From positions 1 through 48,090 of the forward strand of contig JAOPWV010000116.1 in the NCBI GenBank assembly GCA_025965475.1: a DNA stretch of 48,090 nt. Direction: 5' to 3'. A program made the translations under genes and the position numbers. A model generated the notes under the pieces. That model was not told where the DNA came from. It was given only the letters and a program-made list of their open reading frames with translations, and did no database searches. This document shows positions 1 through 48,090 of this stretch, one piece after another. The DNA is from Frankiales bacterium (GTDB lineage: Bacteria; Actinomycetota; Actinomycetes; Mycobacteriales; SCTD01). The stretch's first letter is position 1; every line of letters begins with the position of its first letter.

Positions 1-6
1 AGGAGG

Positions 7-303
7 TCATCCGGCTGCTGCTCCGTCGGCGACGTATGTGAAGCGGCGTACCGCCCCTGGGGCGTCCGGGTCCGCGGCGTCCCGGGTCACCGGATCCACC
101 CAGGACGTGAAGTCCTCGACGGTGCGCACAGCCAGGCGAGGACCGGCCTGGGCCGGGTCGACGTACAGCGGGACGTACACGACCACCGTCCGGTCGTCGT
201 CGTTCGCGTCATGGCCCAGACCCAGGACCAGGTAGTAGCGCTCTGCCTTGTAGTGCCGGTAGACGCCGGCGGGCACATCGATGCTCACCGCCCTAGCCTG
301 CAC
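7..303 (-). CDS. DUF1653 domain protein, 98 aa
   Basis: The whole protein is one small domain resembling DUF1653: an early G-x-YRHYKxxxYY motif, a VVVYVPLY strand and a C-terminal VRxxxDFxxWVD segment. The function of the family is not established. The frame is complete, from ATG to TGA just inside the window edge, so it is not truncated. The N-terminus is short (about 11 residues before the motif), as is usual in this family. It lies downstream of the phosphotransferase gene on the same strand with an 84-nt gap, so co-transcription is possible but nothing links the functions. I am confident of the family and claim no activity. Confidence 0.8.
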   Translation of the reverse strand: MQARAVSIDVPAGVYRHYKAERYYLVLGLGHDANDDDRTVVVYVPLYVDPAQAGPRLAVRTVEDFTSWVDPVTRDAADPDAPGAVRRFTYVADGAAAG

Positions 304-387
304 CAGTGCCCCGTCCGCGTGCCGTGTCGGCCCACCTGATCACCGCGCAGGTTCCGCTGGTGCTGTGGGCCGTCTCCGTACGCGGCC

Positions 388-1440
388 TCAGTGCAGGCGG
401 CCGTCGCTGAGCGTGGCCCTGCCCAGTTCGACCAGTGGGGCGATGCGGCTCTCGATACCGTCGAAGCCCTCGCCGACCATGGCGCCGCCGCGGGCCCGGG
501 CGACGATCCCGGCGCAGACCACGGCCAGCTTGAAGAAGGCGAACGCGACGTACCAGGGCAACGGCTCGAGATCCAGACCGCTGCGCCGGGCGTACTGCTC
601 CGCGACCTGCGACCGGTCCGGGAAGCCCTCGAGCACCGTGGCCGCCGGCACGACGGTCGCCCTGTTGCGGACGTCGCCGTCATCGCCTTGCGACCAGTAG
701 ACGAGCAGCATGCCGAGATCGGCGAGGGGGTCGCCGAGGGTGCTCAGCTCCCAGTCGAGGACCGCGACGATCCGGCCCGGTTCCGCCGGGTGGAGCATCG
801 TGTTGTCGAGCCGGTAGTCGCCGTGCACGATCGTCGAGCGCTGCGTCGCGGGCAGCGACGAGGCGAGGTCGGTGGCGAGTGCGTCGAGCGCCTCCAGGCC
901 CGCGATGCGGGTCGCGTCCCACTGCTTCCCCCAGCGGCCCACCTGCCGGGGGAGGTAGCCCTCCGGCCGGCCGAACTCCTCGAGGCCCACGACGGCGGGT
1001 ACGACGGCGTGCAGGTCGGCGAGCACGTCCACCAGACCGACCCCGATCGCCCGCCGCTGCTCGGCGCGGTCGGCGTAGCCGGCAGGCAGGCTCTCCCGGC
1101 AGACGTGGCCGTCCACCGCCTGCATGACGTAGAACGGCTGGCCGAGCAAGGCGGCGTCGCGGCACAGGTGCAGCATCTGAGGGACCGGCACGGCGGTCGG
1201 CGCCAGAGCAGCCATGGCGGTGTACTCGCGCACCATGTCGTGGGCGGTCGGCAGGACGTGCCCCAGGGGCGGCCGCCGCAGGATGACCTCGCCGGCCGGC
1301 GAGCAGACGCGATAGGTCAGGTTGGACTTGCCGCCGGCGATCAAGGTCACTGTCGGCGACGCCCACGCCTCGTCGCGGAGCACCTCGGCGAGGTAGGGCC
1401 CGATCGTCCGGGGCTCGGCGCCCGCATCCGTCGTCGTCAT
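388..1440 (-). CDS. phosphotransferase family protein (APH/ACAD10-type kinase fold)
   Basis: This 350-aa protein has the aminoglycoside-phosphotransferase/choline-kinase fold. Near the N-terminus GGKSNLTYRV fits the nucleotide-binding loop. HGDYRLDN is the catalytic loop with the Brenner-motif Asp, and VLDWELSTLGDPLADLG carries the metal-binding Asp. The SNLTY and ELSTLGDPLADLG wording matches the subgroup related to the kinase domain of acyl-CoA dehydrogenases ACAD10/11, which is thought to phosphorylate hydroxyacyl-CoA-type substrates. That substrate is inference. No acyl-CoA dehydrogenase gene is adjacent. It is cytosolic, with no signal peptide or membrane segment. The next gene upstream diverges from it, leaving about 70 nt between the two starts. 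Confidence 0.88.
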   Translation of the reverse strand: MTTTDAGAEPRTIGPYLAEVLRDEAWASPTVTLIAGGKSNLTYRVCSPAGEVILRRPPLGHVLPTAHDMVREYTAMAALAPTAVPVPQMLHLCRDAALLGQPFYVMQAVDGHVCRESLPAGYADRAEQRRAIGVGLVDVLADLHAVVPAVVGLEEFGRPEGYLPRQVGRWGKQWDATRIAGLEALDALATDLASSLPATQRSTIVHGDYRLDNTMLHPAEPGRIVAVLDWELSTLGDPLADLGMLLVYWSQGDDGDVRNRATVVPAATVLEGFPDRSQVAEQYARRSGLDLEPLPWYVAFAFFKLAVVCAGIVARARGGAMVGEGFDGIESRIAPLVELGRATLSDGRLH

Positions 1441-1509
1441 GGCCCGACCCTAGTGGCGAGGCAGGGCCCGCGCCGGAGCGTCCCCCACGCCCGCCTAGGC
1501 TCGCTGCTC

Positions 1510-2514
1510 GTGCCCCAGCGCCTCACAGACCGTTCGCCGGTCATCCCGCCCGAGACGCTCGTCGCCTCGATGGTGCCGCCGCCGCGGTTCGACCAGGTTC
1601 GCTTCGAGACGTACCGGCCCGATCCCGAACAGCCGTCGCAGGCAGCAGCTGTCGAGACGCTGAAGGCCTTCAGCCGAACGCTCGACCCGCCGGTAAAGCG
1701 CCGCTTCGGTCGCCCGCGCCCTCCGGCGCGTGCGACCGGCGTCTACCTGGACGGCGGATACGGCGTCGGCAAGACCCATCTGCTCGCCTCGCTCTGGCAC
1801 ACGGCACCCGCCCCTCGGGCATACGGAACCTTCGTCGAGCTGACCCACCTGGTGGGGGCCCTGGGTTTCGCCGACACGGTGGCTGCCCTGTCCGGACATC
1901 GCCTGCTCGCCATCGACGAGTTCGAACTCGACGACCCCGGCGACACGGTGCTCGTGTCCACGCTCCTGTCACGACTCGTCGAGGCGGGCGTCAAGATCGC
2001 TGCCACCTCGAACACCTTGCCCGGCGCACTGGGGGACGGCCGTTTCTCGGCCGGCGACTTCCTGCGGGAGATCCAGGGGCTGTCCGCGCACTTCCATCCG
2101 GTGCGCGTGGACGGCGAGGATTTCCGCCACCGCGGGCTGCCGGCGGCGCCGCCGCCCGTCGACCACGAGGAGTTGGTGCGCCGGAGCGAGTCGTTACCCC
2201 AGGCGTCGTACGACGACTTCGACGCGTTGCTCGCTCATCTGGCACAGCTGCATCCGTCGAGGTACGGCGCGCTGGTCGGGGACGTCGACCTGGTCTGCCT
2301 CGCCGGCGTACATGAGGTCGCTGATCAGGCTGCCGCATTGCGGCTAGTGGTGCTGGCGGACCGGCTCTACGACCGTGACATTCCGGTCGTGACGAGCGGC
2401 GTGCCGTTGGACGCCTTGTTTCCCCGTGAACTTCTCGAGGGTGGCTACCGCAAGAAGTACCTGCGGGCGATCAGCCGCCTGACCGCACTCGCCCGGCAGG
2501 CGCAAGCCGCCTGA
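1510..2514 (+). CDS. zapE: AFG1/ZapE-like P-loop ATPase
   Basis: This 334-aa protein matches the AFG1/LACE1/ZapE family of AAA-like ATPases. It shows Walker A GGYGVGKTH (about residues 82-90), Walker B LLAIDEFELDD, a sensor-like AATSNTLP and the C-terminal GYRKKYLRAISRL. The N-terminal VPPPRFDQVRFETYRPDPEQPSQ is typical of actinobacterial members. In proteobacteria ZapE contributes to division under low oxygen; the actinobacterial role is not established. I chose the GTG at 1510 because the conserved N-terminus extends upstream of the first ATG (1570). No clear ribosome-binding site precedes either, so the start is uncertain. A bulged hairpin just after the stop may terminate it. Confidence 0.85.
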   Translation: MPQRLTDRSPVIPPETLVASMVPPPRFDQVRFETYRPDPEQPSQAAAVETLKAFSRTLDPPVKRRFGRPRPPARATGVYLDGGYGVGKTHLLASLWHTAPAPRAYGTFVELTHLVGALGFADTVAALSGHRLLAIDEFELDDPGDTVLVSTLLSRLVEAGVKIAATSNTLPGALGDGRFSAGDFLREIQGLSAHFHPVRVDGEDFRHRGLPAAPPPVDHEELVRRSESLPQASYDDFDALLAHLAQLHPSRYGALVGDVDLVCLAGVHEVADQAAALRLVVLADRLYDRDIPVVTSGVPLDALFPRELLEGGYRKKYLRAISRLTALARQAQAA

Positions 2515-2522
2515 CCTCACGT

Positions 2523-2547
2523 TCGGGCTGGACGACCAGCCGCCCGA
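2523..2547 (+). terminator. bulged hairpin after zapE-like gene
   Basis: Arms TCGGGCTGG and CCAGCCGCCCGA pair around a 4-nt ACGA loop with a 3-nt bulge on the 3' side, 8 nt after the stop codon. There is no T-tract, which is common for actinobacterial terminators. Confidence 0.5.
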
Positions 2548-2600
2548 CCGCACGCGTCCGGCAGGCCAGCCCGCTGCAGGAGCTTCGTGTGAGCCCGATG

Positions 2601-2620
2601 GCGTAGTTCGCGAGCTACGC
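2601..2620. repeat. 20-bp near-perfect palindrome
   Basis: GCGTAGTTCG is followed directly by CGAGCTACGC. The arms match except for one position that would be a G-U pair in RNA. It could be a second terminator-like structure or a protein-binding site; position alone does not decide. Confidence 0.4.
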
Positions 2621-2683
2621 CGCGACCTTCGCCGGGAGAGCGGCTCGTGGCGGATCACGTACGGTCTGAAATCCCGCTGTGAA

Positions 2684-2813
2684 GTCAACGAAAGCCAGCT
2701 ACAGAATTGCTGTGAGTTGGCTGTGCGTCGCCTGATCGACCGCCTCGCCTGAAGGCTGCGAACGTCCTTGCCACGGGCGGCCACACGGGCGGCCCCGAAC
2801 CCGAGGAGAGCGT
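2684..2813 (+). promoter_or_regulatory. conserved 5' leader, copy A
   Basis: This stretch aligns with 3277-3404 upstream of the next secreted-protein gene. Shared blocks, in order, are GTCAAC, AAAGC, CTACAGA, GTGAGTTG, CTGTGCG, TCGACCG, GTCCTTG and a ribosome-binding site AGGAGAGCG. A hairpin at 2693-2722 pairs AGCCA with TGGCT, CT with AG and CAG with CTG, closing on an AATTG loop. It sits 121 nt before the ATG. It may be a structured leader RNA or an operator-containing promoter. I do not recognise it as a known riboswitch. Confidence 0.5.
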
Positions 2814-3071
2814 ATGTCCTTGCGACGCGCCGCCGGCTCGACCCTCCTGGCGGCAACGGTTTTCGTGGGACTCAGTGGCGGAACGGCGTTCGCCGACAGC
2901 TCGCACGTCGACGGCAGGTCGTGGAACAACCATCACCAGTCCAAGAGCAGTGACGACTGGTGGGGCCACCACCGTCACCACGGCGACGACTGCTGGTGGT
3001 GCGATGACGAGCATCACCACCGCCGCCACCACCACCACCACCACCACGACGATGACTGGGGCCGCTGGTAG
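2814..3071 (+). CDS. small secreted His/Asp/Trp-rich protein
   Basis: An 85-aa protein with a Sec signal peptide: basic MSLRR, hydrophobic core, and a likely cut after TAFA (about residue 27). The mature part, about 58 residues, is low complexity and ends in clusters of His, Asp and Trp: WWGHHRHHGDDCWWCDDEHHH, then seven consecutive His, three Asp and WGRW. It has one CWWC. Such composition would suit surface binding of Zn, Cu or Ni, but that is inference; I recognise no named family. AGGAG lies 5 nt before the ATG. The signal peptide matches that of the next gene (21 of the first 30 residues identical) while the mature parts are unrelated. Terminator-like hairpins follow. Confidence 0.8.
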   Translation: MSLRRAAGSTLLAATVFVGLSGGTAFADSSHVDGRSWNNHHQSKSSDDWWGHHRHHGDDCWWCDDEHHHRRHHHHHHHDDDWGRW

Positions 3072-3115
3072 CGCTGGGTGTCAGTAACACACACCACCGC
3101 GGCCTAGTTCACGAC

Positions 3116-3147
3116 AAGCGGGACGGCCATCTCCGGCTGTCCCGCTT
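3116..3147 (+). terminator. terminator hairpin after the His-rich gene
   Basis: Thirteen-bp arms AAGCGGGACGGCC and GGCTGTCCCGCTT (one G-U) around a 6-nt loop, 45 nt after the stop, followed by CTCGTC. Confidence 0.75.
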
Positions 3148-3202
3148 CTCGTCGGGCGGGGTGACGCGGGCCATTCCGCCGCGCGCGTAGCAGTGGCTCA
3201 CC

Positions 3203-3232
3203 GAAGCACCCGGCCTCCGGCTCGGGTGCTTC
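3203..3232. terminator. second hairpin, possibly a backup terminator
   Basis: Perfect 10-bp arms GAAGCACCCG and CGGGTGCTTC around a 10-nt loop, followed by TTGGTCTGT. It separates the two secreted-protein genes and lies just before the second leader. Confidence 0.6.
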
Positions 3233-3276
3233 TTGGTCTGTAGTCAGGTACCTACTGTCCGAGAAAGAGGTGACGC

Positions 3277-3404
3277 GTCAACCAAAAGCACCTACAGACA
3301 TGCCGTGAGTTGCCTGTGCGCCGGTCGGTCGACCGGGGTGGGGGATCGCTGCGACGGTCCTTGGGCGGGTCGCTAAATGGTGACCTCGAATCCAAGGAGA
3401 GCGA
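3277..3404 (+). promoter_or_regulatory. conserved 5' leader, copy B
   Basis: Second copy of the leader described at 2684-2813, with the same block order and nearly the same distance to the ATG (119 nt from hairpin to start, against 121). The hairpin at 3286-3315 is weaker, but one stem position changes from C-G to G-C compared with copy A, a compensatory change. The ribosome-binding site is AAGGAGAGCG. Confidence 0.5.
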
Positions 3405-3782
3405 ATGATCCTGCGTTACGCCGTCGGCTCGACCCTGCTGGCCACGACACTCCTCACGGGGGTTGGTGGTGGCACGGCCTTTGCCGACAGTTCGAACCAG
3501 TGGAACCGCCACTCCGACAGCAGCTGGAACGACAACCACAACAAGAAGAGCAACAACGACTGGAACCACAAGAACGACTGGAAGAACAACGACTGGAACC
3601 GGAAGGACAACCGGGACCGGAAGGACAACTGGAAGAACAGCGACTGGAACCACAAGAACGACTGGAACCGGAAGAACGACTGGAAGAACAACGACTGGAA
3701 CCGGAAGAGCAACGACTGGAACAAGAAGAACAACGACTGGAACAAGAAGAACGACGGGAACCGGAACTGGAAGTCCGCCTGA
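3405..3782 (+). CDS. secreted Asn-Asp-Trp-Asn-Lys repeat protein
   Basis: A 125-aa protein with a signal peptide (likely cut after TAFA, about residue 27) closely matching that of the preceding gene. From about residue 50 it consists of roughly ten short units of the form N-D-W-N/K followed by His, Arg or Lys and Lys. The mature chain is very hydrophilic and basic, with regularly spaced Trp and no Cys. I know no family for it. Regular aromatic spacing with Lys/Asn could suit binding of cell-wall polymer or self-assembly, which is speculative. AAGGAG precedes the ATG. A strong hairpin (3804-3830) follows, so it is probably monocistronic. Confidence 0.8.
   Translation: MILRYAVGSTLLATTLLTGVGGGTAFADSSNQWNRHSDSSWNDNHNKKSNNDWNHKNDWKNNDWNRKDNRDRKDNWKNSDWNHKNDWNRKNDWKNNDWNRKSNDWNKKNNDWNKKNDGNRNWKSA
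3552..3773 (+). repeat. coding minisatellite (AACGACTGGAA units)
   Basis: The protein repeats are also repeats at the DNA level: AACGACTGGAAC followed by CACAAG, CGGAAG or AAGAAG recurs in units of about 12-18 nt. A longer block beginning GACTGGAACCACAAG occurs twice (about 3558 and 3642). Codon choice is constant between units, indicating recent expansion by slippage or recombination rather than old divergence. Confidence 0.75.
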
Positions 3783-3803
3783 GTTCACACCTGGGCAGCG
3801 CGG

Positions 3804-3830
3804 AGCGGGGCGGCCTCAGGCCGTCCCGCT
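3804..3830 (+). terminator. terminator hairpin after the NDWN-repeat gene
   Basis: Twelve-bp arms AGCGGGGCGGCC and GGCCGTCCCGCT (one G-U) around a 3-nt TCA loop, followed by TCCCCGTTCC, 21 nt after the stop. It may also serve the convergent ROK gene from the other side. Confidence 0.75.
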
Positions 3831-3853
3831 TCCCCGTTCCAGGCCAGGTCGGG

Positions 3854-5095
3854 TCAGGGGGTCGAGAAGATGAGCTCGCTGGCCGAGTAGACGGCCCCCA
3901 GCACGCCGGCGGTCTCGACGATCTCGGAGAGCACGATGGGCAGGTTGCTCGTCGCCAGCGGGAGCGACTCGCTGTAGATGGTCTGACGGATCTCGGCCAG
4001 CAGTGGATGCCCGAGCCGCGACACGCCTCCGGCGATGACGACGAGTGGCGGGTTCATGAAGTTGACCAGACCGGCCAGGACCCGGCCCAGGTCGCGTCCA
4101 CCGGACCTGATCAGGGCGACGGCGACCGGGTCGCCCTGCTGCGCGGCGATACCCACGTCGACCGCGGTGAGCTCGCGGTTCGTGGCGAGGCGCTCCGCCA
4201 GGACCGGGGACTGTCCTGCGTGGGCTGCAGCCAGGGCGCCACGCGCCAGGGCGGCGCCGCCGAAGGTGGCTTCCAGACAGCCACGTTTGCCACAGGCGCA
4301 GGGCACGTCGTCGGTGACCTTGATGTGGCCGATGTCGCCGGCGCACCCGGCTGCTCCGTGGTAGACGGCGCCCTTCATGACCATGGCCGAGCCGATGCCC
4401 GTCCCGATCTTCACGTACAGGAAGTCGTCCATGCCCTTGGCGACGCCGCCCCACCGTTCGCCGAGGGCCATGACGTTGACGTCGTTGTCGACCCGGACCG
4501 GGCAGCGGAACTCGCGGGCCAACTGATCCCGAACCGGGTACTGGCTCCAGCCCGGCATCAGCGGGGGACTGACCGACACCCCGTCGCGGTAGCTGACCGG
4601 GCCCGGGATGCCGACCCCGATCCCGCTGATCCCTGCCACGGCCGTCGTGGCCACGAGCTTGGCGATGAGGTCGTGGACCTGGGCGAGGACCTTCTTGGGC
4701 CCCTCCCGGATGTCCGAGGGCTCCTCCTCGAAGCAGATCAGGTCGAGCTGGCTGTTGGCGATACCGACGGCGACCGACGTGGCCCCCAGGTCCACGCCGA
4801 CGAATCGGAGATCGTGGCCGAGTTCGACCACCGGGGACGGCCGCCCGCCCCTCGACCTGCTCTTGCCACCGTGGCTGATCAGCCCGGCCGCACCCAGTTC
4901 GTCGAGTTCGACCGCCAGCCGGGCCCGGCCGATCTCCGCGAAGTCGACGAGCTGAGCGTGGGTGCAGGCCCCGACGTCCCGGAGCAGGCGCAGGATCTGG
5001 GCCTGGTGCGACGTGCGCGCGCTGACACCGGTCCCGAGGGGCATGCTGTCCTGCCTGTCCGATGAGCCGGCCGGTCCGACTGTCGTGGGGTCCAT
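3854..5095 (-). CDS. ROK-family transcriptional regulator
   Basis: A 413-aa NagC/XylR-type ROK protein. An N-terminal winged helix-turn-helix (SHQAQILRLLRDVGACTHAQL, about residues 29-48) precedes an ASKHA sugar-kinase-like domain with VGVDLGATSVAVG (phosphate-1-like), GIGVGIPGP and KIGTGIGSA. The ROK zinc motif is intact: GHIKV followed by CACGKRGCLE. ROK repressors release DNA when they bind a sugar, so this is the probable local regulator of the upstream ABC/dehydrogenase cluster on the same strand. I chose the ATG at 5095, 37 nt after the preceding gene's stop. The ATG at 5044, with AGGA just upstream, is a serious alternative. Confidence 0.88.
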   Translation of the reverse strand: MDPTTVGPAGSSDRQDSMPLGTGVSARTSHQAQILRLLRDVGACTHAQLVDFAEIGRARLAVELDELGAAGLISHGGKSRSRGGRPSPVVELGHDLRFVGVDLGATSVAVGIANSQLDLICFEEEPSDIREGPKKVLAQVHDLIAKLVATTAVAGISGIGVGIPGPVSYRDGVSVSPPLMPGWSQYPVRDQLAREFRCPVRVDNDVNVMALGERWGGVAKGMDDFLYVKIGTGIGSAMVMKGAVYHGAAGCAGDIGHIKVTDDVPCACGKRGCLEATFGGAALARGALAAAHAGQSPVLAERLATNRELTAVDVGIAAQQGDPVAVALIRSGGRDLGRVLAGLVNFMNPPLVVIAGGVSRLGHPLLAEIRQTIYSESLPLATSNLPIVLSEIVETAGVLGAVYSASELIFSTP

Positions 5096-5132
5096 CTTGT
5101 CCCACGGGTCCTCAGTCGGCGGGCTCCCGGAC

Positions 5133-5984
5133 TCAGAGACGCGCCAGGCAGTCCTTGACGTAGGCATCTGAGGTCGCCAGCTCCTGGGTGATCCGCTCGA
5201 GCGACCAGCCGGCCGTGCCGTGGCACTTGATGCTCGCCGCGCCCTCGTACCCGACCCTCTTCAGCGTGCCCAGCGGGACGGCATGGTCGAGGGTGCCCGA
5301 GGGGCGGGGCAGCTGCTGGTCGCCGGGCCCGAAGTTCAACCCGTCGATGCCGTGCCGGTACGCCCGGTCGATGTCCCAGATGTAGTAGTAGAAGAGTCGC
5401 TTGCGCTCGGCGAGGTAGGTGATCGCCTCGCTGATCGAGTCGCCCATGACCCACAGGTGCGGGGGAGCGAGGCAGATCCCGAGGTTCGGGTGGTCGATGT
5501 CCGTGATCAGCCGCTTGATCTGCGCGAGGCTGTCGACGCCCTCGTCCCAGCGCCGGTCCTCGTTCGCGCCCGACTCGAAGTCGGCGCTGAAGGGCACGGT
5601 GAGGTGGTTCTCCACGGCGATGCGCACGCCGGCCTTCTCGCCTGCCTCGACGAGCGGCGGAAGGAAGGACGACACGAAGTCCGGGTAGTTGGCCTCGCAG
5701 TCGAAGACCACCGCGTCGATGCCCAGGTCGCTGGCGAACGCGATGCGCTCGAGCATCTCGTCCTGCGTCTTGCCGTACATCGTCAGCCCGCACGGCCGGA
5801 CGCCGTACCGCTGGAGCGTCGCCAGGATCTTGCCCGGATCGTCCCCGGGGTTGACGTGCGCGGCGAGCGGGGGCGCCGACGACCAGAGGTTCACCTCCGT
5901 GAAGCCGAGGGAGGCGAGCTCCCTGACGGAGTCCTCCAGGGGGTAGTCGTGGTACGGGACGATCTCGGCGGTGTAGCGGAACAC
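5133..5984 (-). CDS. sugar phosphate isomerase/epimerase (AP endonuclease-2 TIM barrel)
   Basis: A 283-aa member of the xylose-isomerase-like TIM-barrel family. Candidate metal ligands lie in VVFDCEANYPD, IAVENHL and IKCHGTAGW. Family members isomerise or epimerise keto-sugars or inositol derivatives, usually with a divalent metal; the substrate here cannot be read from sequence. I chose the GTG at 5984 because AGGAG lies 6 nt upstream and the first strand (FRYTAEIVPYHDYPL) begins there. It lies between the alcohol dehydrogenase and the ROK regulator in a same-strand run, so a role in oxidising and rearranging the imported sugar or polyol is likely. Confidence 0.85.
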   Translation of the reverse strand: MFRYTAEIVPYHDYPLEDSVRELASLGFTEVNLWSSAPPLAAHVNPGDDPGKILATLQRYGVRPCGLTMYGKTQDEMLERIAFASDLGIDAVVFDCEANYPDFVSSFLPPLVEAGEKAGVRIAVENHLTVPFSADFESGANEDRRWDEGVDSLAQIKRLITDIDHPNLGICLAPPHLWVMGDSISEAITYLAERKRLFYYYIWDIDRAYRHGIDGLNFGPGDQQLPRPSGTLDHAVPLGTLKRVGYEGAASIKCHGTAGWSLERITQELATSDAYVKDCLARL

Positions 5985-6024
5985 GGGATTCTCCTGGACT
6001 CGTGTCGGAAGGGACCTGTGTGTG

Positions 6025-7062
6025 TCACTCGTCCCAGACGAAGACGGCCTTCTCGGTCTCCCTCTGGTCGAAGGCGCGGAACGCCTCCTCGGCGGAGGTG
6101 AGCGGGAACCGGTGGGTGACGAGGTTCTCGACGGCCATCCGCTGGCCGAGGACCAGCCGAACGATCTCGTCCCACTCGCCGAGCGGGAAGTACCAGCCAC
6201 CAACGACGGTGAGCAGTTTGCGGATGATCTGGTCGCTCGGGTTGATCTCGGTGGAGCGTGACTCCCCGACGAAGGCGACGGCACCGCGCTTGCGGGCCGC
6301 GTCCAGTGCGGTGTTCTGTCCTGCCGGTGACCCGGAGCAGTCGATGGCCGCGTCGACACCCTGGCCGCCGGTCAGGTCGAGGATCGTCGCGAGGACGTCG
6401 GACGTGCTGGGGTCGATCGTGACGTCGGCGCCGAGGTCGGTGGCCATCTGGAGACGGGCGGGAAGCAGGTCGACGGCGAGGACGCGGGCACCGAATGCCT
6501 TGGCGACGAGTACCGCCGCGGCGCCCATCGGGCCCAGCCCGATCACGGCGACGGTCTGGCCGCCCCGGACGCCGAGCACCTTCTGCGTGTGGTGCTGGCT
6601 GCCCACCATGTCGGTCATGAGCGCGCCCGCGATGTACGAGATCTCCGGCGGCAGTGGCAGGCAGTTGCGTGCCGGCAGGACGAAGTAGTCGGCATCGCCA
6701 CCATCGAGGTCGAACCCGAGGCACTTCCATTGCGCGCAGAGCATGAGGTAGCCGGCGTTGCAGTACTCGCAGTGCCCGCAGCCCACGGGCAGGTAACCGG
6801 CTATCCGGTCACCCGGCCGGACGCTGTCCACGCCCGCGCCGACCTCCACGACGACTCCGGCCGGTTCGTGTCCCGGGACGATCAGCCCCTTGCCCGCCTC
6901 ACCGCCGCCCACGATCGTGTCGTTGCCGATGTAGAGGCTCATGTCACTGCGGCAGATCGCCGAGGCGCGGGTCGCCACCAGGACCTCAGCAGGTCCCGGT
7001 TCGGGGGTCACGCGTTCGTCGATCCGGACCTGACGGTTGCCGCCGAGGGTGACGACCTTCAT
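6025..7062 (-). CDS. zinc-dependent alcohol dehydrogenase (MDR family)
   Basis: A 345-aa medium-chain dehydrogenase. Catalytic-zinc ligands lie in ASAICRSD and PGHEPAG; the structural zinc site is the four-Cys run GCGHCEYCNAGYLMLC. The NAD(P) Rossmann motif is VIGLGPMGAAAV, followed by an acidic residue in LAVDLL that suggests NAD preference. Family members oxidise secondary alcohols and polyols such as sorbitol, threonine or inositol-like substrates. The ATG at 7062 (AAGGA about 10 nt upstream) starts the conserved MKVVTLGG. It follows the permease genes by 16 nt and is very likely in the same operon. The specific substrate is unknown. Confidence 0.9.
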   Translation of the reverse strand: MKVVTLGGNRQVRIDERVTPEPGPAEVLVATRASAICRSDMSLYIGNDTIVGGGEAGKGLIVPGHEPAGVVVEVGAGVDSVRPGDRIAGYLPVGCGHCEYCNAGYLMLCAQWKCLGFDLDGGDADYFVLPARNCLPLPPEISYIAGALMTDMVGSQHHTQKVLGVRGGQTVAVIGLGPMGAAAVLVAKAFGARVLAVDLLPARLQMATDLGADVTIDPSTSDVLATILDLTGGQGVDAAIDCSGSPAGQNTALDAARKRGAVAFVGESRSTEINPSDQIIRKLLTVVGGWYFPLGEWDEIVRLVLGQRMAVENLVTHRFPLTSAEEAFRAFDQRETEKAVFVWDE

Positions 7063-7078
7063 GGACGTGGGTTCCTTT

Positions 7079-7930
7079 CTATTTGACGGCACCGAAACTC
7101 AAGCCCGACACGATGCGGCGCCTCAGCACGAGGGTCATCACGAGGATGGGCGCGACGATGAGCGAGCCGGCCGCGGTCAGCGCGCCCCACTGTGTGCCGA
7201 ACATCCCGGTGAACTCCTGCACACCGACGGGCGACGTCTTCGCTGCCGACCGGGTGAGTGAGAGGGCGAAGAGGAACTCGTTCCAGGAGAGGATCGCGGA
7301 CAGGATCGCCGCGGTGGCGACCGACGGGATCAGCAGCGGCCAGAGGATGCGTCGCAGGATGGTGGCGCGGGACGCCCCGTCGACCATCGCCGCTTCCTGG
7401 ATCTCGTACGGGATCTGGTGGATCGAACTGCGCAGGATCCACACGGCGATGGGGAGGTTGAACGCGGCGTACGGGACGATCAGCACCGGATAGGTGTCGA
7501 TGACGCCGAGCTTGCCGGCATAGATGAAGATCGGGATCACGGCGACGATCGGCGGGAACATGTACGTGGACAAGATCCACGACGACAGTCCCCTGCGCGC
7601 CCGGAAGTGACGCATCGTCAGGGCGTACGCAGCCGGTAACGCCAGCGCGATGGTCAGCGCGGTCGCGCCCAACGTCACGGCCGCGCTGTTGAACAGGAGC
7701 CGTCCGAAGCCGGCGGACGTGCCGTTCCCGCCGGTCAGGATCTGCGCGTAGTTGTCGAACGTCGGCCGGAAGAACCAGGTCGGCGGGATCTGCCGCGCGA
7801 CGCCGGCCGGCTTGAGGGACGTCGTCAGCATGAACAACAGCGGCACCATGCTGGCGAGGAGCCAGAGCCAGACCAGGAACCGGCCGATGAGGCGCGGGTG
7901 CCGGCTGCGCCCAGGCGTGGTCTGGTTCAC
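7079..7930 (-). CDS. sugar ABC transporter permease (MalG/LacG type)
   Basis: A 283-aa carbohydrate ABC permease of the CUT1 class. It has an N-terminal membrane segment (FLVWLWLLASMVPLLFML), about six hydrophobic segments in all, and the cytoplasmic EAA loop EAAMVDGASRATILRR that contacts the ATPase. It starts 1 nt after the upstream permease gene ends, indicating translational coupling. No ATPase gene is in this operon, so the MsiK-like ATPase at 15359-16450 or another shared ATPase probably energises it, as is known for CUT1 systems in streptomycetes. Confidence 0.92.
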   Translation of the reverse strand: MNQTTPGRSRHPRLIGRFLVWLWLLASMVPLLFMLTTSLKPAGVARQIPPTWFFRPTFDNYAQILTGGNGTSAGFGRLLFNSAAVTLGATALTIALALPAAYALTMRHFRARRGLSSWILSTYMFPPIVAVIPIFIYAGKLGVIDTYPVLIVPYAAFNLPIAVWILRSSIHQIPYEIQEAAMVDGASRATILRRILWPLLIPSVATAAILSAILSWNEFLFALSLTRSAAKTSPVGVQEFTGMFGTQWGALTAAGSLIVAPILVMTLVLRRRIVSGLSFGAVK

Positions 7931-7931
7931 C

Positions 7932-8900
7932 TCACGCCTCCTCCGGGTCGGTGCCGCGGCCCACCACCCGCAGGAGCACGGGAACGAGCAGCGTCAGCAG
8001 GATCAGGAAGAGGATGGCGACCGCGGCGGCGGCGCCGGTCCGGAAGCTCTGCAAGGCGACCCGGTAGATGTTGAGATTGAGGATCTCGGTGGAGGTGCCC
8101 GGTCCGCCCCCCGTGAGCACCTTGAACGAGTCGAACGTCTTGAACGCCTGGATGGTGCGCAGGACGACGGCGATCGCCAGGAAGGGCGTGAGCATCGGCA
8201 GCGTGATGTACCGGAAGGTCTGCCAAGGACCGGCGCCGTCGAGGGCCGCAGCCTCGACCGGGTCCTGCGGTAGCGACTGCAGCCCCGCCATCAGGATCAG
8301 CGCCACGAACGGCGTCCACTGCCAGACATCGAGGCCCAGGACCGCGATCCAGGCCGTCGTCGGATTGCTGAGCCACTCGACGTGTGAGGGCAGTCCCACC
8401 AGGCCCATGAAGTAGTCGATCCAGCCGTAGTTCGGATTGAGCAGCTCCCGGGTGATCAGGGCCGAGACGACCGGAGTGACGGCGAAGGGCAGGAGCATGA
8501 CCGTCACCGCGATGTTGTTCGACCGGGACTGCGCCGCCAGCGGCACGGCGAGCAGCAGTCCGAGCACGGTCTCGACGACGACGGCCGCGACGACGAAGGC
8601 GACGGTGATCCCCAGCGCGTGCCGCTGTCCGGGGTCGGACACCGCGTCGCGGTAGTTCTGCAGACCGACGAAGGAGCCCGAGCCGCCCAGGAGCGACTCG
8701 CTGCGGAAGCTGGAGTACAGCAGGTAGACCGCCGGAACCACGGTCATGACGAGCAGGACGACCAGGGCGGGAGCCATCAGCACCCACGCACCCAGTTGGC
8801 CGCCGCCGCCCGGCCGCGACGTCACCGCCGCGGCCGGCCGCATACCGGCTTCTACCCGTGCCGTGCTGATCCCGGCGTGCTGTGAGTCGTGCGTGTCCAT
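7932..8900 (-). CDS. sugar ABC transporter permease (MalF/LacF type)
   Basis: A 322-aa CUT1 permease. A hydrophilic N-terminus of about 38 residues is followed by six or so membrane segments (first WVLMAPALVVLLVMTVVPAV). The EAA loop reads EAAALDGAGPWQTFRYITLP. GGAAGG-type ribosome-binding sequence (GGAAGGTG) precedes the ATG. It pairs with the adjacent MalG-type permease and the lipoprotein binding protein encoded 42 nt upstream to form the importer core. Confidence 0.92.
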   Translation of the reverse strand: MDTHDSQHAGISTARVEAGMRPAAAVTSRPGGGGQLGAWVLMAPALVVLLVMTVVPAVYLLYSSFRSESLLGGSGSFVGLQNYRDAVSDPGQRHALGITVAFVVAAVVVETVLGLLLAVPLAAQSRSNNIAVTVMLLPFAVTPVVSALITRELLNPNYGWIDYFMGLVGLPSHVEWLSNPTTAWIAVLGLDVWQWTPFVALILMAGLQSLPQDPVEAAALDGAGPWQTFRYITLPMLTPFLAIAVVLRTIQAFKTFDSFKVLTGGGPGTSTEILNLNIYRVALQSFRTGAAAAVAILFLILLTLLVPVLLRVVGRGTDPEEA

Positions 8901-8942
8901 GACGTGCGCACCTTCCGGGGAGTCGGCCGAACGACTAGCGGG

Positions 8943-10394
8943 TCACGATCCGGGGACCTTGTAACCCGCCGTGGTGAGCACCCGTCGTACCTCCTGGGCG
9001 GCGCCGTCCAGCGCCGCCTGCGGGGTCTGCTTGCCGCTCGCCGCGTTGTTCACCGCGACGGCGATGGCGTGGCTGACCTCGGTGTAGTTGGTGAGCCGGG
9101 CCCGCCCGACGCCGACCGCGAGCGACTGGCCGAGCACCTTGTAGAAGTCCGCGACCGCCGGGTCACTGGCCTGGCTCTCCACGGACGTGTAGACGGAGAC
9201 CCGGCTCGGGTGCAGTTGGTTCTTGGTCATGGCCAGCTGCTGTTCGGCAGCGGTCAGCCAGGTGATCGCGCGGTACGCCCACTCCTTGTTCTGGGACTTG
9301 CTGTTGATGCTGAGCATCCACGTCCCGAAGTGCGGCCCGACGCCGGTGCCCTTCGGCACGACCGCGTAGCCGATCTGACCCTTGACCTTCGGGTCGAGCG
9401 CCAACGCGTGGTAGTTCTGCGTCATGGCGGTGAGGCCGCTGTCGAAGGAGCTGGCCGCCTCGTCCCAGGAGGCCGCGGTGCTGCCCGGCGGCACGGTGCC
9501 GCTCGAGATCTGGTTCCGGTAGTAGGTCAGTGCCTGCACGCCTGCCGGACTGTTGAAGTCGAGCGAGAGGTTGTCGCCGACGAGTTGCCCGTTCCCGCCG
9601 TTCGCGGCGAGCAGGCTCTTGAAGTCGTCCGTGGACCAGTCTCCGACGCCGGCCATCACCGTCGTGCCGTAGAGCTTTTCCTGCGGACGGGTGAAGAACG
9701 TGGCGACCTGCTGGTATTCGTCCAGGGTGGTCGGCACCGTCAGCGGACGCCCGTACTTCTGCTGGAACGCCGCCTGGTTCTTCGGGTCGGCGAACAGGTC
9801 CTTGCGGTACGCCGTCACCAGGGCGTTCGCCTGGATCGGCAGGCCGTAGACGTCGAAGCCCTTGCCGGTGATGGCGCTCGGGTCGGGCTTGGTGGTCGAG
9901 TCGGGGTAGTGCGCGATCGGGCTGTCCGCCCTGTAGACGGCGGTGTCGTAGAAGACCTTCGGGATGAAGTCGGCGACATCGGTCTTCGCCACGTCGTTGA
10001 GTTTCGGGTCCGCCAGGTACTTGCTCAGCGGCTCGAGCTTGCCGACGAGGGCCGGCGCCCAGGGCGTGTCGACGATGACGATGTCGTAGAAGGAGCTGCC
10101 CGAGGCGAACTCCGAGAACACCTTCTGCTGCAAGGCGTCGTACGGCTGGGTGTCGATGACCAGGTCCACGCCAAGCTTCTGCTTGAACTGGGGGACCAGC
10201 GCCTGGACGGCGGCCGCGTCGGCCTCGGCCGTCGCGTACAGCATGTGCAGCTGTGCCGGCTTGGCGTTGGCCGTGTTGGACGAGTTCCCGGTACCGGGGG
10301 TGCAGGCGGTCAGGACCATGGCCGCCAGGAGAGCGGATCCGGCTGCCGTCGTCCCGATTCGTCGCGACCGTGCGCGCGCGGGCACTGTCTTCAT
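8943..10394 (-). CDS. extracellular sugar-binding lipoprotein (CUT1 ABC)
   Basis: A 483-aa family-1 solute-binding protein. The signal peptide is basic (MKTVPARARSRR) with a hydrophobic core ending in the lipobox LTAC (Cys31), so it should be lipid-anchored outside the membrane. It has the size and Trp/Tyr-rich profile of carbohydrate receptors. AAGGGA lies 6 nt before the ATG. It is the first gene of the binding protein-permease-permease-dehydrogenase-isomerase-ROK run, and paired palindromes at 10601-10631 lie upstream. The polyol-type dehydrogenase suggests a polyol or sugar alcohol, but that is inference. Confidence 0.9.
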   Translation of the reverse strand: MKTVPARARSRRIGTTAAGSALLAAMVLTACTPGTGNSSNTANAKPAQLHMLYATAEADAAAVQALVPQFKQKLGVDLVIDTQPYDALQQKVFSEFASGSSFYDIVIVDTPWAPALVGKLEPLSKYLADPKLNDVAKTDVADFIPKVFYDTAVYRADSPIAHYPDSTTKPDPSAITGKGFDVYGLPIQANALVTAYRKDLFADPKNQAAFQQKYGRPLTVPTTLDEYQQVATFFTRPQEKLYGTTVMAGVGDWSTDDFKSLLAANGGNGQLVGDNLSLDFNSPAGVQALTYYRNQISSGTVPPGSTAASWDEAASSFDSGLTAMTQNYHALALDPKVKGQIGYAVVPKGTGVGPHFGTWMLSINSKSQNKEWAYRAITWLTAAEQQLAMTKNQLHPSRVSVYTSVESQASDPAVADFYKVLGQSLAVGVGRARLTNYTEVSHAIAVAVNNAASGKQTPQAALDGAAQEVRRVLTTAGYKVPGS

Positions 10395-11030
10395 GAGGAT
10401 TCCCTTCAGGAGGCGGCCGAGCCCACGCCGCCGCCGTCGATGACGGCAGGGCGGCGAGAGACCGGTGGCGAGACGGATCGGGACCTTCGGCGGGGGATCC
10501 TCCGAGTGACCACCCGTGGGCTGTCTGTGGCGCAGGCAGAGGCCCGGTGTCCCGGAGGCCCAGCCATGGCCCGCATGCGCGCACTAAAGCGCGAATCAGC
10601 AGAAGTTTCTAGATGTTCCGCGAAAGTTTCGTCTGCGGTGCGCAGATCGTTGCCTGCGCCCGGCGGACGCAGGTGAGGCTCGGCTCCTCGTCACCGAGCG
10701 AGCAAAGGCCCTCGCCGATACCCCGCGGCGCGGAGGATCCGGCGTGGCGCGTGAGCGGGATCTCCCGCCGCCCGCCCAGGACGGAGGTGCCATCGAGTGG
10801 CCGAGCAGCACGACGGGCACGTCGCCCCGATGTTCGCGCCTGGACGAACTGCGGATGCGTCGGCTCGCCAGGGGACTAGTTGCGGCCTCGCGCGGACCAT
10901 GTGCCGGACCACCCGCAGCTCTCATGCAGGGTTCCGGCGATCCGCCGATACGGATGGGGCGCTTCGTGCGCCCCGCAGGTCCCCCTCGAGTCACTCGTCA
11001 CGTGCTCACCAGCTGGAAAGGCACACAGCC
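10395..11030. other. 636-bp divergent intergenic region, sugar operon / chemoreceptor
   Basis: No supported gene. The left half holds the probable control region of the minus-strand sugar operon, with palindromes at 10601-10610 and 10621-10631. The right half is probably the chemoreceptor leader, with two small hairpins: CGGCG-ATC-CGCCG (about 10937-10949) and GGGGCGC-TTCGT-GCGCCCC (10956-10974). I do not recognise a known riboswitch in it. Confidence 0.6.
10601..10631. promoter_or_regulatory. paired GAAA/TTTC palindromes, candidate operators
   Basis: CGAAAGTTTCG (10621-10631) is a perfect 11-bp palindrome, and AGAAGTTTCT (10601-10610) has perfect 4-bp arms. Their centres are about 20 bp apart, two helical turns. 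Sites of the CGAAA-n-TTTCG type are known operators of sugar regulators in actinobacteria (for example streptomycete xylanase genes). They lie about 210-240 nt before the minus-strand binding-protein gene. Confidence 0.45.
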
Positions 11031-12644
11031 ATGTCTCAGCCCTCGGCGGGCAATCCCGCCAGCCGCTTCTTTGCCGACCGCAAGGTCGGCACGAAGATCT
11101 CCGTCGCGGTCGCAGCTGTCGCCGTCGTCGCGGTGTCCGTCGGGGTGGTCGCCACGAACGGGCTCGGACGCATGGAGGCGCGCACGCGCACGCTCAGCGA
11201 CAGCAGTCTGCCGTCCGTCCAGGCCATCGGCGTGCTGAAGACCGATGCCGTGCAGACCCGCCTCGATCTCCTCAATCACGCGGCTGCGCCGAACGCCGCG
11301 GCGCAGGCGACGTTCGAACAGACCCTCGCCGCGGACGACGCGAAGGTGGCGCAGGACATCCAGGACTACCGGAACACGCAGCCGGTCGCGATGGGTCTGG
11401 TGGAGCAGTTCGCCAGCTCGTGGAAGCAGTACCAGCAGGTCCGTGACGCGAAGCTGATCCCGGCCAGCCGGGCCCGCGACATGAAGACCTTCGTGACCGT
11501 CCGCGATGCCGAAGCCGCCCCGGCGGCCGACCAGGCCTATGCCTTCGTCGAGCAGGCCGCCCAGGCCGAGAACGCCGACGCACGGACGAGCAAGGAGCAC
11601 GCCATCGCCGCTGCCTCGTCGGCGAGGAGGTCGATCCTGGTCCTGCTGTTCGTCGGACTGGCCGTCGGTCTGGCGCTGGCCTTCTACGTGACCCGTCTGG
11701 TCACCCGCCCGCTGGGCAAGGTGTCCGCGGTGCTCAAGGGCGTGGCGGACGGCGACCTCACCCAGACCGCGGACGTGGACAGCAAGGACGAGCTGGGCGT
11801 GATGGCGGCCGACCTCAACACGGCCACGGCGTCGATGCGCGGTGCGGTCCGGACGCTGTCGCAGTCGGCTCAGGCGCTCGATGGCAGCTCGGTCGAGCTC
11901 ACCAGCGTGGCGACAGCCATCGCCGCGAGCGCGGAGCAGGCTTCGGGGCGGGCGAACATGGTCTCGGCCGCGGCCGAGCAGGTCTCCGTGAACGTCCAGA
12001 CCGTGGCCGCCGGTGCGGAGGAGATGGGCACTTCGATCCGGGAGATCGCCCAGAACGCCAACGAGGCAGCGAGGGTGGCGGGGAGCGCCGTCGAGATCGC
12101 CGCGAGGACCAACGAGACCGTGGGCAAGCTCGGTGTGAGCAGTGCTGAGATCGGTGACGTCGTCAAGGTGATCACCTCGATCGCCCAGCAGACCAACCTG
12201 CTCGCGCTGAACGCCACGATCGAGGCGGCCCGGGCCGGACAGGCCGGCAAGGGCTTCGCGGTCGTCGCCAACGAGGTGAAGGACCTCGCGCAGGAGACGG
12301 CCCGGGCCACCCAGGACATCTCTCAGCGGATCGCGGCGATCCAGGTGGACACGTCGGGCGCGGTCGCCGCGATCGGTGACATCAGCACCGTCGTCGGCCA
12401 GATCAGCGACTACCAGAACGCCATCGCCGCGGCGGTCGAGGAGCAGACCGCGACCACGAACGAGATGAGCCGCTCGGTGTCCGAGGCCGCTGCCGGTAGC
12501 TCCGAGATCGCCTTGAACATCGTGGGCGTCGCACAGGCTGCGGACACGACCAGCGAAGGCGTCGTCGAGTCGCAGCGGGCGGCCACCGAGTTGGCGCAGC
12601 TGAGCGCGGAGCTCACCACCCTGGTCGGGCGCTTCCGCGTCTGA
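11031..12644 (+). CDS. methyl-accepting chemotaxis protein
   Basis: A 537-aa transducer. TM1 spans about residues 22-44; an extracytoplasmic helical sensor of about 155 residues follows (four-helix-bundle type, no Cache/PAS features seen). TM2 is about 201-220, then a HAMP domain (221-275) and a long coiled-coil signalling domain. The hairpin tip is the highly conserved [20 protein letters not shown] (about 384-403), followed by [15 protein letters not shown], the site that contacts CheA/CheW. The ATG at 11031 has GGAAAGG upstream. No che or flagellar genes are in the window, so it is an orphan receptor and implies motility genes elsewhere. Its ligand is unknown; flanking sugar-uptake genes suggest but do not show sugar sensing. 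Confidence 0.95.
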
Positions 12645-12686
12645 CCCCGCAGCGCGCTGCGGGCCCAGCTCCCACGAGCTGGGCCC
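12645..12686 (+). terminator. double hairpin terminator after the MCP gene
   Basis: The second hairpin has perfect 11-bp arms GGGCCCAGCTC and GAGCTGGGCCC around CCAC (12661-12686). It is preceded by an 18-bp perfect palindrome built on CCCGCAGCG/CGCTGCGGG directly after the stop. Confidence 0.8.
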
Positions 12687-12727
12687 GAGGGTGTCACAGT
12701 GCACGTACGGAGGGAGGCGACGGTCGC

Positions 12728-13966
12728 GTGGCACTGCACATGACGGGAGCGCCGGACGAGCCCGGGCTGGTGTACCTCCCGTGGTCGGTGCCGCTCCAGG
12801 ACTGGCCGGTCGACCGGCTCGTCGGTCTGCCCCGGGGGATCTCGAGGCACGTCGTCCGCTTCGTGCGGGTGCGGGATGCGGTGTACGCCGTCAAGGAGAT
12901 CGGGGCCTACACGGCGCGGCAGGAGTACGCCGTTCTGCGCGCCCTCGAGCGCCGGGGAGTCCCTTCGGTGCAGGTCGTCGGCATCGTCGACGGCCGGCTG
13001 TCCGTTGACGGCGAGGCGTTGGAGACCGCCCTCGTCACGCGGCATCTGGAGTTCTCCCTGCCGTACCGCGCGTTGTACTCCCGCACGCTCCGGCCGGACA
13101 CCGCCGTACGCCTGCTTGACGCGCTTGCTGTGCTGCTCGTCCGCCTCCACCTGGCCGGTTTCTTCTGGGGCGACTGCTCTTTGTCGAACACGCTGTTCCG
13201 CCGCGATGCCGGCTCCTTCGCCGCCTACCTGGTCGACGCGGAGACCACGGAACAGCACGACGTGCTCTCCGACGGACAGCGCAGCTACGACCTCTCGACC
13301 GCGCGCACCAACATCATCGGCGAGCTGATGGACCTGCAGGCGGGTGAGCTCCTCGATGCCGCGCTGGACCCGGTGTCCATCGGCGACACGATCGCCTCGC
13401 GGTACGCCGACCTGTGGCAGGCCCTGACCGAGCCGGAGGTCTTCCGGGCGGGGGAGCGGCAGCGGGTCGAGGCGCGGGTGCGCCGCCTCAACGATCTCGG
13501 GTTCGACGTCGCCGAGCTGGAGGTCAAGACAGACCTGCCCGGGAACCAGGTCCGCATCCAGCCCAAGGTGGTCGACGCCGGCCACCACGCCCGCAGGCTG
13601 TTACGCCTGACCGGGCTGGACGTCGAGGAGAATCAGGCGCGGCGCCTGCTGAACGACCTGGACACGTTCCGGGCCGGCGGGGGCAGGGGGGCCGAACCGG
13701 AGCAGATCGTCGCCCACCGCTGGCTCACCACCGTGTTCCACCCGGTCGTGCTCGCGGTGCCGCGGGAGCTGATCGGCAAGCTGGAGCCGGCCGAGATCTT
13801 CCACGAGGTGCTGGAACACCGCTGGTTCCTGTCGGAACAGGCCGGCCGGGACGTCGGGACGGACGAGGCGGCACGCAGCTACGTCCAGACGGTGCTGCGG
13901 CACAAGCCCGACGAGAAGGCCGTCCTGGGTGCGGTGGATCCCGAGGCCTGCCGCCACAGCCCCTAG
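12728..13966 (+). CDS. DUF4032 domain protein with kinase-like N-terminus
   Basis: A 412-aa protein typical of actinobacteria. The N-terminal part resembles an atypical RIO/LPS-kinase fold: VYAVKEIG (lysine strand), a helix with QEYAVLRALERRGVPS, HLAGFFWGDCSLSNTLF (catalytic-loop-like) and YLVDAETTE (metal-Asp-like). The C-terminal half, with LPGNQVRIQPKVVDAGHHARRL and WFLSEQAGRDVGTDEAA, fits DUF4032. Whether it phosphorylates anything is not known. The GTG at 12728 is preceded by GGAGGGAGG at suitable distance; the ATG at 12740 is an alternative. It ends 9 nt before the GH1 gene and is probably co-transcribed with it. It contains a rare TTA Leu codon near 13600. Confidence 0.85.
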   Translation: MALHMTGAPDEPGLVYLPWSVPLQDWPVDRLVGLPRGISRHVVRFVRVRDAVYAVKEIGAYTARQEYAVLRALERRGVPSVQVVGIVDGRLSVDGEALETALVTRHLEFSLPYRALYSRTLRPDTAVRLLDALAVLLVRLHLAGFFWGDCSLSNTLFRRDAGSFAAYLVDAETTEQHDVLSDGQRSYDLSTARTNIIGELMDLQAGELLDAALDPVSIGDTIASRYADLWQALTEPEVFRAGERQRVEARVRRLNDLGFDVAELEVKTDLPGNQVRIQPKVVDAGHHARRLLRLTGLDVEENQARRLLNDLDTFRAGGGRGAEPEQIVAHRWLTTVFHPVVLAVPRELIGKLEPAEIFHEVLEHRWFLSEQAGRDVGTDEAARSYVQTVLRHKPDEKAVLGAVDPEACRHSP

Positions 13967-13975
13967 GGTGCGGAG

Positions 13976-15346
13976 ATGGCCGACGCGCAGCTGCCACCGC
14001 TCGGATACGGCGTCGCGACGTCGTCCTACCAGATCGAGGGGGCGCTGGACGTCGACGGTCGCGGTCGTTCGATCTGGGACGAGCTCTGCGCCCGGACGGG
14101 CGCGATCGCGGACGGGTCCGACGGTGCGATCGCCTGCGAGTCGTACGCCCGCTTCGACGAGGACCTCGCGCTGCTCGAGGACCTCGGCGTGTCCGCGTAC
14201 CGCTTCTCGATCGCGTGGCCGCGGGTGCAGCCGGGCGGCGACGGCCGCGTGGAGACACGAGGCCTCGACTACTACGACCGGGTCGTCGACGGGCTGCTCG
14301 GGGCCGGGATCAGGCCCTTCCCGACCCTGTACCACTGGGACCTTCCCCAGGCTCTCGAGGAGGCGGGTGGCTGGCCGGTGCGCGACACCGCACTGCGGTT
14401 CGCGGAGTACGCCGCCGTCGTCGCCGAGCGGTTGGGGGACCGGGTCACGCACTGGGCGACGATGAACGAGCCGTGGTGCTCGGCCTTTCTGGGCTACGCC
14501 GCCGGCGTGCACGCGCCGGGCCGCCGCGAGGGGGAGGCGGCATACGCCGCGGCCCACCACCTGCTGCTCGGGCACGCGCTGGGCGCCGCCGTCATCCGCG
14601 ACGCGTGGCCGGCGGCGCAGGTGGGGATCGTGCTGAACATGGCACCGGTACGACCGGAGCCCGACGCGGATCCCTTGGCCGTCGACATGGTCGACGCCGT
14701 GCAGAACCGGCTGTGGCTCGACGCGCTGGCCGACGGCAGTTATCCGCCGCTGCTCACCGGCAGCTCCCCGGCACTCACGGAACACGGCGTGGTGCGCGAG
14801 GGTGATTTGGCGGCGGTCGTCGGCTCCGCGGACTGGGTGGGCGTCAACTACTACACCCCCTTCCGGGTGGGGCCGGTCATGACCGGTGAGGTCGCCGTCG
14901 GCCAGGACGCTGCGGCGTACCCCTACACGCCCGCGTTCTCGTTCCACCCCCGGCCGCCGCGCACGGACATGGGGTGGGAGGTGGACGCGAGCGGGCTCGA
15001 GGCCATCCTCCTGACCGTGGCCCGGCGGCTGCCCGGTGTCCCGCTCCGGGTCACCGAGAACGGAGCCGCCTTCCCGGACCGGGAGGTGCAGGCCGACGGG
15101 AGCGTGTCCGACCCGGAGCGCATCGGGTACCTGCGGGACCACCTGGCCGCGGTCGAGCGGGCCCGCGCGGCCGGTGCGCCCGTGCACGACTACCTGGCCT
15201 GGTCCCTCCTCGACAACTTCGAGTGGGCCGAGGGCTATACGAAGACCTTCGGCCTGGCGACGCTCGATCCGCGTACGCGGGCGCGGACGCCGAAGCAGTC
15301 CTTCCACTGGTACGCCGAGCGCGCGAGGGCAGCCCGCGAGAGCTGA
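13976..15346 (+). CDS. GH1 beta-glucosidase
   Basis: A 456-aa family-1 glycoside hydrolase of normal length. The N-terminal signature is GYGVATSSYQIEGA. The acid/base Glu is in TMNEPW (Glu165) and the nucleophile in VTENG (Glu361). Further conserved positions are YHWDLPQAL, NYYTP and WSLLDNFEWAEGY, the last binding the glucose. There is no signal peptide, so it acts on imported disaccharides such as cellobiose, releasing glucose. It follows the DUF4032 gene closely and converges with the MsiK-like ATPase gene 12 nt later. The likely donor importer is one of the two CUT1 systems nearby. Confidence 0.95.
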   Translation: MADAQLPPLGYGVATSSYQIEGALDVDGRGRSIWDELCARTGAIADGSDGAIACESYARFDEDLALLEDLGVSAYRFSIAWPRVQPGGDGRVETRGLDYYDRVVDGLLGAGIRPFPTLYHWDLPQALEEAGGWPVRDTALRFAEYAAVVAERLGDRVTHWATMNEPWCSAFLGYAAGVHAPGRREGEAAYAAAHHLLLGHALGAAVIRDAWPAAQVGIVLNMAPVRPEPDADPLAVDMVDAVQNRLWLDALADGSYPPLLTGSSPALTEHGVVREGDLAAVVGSADWVGVNYYTPFRVGPVMTGEVAVGQDAAAYPYTPAFSFHPRPPRTDMGWEVDASGLEAILLTVARRLPGVPLRVTENGAAFPDREVQADGSVSDPERIGYLRDHLAAVERARAAGAPVHDYLAWSLLDNFEWAEGYTKTFGLATLDPRTRARTPKQSFHWYAERARAARES

Positions 15347-15358
15347 CCCCCGGCCTGC

Positions 15359-16450
15359 TCAACCGGGTATGCGCAACCCGGTTGCGGTGTCGAAGTAGTG
15401 CACGTCCGGCTGGGACGGCGCCAGGTGGACCGTCTCGCCCTTCGCCGGCGGGTTCTTGGGATTGACCCGCGCCACCACCAACGTCGGGTGGGCGACACCT
15501 TCGTCCCCGCCCTGGATGCTGCCGTGCAGGAAGGCGTCCGAGCCCAACTCCTCCACCAGCTCGACGGTGACGGGAATGCCGTCGCCCGCGCCGACGAGCT
15601 GCAGCGCTTCGGGCCGCACGCCCACGCTGACGTCGGCGCCGGTCAGGCCGTCCTGCGTGCTCCGGGCGACCGGCATCGCCCAACTGCCGAATCGGACGCC
15701 GCCCTCCTGCATCGGCAGGGTGATGAGATTCATCGCGGGGGAGCCGATGAAGCCGGCCACGAACATGTTCGCCGGGTGGTCGTACATCGCCCGGGGCGTG
15801 TCGACCTGCTGCAGGATTCCGTCCTTGAGTACCGCGACCCGGTCGCCCATCGTCATGGCCTCGACCTGGTCGTGCGTCACGTACACCGTCGTGACGGCGA
15901 GCCGGCGCTGCAGTGAGGCGATCTGGGTACGGGTCGCGACCCGCAGTTTCGCGTCGAGGTTGGACAGCGGCTCGTCCATGCAGAACACCTGCGGGTTGCG
16001 CACGATGGCGCGACCCATGGCGACGCGCTGGCGCTGGCCGCCGGAGAGCGCCTTGGGCTTGCGGTCCAGGTACTCCGTCAGGTCGAGGATCTTGGCCGCT
16101 TCACGGACCCGCTGGTCGATCTCGTCCTTCGGGCGTCCGGCGATCTTGAGGGCGAACCCCATGTTGCCGGCGACCGTCATGTGCGGGTACAGCGCGTACG
16201 TCTGGAACACCATCGCGATGTCCCGGCCACTCGGGTCGACGTGGGTGACGTCCCGGTCGCCGATACGGATGCTGCCCTCGTCGACAGGTTCCAGGCCGGC
16301 CAGCATGCGCAGCGAGGTGGACTTGCCGCACCCCGACGGGCCCACGAGGACGAGAAACTCGCCGTCGCCGATCTCGAGGTCCAGGGCGTCTACCGCCGGT
16401 CGGTCGCCGGCATAGCGGCGCGTCGCCTTCTCAAAAGTCACGGTGGCCAT
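15359..16450 (-). CDS. msiK: MsiK/UgpC-type sugar ABC transporter ATPase
   Basis: A 363-aa ATPase of the MalK/MsiK/UgpC class. It shows Walker A GPSGCGKST, Q-loop VFQTYALYPH, signature LSGGQRQRVAMGRA, Walker B VFCMDEPLSNLDAKLR and H-loop VYVTHD. After about residue 240 comes the regulatory OB-fold domain (GVRPEAL and a C-terminal HYFDTATG). MsiK-type ATPases in streptomycetes serve several CUT1 importers at once. Here two CUT1 importers lack their own ATPase, so this is the likely shared motor. GGAGGGAAGG lies upstream of the ATG. It diverges from the aglE-type gene. The multi-partner role is inference. Confidence 0.93.
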   Translation of the reverse strand: MATVTFEKATRRYAGDRPAVDALDLEIGDGEFLVLVGPSGCGKSTSLRMLAGLEPVDEGSIRIGDRDVTHVDPSGRDIAMVFQTYALYPHMTVAGNMGFALKIAGRPKDEIDQRVREAAKILDLTEYLDRKPKALSGGQRQRVAMGRAIVRNPQVFCMDEPLSNLDAKLRVATRTQIASLQRRLAVTTVYVTHDQVEAMTMGDRVAVLKDGILQQVDTPRAMYDHPANMFVAGFIGSPAMNLITLPMQEGGVRFGSWAMPVARSTQDGLTGADVSVGVRPEALQLVGAGDGIPVTVELVEELGSDAFLHGSIQGGDEGVAHPTLVVARVNPKNPPAKGETVHLAPSQPDVHYFDTATGLRIPG

Positions 16451-16811
16451 GAAGGCCTTCCCTCCACCGGCAGGTACGTGCCGGACGATCCGAGTGGAAG
16501 AGCAGGAGGCCGCACGTTCTCACACCACATAGCGCTTGACCACACTCCTGCTGGGACGGCGAAAAGCGCCGTGGGGCAAGGGATCGCCAGCCGACGACAG
16601 GGGGCGGCGGGTTTCTGTGGACGGTGATCACGGACCGCCGAACCGCATGGCGCCGGTTTACTCCCCGTCACCCAATCGTTACGTCTCCGGGGGGGTGAAG
16701 AACCCTTGCGGAACGTCGGTGAAACCGTTATGACTGGCCGACCTACAAGTCCCCAGACCGGGTCGCGATGGGTGTGCTCCGGCTGGGGCAAGACGAGAAG
16801 GGCAGTGTGGA
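16451..16811. other. 361-bp divergent promoter region, msiK / aglE
   Basis: No gene. It contains a candidate sigma-70-type promoter facing aglE (16706-16734) with a palindrome in its spacer. A perfect 6-bp inverted repeat CCGGCA/TGCCGG (16467-16484) lies about 17 nt before msiK, where it could fold in that gene's leader. Confidence 0.6.
16706..16734 (+). promoter_or_regulatory. candidate aglE promoter with operator-like palindrome
   Basis: TTGCGG and TATGAC are separated by exactly 17 nt, a good fit to -35/-10 boxes, 78 nt before the aglE start. The spacer contains CGGT-GAA-ACCG (16717-16727), a perfect inverted repeat where a LacI-family repressor could block polymerase. The adjacent LacI regulator is the natural candidate. 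Confidence 0.5.
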
Positions 16812-18176
16812 ATGGCGTCACGACCCACGAAGCCGCTCAACCTTCTGGCCCTGGGTAGCGCCCTCGGTCTCACCTTCACCCTGGCGGCCTGCGGCGGGGG
16901 TTCCTCGAGCGCCGCGGGCGCGGGCGGTGCCAGCACCTCCGCCGACTGCGCTGCCTACTCGCAGTACGGCAACCTGAAGGGCAAGACCGTCACGGTCTTC
17001 ACCGGCATCGTGACGCCCGAGGACACGCCGTACATGGACTCCTACAAGCCGTTCGAGAAGTGCACCGGCGCCACGGTCACCTACGAGGGCGACAAGTCCT
17101 TCGAGACGCAGGTGCTCGTGCGGGCGAAGGCCGGCAACCCGCCCGACATCGCGATCGTCCCGCAGCCGGGTCTGCTCAAGCAGCTCGTCGCGACGGGCAA
17201 GGCCAAGGAAGCTCCTGCCGCAGTCGCCGCGAACGTCGACACGTGGTGGGGCGCCGACTGGAAGGCGTACGGCACCGTCGACGGCAAGTTCTACGCCGCG
17301 CCCTCCGGAGCCAGCATCAAGTCGCTCGTCTGGTACTCCCCGAAGGAGTTCAAGGACAAGGGCTACACGGTCCCGACGACGCTGGACGAGCTGAAGACGC
17401 TGTCGGACAAGATCGCCGCCACGGGCAAGAAGCCCTGGTGCGCCGGCATCGCGAGCGGTGAGGCAACCGGCTGGCCGGTCACCGACTGGATGGAGGACAT
17501 GATGCTCCGTCTGTCCGGGCCGACCGAGTACGACAAGTGGGTCAACCACACGATCGCGTTCAACTCCGCCGGTCCCACGGCCGCGCTCGACATGGCCGGG
17601 TCGTTCCTGAAGAACGACAAGTACGTCAACGGCGGTCTCGGCGGCGTCAAGAGCATCGCGACGACCACGTTCCAGGACGGCGGTCTGCCGATCCTGACGG
17701 GCAAGTGCTCCCTGCACCGGCAGGCGAGCTTCTACGCGGCCAACTTCCCGGCCGGCACCAAGGTCGCCGAGGACGGCGACGTCTTCGCGTTCTACCTGCC
17801 GGGCAAGGACGTCACCTCCAAGCCGCTGCTCGGTGGCGGCGAGTTCAACCTTGCGTTCTCCGACCGCCCTGAGGTCAAGGCGTTCCAGACCTACCTGTCC
17901 ACGGACACGTGGGCGAACAACAAGGTCGCTTCGTCCCCGAACGGCGGCTGGATCAGCGCCAACAAGGGCCTGGACGTCAGCAAGCTGAACAACCCCATAG
18001 ACAAACTCGCTGCCGGGCTGCTGCAGGACAAGTCGGCGGTGTTCCGGTTCGACGGGTCCGACCAGATGCCGGCCGCCATCGGGTCCAACGCCTTCTGGAA
18101 GCAGTCGACCAGCTGGATCACGGGGCAGAGCACGAAGGAAACCGTCGACAAGATCGAGGCCGCCTGGCCGAAGTAG
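16812..18176 (+). CDS. aglE: alpha-glucoside-binding lipoprotein (AglE-like)
   Basis: A 454-aa extracellular solute-binding protein. The signal peptide ends in the lipobox LAAC (Cys27), then a Gly/Ser linker. The mature part has the periplasmic-binding fold, with VTVFTGIVTPEDTPYMDSY near the start and conserved motifs of trehalose/maltose-type receptors. AGAAGGG precedes the ATG. It is first in an operon with two permeases and a LacI regulator, and a GH13 alpha-glucosidase gene is convergent downstream. That layout matches known actinobacterial agl clusters, which supports alpha-glucosides as substrate. The exact sugar (maltose, trehalose, sucrose) is not determined. Confidence 0.88.
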   Translation: MASRPTKPLNLLALGSALGLTFTLAACGGGSSSAAGAGGASTSADCAAYSQYGNLKGKTVTVFTGIVTPEDTPYMDSYKPFEKCTGATVTYEGDKSFETQVLVRAKAGNPPDIAIVPQPGLLKQLVATGKAKEAPAAVAANVDTWWGADWKAYGTVDGKFYAAPSGASIKSLVWYSPKEFKDKGYTVPTTLDELKTLSDKIAATGKKPWCAGIASGEATGWPVTDWMEDMMLRLSGPTEYDKWVNHTIAFNSAGPTAALDMAGSFLKNDKYVNGGLGGVKSIATTTFQDGGLPILTGKCSLHRQASFYAANFPAGTKVAEDGDVFAFYLPGKDVTSKPLLGGGEFNLAFSDRPEVKAFQTYLSTDTWANNKVASSPNGGWISANKGLDVSKLNNPIDKLAAGLLQDKSAVFRFDGSDQMPAAIGSNAFWKQSTSWITGQSTKETVDKIEAAWPK

Positions 18177-18251
18177 CGACCTGACACTCCGCCTCAGGTC
18201 GGGTCCCATCACGCGGAGGTCCGGTCGGGCGCACGGTGTGCGCCCGACCGG
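18177..18251 (+). terminator. strong intercistronic hairpins between aglE and aglF
   Basis: Two hairpins: CGACCTGA/TCAGGTCG (18177-18201), immediately after the aglE stop, and perfect 14-bp arms (18221-18234 and 18238-18251) with a GGT loop. They probably attenuate transcription or protect the aglE mRNA 3' end, giving more binding protein than permease. Confidence 0.7.
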
Positions 18252-18281
18252 GTTCAGCATCCCGAGGAGTTGACGCGCACT

Positions 18282-19250
18282 GTGACCACCTCCCAGAAGT
18301 TCACGCAGATGGGCGCCGCCGTCCTGCTGTTCCTGGCGGTGGTCGGCGTCATCCTGTTCGTGGCCACACGGTTCAGTGGCCGCAAGGCGGACCGGGCAGT
18401 CGCGACCGTGTTCCTGCTCCCCACCGTCGTGATGGTCGCGCTCGGGCTCGTCTATCCGGGCGCCAAGACGATCTACCAGTCCTTTTTCGACGCCGCCGGC
18501 TCGTCGTTCGTCGGCTTCGACAACTACGCGACGATCTTCACCTCGTCCGACCAGGTCACCGTCCTGCGCAACACGGTGCTCTGGGTCGTCGTGACCCCGT
18601 TCGTGGCCACGGCGATCGGGCTCGTCTACGCGATCCTCATCGACCGCGCCCGGCTGGAGTCGTTCGCGAAGGCGCTCATCTTCCTGCCGATGTCGATCTC
18701 CTTCGTCGGGGCCTCGATCATCTGGAAGTTCGTCTACGAGTACCGGCCGAATGAGCAGGACATCCAGCAGATCGGCTTGCTCAACCAGGTCCTGGTGTGG
18801 CTGGGCGGAAGCCCCCAGCAGTGGCTGGTCAACCCGCCGTGGAACACGTTCTTCCTGATCGTGGTGATGATCTGGATCCAGGCCGGGTTCGCGATGACGG
18901 TGCTGTCCGCGGCCATCAAGGCCATCCCGGAGGACATCGTCGAGGCCGCCCGCCTCGACGGGGTGGGCGCCCTGGGGATGTTCCGTTTCGTCACCGTCCC
19001 GAGCATTCGCCCGGCGCTCGTGGTCGTCCTCACGACGATCGGCATCGGCACGCTCAAGGTTTTCGACATCGTTCGCACGATGACGGGCGGTCAGTTCGAC
19101 ACCAGCGTCGTGGCGAACGAGTTCTACAGCCAGAGTTTCCGAAGCGCCAACCAGGGGCTGGGTGCCGCTCTCGCGGTCCTCCTGTTCGTCCTGGTCATCC
19201 CCATCGTGGCGTACAACATCCGGCAGCTGCGCTCCACGGAGGCACGATGA
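18282..19250 (+). CDS. aglF: alpha-glucoside ABC permease (AglF/MalF type)
   Basis: A 322-aa CUT1 permease with about seven hydrophobic segments: an extra N-terminal one (AAVLLFLAVVGVILFVATRF), then the core starting TVFLLPTVVMVALGLVYP. The EAA loop is EAARLDGVGALGMFRFVTVP. I chose the GTG at 18282, 12 nt after GAGGAG; the in-frame TTG at 18270 abuts that site with no spacing, so is unlikely. It overlaps aglG by ATGA (4 nt), showing translational coupling. Confidence 0.92.
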   Translation: MTTSQKFTQMGAAVLLFLAVVGVILFVATRFSGRKADRAVATVFLLPTVVMVALGLVYPGAKTIYQSFFDAAGSSFVGFDNYATIFTSSDQVTVLRNTVLWVVVTPFVATAIGLVYAILIDRARLESFAKALIFLPMSISFVGASIIWKFVYEYRPNEQDIQQIGLLNQVLVWLGGSPQQWLVNPPWNTFFLIVVMIWIQAGFAMTVLSAAIKAIPEDIVEAARLDGVGALGMFRFVTVPSIRPALVVVLTTIGIGTLKVFDIVRTMTGGQFDTSVVANEFYSQSFRSANQGLGAALAVLLFVLVIPIVAYNIRQLRSTEAR

Positions 19251-20161
19251 CGACGACGACGCCACCGGCTTCGGAGCTCACGCCGGGCTCGACGATCGAG
19301 GCGCTCGTCCAGGCGCCGGCCAAGGCCCGAGAGAGGCTCACCTCCCGCTGGGCCTCGCTGGCCGCCGTCTTCATCGCCGTGTTGTGGACGCTGCCGACGT
19401 TCGGGCTGGCGGTGTCGTCCCTCCGCCCCGAGCTGGCGATCAAGACGACCGGCTGGTGGACGTTCTTCTCCAACCCCCAGGTGACCCTCGACAACTACCG
19501 GGCGGTGTTGGGCAACGGATCAGGCGGGCTCGGCGGCAATTTCATCAACTCGTTCGTCATCGTCATCCCGTCGGTCGTCATCCCGATTTCTTTGGCGGCG
19601 CTGGCGGCGTACACGTTCGCGTGGATCGAGTTCCGCGGCCGCAACCTGCTGTTCATCGTGATCTTCGCGCTGCAGATCGTGCCGATCCAGGTGACGCTGA
19701 TCCCGCTGCTGTCCCTCTACGTGACGGCCCACCTCGACGGCACCTTCTGGCCCATCTGGCTGTCGCACTCGATCTTCGGGCTGCCCTTGGCCATCTTCCT
19801 GCTGCACAACTTCATGCGGGAGATCCCGCGGGAGCTCATCGAGGCCGCGCGGATGGACGGTGCCGGCCACGTGCAGATCTTCTTCCGCGTCCTCCTGCCG
19901 TTGCTGACCCCGGCGCTGGCCGCGATCGGGATCTTCCAGTTCCTCTGGGTGTGGAACGACCTGTTGGTCGCGCTGACCTTCGCTGGACAGCCGACCGCGC
20001 CGATGACCGCCGCGCTGTCTGCGTTGAGCGGAACCCGTGGCACCGCCTGGCACCTGCTGTCGGCGGGGGCGTTCGTCGCGATCATCGTGCCGGTGGCGGT
20101 CTTTCTCTCACTTCAGCGGTACTTCGTCCGCGGGCTGCTCGCCGGTGGGCTCAAGGGTTGA
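19247..20161 (+). CDS. aglG: alpha-glucoside ABC permease (AglG/MalG type)
   Basis: A 304-aa CUT1 permease: a hydrophilic N-terminus of about 35 residues, then six membrane segments. The EAA loop is EAARMDGAGHVQIFFRVLLP, and the C-terminus RYFVRGLLAGGLKG is typical of the MalG branch. The ATG overlaps the aglF stop, and its own stop lies 1 nt before the GTG of the LacI gene. All three genes are thus tightly coupled. Confidence 0.93.
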   Translation: MTTTTPPASELTPGSTIEALVQAPAKARERLTSRWASLAAVFIAVLWTLPTFGLAVSSLRPELAIKTTGWWTFFSNPQVTLDNYRAVLGNGSGGLGGNFINSFVIVIPSVVIPISLAALAAYTFAWIEFRGRNLLFIVIFALQIVPIQVTLIPLLSLYVTAHLDGTFWPIWLSHSIFGLPLAIFLLHNFMREIPRELIEAARMDGAGHVQIFFRVLLPLLTPALAAIGIFQFLWVWNDLLVALTFAGQPTAPMTAALSALSGTRGTAWHLLSAGAFVAIIVPVAVFLSLQRYFVRGLLAGGLKG

Positions 20162-20162
20162 T

Positions 20163-21218
20163 GTGAAACGCGCTCCGGCCCCGGATGCCGGGCCGGCCGC
20201 GGCGAGCCGCATCCATGACGTGGCGCGCGAGGCCGGAGTCTCCACCGCCACGGTGTCCCGTGCGCTGCGCGGGCTCGACCGGGTCAGCCCGCAGACACGG
20301 GCGCGGGTCGCGGCGGCCGCCGAGGCTTTGCAGTATGTCCCGTCGCCCACCGCGGCGAGCCTGAAGTCGGGCAAGACCGGTGTCATCGGGGTCGTCGTCC
20401 CCTTCCTCACGAGGTGGTTCTTCACCAACCTCATGGACGGCGCGGAGGCCCTGCTGCGCCAGGACGGCTACCACATCCTCGTATTCACGATCGGGGCGCG
20501 CGGGGACCAGCGCACCCAGGTGCTCGACCACCAGCTGCTCGGCAAGCGGCTGGACGGGATCCTGGTGCTCAGCGCCGATCTCGACCCGCACGAGGTCGCG
20601 CTGCTGGCCGGCCTGCGGGTCCCCATCGTGACGGTCGGGCTCGACCTGCCCGGCTGTGACCGGGTCGGGATCGACGACGTGCACGTCGCCGACACCGCGA
20701 TGAGCCACCTGATCCGCCTGGGGCACCAGCGGATCGCGTACGTCGGCGGGAATCCCGCTGAGGACGTCCACATCGCGACCGCGGTCAACCGGCTCGCCGG
20801 CGTCACCCACGCCCTGCACCGGCACGGGCTCCGGCTGGATACGCGCCACGCCTCGCACGGCGACTGGACCGTGCACGGTGGCGTCGCGTTCGCCGAGCGG
20901 CTCTTCCGTGAGCAGACGTTGCCGACCGCCGTGCTCGCCGCCTCCGACGAGATGGCCATCGGGGTCCTGTACGCGGCTCGCCGTCGTGGGCTGGACGTGC
21001 CCCACGACCTGTCGGTCATGGGCATCGACGACCACGAGATGTCCTTCACGCACGAGTTGACGACGGTGCGCCAACAGGTGCGTGAACAGGGCTGGGAGGC
21101 CGGCCGGCTCCTGCTCGATGCGCTGTACGCGGACGGTCCGCCCGCATCCCGACGCGAGGTGATCCTCGGTACCGAGCTGGTCGAACGCCGGAGCACGGCG
21201 CCGCCCAGTGCCAGCTGA
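20163..21218 (+). CDS. aglR: LacI-family transcriptional regulator (AglR-like)
   Basis: A 351-aa LacI regulator. The helix-turn-helix and hinge lie at about residues 14-60 (IHDVAREAGVSTATVSRAL, then SPQTRARV and YVPSPTAASLKSGKT). The rest is a periplasmic-binding-like effector domain with FDG-type core motifs (GVVVPFLTRWFF, LDGILVLS, LAASDEMAIGVL). I chose the GTG at 20163, 6 nt after AAGGG. Its position as the last gene of the aglEFG operon suggests it represses that operon until an alpha-glucoside binds. The palindrome at 16717-16727 is the best visible operator candidate. The gene converges with the alpha-glucosidase gene (4-nt gap). Confidence 0.9.
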   Translation: MKRAPAPDAGPAAASRIHDVAREAGVSTATVSRALRGLDRVSPQTRARVAAAAEALQYVPSPTAASLKSGKTGVIGVVVPFLTRWFFTNLMDGAEALLRQDGYHILVFTIGARGDQRTQVLDHQLLGKRLDGILVLSADLDPHEVALLAGLRVPIVTVGLDLPGCDRVGIDDVHVADTAMSHLIRLGHQRIAYVGGNPAEDVHIATAVNRLAGVTHALHRHGLRLDTRHASHGDWTVHGGVAFAERLFREQTLPTAVLAASDEMAIGVLYAARRRGLDVPHDLSVMGIDDHEMSFTHELTTVRQQVREQGWEAGRLLLDALYADGPPASRREVILGTELVERRSTAPPSAS

Positions 21219-21222
21219 CGGC

Positions 21223-22911
21223 TCAGCTGCCCTCGGTGCTGAACCAGGCGGCGGCATCGGACGGCAGTCGCCCGCCGCGGTCCAGCGGCTCGCTCGTCAT
21301 CAGCACGTCGGCTCCCGGGGGAAGCGGCAGCGGCTCGGCTGAGAGGTTGACCAGGCAGGCGAAACCCGGCTCCCGGCGGAAGTGCAGCGCGTCGGGCGGG
21401 GAGTCGATCCACTGCAGTGGGCCGTCGCCCAACGCGGCCAGGCCCCGGCGCAGGTGCAGGGCCGTCCGGTACAGCTCGAGGGTCGACTCCGGATCGCCCT
21501 CCTGGGCCTCCGCGGTCAGGGCGCGCCACCCAGCCGGCTGCGGCAGCCAGGGCGCGGCAGCTGCTCCCTCGGGGCTGAACCCGAACGGCGGTTCCTTGCC
21601 GGACCACGGCAGCGGCACCCGGCAGCCGTCCCGGCCGCGGTCGCTGTGTTCCGACCGCGCCCAGGTCGGGTCCTGCAACAGCTCGTCGGGCAGGTCCTCG
21701 ACTTCCTCGAGTCCGAGTTCCTCACCTTGGTAGACATAGGCACCGCCTGGGAGGGCGAGCATGAGCAGGGTGGCCGCGCGGGCCCGGCGCCGGCCGAGCG
21801 CGAGGTCGGCCGGCTGGTCCAGCAGGTCCTGCAGCGCGTGCACGGCGCGTTCGCTCTGGGGCCGGGCGTATCGGGACGCGTGCCGGGCGACGTCGTGGTT
21901 CGACAGCACCCAGGTCGGCGGCGCGCCGACCTCGGCGTGTGCGGCCAGCGTGGTGTCGATGGTGGCGCGCAGTTGCGCGGCCCGCCAGGGCGCACGCAGG
22001 AAGTCGAAGTTGAACGCCGTGTGCAGCTCGTCCGGCCGGACGTACAGGGCCAGGCGCTCCGGCCGGCCGACCCAGGCCTCGGCGACGAAGATGCGCGGCT
22101 GGTCGTACGCGTCGGCGATCGCGCGCCAGCCTCGGAAGATCTGGTGCACCTCGTCCCGGTCCCAGTGCGGGTGGTCGGTGCGGTCCGTCATCGAGTTCGA
22201 GGTGTCCACGTCGGGCCCGAGGTCCGGCAGGCCCGGCGCCTTCACGAGCGAGTGGGCCACGTCGATGCGGAACCCGTCGACCTCACGGTCGAACCAGAAC
22301 CGCAGCGTCTTCTCGAAGTCGGCGCGTACGTCCGGCGACGTCCAGTCGACGTCGGGCTGCTCGGGCGCGAACAGGTGCAGGTACCACTCGCCGGGGATGC
22401 CGCCCGGCTGGGTGACGCGCGTCCAGGCCGGGCCGCCGAAGACACTGCGCCAGTCGTTCGGGGGCAGGTCACCGCCCTCGCCGCGACCCGGCCGGAACAG
22501 GTAGCGCTGCCGCTCCGGCGATCCCGGCTCCGCCGCCAGCGCCTCCTGGAACCACGGATGCCGGTCGGACGTGTGGTTGGGGACGATGTCGAGGACGACC
22601 TTGAGCCCATGCTCGTGCGCCTCCCGGACCAGGGCCGCAGCCTCGTCCAGGGTGCCGAACTCCGGCGCGATCGACCGGTAGTCCGACACGTCGTAACCGG
22701 CGTCCGCCATGGGGGAGGGGTACCAGGGGTTGATCCAGAGCGCGTCGATGCCCAGGCCGGCCAGGTAGGGCAGGCGGGAGCGGATGCCGGCGATGTCGCC
22801 GATCCCGTCACCGTTGCCGTCCGCGAAGCTGCGGATGTAGACCTGGTAGATGACGGCACTGCGCCACCAGGCGCCGGTGGTGGTGTCGGGACCGGTGGTT
22901 ACTGCGCTCAC
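21223..22911 (-). CDS. aglA: GH13 alpha-glucosidase (oligo-1,6-glucosidase/AglA type)
   Basis: A 562-aa GH13 enzyme without signal peptide. Conserved regions: DIVPNHTS; DGFRIDVAH with nucleophile Asp217; VAEAW with acid/base Glu278; LSNHDVARH with stabilising Asp340; a short all-beta C-terminal domain. The calcium-site-like DGNGDGIGDI near the N-terminus is typical of the subgroup that includes oligo-1,6-glucosidases and alpha-glucosidases. It would split imported maltose-type sugars to glucose in the cytosol. Its sequence does not separate alpha-1,4 from alpha-1,6 preference. It faces the LacI gene and has its own promoter side next to the divergent gene at 23038. Confidence 0.93.
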   Translation of the reverse strand: MSAVTTGPDTTTGAWWRSAVIYQVYIRSFADGNGDGIGDIAGIRSRLPYLAGLGIDALWINPWYPSPMADAGYDVSDYRSIAPEFGTLDEAAALVREAHEHGLKVVLDIVPNHTSDRHPWFQEALAAEPGSPERQRYLFRPGRGEGGDLPPNDWRSVFGGPAWTRVTQPGGIPGEWYLHLFAPEQPDVDWTSPDVRADFEKTLRFWFDREVDGFRIDVAHSLVKAPGLPDLGPDVDTSNSMTDRTDHPHWDRDEVHQIFRGWRAIADAYDQPRIFVAEAWVGRPERLALYVRPDELHTAFNFDFLRAPWRAAQLRATIDTTLAAHAEVGAPPTWVLSNHDVARHASRYARPQSERAVHALQDLLDQPADLALGRRRARAATLLMLALPGGAYVYQGEELGLEEVEDLPDELLQDPTWARSEHSDRGRDGCRVPLPWSGKEPPFGFSPEGAAAAPWLPQPAGWRALTAEAQEGDPESTLELYRTALHLRRGLAALGDGPLQWIDSPPDALHFRREPGFACLVNLSAEPLPLPPGADVLMTSEPLDRGGRLPSDAAAWFSTEGS

Positions 22912-23037
22912 GCGTCGCTACCTCTCGAGGTGCCGGAGTAGGCAGCCTAGGGGCGCGAGGGCAGGGCCGCCCGCCTCCGGCGCCTGGCGCGCCGATGGGT
23001 GAAACTGACGGTCCGGCCGCCCCGCGAGAGGACAACA

Positions 23038-23607
23038 ATGACCCGAGTAAGCCCCCTGACTCCCGACGCGCAGTCGGCCGAGCAACGTGCCCTGTACGAC
23101 GTCATCGTCGGCGGACCCCGGGCGTCGCAGACCACGGTGATCCCGCTGGTGGACGAGGACGGACGCCTGCTCGGGCCGTTCGAGGCGATGCTGCTGAGCC
23201 CGCGGATCGGCCACGCCGCGCAGGCCCTGGGTGCGGCGCTGCGTTACGGCACCGACCTGTCTCCGAGGATCCGCGAACTCGCGGTTCTCGCGGTCGCACG
23301 GCACTGGGACAGCGAGTACGAGCGGTACGCGCACGAGGCCATCGGGCTCGTCAGCGGGCTGACGCCTGGCGAGATCAGCGCCGTGCGGAGCGGGACACCG
23401 CTGGAGCTGACCGACCCGGTGGAGCGCGCCGCGCTCGAGGTCGTGGGTGCACTGCTCGAGACCGGCGACCTCGACGACGACGAGTACGCGGGGGCGCTGG
23501 CGGTACTGGGGGAGACGACCCTGTTCGAGCTCTCCACGCTGGTCGGCTACTACGCGACGCTGGCCCTGCAGCTACGGCTGTTCCGCGTCCGGCCGCCGGC
23601 TGCCTGA
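23038..23607 (+). CDS. carboxymuconolactone decarboxylase-like (AhpD-fold) protein
   Basis: A 189-aa all-helical protein of the CMD/AhpD superfamily, with RIRELAVLAVARHWDSEYERYAHEAIG as core. There is no Cys, so the AhpD peroxidase CxxC chemistry is excluded. The His and acidic residues of RHWDSEYERYAHE are instead reminiscent of gamma-carboxymuconolactone decarboxylases of the protocatechuate pathway. No other pca gene is nearby, so a decarboxylase role is not proven. GAGAGGA lies just before the ATG at 23038. Its 3' end overlaps the convergent AbrB gene by 36 nt. Confidence 0.82.
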   Translation: MTRVSPLTPDAQSAEQRALYDVIVGGPRASQTTVIPLVDEDGRLLGPFEAMLLSPRIGHAAQALGAALRYGTDLSPRIRELAVLAVARHWDSEYERYAHEAIGLVSGLTPGEISAVRSGTPLELTDPVERAALEVVGALLETGDLDDDEYAGALAVLGETTLFELSTLVGYYATLALQLRLFRVRPPAA

Positions 23608-24666
23608 CGACCTGTCCAGAACGCGGGCCAGGACCGGCGCGACGCACAGCATGACGACCAGCCGGAGCACCTGGACGGAGACGACGAACGTCGTGTCGGC
23701 GTGCGTCGTGGCCGCGGTCGCGAGTACGACGTAGAGGCCGCCGGGTGTGGTCGCGAGGTAGCCGTCGAGCGGCGACAGGCCGGTGAGCTCCGCGAGCAGC
23801 AGCCCGAGTGCGGCGCACACCGCGATGAGGCCGAGGATCAGAAGGAGCGCGGCGGGCAGTACCCGACCGGCTCGGCGCAGGCTGGACACCGTGAAGCGCA
23901 GCCCGATCTGCGCGCCGATCACGGCGAAGGCCAGGCTCTGCACCCAGGGCGGTACCGGCGACGCGAAGGGTGCGTGCCCCAGCGACAGGGCTCCCGCCAC
24001 GACCATCGGGCCCAGCAGCGGACCGGCAGGTAGCCGCGTGCCGCGCGCGAGGGCGAGGCCGACCGCGCAACAGATCGCGACGAAGGCCAAAGAGCTCAAC
24101 CCGCCGTAGTTCGCGGGAGCGCGGACAGCGGCTGCCGCGTGACCCGGAGGAAAGAGCAGGCCGGCCGTCAAAGGCGTGATGGCGACCACCAGGACGACCC
24201 GTAGGTACTGGATGACCGCCACCAGGCGCTCGTCGGCACCGAGTTGCCGGCTGATCGCTGTCAGGCCGGAGGCTCCTCCGGCGATCATGCTGAAGGACGC
24301 GGTGGCGCGGTCGACGTCCTTCCACCGCGACAGCAGCAGGCCGGACCCGACGCTCAACCCGAGGGTGCTGACCGCGACGACGAGGACGGGCCAGCAGTTC
24401 GCGGCGACCGTCTGCAGCGCCGTCGTCTGCACGTACGTGCCGACAGTGACGCCGATGACCGCCTGGCCGGCCGTGACCAGAGGGACCGGCGGGGCCGGCA
24501 CGTCGGCGCCCCCGAGGGAGAGGGCGGCGCCGGCCAGCAACGGCCCGAACAGTGCTGCCGTCGGAGCGTGCACGGCGAAGAGCAGGGCCGTCGCCACGGC
24601 AGCCAGACCCAGCAGGAGTACGACCCCGACCCACCGCGAGCACGAGCTGCCGGGCAGGGGATTCAT
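23572..24666 (-). CDS. AbrB-family membrane protein
   Basis: A 364-aa integral membrane protein, nearly all hydrophobic, with two related halves. The first has APTAALFGPLLAGA, GQAVIGVTVG and SMIAGGASGLTAISRQLGAD; the second has LPAGPLLGPMVVAGAL, FAVIGAQIGLRF and TPGGLYVVLATAATTHADT. This internal duplication is the hallmark of the AbrB family (often misnamed ammonia monooxygenase), suspected permeases of organic acids; the substrate is unknown. I chose the ATG at 24666; a TTG 33 nt upstream is possible. It is downstream of the ABC transporter on the same strand, separated by a strong hairpin, and shares its 3' end with the convergent CMD-like gene. Confidence 0.85.
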   Translation of the reverse strand: MNPLPGSSCSRWVGVVLLLGLAAVATALLFAVHAPTAALFGPLLAGAALSLGGADVPAPPVPLVTAGQAVIGVTVGTYVQTTALQTVAANCWPVLVVAVSTLGLSVGSGLLLSRWKDVDRATASFSMIAGGASGLTAISRQLGADERLVAVIQYLRVVLVVAITPLTAGLLFPPGHAAAAVRAPANYGGLSSLAFVAICCAVGLALARGTRLPAGPLLGPMVVAGALSLGHAPFASPVPPWVQSLAFAVIGAQIGLRFTVSSLRRAGRVLPAALLLILGLIAVCAALGLLLAELTGLSPLDGYLATTPGGLYVVLATAATTHADTTFVVSVQVLRLVVMLCVAPVLARVLDRSSGSRRPDAEQP

Positions 24667-24702
24667 CGCCGTGTCGTCCCTCCCGCGTCGGAGCAGCAAA
24701 CA

Positions 24703-24742
24703 GGCGGCGTGGACCAGGCATGTAGGCCCGGTCCACGCCGCC
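24703..24742 (-). terminator. hairpin between ABC binding-protein gene and AbrB gene
   Basis: Perfect 13-bp arms GGCGGCGTGGACC and GGTCCACGCCGCC with a 14-nt loop, 15 nt after the binding-protein stop. It would end or attenuate transcription before the AbrB gene. Confidence 0.75.
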
Positions 24743-24756
24743 CGGGAGCAACCAGG

Positions 24757-25830
24757 TCAGCCGCCGGCGCTCGCCTTGGTGGCGAAGTCGTTGGTGTAGG
24801 TCTTGGTCAGATCGACGGTCTTGCCCTTCATCGAGGGAACGTACTTGGTCTCGATGTCGAGGACGGTCTGGGCGCCCGAGGCGGGCATGAGGCCGTCCGT
24901 GCTGAAACTGGCCTTCTGCCCCTCGAGAGCGGCGATGTAGGCGGCCTTGTCGCCGGCGTAGTAGTCCGCCGGGACCTGGTCCGTGATCTCCGCCGCGGTG
25001 TGCGACGACATCCACTTCAGCGTCTTGACGTAGGCGTTCACCAGGCGCTGTACGACGTCCTGGTGGCTGCTGACGTAGGTCGGGTTCATGAACAGGCAGA
25101 TGAACGGGTACTCACCGCCGAGCGCGGCCTTCGTGCTCTCCGGTGTGCGCAGGTCCACGAGGACCTTGCCGACGCCCTTCTTGACGACCGTGGAGATCGT
25201 CGGCTCGGTGGTCATGCCCGCGGCGATGCGGTTCTGCTGCATGCCCGCGACGAAGGTGTTGCCCGCGCCGACCGGCACGAAGTGGACCTTGTCCGGCGCG
25301 ATGCCGACCTTGCCGAGGATGGCCGTGCTCAGCGTCTGAGTACCGGAGCCGAGCTCGGTGACGCCCATGTTCGCGCCCGTGAGGTCGGAGGCGCTGTGGA
25401 TCTTGGCGGCGGCCCGGTTGTTCACCATCAGCGCCTCGCCGGGGGCGACCTGCAGCTGGACCACGGACACCAGCTGCTTGCCCTGGGCCTGGATCTCCTG
25501 GGTGTGGTTGTAGGAGCCCGAACCCGCGTCGACGTTGCCGGTGAGCACCTGCGCCTCGGAGGACTGGCCCGAGGCCTCGTCGATCAGCGTGACGTTGAGG
25601 TTCTGCTCCTTGAAGTAGCCCAGCGCCTCGGTGAGCTTGTTCGGCAGGTAGATCTGCTTGCTGATCCCGCCGACCATGATCTTGAGGTCCGTCGGGGCCG
25701 CTGCCGCGGCGCTGCCGCCGGTGCTCCCCGCAGCGGACGGGGCGCTCACCGCGGTCCCGCCGCTGCTGGAGCCACACGCCGCGGCGAGGGCGGCGGTCGC
25801 CAGGCCGATGCTGATCTTGGCTTTGTTCAT
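24757..25830 (-). CDS. ABC substrate-binding lipoprotein (NMT1/SsuA-like)
   Basis: A 357-aa lipoprotein with lipobox LAAAC (Cys19) and an Ala/Ser/Gly linker to about residue 45. It has the NMT1/SsuA/ThiY-type binding fold: GGISKQIYLPNKLTEALGYFKEQNL, then LTGNVDAGSGSYNHTQEIQAQGK and a GANMGVTELGSGT segment. Related proteins bind aliphatic sulfonates, nitrate, hydroxymethylpyrimidine or aromatic acids. No sulfur-assimilation or thiamine gene is nearby, and the neighbouring CitA/CitB-type system favours an organic acid; this is inference. It is the third gene of the operon after ATPase and permease. Confidence 0.87.
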   Translation of the reverse strand: MNKAKISIGLATAALAAACGSSSGGTAVSAPSAAGSTGGSAAAAAPTDLKIMVGGISKQIYLPNKLTEALGYFKEQNLNVTLIDEASGQSSEAQVLTGNVDAGSGSYNHTQEIQAQGKQLVSVVQLQVAPGEALMVNNRAAAKIHSASDLTGANMGVTELGSGTQTLSTAILGKVGIAPDKVHFVPVGAGNTFVAGMQQNRIAAGMTTEPTISTVVKKGVGKVLVDLRTPESTKAALGGEYPFICLFMNPTYVSSHQDVVQRLVNAYVKTLKWMSSHTAAEITDQVPADYYAGDKAAYIAALEGQKASFSTDGLMPASGAQTVLDIETKYVPSMKGKTVDLTKTYTNDFATKASAGG

Positions 25831-25846
25831 CTGTGTGTGGCTCCTC

Positions 25847-26722
25847 TTAGATGGTGATGTCGCTGACGGGGGTGGGCCGCCACCGGATGAGGCGGTTTTC
25901 GAGCCTGGTGACGAGTGCCTCGGCGATCAGCGCGACGACGGCCAGCAGGACCATCGCGGCGAAGACGCCATTGGCGTTGAACGACTGGGTCGCGACCTGG
26001 ATGAGCGAGCCCATCCCTTCGGTCGAGCCCAGGAACTCCCCGACCACCGCACCCACGAGTGCGAAGCCGAAGCTGGTGTGCAGGCTGGCGAGAATCCAGG
26101 ACAGCGCCGACGGGATGATCACCTCGCGGGTGACCCGCTGCTGGCCGGCGCCGAGGATCCGCGCGTTGGAGATGAGGTTCTGGTCGACTTCGCGCACGCC
26201 CTGGAAGGCGTTGAAGAAGACGACGAAGAACACGAGGACGAACGCCAGCGCGACCTTGGACGTCATGCCCAGCCCGAACGCGATCGTGAAGATCGCGCCG
26301 AGGACGACGCGCGGGATCGAGTTGAACGCCTTGATGTAGGGCGAGAAGACGTCGGCGAGCAGCCGGTTCGTGCCGAGGATGACGCCGCAGATCACGCCTC
26401 CGATGACACCGGCGAGGAAGCCGAGGACGGTCTCCTCGAGGGTCACGACGACCTGCTTCCACAGCGGCCCCTGCGACGTGCCGTCCCGCTGCCACGTCCA
26501 GAGCTGCTTGGCGATGCCGCTCGGCTGGCCGTAGAAGAACGGGTCGATGAACTTGGTCCGCGCCCCCCACTCCCAGCCGCCGACGATGATGACCGCCAGG
26601 GCGATCCGCAGCGCGTTGACGACCAGCTGACGGCGCCGGTACTTCTGCTTGGGCGTCAGCGCGGTCCTCCGTGTGGCTGTCACGCGGGGCGTGGCCTCAA
26701 CCAGCGAGCTTGGAGCGCTCAT
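25847..26722 (-). CDS. ABC transporter permease (SsuC/TauC-like)
   Basis: A 291-aa BPD-type permease: a hydrophilic basic N-terminus, a first membrane segment (LRIALAVIIVGGWEW), and about six in total. The EAA-like loop is SNARILGAGQQRVTREVIIPSALSW in shortened form (ARILGAGQQR, then VIIPSALSW). The ATG at 26722 lies inside the 3' end of the ATPase reading frame; the two frames overlap by 26 nt. That overlap only makes sense if the ATPase frame once ran to 26697, beyond the amber codon now present. Confidence 0.9.
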   Translation of the reverse strand: MSAPSSLVEATPRVTATRRTALTPKQKYRRRQLVVNALRIALAVIIVGGWEWGARTKFIDPFFYGQPSGIAKQLWTWQRDGTSQGPLWKQVVVTLEETVLGFLAGVIGGVICGVILGTNRLLADVFSPYIKAFNSIPRVVLGAIFTIAFGLGMTSKVALAFVLVFFVVFFNAFQGVREVDQNLISNARILGAGQQRVTREVIIPSALSWILASLHTSFGFALVGAVVGEFLGSTEGMGSLIQVATQSFNANGVFAAMVLLAVVALIAEALVTRLENRLIRWRPTPVSDITI

Positions 26723-27509
26723 AGCTGACCAGCACCTCCTCTCGGAGGTCGTTCCAGATGGTTTCGTAGTACTCGACGAATTCCGGCAGGAAACGAATCT
26801 CGGAGACATTCCGGGGTCGCGGGAGATCGATCTTGTAATTGCTCTTCACGCTGGCCGGACCGGAGGTCAGGACTAAGACCCGGTCGTCCAGTGCGATGGC
26901 CTCCTAGAGGTCGTTGGTGACGAAGACGACCGCAGTAGAGGTCTGCGACCACAAGTTGATCTGCTCGTTCTCCATGAGCACCCTGGTCTTCACGTCCAGC
27001 GCGCTGAACGGCTCGTCCATGAGCAGGATGCGCGGCTGGTTGATGAGGCTGGCCGCGAGCGACACCCGCTTGCGCATGCCGCCGGAGAGCTGGTGCGGGT
27101 AGCGGTCCTCGAAGCCGGAGAGCCCGACGCGGGCGATCCACTCCCGGGCCATCTCCTTGGCCTCGCGGACGTTGTGCCCCTGGTAGCGCGGGCCCGCGGC
27201 GACGTTGTCCAGCACGGTCTTCCAGGGGAAGACCGCGTCGCTCTGGAAGACGTAGCCGATGCCCTGGCCGATGCCGTCGACGGGCTTGCCGGAGACCTCG
27301 ACGGTTCCTTCGCTCGGGCGGGTCAGGCCGGAGATCAGGCCGAGCGTCGTGGACTTGCCGCAGCCGGTCGGCCCGACCACCGTGCAGAACTCACCGGGCG
27401 CGATGTCCATCGTGACGTGCTCGATCGCGGTGTAGACGCCGCCCTTGGGGGTGGCGAACCGTTTGGTCACGTCGTTGAGCCGAATGATCGGCGTCTCGTT
27501 GGGGGGCAT
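26697..27509 (-). pseudogene. SsuB/NrtD-like ABC ATPase interrupted by an in-frame amber codon
   Basis: The frame encodes an ABC ATPase: Walker A GPTGCGKST, Q-loop VFQSDAVFPW, signature LSGGMRKRVS, Walker B RILLMDEP, D-loop SALD and the H-loop region VFVTNDL. Codon 202 (26904-26906) is TAG. Downstream the same frame stays open for 68 more codons: EAIALDDRVLVLTSGP and LPRPR follow exactly as in SsuB/NrtD homologues, ending at TGA 26697-26699 inside the permease start. The change looks like GAG to TAG. Asn in place of the usual H-loop His is also known in nitrate-type ATPases. The product is either a truncated 201-aa ATPase, a readthrough protein, or a sequencing artefact; loss of the C-terminal strand after the H-loop probably abolishes function. 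Confidence 0.8.
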
Positions 27510-27728
27510 GTGTCAATCCCTTGCCTCGGAAAAGTGGGCGGCGGCCGATGTGAGCGGCGCCACAGAGGCAAGGTAGAAGCGCGGATGAAACGCGTATACA
27601 TTCTGCGCGCAAGAGTGTGTTATTCGCGTTGTTGCACATTGTGCTCATTGTGCTCAGCGCCGCACAGGTGACGCTCAGACAGTGGACCAGGTGGATCCGG
27701 CCGACCCGGATCGGAGGGGGAGGCACGG
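27510..27728. promoter_or_regulatory. divergent control region, ABC operon / two-component system
   Basis: This 219-bp region is AT-richer than its surroundings. It holds the palindrome GCACA-T-TGTGC (27634-27644) and a tandem 9-bp repeat ATTGTGCTC (27638-27646, 27647-27655). On the minus strand TATACG (27593-27598) is a possible -10 box with a poor -35. The repeats would then lie roughly 50-65 bp upstream of the start point, where an activator such as the adjacent CitB-type regulator would bind. Confidence 0.5.
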
Positions 27729-29321
27729 ATGCGACGGAGCCGCCGCCTCTCCACGCAGATCCTGTTCAGCCAGCTGGCGATCCTCCTGGTCGCGTCCGTC
27801 GCGGGTCTGCTGCTGTTTGTGCAGGCTGCGCGACGCGCCGAGGACCAGCAGTACGAGCAGCGCGCGCTCGCGATCGCACAGGCGACGGCGGCGATGCCCG
27901 GCATCGTGGCCGGCTTGGTTCACGGGGACCGCGGCCACGACATCGCGTCGTTGGCCGAGCTGGTGCGGGCCCGTACCCATGCGGCGTACGTCGTCGTGAT
28001 CGATCGCGATGGCGTGCGGCACTCCCACCCGGACCCCAGCCTCATCGGCATACGCGTCATCGAGCCGGTGGTCGCGCTCGACGGCCGGTCGCACACGGGC
28101 GTCGACAACGGCCATCTGGGCCGGTCGGCGAACGGCAAGGCGCCGGTCGTGGCTGCGGACGGCAGCGTGGTCGGGGAGGTGTCCGCCGGCATCCTCGAGA
28201 GCCAGGTCTCGGCGTCCAAGGCGCACGAGCTCATGCAGCTGGCGCTGTACGCGGTGGTGGCGCTCTCGACGGGGGTGCTGGCCTCGTTGCTGCTGACCCG
28301 GCGCCTGAAGCGGCAGACCTTCGGGTTGGAGCTGCAGCACATCGCCGAGCTGCTGCAGGAACGGGAGGCGATGCTCCACGGCATCCGGGAGGGCGTGGTG
28401 ACCCTCGATCCGCAGGGCCGGGTGTCGCTGGTGAACGACGAGGCCCGACGTCTGCTCGGTCTCGGCTTCCGCCCGCCCGGCTACCGGCTCGACGAGGTCG
28501 TGCCCGCGGGACGTCTGCACGATCTGCTGACCGGAGACGTCGCCGCGGACGACGACGAGGTCGTGCTGACCGACGAGTTCTGTCTGAAGGTCAACCGGAT
28601 GCCGGTCCGCCTCCAGGGTCGCGACCTGGGCGCGGTCGTGACGGTCCGCGACCGCACCGAGTACGTCGGCCTGCTCCGCGAGCTCGACAGCGTGGGCACG
28701 CTGACCGAAGCGCTGCGTGGCCAGCAGCACGAGCATGCCAACCGGATGCACACCGTCGCCGGGTTGCTGGAGCTGGGCCGCCCCACGGCGGCGGCGGACT
28801 ACCTGGAGGAGATCTCCGGCCACGCCGCGGGCCTGGCCGAGGAACTCCGGGACCGGGTCGGCAACATGACCATCGTGGCGCTGCTGCTGGGCAAGGTCAC
28901 CATCGCCCGCGAGCGGGGCGTCACGCTGATCGTGCAGGCGGACGCGCCGATCGACGACGCGGCCGTGGACCAGCGGGTGATCGTCACGGTGCTCGGCAAC
29001 CTCATCGACAACGCCCTCGACGCCGTGTCCGGACAGCACGACGCGAGGATCGAGGTCCGCTTCGAACTCGACGCCGGACGCGCCTTCATCGTGCAGGTCG
29101 CGGACAACGGCCCCGGCATCCCGGAGGAGGACCGGGCCCGGGTGTTCGTCGACGGCTACAGCACCAGGCCCAGCCGGACCGGTTTCCACCGCGGTCTGGG
29201 TCTCGCACTGGTCCACCGGCTGGTGACGAAGGCCGGTGGACGGGTGAGTCTCGATGTCCAGGAGGAGACCGTCTTCACGGTGTCGTTGCCGGTACGCCGG
29301 CGGAGCAGGAGCGAAGGGTGA
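27729..29321 (+). CDS. sensor histidine kinase (CitA/DcuS family)
   Basis: A 530-aa kinase. TM1 lies at about residues 12-32, an extracytoplasmic PAS-like sensor at about 35-165, and TM2 at about 171-190. A cytoplasmic PAS follows (IREGVVTLDPQGRVSLVNDEA), then the phosphoacceptor region QQHEHANRMH, with His334 the likely site (family HExxNRLH). The ATP domain has NLIDNALDAV, DNGPGIPEEDRARVF and GLGLALVHRL. This family senses external di- and tricarboxylates such as citrate, malate and fumarate. It is the first gene of a GTGA-overlapping pair with its regulator and diverges from the ABC transporter operon. The ligand itself is not known. Confidence 0.93.
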   Translation: MRRSRRLSTQILFSQLAILLVASVAGLLLFVQAARRAEDQQYEQRALAIAQATAAMPGIVAGLVHGDRGHDIASLAELVRARTHAAYVVVIDRDGVRHSHPDPSLIGIRVIEPVVALDGRSHTGVDNGHLGRSANGKAPVVAADGSVVGEVSAGILESQVSASKAHELMQLALYAVVALSTGVLASLLLTRRLKRQTFGLELQHIAELLQEREAMLHGIREGVVTLDPQGRVSLVNDEARRLLGLGFRPPGYRLDEVVPAGRLHDLLTGDVAADDDEVVLTDEFCLKVNRMPVRLQGRDLGAVVTVRDRTEYVGLLRELDSVGTLTEALRGQQHEHANRMHTVAGLLELGRPTAAADYLEEISGHAAGLAEELRDRVGNMTIVALLLGKVTIARERGVTLIVQADAPIDDAAVDQRVIVTVLGNLIDNALDAVSGQHDARIEVRFELDAGRAFIVQVADNGPGIPEEDRARVFVDGYSTRPSRTGFHRGLGLALVHRLVTKAGGRVSLDVQEETVFTVSLPVRRRSRSEG

Positions 29322-29995
29322 TCACGACACTCGTTGTCGACGACGACCCGCGGGTCGCAGCCATCCACGCGGAGTTCGTCAGCAAGGTCGAGGGGTTCAC
29401 CGTGGTCGGGATGGCGTACTCGGCGGCGGAGGCGTACGACGCCGTCCTCGCCGCGCAGCCCGACCTGCTCCTACTCGACCTCTACCTCCCGGACGAACAC
29501 GGTCTCGCGCTGCTGGGGCGCCTGCGCGAACTCGACGGACCGCACCCGGACGCGATCATCATCACGGCCTCCCGCGACGTGGAGAGCCTGCGCGGTGCCA
29601 TGCAGCGCGGGGCGGTCCACTACGTCGTCAAGCCGTTCCGGTTCGCGCAGCTGGCCGAACGACTCGCGGGCTACCGCACCGTCCGCGAGAGCCTGACCGG
29701 CATGCGTGAGACGTCGCAGGCCGAGATCGACAAGGTCTACGAGCTGCTGCACCTGTCGACTCCCGCGCTTCCGCCCCGCGGAGCCAACGTCCCGACCATG
29801 ACCCGGATCCTGGAGGCGGTGCAGGCCGCCGAGCAGAGCCCGACGGCGGCTGACATCTCGCGGGACGTGGGCGTCAGCCGGCCCACGGCGCAGCGCTATC
29901 TCGCGCAGCTGGTCGCGATGGGGCTGCTGGACCTGGAGCTGCAGTACGGCGCTGCCGGCCGGCCGTCACACCGGTACCGCGCGCGGTCCCGGTAG
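29318..29995 (+). CDS. CitB/DcuR-family response regulator
   Basis: A 225-aa regulator. The receiver domain has the acidic pair VVDDD near the start, phosphoacceptor Asp54 in LLLDLYLPDEHG, Thr83 (IITAS) and Lys105 (VVKPF). The C-terminal helix-turn-helix is SPTAADISRDVGVSRPTAQRYLAQL as in CitB/DctR proteins, cut here to ADISRDVGVSRPTAQRYLA. GTG at 29318 overlaps the kinase stop (GTGA), with AGGAGCGAAGG upstream. It probably activates the divergent ABC operon through the repeats at 27634-27655; this is inferred from position. Confidence 0.93.
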   Translation: MITTLVVDDDPRVAAIHAEFVSKVEGFTVVGMAYSAAEAYDAVLAAQPDLLLLDLYLPDEHGLALLGRLRELDGPHPDAIIITASRDVESLRGAMQRGAVHYVVKPFRFAQLAERLAGYRTVRESLTGMRETSQAEIDKVYELLHLSTPALPPRGANVPTMTRILEAVQAAEQSPTAADISRDVGVSRPTAQRYLAQLVAMGLLDLELQYGAAGRPSHRYRARSR

Positions 29996-29998
29996 GCG

Positions 29999-30316
29999 TC
30001 AGGCGGCGACGAAACGGTGGCAGGACGGGCATTGTCGGTTCGCCGGCAGTTCCCGCCAGTCGCCGGCGAGCCGCAGGCCCGCTGCGAGCCGTGCGCCGCA
30101 GACCGGGCGGATCAGTACGGAGACCCGGGCCGGCGTCGAGCGGACGACAGGCAGCGCATGGGCCAGGCTCACGTCGGTGACGTCGCAGCCGGCCCGGAAG
30201 GTCGCCACGGAGGCGACGCCGAGGCTGCTGGCCGGGACCACGGTCAGGTCCGGAACGGGAGCCGGGGTGACCGGCTCGCGCCACAGTCCGAACCTCCGGC
30301 GTGCGCGGTTGAACAC
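29999..30316 (-). CDS. small Cys-containing hypothetical protein
   Basis: A 105-aa protein starting at GTG 30316 with a strong GAGGAG 5 nt upstream. It has five Cys: one mid-protein, one in RPVCGARL, and two in the C-terminal CPSCHRF, which looks like half a zinc ribbon. There is no signal peptide or membrane segment. It converges tail-to-tail with the response regulator, with a 3-nt gap. I do not recognise a family. Support rests on the ribosome-binding site, compact fit between neighbours and the CxxCH ending. Confidence 0.55.
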   Translation of the reverse strand: MFNRARRRFGLWREPVTPAPVPDLTVVPASSLGVASVATFRAGCDVTDVSLAHALPVVRSTPARVSVLIRPVCGARLAAGLRLAGDWRELPANRQCPSCHRFVAA

Positions 30317-30421
30317 GGGACTCCTCACGTACCTCGGCCGTGGCCTCGTGCCTCCCCACGCCACCACCGAGTGTAGGCGCGCGAAACGGGCGAAAGAGGT
30401 ACGGACCGTTACGGCGCTGTG

Positions 30422-31531
30422 TCAGCCGCTGCGGGAGGCAGCCCGCGTGTTGGCCTGGTCGAAGGCCACCGCGATGATGATGAGGGCGCCGATGGCGATC
30501 TGCAGGTAGAAGGCGTTGATGGCCAGCAGGTTGCCGCCGTTGTTGAGCACACCCATGATCAGGGCGCCGGTGAGGGCGCCGAGCGCGCTGCCTTTGGCCC
30601 CGAACAGGCTGGCCCCGCCGATCACGCAGGCAGCGATCGCGTTGAGCTCGAAACCGGTGCCCGCCGTCGGGATGCCGGCGCCGAGACGGGAGGTCAGCAG
30701 CACCCCACCGAATCCGGCGAGCAGGCCGGAGATGGCGTAGACGGCGATGGTGACCGTACGGACCGGCACACCGGCCAGGCGCGCGGACTCCGGGTTGGAG
30801 CCGACCGCGTAGACGTAGCGGCCGAACACCGTGCGGGTCAGCAGGAAGTGCACGATCGCGGCGATGACTGCCGCGATGATGAGCAGGTTGGGGATGCCGA
30901 GGACCGTCCCGTTCGCGATCGTCTGGAAGCTGCCGGGCAGGCCCTGGATGGTCTTGGCGTCGGTGATGACCAGCACGACGCCCCGCGCGATGCCGAGCAT
31001 GCCCAGTGTGGCGATGAATGGTGGCAGCTTGAGCTGCGTCACCAGCAAACCGTTGGCGATGCCGAGCACGGCGCCCAGGGCCGCTCCGGCGAGGATCGCC
31101 ACAGGGATCGGCATGCCGCCGACGAGGAGCTGCGCGGTGACCGCGCCGGACAGCCCGAGCACGGACCCGACGGACAGGTCGATGCCTGCTGTGAGGATGA
31201 CGAGAAGCTGGCCCACGGCGATGATCGCGAAGATCGCCACCTGCCGGGCCAGGTTGGACAGATTGCCCTGGGTGAGGAAGTCGTTGCTGAGCAGGGTGAG
31301 AGCGCCGACGGCGACGAGCAGGACGACGAGACCGCCGCTCTCGCGTCCGGCGATGTCACCGACCGTCAGTACGCGCCGCCCGCTCGGGGGTGCGACCCTG
31401 ACGACGTGCTCCGACGCAAGCGGTGTCCCCAGCCGGTTGTCCGGATGCTCGAGCTCGCCCTCCGGGGTGGTCACGGGGGCGTTCGTGATCGTGGTCGTCT
31501 CGATCGGCTCGCGCCACAACAACTTAGGCAT
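30422..31531 (-). CDS. sugar ABC permease (RbsC/CUT2 type)
   Basis: A 369-aa CUT2 permease. A long hydrophilic N-terminal extension of about 65 residues precedes eight to ten membrane segments. Typical motifs: ILTAGIDLSVGSVLGLSG, FIATLGMLGIARG, GSNPESARLAGVPV, and AACVIGGASLFGAKGS. It forms the channel of a ribose/fructose/xylose-type importer. The ATG lies 8 nt inside the end of the ATPase gene. I use no gene symbol because the transported sugar is not settled. Confidence 0.92.
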   Translation of the reverse strand: MPKLLWREPIETTTITNAPVTTPEGELEHPDNRLGTPLASEHVVRVAPPSGRRVLTVGDIAGRESGGLVVLLVAVGALTLLSNDFLTQGNLSNLARQVAIFAIIAVGQLLVILTAGIDLSVGSVLGLSGAVTAQLLVGGMPIPVAILAGAALGAVLGIANGLLVTQLKLPPFIATLGMLGIARGVVLVITDAKTIQGLPGSFQTIANGTVLGIPNLLIIAAVIAAIVHFLLTRTVFGRYVYAVGSNPESARLAGVPVRTVTIAVYAISGLLAGFGGVLLTSRLGAGIPTAGTGFELNAIAACVIGGASLFGAKGSALGALTGALIMGVLNNGGNLLAINAFYLQIAIGALIIIAVAFDQANTRAASRSG

Positions 31532-33131
31532 CGGTGCTCACCCCGTCCGGTCCGTCGGTCTGCCGGCTGTGCTGGCCGTCGCCTGCGCTGCCCGCGCGCG
31601 CACTCGCGCCCGGCTCAGCCGCCGCGTGGTCCGCGCCCCCGCTCGCCAGCCGGAGCACGTCCTCCTCGGACGCGCCGCCCGGGAGCTCCCCGGCGATCCG
31701 GCCATCGCGCAGGACGAGGACCCGGTCGGCGAGGCCGAGCAGCTCGGGCAGGTACGACGACACGACGAGGATGCCCAGCCCCTGTGCCGCGAGGTCGCCG
31801 ATCACCGCGTACAACTCGCCCTTCGCGCCGACGTCGATTCCCTTCGTCGGCTCGTCGAACAGCAGGATCTTGGGTTTGGTCAGCAACCACCGGGCCAGGA
31901 GGACCTTCTGCTGGTTCCCACCGGACAACGTCGACACCGGCTGGTCGTACGAACCGGCCCGCAGCCGTAGGCTGTCCAGCAGCCGGTCCGCCTCCTCGGC
32001 CTGCTCGCGGGGTGGCAGCAGCCCGCGGCGCGAACCGCTGCGCAGGCTGGCGATGGTCACGTTCTCGCGGATGGACAGCTCAGGCAGCAGGCCGAGCACC
32101 TTGCGGTCCTCGGTGAGAAGGCCCATGCCGACGTTCATCATGCTGCGCGGGCCGCTCGGGGTGACCGGCGTGCCCTCGATCTCGATCTCCCCGGCGGCGA
32201 TGGGGTCGGCACCGAACAGCGACAGCAGCAACTCGCTGCGTCCTGAGCCGAGCAGGCCGCCGATGCCGAGGATCTCCCCGGGCCGGACGTCGAAGTCGAC
32301 GGTGGGGCCGTCGGAAGTACGGCGCAGGCCGCGGACGCGGAGCATGGGCGTGCCGGCCGTCTCCCGCTGCTGCTCCGGGTAGAGCGACGTGACCTCGCGG
32401 CCGACCATCGCCGTGATGAGCTTGTTCTCGTCGTACCCGGACAGTGGCCCGGACTCGGACAGCCCGCCGTCGCGGAGCACGGTCACCTGGTCGCCGATGT
32501 GGAACATTTCCTCCAGGCGGTGCGTCACGTAGAGCATCGCGACGCCGCGCTCGCGCAGCCGCAGGATGTGGGCCAGCAGCCGGTCGGACTCCTCCTCCGT
32601 CAGCGCAGTCGTCGGCTCGTCGAACACGATGACCTTGACCGACTCGGCGGTCAGCACCTTGGCGATCTCGACGAGCTGACGGGTGGCGGCGGGGAGTCGT
32701 TCGACCACGGTGTCGGGGCTCGTGGTCGTGAGCCCCACTTCGTCGAGCGCTTCGCGGGCGCGCCGCCGGAGCTGGGCGCGGTCGATCAGCCCGCCGCGGG
32801 ACGGCAGGCGGCCCATGAAGAGGTTCTCGGCGACGGTCAGGTGCGGCAGGAGGCTCAGCTCCTGGTAGACGGCCTGCACCCCGGCGGCCCGCATCGCGGC
32901 CGGCGTGGGTGCCGTGACGGCCTCGCCCTCGATCTCGTACGTGCCACTGTCCCGGCGCAACGCGCCGGTCAGCACGCGGATCAGTGTGGACTTGCCGGCC
33001 CCGTTCTCGCCCGCCAGGCAGTGCACCTGGCCGGGCAGCAGCCGCAGCGACACGTCGGTCAGCGCCTGGACCGGGCCGAACGCCTTGGAGACATCGCGCA
33101 ACTCCAGGACGGGGGCTGTCGTCGCGGTCAC
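31524..33131 (-). CDS. sugar ABC ATPase with two nucleotide domains (RbsA/CUT2 type)
   Basis: A 535-aa tandem ATPase. The first domain has Walker A GENGAGKST, Walker B VIVFDEPTTALTEEES and H-loop YVTHR. The second has the degenerate Walker A GLLGSGRSE usual in this family, signature LSGGNQQKVLLARWL and ILLFDEPTKGIDVGAK. It powers the CUT2 importer with the permease downstream (8-nt overlap) and the binding protein upstream (ATGA overlap). An acidic, low-complexity tail of about 35 residues follows the second domain. Confidence 0.93.
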   Translation of the reverse strand: MTATTAPVLELRDVSKAFGPVQALTDVSLRLLPGQVHCLAGENGAGKSTLIRVLTGALRRDSGTYEIEGEAVTAPTPAAMRAAGVQAVYQELSLLPHLTVAENLFMGRLPSRGGLIDRAQLRRRAREALDEVGLTTTSPDTVVERLPAATRQLVEIAKVLTAESVKVIVFDEPTTALTEEESDRLLAHILRLRERGVAMLYVTHRLEEMFHIGDQVTVLRDGGLSESGPLSGYDENKLITAMVGREVTSLYPEQQRETAGTPMLRVRGLRRTSDGPTVDFDVRPGEILGIGGLLGSGRSELLLSLFGADPIAAGEIEIEGTPVTPSGPRSMMNVGMGLLTEDRKVLGLLPELSIRENVTIASLRSGSRRGLLPPREQAEEADRLLDSLRLRAGSYDQPVSTLSGGNQQKVLLARWLLTKPKILLFDEPTKGIDVGAKGELYAVIGDLAAQGLGILVVSSYLPELLGLADRVLVLRDGRIAGELPGGASEEDVLRLASGGADHAAAEPGASARAGSAGDGQHSRQTDGPDGVSTDA

Positions 33132-34168
33132 TTGCCGGCCTTCTGGGTCGGCGGCTCGAGCAGCGACTTGACCTCCGCCTGGTTCATGTTGCTCTTGTCG
33201 GCGACGACCGCGCCCGGGTCGATCTCACGAGGAGGGATCCGGCCGACGGTGGCCATGCCCGCGGCGAGAACGCCTTGGTAGCCGAAGAAGTACGGGTTCT
33301 GCACGACGAGGGCGTTGATGGTCCCGGCACCGAGCGCGGCGTTCTCCTGCGGGTCGGAGTCGAAGGCGACGACGGGGATCCGGCCCACGGCGTTGTTGTC
33401 CTTGATGGCGCGGGCGGCGCCGACGCCGGAGGTGTTGTTGTCGGCGAAGACGCCGAGCAGGTTGCTGTTGGCCGTCAGTGCGTCGTTGACCTGCGAGGCG
33501 GCCGTACCGATGTCGTTGTTGTTGAAGCGTTGCAGGGAGGCGTTCACCTGGGGGCAGCCGGCGGCCAGCCCCTGGCGGAATCCCTTGTCCCGGTCGACGA
33601 GCGACTGGATGCCGGCCACCGACGACTCGACGAGCACGGCGCCGGAGGTCTTGTTCTGCGCCTTGAGCAGGTCGCACATGCGGCTGCCGGCCTGGCTGCC
33701 GGCCTTGACGTTGTCCGTGCCGATGAAGCCCTCGCTGGGCGTGGTCACGCGCGTGTCGACCGTGATCACCTTGATGCCGGCCTGACGGGCGCGGGCGATG
33801 GCGGAGTTCAGCGCACTCGAGGAATTGGGCGCCAGCACGATCCCCTGGACACCGCGGGAGATCGAGTTCTCGACCAGCTGGACCTGCTCGTCGATGTTCG
33901 TCTCGGAGGTGGGGCCGAAGGTGCTGACGTTGATGCCGAAGTCGCCGCCCGCCTGCTTGGCGCCGGCGAGCATGACCTGCCAGAACGACGAGTCGCTCGC
34001 CTTGATGATGACGTCGACCTTCTTGCCCCCGGCGGCACCGCCGGCGCCACCACCTGACGAGGCGCTCGCGGAGCCGGTGGCGCGTCCGCCGACGACGCCG
34101 ACGACGAGGGCTATCAGTGCGATCACCGCGACCAGCGAGGCGGAGAAGACAGTGCGTGAGCGGGCCAT
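33128..34168 (-). CDS. sugar ABC substrate-binding protein (RbsB-like)
   Basis: A 346-aa family-4 binding protein. An N-terminal hydrophobic segment (VFSASLVAVIALIALVVGVVGG) is followed by a Gly/Ala/Ser linker and the ribose-type fold: IIKASDSSFWQVMLAGAKQAG, GIVLAPNSSSALNSAIARARQAG, VITVDTRV, and a late PVVAFDSDPQE. No lipobox Cys follows the hydrophobic segment, so it is either cleaved and released or anchored by that helix, unlike the other three binding proteins in the window. The ATG at 34168 has an ideal GGAGGT upstream. Divergent from the sugar kinase; ribose or fructose is plausible. Confidence 0.92.
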   Translation of the reverse strand: MARSRTVFSASLVAVIALIALVVGVVGGRATGSASASSGGGAGGAAGGKKVDVIIKASDSSFWQVMLAGAKQAGGDFGINVSTFGPTSETNIDEQVQLVENSISRGVQGIVLAPNSSSALNSAIARARQAGIKVITVDTRVTTPSEGFIGTDNVKAGSQAGSRMCDLLKAQNKTSGAVLVESSVAGIQSLVDRDKGFRQGLAAGCPQVNASLQRFNNNDIGTAASQVNDALTANSNLLGVFADNNTSGVGAARAIKDNNAVGRIPVVAFDSDPQENAALGAGTINALVVQNPYFFGYQGVLAAGMATVGRIPPREIDPGAVVADKSNMNQAEVKSLLEPPTQKAGK

Positions 34169-34365
34169 GACGACCTCCGTGCACCGGGCAGCATGTGCCA
34201 GCGGAACGTACTCGTCTGAGCTGGAGGTGGATAGCTCGCCGGATCCCCAATTTCCCTGGCGTCTCAACGTATTTTTCCTGCTGCAGCGCCCTCGGGCGGG
34301 GTGGGATCGGACGTGCGTGCGGACCGGGCCGTGCCCGGCGGGTGGGCGCGCGTCAGCGGCTCCGC

Positions 34366-34378
34366 GTGCATGATGCAC
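34366..34378. promoter_or_regulatory. GTGCAT-G-ATGCAC palindrome, candidate operator
   Basis: A perfect 13-bp inverted repeat 47 nt before the sugar kinase start, in the 257-bp region between the divergent RbsB-like gene and the kinase. No regulator gene is adjacent. Confidence 0.4.
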
Positions 34379-34425
34379 CTGGTCGGGGAAGCCGACGGCA
34401 TGACGACGATCCGGGAGGTAGGCAC

Positions 34426-35388
34426 ATGATCGTGGTCTGCGGTGAGGCGCTCATCGACCTCGTCCCGGCGCCGGAGGGGATGTACCGGGCCCGTCCTGGC
34501 GGCAGTCCGGCCAACGTCGCGGTGGGGCTGGGCCGGCTCGGGGTGGATGTGTCGCTGCTGGCCCGCATCGCGGATGACGCCTTCGGCCGGCTCATGCGCG
34601 AGCACCTCGTGAAGTCCCGCGTGGCGCTGGACGCGGCCCTCGTCGCGTCGGAGCCCTCGACGCTGGCGGTCGTCAGCCTGGACCAGAGTGGGAAGGCCGA
34701 GTACGCCTTCTACGTCGAGGGCAGTGCCGACGGGGCCTGGCGCATCGAGGAGCTGCCCGCGGAGCTGCCGCCGCTGGCGACGCTGCACGTGAGCGGCTCC
34801 CTCGCCCTCGGGCTTCCCGGGATGGGCGACGCGCTGGAGGCGCTCCTCACCCGCGAGAAGGGCGGCCGAACCCTCACCTTCGACCCCAACACCCGACCCC
34901 AGCTGGCGCGCGACGAGGCGGAGCTGCGCGCCCGCCTCCAGCGCTGGATCTCGCTGGTCGACGTCGTCAAGGTCAGCTCCGACGATCTGGCGTGGGTGGC
35001 GCCCGGCGAACCCATCGCCGAGGTGGCCACCCGCTGGCGGAGCCTGGGCCCTTCCCTGGTGGTGGTGACCCGGGGCGAGGACGGCGTCTACGCGCTGGGC
35101 CCCTCCGGGCCGGTGGACCTGCCGGGTCACCGGATCACCGTGATCGACACGGTGGGGGCCGGGGACGCGTTCATGGCCGGCCTGCTGGCCGCGTTGGACA
35201 GCGCGGACAGCCTCGCGCCCGACCGGCTCGCGGTGCTCGACACGACTGGCCTCGAGCGGGCACTGGCCTTCGCGCAGGCGGTCGCCGCGGAGACGTGCCG
35301 CCGCGTAGGGGCCGATCCGCCGTGGCGTGAGGAGCTCACGGCGGAAGCGGGCGGCGATCTCCGTGAGGGACTGACGACACCGGGGTAG
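34426..35388 (+). CDS. PfkB-family sugar kinase (fructokinase-like)
   Basis: A 320-aa ribokinase-family protein. Signature 1 is [15 protein letters not shown] near residue 25, and signature 2 [14 protein letters not shown] carries the catalytic Asp and anion hole. The opening [14 protein letters not shown] and FDPNTRP are typical of fructokinases and 2-keto-3-deoxygluconate kinases. It would phosphorylate the sugar brought in by the divergent CUT2 importer. GGGAGGT precedes the ATG. The phosphoglucomutase gene follows 100 nt later on the same strand. Fructose is the best guess; ribose is not excluded. Confidence 0.9.
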
Positions 35389-35488
35389 GCCGATCAGGCA
35401 GGCCGACACCGACAGTCCGGAGGGTCGCCGCACATCAGGACGCACGGTGCCGGCTCCGCTCGGCGCCCGCAGTCACGGGAGGCTTCGC

Positions 35489-37138
<1,650 letters not shown>

Positions 37139-37182
37139 CGGACCACGTTGCCCGAGTCGCGTCGCCACCTCGGCCTGAGGGT

Positions 37183-38922
37183 TCAGGAGCGCAGGAGATC
37201 CAGGATCGCGACCGACTCGCCGTCGAGTTCGACGAAGCCGTCACGGAACACGAATCCGGGGCGGTTCGCCAGGAGCACCGCGTCCGGCGTGCCGGCGAGC
37301 GGCACCGCCTGGCGCTCCGGAGCCAGGTTGCACGCGACGGCGGTGCGGCCCCGCCGGACCACGAGCCAGCGGGCGTCCTCGTCGTACGTCACCTGCACCC
37401 GGTGCCGGTGGCCGTCCGCCAGGTCCGGCAGCGTGCGCCGGAGCGCGATCAGGTCGCGGTTCCAGTCGCGCAGGCGGCAGCCGCGTTCGTCGGCGGCCTC
37501 GCTCCAGTCCAGCTTGGACTTCTGGAAGGTGTCCGGGGACTGCGGGTCAGGCACGCCGCTGGTGTCCCAGCCGTGCGACGCGAACTCCGCCCGCCGGCCC
37601 TGACGCACCGCCTCGCCGAGCTCACCCTCGTGGTCCGAGAAGAACAGCCACGGCGTGCGCGCCCCCCACTCCTCGCCCATCCAGAGCATCGGGGTGTACG
37701 GAGACGTGAGGACGAGGGCGGCGCCGATCTGGAGCATCCCGTCGGACAGGCTGCTCGCGATCCGGTCGCCGGTGGCCCGGTTGCCGACCTGGTCGTGGTT
37801 CTGCAGGTAGACGACGAACGGATGGCCGTCGAGGGTCGGCGGCACCGGCCGGCCGTGCGTGCGACCGCGGAACGACGACCAGGTGCCGTCGTGGACGAAC
37901 ACGCCGGTCAAGGCCTTCGCCAACGTCGGCAGCGAGCCGAAGTCCCCGTAGTAGCCGGCGCGTTCGCCGGTCAGCGTGGCGTGCAGCGCGTGGTGCACGT
38001 CGTCGGCCCACTGCCCGTCGAGACCGAGGCCGCCCGCCGCCCGCGACGTCACGACCCGCGGATCGTTCGTGTCGCTCTCGGCCACGAGCCAGAGCGGCTT
38101 GCGCAGTCGGGCACCGAGGGCCTGAACCTCGACCGCGAGTTCCTCCAGCAGCGGCGTCGCCCGGCCGTCGACCAGGGCATGTACGGCGTCCAGCCGGAGT
38201 CCGTCGATGTGGTAGTCGTGCAACCACATCCGCGCGTTGCCGATGATGTAGCGGCGGACCTCGTCGCTGCCGGCCATGTCGAGATTGACGGCCGGACCCC
38301 ACGGCGTCGTATGCGCCTCGGTCAGATACGGACCGAACTCCGGCAGGTAGTTCCCGGCCGGGCCGAGATGGTTGTAGACGGCGTCCATCACGACGCCGAT
38401 GCCGCGGGCGTGGCAGGCGTCGACGAACCGCTTCAGGCCGTCCGGTCCGCCGTACGGGTCGTGCACGGCGTACCAGGCCACACCGTCGTAGCCCCAGCCC
38501 CAGCGGCCGGCGAACGCGCTGCACGGCAGCAGTTCCACGGCGGACACGCCCAGGTCGGCGAGGTGGTCGAGCCGCCCGACCGCTGCGTCGAAGGTGCCCT
38601 CCTCGGTGAAGGTCCCGACGTGCAGCTCGTACAGGACGTTGCCGGCGAGCGGCACGCCGCGCCACTGCTGGTCGGTCCAGGCGAACGCGTCGTGGTCGAC
38701 GAGCCGGGACGGACCGTGCACCCCCTGCGGCTGCCACGCGCTGCGCGGGTCGGGGCGCGGCAGGCCGCCGTCGAGGACGAACGCGTAGTCGCTGCCCGCC
38801 TCGATGCCGGGGACATCGACCCGCCACCAGCCGCTCTCGTCCGCACGCATCGGGTGGCGCTGCCCGTTCACCTCGAGCTCGACGGTGTCCGGCTTCGGCG
38901 CCCAGACCTCGAAGATCGTCAT
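37183..38922 (-). CDS. treZ: malto-oligosyltrehalose trehalohydrolase
   Basis: A 579-aa GH13 enzyme. An N-terminal immunoglobulin-like domain (TIFEVWAPKPDTVELEVNG) is followed by the barrel with VVMDAVYNHLGPAGNYLPEFGPYL, IDGLRLDAVHAL (nucleophile Asp), WLVAESDTNDPR (acid/base Glu) and VYLQNHDQVGNR. The AESDTNDPR wording is diagnostic for TreZ. It releases trehalose from maltooligosyl-trehalose made by TreY. Its ATG overlaps the treY stop by 4 nt, so the two are translationally coupled. Confidence 0.96.
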   Translation of the reverse strand: MTIFEVWAPKPDTVELEVNGQRHPMRADESGWWRVDVPGIEAGSDYAFVLDGGLPRPDPRSAWQPQGVHGPSRLVDHDAFAWTDQQWRGVPLAGNVLYELHVGTFTEEGTFDAAVGRLDHLADLGVSAVELLPCSAFAGRWGWGYDGVAWYAVHDPYGGPDGLKRFVDACHARGIGVVMDAVYNHLGPAGNYLPEFGPYLTEAHTTPWGPAVNLDMAGSDEVRRYIIGNARMWLHDYHIDGLRLDAVHALVDGRATPLLEELAVEVQALGARLRKPLWLVAESDTNDPRVVTSRAAGGLGLDGQWADDVHHALHATLTGERAGYYGDFGSLPTLAKALTGVFVHDGTWSSFRGRTHGRPVPPTLDGHPFVVYLQNHDQVGNRATGDRIASSLSDGMLQIGAALVLTSPYTPMLWMGEEWGARTPWLFFSDHEGELGEAVRQGRRAEFASHGWDTSGVPDPQSPDTFQKSKLDWSEAADERGCRLRDWNRDLIALRRTLPDLADGHRHRVQVTYDEDARWLVVRRGRTAVACNLAPERQAVPLAGTPDAVLLANRPGFVFRDGFVELDGESVAILDLLRS

Positions 38923-41360
38923 CCGCCGTCCCGGACCAGCAGCGCCACGGGGAAGTCGGCCAGCAGGTCGGCCAGCAGGACAGGACCGCCAGGGCTCTTG
39001 GCGCCGGTCTGTGCATTGCGCCAACTGCCCTCCGGCAGCGTCACGACGTCGCGGCCCCAACCGCGCTGCTCGGTCTGGACGGCGCGCAGCGGCGCCACGG
39101 TCACGACCTGGCCGGACCGGGCGAAGGCGACGGCGCGCTGACCGGCGTCCAGCGGTTCGTACGACGCGTCGGCCAGGAACCAGTCCGGGTGGTCACGGCG
39201 CAGCCGCAGTGCACGGGAGACCAGATGCAGCTTGGCTGCGCCGGTGTCGTCCACCTCCGGGACCGGCCCGGCGTCCAGCGTCTCGAGCAGGCGACTGCGG
39301 GCCGCGTAGTCGACCGGCCGCCGGTTGTCGGGGTCGACGAGCGACAGGTCGAACAGCTCGGTCCCCTGGTAGGTGTCGGCAACACCCGGCATCGTCAGCT
39401 GCACGAGTTTCTGGGCCAGCGCGGTCGTGCGCCACGCCGGGGCCAGCTCCGTCACGAAGTTCTCGATCTCGGCGGTGATGACGGGATCGGCGAGGACGGC
39501 TCGCGCGAACGACGCCACCGCCTCCTCGAACGCGGCGACCGGCCGCAGCCAGGAGGTGCCTGCCTTGGCCTCGCGGGTGGCCTTCTCCAGGTACGCCACC
39601 GCACGGTCCGCGCTGAGCGGCCAGGCGCCGACGACGGTCTGCCAGATGAGCTGCTCGGTGGCGTGGTCGGGCCCGGCGGGGGAGCGGTGCCGGGCAGCCA
39701 GGGCGGACCAGCGGGTGACCGCCTCGCCCCACGCGGTGGGGCACTGGGAGAGCAGCACGAGGCGGGCGCGCACGTCCTCGGACCGCTTGGTGTCGTGCGT
39801 GGACAGCGTCGTCATCGAGACCGGCCACGCCTGCTGCACCTGCATGCAGGCTGCGTGGAACTCCTCCAGGCCGACGCCGAACCGACCCGGGTCGCCACCC
39901 ACCTCGTTCAGGGCGGACAGGCGCAGGTAGCGGTAGAACGCGGTGTCCTCCACCCCCTTGGCCATGACCGGCCCGCACGTCTGCTGGAATCGCGTGACGA
40001 ACTCCTCGCCCGCCGCGCCGGCCGGCCCCTCGGCAAGAGCGAGCCTCCCGACGAGGGCGATCTCGTCCGCCCGCTGGGGGAGCGAGGTGGTCGCCGCCGC
40101 CACGGCCTGCTGGACGAAGCCGCGGGCTGTCCCGTCCGCGGGCCCGGCCGGCGGGAGATAGGCGCGGTAGACGCCGAACGACGCGAGCACCTCGACCAGG
40201 GCCTCCCGGAAAGCGGTTCGGGTGGTGTCGCGCAGGGCCGGGTCAGGGGCGCAGGCAGTCAGCCCGATCTCGGTGAGCCGGTTGACCTCGGCGGCCAGAA
40301 CGTCCGACAGCACAAGGCGTTTCGTGGTGGCGACCACGTCCTCGAATGACGAGGAATCACCCGTCAGTGAGGACCACAGGGCCGTCAGCGGCTGCTCCCC
40401 GGCCGGCTCGACGAACAGTCCGAGCACGTCGTTCAGTGCGTCGTAGCCGGTCGTGCCCGCGCAGGCCCAGTCGTCGGGCAGCGCCTCGCCGGGCTCGAGG
40501 ATCTTCTCGACCACGACCCAGGCGCCACCGGTCGCGGCGGCCAGCTGGTCGAGGTAGCCGCCGGGGTCGGCCAGACCGTCCGGGTGGTCGATGCGCAGTC
40601 CGTCGAGGACGCCGTCGCGGAGCTGCTGCACCACCAGCACGTGCGTCTCGTCGAAGACGGCCGGCACTTCGACCCGCACCCCGGTCAGGGTGGTGACGTC
40701 GAAGAACCGCCGGTAGTTCAGTTCCTCCCCAGCCACGGTCCAGTGGCAGAGCCGGTAGTGCTGCGCCTCCAAGGTGGCGAGCAGATCACCCTCGACCAGG
40801 GTGCCGGGCGCGACAGGGACCTCATGGTCGTAGTACCGGATCCGGTCACCGTCGACGGTGAGTTCGTCGAGCACCTCGCCGAGAGGCGCGCCCAGAATCG
40901 GGACGAGCACCTTGCCGGGGTTGTCGCGGCTGTCCCAGTCGATGTCGAACCACTGCGCGTACGGCGACGAGGGGCCGTCCCGCAGGACCGACCACCACGG
41001 GGCGTTCTGCGACTCCGGCTCGCTGACCGCCATGTGGTTGGGCACCACGTCGAGCACGATCCCGAGGCCCGCCCGGCGGCAGGCTTCGACGAGGTTCGCG
41101 AAACCGGCGGGGCCGCCGAGCTCGCTGTTCAGCCGCGAGTGGTCGACGACGTCATACCCGTGTGTGGAGCCCGGGGCGGCCTGGAGATACGGCGAGCAGT
41201 ACAGGTGGGTCACGCCCAGGTCGGCCAGGTACGGCACGGCGTCCGCCGCGTCGGCGAAGCCGAACCCCGGGTGGTCGTCCGCCGGCGGCCGGAGCTGCAC
41301 GCGGTAGGTGGACACCGGTATCGGCTTGCCCGGTGCGGGCAGGTGGCGCTGGTCGGGCAC
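38919..41360 (-). CDS. treY: malto-oligosyltrehalose synthase
   Basis: An 813-aa GH13 enzyme, normal for TreY. It begins STYRVQLRP, with DVVPNHMAVSEPE, LRIDHPDGLADPGGYL (nucleophile), VVVEKILEPGEALP and, late, PGVADTYQGTELFDLSLVDPDNRRPVDY. It rearranges the reducing-end alpha-1,4 bond of maltodextrins to the alpha,alpha-1,1 bond. I chose GTG 41360, 6 nt after GAGGAA; conserved sequence begins shortly after it. It is middle in glgX-treY-treZ on the minus strand, about 80 nt after the glgX stop. Confidence 0.95.
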   Translation of the reverse strand: MPDQRHLPAPGKPIPVSTYRVQLRPPADDHPGFGFADAADAVPYLADLGVTHLYCSPYLQAAPGSTHGYDVVDHSRLNSELGGPAGFANLVEACRRAGLGIVLDVVPNHMAVSEPESQNAPWWSVLRDGPSSPYAQWFDIDWDSRDNPGKVLVPILGAPLGEVLDELTVDGDRIRYYDHEVPVAPGTLVEGDLLATLEAQHYRLCHWTVAGEELNYRRFFDVTTLTGVRVEVPAVFDETHVLVVQQLRDGVLDGLRIDHPDGLADPGGYLDQLAAATGGAWVVVEKILEPGEALPDDWACAGTTGYDALNDVLGLFVEPAGEQPLTALWSSLTGDSSSFEDVVATTKRLVLSDVLAAEVNRLTEIGLTACAPDPALRDTTRTAFREALVEVLASFGVYRAYLPPAGPADGTARGFVQQAVAAATTSLPQRADEIALVGRLALAEGPAGAAGEEFVTRFQQTCGPVMAKGVEDTAFYRYLRLSALNEVGGDPGRFGVGLEEFHAACMQVQQAWPVSMTTLSTHDTKRSEDVRARLVLLSQCPTAWGEAVTRWSALAARHRSPAGPDHATEQLIWQTVVGAWPLSADRAVAYLEKATREAKAGTSWLRPVAAFEEAVASFARAVLADPVITAEIENFVTELAPAWRTTALAQKLVQLTMPGVADTYQGTELFDLSLVDPDNRRPVDYAARSRLLETLDAGPVPEVDDTGAAKLHLVSRALRLRRDHPDWFLADASYEPLDAGQRAVAFARSGQVVTVAPLRAVQTEQRGWGRDVVTLPEGSWRNAQTGAKSPGGPVLLADLLADFPVALLVRDGG

Positions 41361-41439
41361 GCGGTTCCTCACGTCGTGATCTTGCGGACGTGGGGGATCT
41401 ACCCCGGCGCGGCCAGTCCACCCCGCCCGAGCCGGAGGC

Positions 41440-43557
41440 TTAGAACACCTTCCGCAGGATCTGCACCGAACGTGCCTCCACCTCGTACGGCTCGCCGGTC
41501 TTGACCGTCTGCGCATCCACGTCGGGCAGCAGTGGGGCGGCCGTATTGATGGTGACCTCCCAGCGCTCCCCGGCCCCGAGGTCCGGCAGCGTGAAGGCGA
41601 TGGCCTCGTGGTGACCGTTGAAGAGCAGGAAGAACGAGTCGTCGGTGACCCGCTCCCCGCGGGCGTCCGGCTCGCGGATGCCCTCCCCGTTGAGGAACAC
41701 CGCCACCGACTTGGCGAACCCGGACTCCCAGTCCTCCCCGGACATCGGTTCACCTTCCGGCGTGAACCAGCCGATGTCGTGGATGCTCGCCGCGCCGTCC
41801 ACCGGACGGCCGCGGAAGAACCGGCGCCGGCGGAAGACCGGATGCTCCGCCCGGAGTTTCGTGAGTCGGGCGGTGAAGTCGGTCAGGACCTCGTAGTCCT
41901 TGGCCCGGTCCCAGTCGATCCAGGCGAGTTCGTTGTCCTGCGCGTACACGTTGTTGTTGCCCTGCTGGGTGCGGCCCAGCTCGTCTCCGTGCAACAGCAT
42001 CGGCACGCCCTGCGACACGAACAGGGTCGTCAGGAAGTTGCGCTTCTGCTGTTCACGCAGCGCGATGATCTCGAGGTCGTCGGTCTCGCCCTCGACGCCC
42101 GAGTTCCAGGAACGGTTGTGGCTCTCGCCGTCGTTGCCGCCCTCGCCGTTGGCGTCGTTGTGCTTCTCGTTGTACGACACGAGATCGTGCAGCGTGAAGC
42201 CGTCGTGGGCGGTCACGAAGTTGATGGAGGCGACCGGGCGGCGGCCGTCCTGCTCGTACAGGTCGCTGGAGCCGGTCAGTCGCGAGGCGAACTCGGCCAG
42301 TGCCGCCCCCTCGCCACGCCAGTAGTCCCGCACCGTGTCGCGGTACTTGCCGTTCCACTCCGTCCACAGCGGCGGGAACTGGCCGACGTTGTAGCCGCCC
42401 TCGCCGATGTCCCACGGCTCGGCGATGAGCTTGACCTGCGAGACGACCGGGTCCTGCTGCACCAGGTCGAAGAACGCCGACAGCCGGTCCACCTCGTGGA
42501 ACTGGCGGGCCAGCGACGAGGCGAGGTCGAAGCGGAACCCGTCGACGTGCATCTCCATGACCCAGTAGCGCAGCGAGTCCATGATGAGTTGCAGGACGTG
42601 CGGGTGGCGCATGAGAAGCGTGTTGCCGGTACCGGTCGTGTCGTAGTAGTGCTCGCGGTCGCCGTCGACGAGCCGGTAGTACGACGCGTTGTCGATGCCG
42701 CGCAACGACAGCGTCGGACCGAGCTGATTCCCCTCGGCCGTGTGGTTGTAGACCACGTCGAGGATGACCTCGAGTCCGGCCTCGTGCAGGGCCTTGACCA
42801 TGGCCTTGAACTCCTGCACCTGCTGTCCGAGCTGGCCGGCCGACGCGTAGCCGTTGTGCGGCGCGAAGAAGCCGATCGTGTTGTAGCCCCAGTAGTTGCG
42901 CTGGTCGCGCTCGGCGAGGTGGCTGTCGTGCACGAACTGGTGCACCGGCATCAGCTCGATCGCCGTGACACCGATCTTCTTGTAGTGCTCGATCATCACC
43001 GGGTGCGCGAGGGCGGCGTAGGTGCCGCGGATCTCCTCCGGGATGCCCGGGTGCGTCTGGGTGAGGCCCTTGACGTGCGCCTCGTAGATCACCGTCTCGT
43101 TGTACGGCCGGCGCGGGGGCCGGTCGTTGTCCCAGTCGAAGAAGGGACTGATGACCACCGACTTGCTCATGTGCGGCGCCGAGTCCTCCTCGTTGAACGA
43201 GTCCTCGTCGCCCCAGGTGTACGAGAAACAGGCCTGCGCCCAGTCGATGTCGCCGTCGACGGCCTTGGCGTACGGGTCGAGCAGGAGCTTGGCCGGGTTG
43301 CAGCGGTGGCCGTTGGCCGGCTCGTACGGACCGTGCACGCGGTAGCCGTACCGCTGCCCGGGCCCGATGTTGGGCAGGTAGCCGTGCCAGACGAAGGCGT
43401 CCACCTCCGGCAGGTCCACGCGGGTCTCGACGCCCGCCTCGTCGAACAGGCAGAGTTCGACCCGCTCGGCCACCTCCGAGAAGAGCGCGAAGTTGGTGCC
43501 GGTCCCGTCATAGGTCGAACCCAGCGGGTAGGGAGTCCCGGGCCAGATCTTGCTCAC
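41440..43557 (-). CDS. glgX: glycogen debranching enzyme GlgX/TreX
   Basis: A 705-aa isoamylase-type GH13 protein with an N-terminal CBM48-like domain (YPLGSTYDGTGTNFALFSEVAERVELCLFD), then DVVYNHTAEG, VDGFRFDLASSLAR (nucleophile), IAEPWDIGEGGYNVGQFP (acid/base) and FVTAHDGFTLHDLVSYNEKHNDANGEGG in part. It trims alpha-1,6 branches from phosphorylase-treated glycogen, supplying linear maltodextrins to TreY. It is the first gene of the trehalose cluster. Confidence 0.95.
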   Translation of the reverse strand: MSKIWPGTPYPLGSTYDGTGTNFALFSEVAERVELCLFDEAGVETRVDLPEVDAFVWHGYLPNIGPGQRYGYRVHGPYEPANGHRCNPAKLLLDPYAKAVDGDIDWAQACFSYTWGDEDSFNEEDSAPHMSKSVVISPFFDWDNDRPPRRPYNETVIYEAHVKGLTQTHPGIPEEIRGTYAALAHPVMIEHYKKIGVTAIELMPVHQFVHDSHLAERDQRNYWGYNTIGFFAPHNGYASAGQLGQQVQEFKAMVKALHEAGLEVILDVVYNHTAEGNQLGPTLSLRGIDNASYYRLVDGDREHYYDTTGTGNTLLMRHPHVLQLIMDSLRYWVMEMHVDGFRFDLASSLARQFHEVDRLSAFFDLVQQDPVVSQVKLIAEPWDIGEGGYNVGQFPPLWTEWNGKYRDTVRDYWRGEGAALAEFASRLTGSSDLYEQDGRRPVASINFVTAHDGFTLHDLVSYNEKHNDANGEGGNDGESHNRSWNSGVEGETDDLEIIALREQQKRNFLTTLFVSQGVPMLLHGDELGRTQQGNNNVYAQDNELAWIDWDRAKDYEVLTDFTARLTKLRAEHPVFRRRRFFRGRPVDGAASIHDIGWFTPEGEPMSGEDWESGFAKSVAVFLNGEGIREPDARGERVTDDSFFLLFNGHHEAIAFTLPDLGAGERWEVTINTAAPLLPDVDAQTVKTGEPYEVEARSVQILRKVF

Positions 43558-43707
43558 GCGACGGTGGTCTCGTACGGGCGGCCGCCGGTCAGGGCGGGGC
43601 CGATGTCGCGGGTGTTCACGGGCACTCCAGGCTCGATGGGCGGGCTGGTGTCGTCCTACCAGGGTCTCGGTCGATCCATGCCTGGCGGTCGACCACCGGT
43701 TGCCAGG

Positions 43708-43899
43708 TCATTCACCCGGTGACCCGGTGGCCGGTTCCGTCGGCTGCGGCAGGCGGTGCTGGCAGTAGCACCATGTGCTCCCCGGGCAGTCCTCGTGCCG
43801 GCGCTCCCTGCAGGGTTCGCAGATCACCGTGCAGTCACCCGCAGCCCCGATCCTTCCGTTCGGCCCGGTCCGCCGATGCGAGACCGACCCGTACAGCAT
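43708..43899 (-). CDS. small Cys-rich zinc-finger-like protein, 63 aa
   Basis: The middle of this tiny protein holds a compact Cys/His cluster: CTVICEPCRERRHEDCPGSTWCYCQH (read as CxxxCxxC, then HxxC, then CxCxH). Such spacing strongly suggests one or two bound zinc ions and is hard to explain by chance in a non-coding frame. Flanks are low complexity. No partner is apparent; the next minus-strand protein upstream also carries Cys pairs. Family and role are unknown to me. Confidence 0.5.
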   Translation of the reverse strand: MLYGSVSHRRTGPNGRIGAAGDCTVICEPCRERRHEDCPGSTWCYCQHRLPQPTEPATGSPGE

Positions 43900-43975
43900 G
43901 ACCGAAGCCCCGAGGGGCCGGTGCGCCGCCCCGGGCCGGGGACAGGAACGGCTGCTGCCGCGAGTGCGTCCGGCC

Positions 43976-44362
43976 TCAGCCGGTGGCGCCGAAGACCTGC
44001 CAGTGGGCAGTCAGCTCGGCGAGGTGACGGCGGCGCTCCGAGGGGGCGGGCTCGGCGGAGTCGGAAGACGCGGCAGGAGCCACGGCAGGAGCGGACACGG
44101 CATCCGGCCGGCCACCACGCCTGGAAGGGGTCGCGCTGACCGCGACCGCGTCGCTCAGAGCGGCCAGGCCGGCCTGGCGGCTCACGCTGTGACCGTCACG
44201 TCGCCAACCGGTCTGCGCGCACGCGCTGCAGCGCCACAGTTCCACCTCGGCACTACCCGACAGGCTGATCACGTGCAGGGCGGCACCGCAGCACGGGGAG
44301 CTCCCGTCGCTCACCTTGTTGCCCACAGGCGCAGCTTGTCCGGCTTGCGCCGTCAAGACCAT
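43976..44362 (-). CDS. zinc-ribbon-like hypothetical protein, 128 aa
   Basis: The first half has a likely zinc ribbon: PCCGAALHVISLSGSAEVELWRC-SAC, i.e. CC followed 23-26 residues later by CxxC, with the strand pattern of ribbon folds, and a Trp-Arg pair after it. The second half is Ala/Ser/Pro-rich, then a short helix ending HLAELTAHWQVF. I chose ATG 44362; the frame is open upstream to 44482 but that extension lacks ribosome-binding and conserved-looking sequence. It diverges from the flavoprotein gene. Function unknown. Confidence 0.55.
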   Translation of the reverse strand: MVLTAQAGQAAPVGNKVSDGSSPCCGAALHVISLSGSAEVELWRCSACAQTGWRRDGHSVSRQAGLAALSDAVAVSATPSRRGGRPDAVSAPAVAPAASSDSAEPAPSERRRHLAELTAHWQVFGATG

Positions 44363-44637
44363 GGTCCGTTGGACCTGCATGCACTTTGCAGCCGGGTGTA
44401 CCGCATTGCGCCGAACGGAGCACAAAGCGGTCCGCGCAGGTGGGAGGTGCCCATTCCGGCACATTCCGCCGCGTGCGGCCAAGTGTGACGTGAATCTCCC
44501 GGGCTCTCAGGCGCGGAGCCCGTCGTGCGCGGGAAGGCTTTTTCTCAGCTTCCATGTGCGCGAATGAGCCGGGCCCTTCCGGGCACCAAGAACTCGAAGC
44601 CTGGACGTCAACGCTGCCGACAGACCCGGAGAAGTGT

Positions 44638-46164
44638 GTGAGCAACGCCCCCAGAAGCACCGTCGTGATCGGCGCCGGTCCGGCTGGACTGACCGCCGCG
44701 TACGAACTGACCAGGGCCGGCGAGGACGTCGCGGTGCTCGAGGCGTCGGATGTCGTCGGCGGAATCAGCCAGACGGTGGAGCGGGACGGCTGGCGGTTCG
44801 ACATCGGCGGCCACCGGTTCTTCACCAAGGTGCCCGAGGTCGAGGCGCTGTGGCACGAGATCCTGCCCGCCGAAGAGTTCCTGATGCGGCCGCGGATGAG
44901 CCGGATCTTCTACGACGGCAAGCTCTTCGACTACCCGCTCAAGGCCATGAACGCGCTGCGGGGACTCGGCCTGCTCGAGGCCGTCCGCTGCATGCTGAGC
45001 TACGCGTGGGTGAAGGTGCGCCCGCCCAAGGACCAGACGACCTTCGAGGGCTGGGTGGCCGCGCGCTTCGGCTGGCGTCTGTACCGCATTTTCTTCAAGA
45101 CCTACACCGAGAAGGTGTGGGGCATGCCGGCCACCTCGCTGCAGGCGGACTGGGCAGCCCAGCGGATCAAGAACATGTCCCTGATGACGGCGGTCGTGCG
45201 GGCGATCCTGCCGGGCGGCAACAAGAAGGACGTCGCCAGCCTCATCGAGGAGTTCCAGTACCCCAAGTTCGGCCCCGGCCTGATGTGGGAGCGGTGCAAG
45301 GAGAAGGTCGAGGCGGCAGGCGGCAAGGTCCGCATGCACACCTGGGTGAAGGCCGTGCACCACGAGAACGGCCGTGCGGTCGCGGTGACCGCCGCGAGCG
45401 AGGGCGGCGAGACGCGGTACGACGCGGCGCACGTGGTCTCCTCGATGCCGCTCTCCGAGCTGATCTTTGCCATGGACCCGCCGGTACCGGCCGAGGTCCG
45501 GGCCGCCGCCGAGGGCCTGCGGTATCGCGACTTCCTGACTGTTGCGCTCGTCGTACCGGAGGCGTTCAGCTTCCCGGACAACTGGATCTACATCCACAGC
45601 CCCGGCGTGAAGGTCGGCCGCATCCAGAACTTCGGCTCCTGGTCGCCGTACCTGGTCAAGGACGGACGTACCTGCCTGGGCCTGGAGTACTTCGTGAACG
45701 AGGGCGACGAGGTCTGGACCGCCAGCGACGACGAGCTCATCGCGATGGCCCAGGCCGAGATCGCCGAGCTCGGTCTGGTGCCGGCGGGGACGGCCGAGGC
45801 CGGCTACGTCGTCCGCATGCCGAAGGCGTACCCGGTGTACGACGCGGACTACAAGGGCTTCGTGGACACCATCCGCGGCTGGCTCGACGCCAACACCCCC
45901 AACGTGCATCCGGTCGGCCGCAACGGCATGCACAAGTACAACAACCAGGACCACAGCATGCTGACCGCGCAGCTCACCGTGAAGAACATCCTCGGTGCGC
46001 AGCCGGCCCACGACATCTGGCAGGTCAACGTCGAGGACGACTACCACGAGGAGCAGACCGGTAAGCAGTCCGGCGGGCGCCTGTCGTCCACCGATGCCTA
46101 TCCGCGCTCCGGTACCGGTCGGGAGGCGCCGCTGCACCCGCGTCGCGAGGAGTCCGTCGCCTGA
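44638..46164 (+). CDS. FAD-dependent oxidoreductase / UDP-galactopyranose-mutase-like
   Basis: A 508-aa flavoprotein of the amine-oxidase/UGM superfamily. The dinucleotide motif is STVVIGAGPAGLTAAYEL (residues about 6-23), with VLEASDVVGGISQT for the ribose and RFDIGGHRFFTK next to the flavin. Later, TYTEKVWGMP and NNQDHSMLTAQ resemble UGM-like proteins found beside glycosyltransferase genes. Substrate unknown; it may act on a sugar nucleotide or a carotenoid/porphyrin-like molecule. GTG 44638 has GGAGAAG just upstream. The last 30 residues look disordered. The MFS gene follows by 97 nt. Confidence 0.82.
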   Translation: MSNAPRSTVVIGAGPAGLTAAYELTRAGEDVAVLEASDVVGGISQTVERDGWRFDIGGHRFFTKVPEVEALWHEILPAEEFLMRPRMSRIFYDGKLFDYPLKAMNALRGLGLLEAVRCMLSYAWVKVRPPKDQTTFEGWVAARFGWRLYRIFFKTYTEKVWGMPATSLQADWAAQRIKNMSLMTAVVRAILPGGNKKDVASLIEEFQYPKFGPGLMWERCKEKVEAAGGKVRMHTWVKAVHHENGRAVAVTAASEGGETRYDAAHVVSSMPLSELIFAMDPPVPAEVRAAAEGLRYRDFLTVALVVPEAFSFPDNWIYIHSPGVKVGRIQNFGSWSPYLVKDGRTCLGLEYFVNEGDEVWTASDDELIAMAQAEIAELGLVPAGTAEAGYVVRMPKAYPVYDADYKGFVDTIRGWLDANTPNVHPVGRNGMHKYNNQDHSMLTAQLTVKNILGAQPAHDIWQVNVEDDYHEEQTGKQSGGRLSSTDAYPRSGTGREAPLHPRREESVA

Positions 46165-46261
46165 GCGCGCGCCGGCGGGAATGGAACTCCGGCTGACCGG
46201 TTGTCCGATCCAGGGCGCCTGTGCCGGGCGACCCGCTCGGACTGCCTGAGGAGACCCTTTC

Positions 46262-47788
46262 GTGACGACCGTGACCGACCCGGCGGCGATCAAGGGAGTC
46301 GGCTTCCGGTCGGAGCGGGGGCCGGTTCTCGCCGCCCTCATGCTCGCGGTGGGCCTGGTCGCCCTCGACAGCACGATCATCGCCACCGCGGTGCCGTCCG
46401 TCGTCAGCGATCTCGGCGGCTTCTCGCAGTTCCCGTGGCTGTTCTCGATCTACCTGTTGACGCAGGCGGTCACCGTGCCGCTGTACGGGCGGTTCGCCGA
46501 CCTGTTCGGCCGGCGGCCGGTGATGTTCTTCGGCATCGGCGCGTTCGTGCTCGGCTCGGTCCTGTGTGGGATCGCCTGGAGCATGCCGGCGCTCATCGCG
46601 TTCCGGGCGGTGCAGGGCATCGGGGCCGGCGCGGTACAGCCGATCGCGATGACCATGGTCGGCGACATGTACACGGTGGAGGAGCGGGCCCGCGTCCAGG
46701 GCTACATCGCGAGCGTCTGGGGCATCGCCTCGGTGATCGGGCCGACCCTGGGCGGCGTGTTCTCGCAGTACCTGTCCTGGCGCTGGATCTTCTTCGTCAA
46801 CATCCCGTTGGGCGCCCTCGCTGCCTGGATGCTTGCGCGGCATTTCCGCGAGCAGATCACCAAGCGGTCGCACAGCATCGACTACACCGGTGTGGCCCTG
46901 CTGACGGTGGGCTGCTCCCTGGTCATCTTCGGGTTGCTCGAGGGCGGCGTCTCCTGGGGCTGGTGGTCGACGCCGAGCCTGATCGTCTTCGCCGTCGGCC
47001 TGGTGTCGCTGATCGCGTTCGTGTTCGTCGAGCGCCGGGCCGCTGAGCCGATCCTTCCGTTGTGGGTCTTCGGCCGTCGTGTCCTGGTCGGCGGCAACCT
47101 CACCGCTCTTGCGGTGGGCGCGCTGCTGATCGGGCTGAGCTCCTACGTGCCGACGTACGTCCAGGGCGTCCTGGGCACCGGCGCCGTGGTGGCCGGGTTC
47201 GCGCTCGCCGCGCTCACGATGGGCTGGCCGCTGGCGGCGACGTTCGCCGGCCGGCTCTACATGCGGATCGGTTTCCGTGACACGGCGGTGATCGGGAGCG
47301 TCGTGATCGTGGTGGGCGTGGCGCTGTGCGTGCTGCTCACCGGGCGCTCGACGGTCTGGGAGGTCGCCGGCGCCTGCTTCGTCGTGGGTGTGGGGCTGGG
47401 GCTCGTCGCGAGCCCGACCCTGGTCGCCGTGCAGTCGGTCGTCGGCTGGGACCGCCGTGGTGTCGTGACCGGCAGCAACATGTTCTTCCGTTCCCTCGGC
47501 AGCGCGGTCGGTGTCGCCGTGCTGGGCGCGATCGCCAACGCCACGCTGTCCGACCGGTTCACCCACCCGCCCGCGGCGCTGGCCGGGCAGCTCCCACGCA
47601 ACGTCGACGCCACCAACCTGGTGCTCGGCGGCCACAGCCACGACGGCTCGGCGGTGGCCACCTACGTCCGATCTGCCCTGTTCGACGCCACGCACCACGT
47701 CTTCGTGGCTCTGGTCCTCGTCGCGGTGCTGATGGTCGCGGCGGTTCTCCTCATGCCGCGCCGCACGGAGCAGCTCAGGTTCGACTGA
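46262..47788 (+). CDS. MFS transporter, DHA2 (EmrB/QacA) family
   Basis: A 508-aa, 14-TM drug:H+ antiporter-type protein. TM1 carries the DHA2 motif LDSTIIATAVPSVVSDLGG; motif A is GRFADLFGRRPV between TM2 and TM3; GPTLGGVFSQYLSWRWIFFVNIPLG covers motif C and the following loop. It probably exports a toxic or secreted small molecule. GTG 46262 lies about 8 nt after GAGGAG. No TetR or MarR regulator is adjacent in the window. The preceding flavoprotein may be co-transcribed. Confidence 0.93.
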   Translation: MTTVTDPAAIKGVGFRSERGPVLAALMLAVGLVALDSTIIATAVPSVVSDLGGFSQFPWLFSIYLLTQAVTVPLYGRFADLFGRRPVMFFGIGAFVLGSVLCGIAWSMPALIAFRAVQGIGAGAVQPIAMTMVGDMYTVEERARVQGYIASVWGIASVIGPTLGGVFSQYLSWRWIFFVNIPLGALAAWMLARHFREQITKRSHSIDYTGVALLTVGCSLVIFGLLEGGVSWGWWSTPSLIVFAVGLVSLIAFVFVERRAAEPILPLWVFGRRVLVGGNLTALAVGALLIGLSSYVPTYVQGVLGTGAVVAGFALAALTMGWPLAATFAGRLYMRIGFRDTAVIGSVVIVVGVALCVLLTGRSTVWEVAGACFVVGVGLGLVASPTLVAVQSVVGWDRRGVVTGSNMFFRSLGSAVGVAVLGAIANATLSDRFTHPPAALAGQLPRNVDATNLVLGGHSHDGSAVATYVRSALFDATHHVFVALVLVAVLMVAAVLLMPRRTEQLRFD

Positions 47789-47809
47789 CCGCCGGTGGCC
47801 TACGGTCGT

Positions 47810-47832
47810 CCGGGGCTCCAGCGGCGCCCCGG
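47810..47832 (+). terminator. hairpin after the MFS gene
   Basis: Arms CCGGGGC and GCCCCGG with a 9-nt loop, 21 nt after the stop codon and 28 nt before the next start. Confidence 0.45.
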
Positions 47833-47860
47833 TGCTGCCGATCGACGTGAGGTGAACCTG

Positions 47861-48090
47861 ATGCGCTGCCCCGCCGGACATCCGCCGGGTCCGCAGGACT
47901 TCTGCCCGCTCTGCGGACGCCGGATGCTGCCCGAGGACCCCGGCCCGGCACAGCCGTGGTCCGCGACGCCGCCTCCGGGTAGTGCCGCCGAGGCGGCCAA
48001 CCGGCTGATCAGCGAGCTGTCGGCCGGCGGCGGACTGCCCGTGCCGCCGGCCGCCGACGCCGGCCCCGAGCTGACGGACCCGCCGCCACC
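47861..48090 (+). CDS. zinc-ribbon protein, N-terminal fragment cut by window edge
   Basis: The first 76 residues are visible. An N-terminal zinc ribbon (CPAGHPPGPQDFCPLCGRRM, i.e. Cys-x3-His then CxxC) is followed by a Pro/Ala-rich linker. GTGAGGTGA lies upstream of the ATG. Actinobacterial proteins with this start often continue into FHA or regulatory domains, but nothing beyond the linker can be seen here. Confidence 0.65.
   Translation, partial: MRCPAGHPPGPQDFCPLCGRRMLPEDPGPAQPWSATPPPGSAAEAANRLISELSAGGGLPVPPAADAGPELTDPPP

Follow-up and report, generated by a model that had tools for sequence, protein, structure and literature searches.

A probable lineage-specific family of small predicted secreted proteins with a common front end and diverged low-complexity tails in a Frankiales bacterium

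Two adjacent small genes in the draft genome of a Frankiales bacterium encode proteins that start with similar signal peptides and continue with mature chains of very different composition, which raises the question of whether a mobile front end was fused to unrelated cargo or whether a single family diverged in its tails. The window, that is, the whole stretch of DNA analysed, comprises 48,090 nt and corresponds to contig C113 of a 3.9 Mb draft genome distributed over 215 contigs. Both genes, referred to as gene 1 (ORF1) and gene 2 (ORF2), were situated where the preliminary description had placed them, between a gene encoding an AFG1-type ATPase and a ROK-family gene on the opposite strand:

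1570-2514: AFG1-type ATPase gene, upstream neighbour of the pair
2814-3071, plus strand: gene 1 (ORF1), an 85-aa predicted secreted protein
3405-3782, plus strand: gene 2 (ORF2), a 125-aa predicted secreted protein
3854-5167, strand opposite to the pair: ROK-family gene, downstream neighbour of the pair

The window contig fits the lineage, since its 14-34 kb part exhibited 77-79% DNA identity to genomes of the same genus. A binning artefact was considered and held unlikely, given this identity and the presence of the duplicated unit on two contigs. The named relatives of the neighbouring AFG1-type ATPase were actinobacterial, with a Frankiales MAG as the best match. The ATPase gene is present in most genera of the family and had no match at E 1e-50 in the other three genomes of the genus to which the window belongs, suggesting either loss in those species or gaps in the drafts.

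With respect to the front end, a direct count confirmed that 21 of the first 30 residues of the two proteins are identical, as had been described, and both signal peptides end in TAFA followed by DSS; in the gene 1 protein, a Sec-type signal peptide was predicted at residues 1-28 (TAFA/DSS). A third gene with the same front end was identified in the genome:

C121:41493-41795, minus strand: copy 3, a third paralogue of 101 aa, on another contig of the same genome (G000)

Copy 3 (MTLPRAIASTLLATTVFVGVGGGTALADTSQNSRSLSTHQSKTGDDWWGHKDGCECRDD...) has a FUSC-family gene on one side and a DUF347 gene on the other, and its signal peptide, mature part, and leader are homologous to those of the gene pair. 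Signal-peptide alignments among the three copies reached z scores of 14.5-16.6 against composition shuffles (0/500). Sec export with cleavage before D29, directly after an AxA motif, is predicted for all three proteins because each of them, by reading, carries a hydrophobic stretch after the start and an AxA before D29. The dN/dS ratio over the first 30 codons was 0.24 for gene 1 versus gene 2 and 0.26 for gene 1 versus copy 3, and the ratios in the signal-peptide codons of the three copies, which are few sequences for such an estimate, were about 0.24-0.33; judged by these values, the signal-peptide codons are under purifying selection. The GC content at third codon positions amounted to 0.86 in gene 1 and 0.94 in gene 2 (0.99 in its mature part), and intact ribosome-binding sites were found before the paralogues. 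Both ORFs of the pair have the look of genuine coding genes subject to constraint, at any rate in their front part. The 10 kb of C121 that were compared showed matches to other genomes of the family and none to genomes of the genus. On the same contig, C121:35183-35414 (L061 1184-1415) exhibited up to 88% DNA identity to several family genomes, above that of the surrounding coding matches, and might be a conserved element, either noncoding or a structural RNA.

The similarity also covers the DNA upstream of the genes. Genes 1 and 2 could be aligned over about 210-220 bp of upstream DNA, and the comparison of their 250-bp upstream regions (z = 12.6, 0/500 shuffles) agrees with the common leader noted earlier; gene 1 versus copy 3 gave z = 11.8 and the remaining pair z = 5.1. 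Within these regions, a 40-nt stretch was conserved, followed by a leader of nearly constant length:

2684-2723, plus strand: 40-nt conserved upstream block of gene 1, candidate promoter or operator
2724-2813, plus strand: leader of gene 1 in the three-leader alignment, spanning the 90 nt between block and start codon and containing the ribosome-binding site GAGGAGAG
3277-3316, plus strand: 40-nt conserved upstream block of gene 2
3317-3404, plus strand: leader of gene 2, spanning the 88 nt between block and start codon and containing the ribosome-binding site AAGGAGAG
C121:41885-41924: 40-nt conserved upstream block of copy 3

The interval between block and start codon at copy 3 was 89 nt, compared with the 90 and 88 nt of genes 1 and 2. 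A pattern composed of the invariant bases of the ungapped 40-nt stretch in the three leaders (GTCAAnnnAnnnCnnCnACnnnnnTnCnGnnAGTTGnCTG), allowing up to three mismatches, matched the 3.9 Mb genome three times, each time before one of the three genes; the reversed control pattern had 0 matches in the genome. With GTCAAC and GTTGGC/GTTGCC as its outer arms, the block contains an imperfect dyad, the arm centres being about 32 bp apart. This spacing resembles that of a two-site protein-binding element. The block fits a dedicated operator or promoter, for which it is a candidate, and the three genes look co-regulated because the block precedes each start and occurs nowhere else in the genome. No consensus sigma-70 promoter was found, and matches to an ECF-type promoter within the block, tried by eye, were unconvincing. 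The search of the region against Rfam yielded nothing near gathering scores, that is, no known riboswitch or RNA element, and no leader RNA element is proposed since the RNAalifold fold derived from the three sequences had many broken pairs and an unfavourable covariation term. The preliminary description had proposed that an export-and-expression front end was duplicated, which the third copy and the restriction of the block to exactly these three genes bear out. Further cassettes joining this front end to other cargo, as envisaged there, were not found beyond copy 3 in the bacterium's own or related genomes, and the own genome contained no additional convincing copy of the signal peptide.

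Regarding the mature chains, their compositions were as previously reported. That of gene 1 is His/Asp/Trp-rich (17 H, 10 D, and 7 W among 57 residues, i.e., 30% His) and includes one CWWC motif, and that of gene 2 is Asn/Lys/Asp/Trp-rich (30 N, 16 K, 15 D, and 13 W among 97 residues). The mature chain of copy 3 contains 16 Asp, 6 His, and 4 Cys, and, as read from its sequence, a CxCRDDGGW segment occurs twice, providing two CxC motifs. The two chains of the pair had been called completely different and unrelated; the difference in composition holds, whereas an absence of relatedness is not supported, as a motif common to all copies is located near the mature start:

2934-2960, plus strand: codons for HQSKSSDDW in gene 1, the mature motif common to the three copies
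3537-3563, plus strand: codons for HNKKSNNDW in gene 2, counterpart of HQSKSSDDW in gene 1 and HQSKTGDDW in copy 3

In this segment, SWNNHHQSKSSDDW of gene 1 aligns with SWNDNHNKKSNNDW of gene 2, and both share SWNxxHxxKSxxDW; the first 26 mature residues of the two proteins gave z = 4.0 (1/500 shuffles), with a dN/dS of 0.26 for this mature seed. The more general form HxxK[ST]xx[DN]DW was present near the mature start in all three copies and arose by composition shuffling in 0.015%, 0.165%, and 0.01% of cases, bearing in mind that the motif was picked once the alignment was known. Copy 3 and gene 1 are homologous in their mature parts (z = 5.4, 0/500 composition shuffles); the alignment includes HQSKxxDDWWGH, followed by a Cys/Asp/His region, and extends almost to the end of gene 1. 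Gene 2 is linked to the family via gene 1, since its comparison with copy 3 over the first 26 mature residues was reached by 77/500 shuffles and is not significant alone.

Past the seed, no alignment of the gene 2 tail rose above shuffles, and this tail is composed of an array of short units in which Trp recurs mostly every 5-7 residues. At the DNA level, repeat arrays of 18, 21, and 51 bp were located within 3555-3766, and a late unit, NKKNNDW, shares 18 of 21 bases with the final part of the seed. The tail of gene 2 probably arose by repeat expansion from the seed rather than by replacement of cargo, and growth of the seed into the tail is the simplest reading of these data. Of the two possibilities left side by side in the preliminary description, cargo that was replaced or cargo that was expanded, the DNA arrays favour the second for gene 2 and speak against replacement. 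The proposal that unrelated mature parts were joined to a mobile export-and-expression front end could draw on the very unlike tail compositions of genes 1 and 2 and on their full-length mature alignment, which was reached by 39/500 composition shuffles and is not significant. The aligned mature N-termini of the pair (1/500), the mature-part homology between gene 1 and copy 3 (0/500), the HxxK[ST]xx[DN]DW motif in all three copies, the DNA repeat array forming the gene 2 tail, and the lack of any other gene in the genome with the block or a convincing signal-peptide copy all count against it, and we consider it improbable.

Downstream of the genes, the terminator layout that had been described as common to the pair corresponded to GC-rich hairpins:

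3115-3147, plus strand: GC-rich hairpin after gene 1, a possible terminator without T-run, fold -30.9 kcal/mol
about 3203-3236, plus strand: second GC-rich hairpin between the genes, fold -25.7 kcal/mol
about 3803-3831, plus strand: GC-rich hairpin following gene 2, its sequence resembling that of the hairpin at 3115-3147, fold -32.5 kcal/mol

The similar hairpins after both genes agree with that description, with the qualification that all three lack a classical T-run, that a terminator scan detected none of them, and that the downstream similarity of genes 1 and 2, reached by 6/500 shuffles, is weaker than the upstream one. The layout is limited to the tandem pair, because the downstream alignment of copy 3 with gene 1 was reached by 84/500 shuffles and copy 3 showed no clear hairpin counterpart.

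The mature chains exhibited GRAVY values of -2.2 to -2.9 and contained one residue each from the set A, V, I, L, M, F, Y, and P. A single-sequence AlphaFold2 model of gene 2, a type of model that is often poor and whose low confidence is a weak sign of disorder, had a mean pLDDT of 54.6 and a pTM of 0.23, with no confident fold. From the GRAVY values, the residue make-up, and this pLDDT, the mature chains are therefore likely disordered. The mature part of gene 2 has a pI of about 9.9 and a charge of +7.8 at pH 7, at which the other two chains are slightly acidic. Judged by composition, divalent metals would be plausible ligands for the chain of gene 1, with its 17 His, 10 Asp, and 2 Cys, and for that of copy 3, with 16 Asp, 6 His, and 4 Cys; gene 2, with its positive charge and 13 Trp, looks suited to binding polyanions or sugars/glycans. 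Histidine-rich metal-binding small proteins occur in bacteria, and gene 1, with 30% His together with Asp and CWWC, and copy 3, with two CxC, resemble them; the present proteins differ from them in having an export signal, a high Trp content, a His-poor Asn/Lys paralogue, and no family match. The basic chain of gene 2 and its 13 Trp among 97 residues would also be compatible with a secreted cationic Trp-rich antimicrobial accompanied by His-rich partners. Genes for immunity, maturation, or dedicated transport are not apparent next to either locus, where the neighbours encode AFG1-type ATPase, ROK-family, FUSC-family, and DUF347 proteins; moreover, the chains of the two supposed partners, gene 1 and copy 3, are on the slightly acidic side at pH 7, and Trp constitutes the sole hydrophobic content, which makes an antimicrobial role very improbable.

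Among known systems, the nearest functional idea would be the chaplins and rodlins of Streptomyces, whose chemistry is opposite. According to the published accounts (PMC5314377, PMC3079736), these are small secreted actinobacterial paralogues encoded by several genes that are presumably co-regulated; among the rodlins, the rodlet layer depends on both RdlA and RdlB, a homologous pair of secreted proteins (PMC5314377). The small actinobacterial proteins described here, which carry a Sec signal peptide by reading only and whose genes have a common upstream block, could likewise be surface-assembly proteins under shared developmental control. Pfam detected no chaplin or rodlin domain in them, however, and their extremely hydrophilic Trp/Asp/basic chains are unlike the hydrophobic, amyloid-forming chaplins, for which reasons we rate this explanation as improbable, marginally below that of exchanged cargo.

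A comparison with 23 further genomes of the family, including three from the same genus, revealed no convincing relatives. The 397 sampled genomes of the order and the 395 sampled genomes of the class yielded only short signal-peptide-like or low-complexity matches; several were inspected and proved to be chance matches of these kinds in unrelated frames, and one match in these searches, in G055, had an E of 5e-4 and lay in a 575-aa frame. A scan of 84,980 species genome assemblies returned no homologue, and the plasmid and viral contig collections contained no relatives. Genes of this kind were not found beside the AFG1-type ATPase gene in 13 other family genomes, as judged with a crude signal-peptide filter over up to 1.5 kb. 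In Pfam, genes 1 and 2 matched 0 families at E up to 10 and copy 3 matched 0 at E up to 0.001; with no NCBIfam match either, the earlier statement that no described family fits can be maintained. The PDB sequence search gave no match, and no described family that matches was found in the literature. The lack of near-relative homologues, the tails made of short DNA repeats, and the conserved signal peptide are features shared with orphan secreted repeat proteins, from which the three paralogues differ in having a dedicated upstream block that is unique in the genome. The low complexity, the lack of homologues outside the genome, and the poor structure prediction might also be expected of decaying or barely functional genes, i.e., chance-expanded orphan ORFs without a selected product. 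The dN/dS well below 1 across the three paralogues, the third-position GC of 0.86-0.99, the intact ribosome-binding sites, and the conserved block and spacing argue against decay, the least probable of the explanations considered here.

Taken as a whole, the account that we regard as likely is that genes 1 and 2 and copy 3 form one lineage-specific family whose front end was duplicated and whose tails diverged. The duplicated unit would comprise the promoter block, leader, ribosome-binding site, signal peptide, and the short mature seed HxxK[ST]xx[DN]DW, and its duplication would have been in tandem at this locus and dispersed to contig C121. The mature tails would then have diverged as codon repeats grew and sequences drifted, subject to a loose constraint on composition that retained Trp, Asp/Asn, and a basic residue with almost no aliphatics, gene 1 and copy 3 becoming His/Asp/Cys-rich or Arg/Asp/Cys-rich and gene 2 becoming Asn/Lys-rich. 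Transcriptional co-control of the three genes may be exerted via the 40-nt block. The products are probably secreted, disordered, Trp/Asp/basic low-complexity proteins of the envelope or matrix, a function that we infer. They would most likely act as flexible binders in the wall or matrix, perhaps as polyvalent binders in the cell wall or extracellular matrix. More speculatively, and by composition, gene 1 and copy 3 might buffer divalent metals, and gene 2 might stick to anionic wall polymers, glycans, or extracellular DNA; the assignment of a specific ligand to any of the three proteins is far less probable than the family account itself.

A more ambitious reading, which we consider unlikely, is that of a dedicated three-gene regulon in which nothing stays constant except a private 40-bp control element, the signal peptide, and the 9-residue seed, and in which the secreted tails vary by repeat growth. 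If true, the regulon would act as a small generator that supplies the envelope or matrix with diverse secreted disordered polymers, with tail chemistry free to vary between metal-binding acidic/His and basic Asn/Lys/Trp types.

Judged by the sampled genomes, the family is new, small, and lineage-specific, and its importance is probably modest; through the private upstream block, co-regulation of its genes can be tested directly. It would offer a clean, small case of the origin of new secreted low-complexity proteins within one bacterial lineage, in which the front end is kept under selection as the exported tail shifts in composition via repeat growth.
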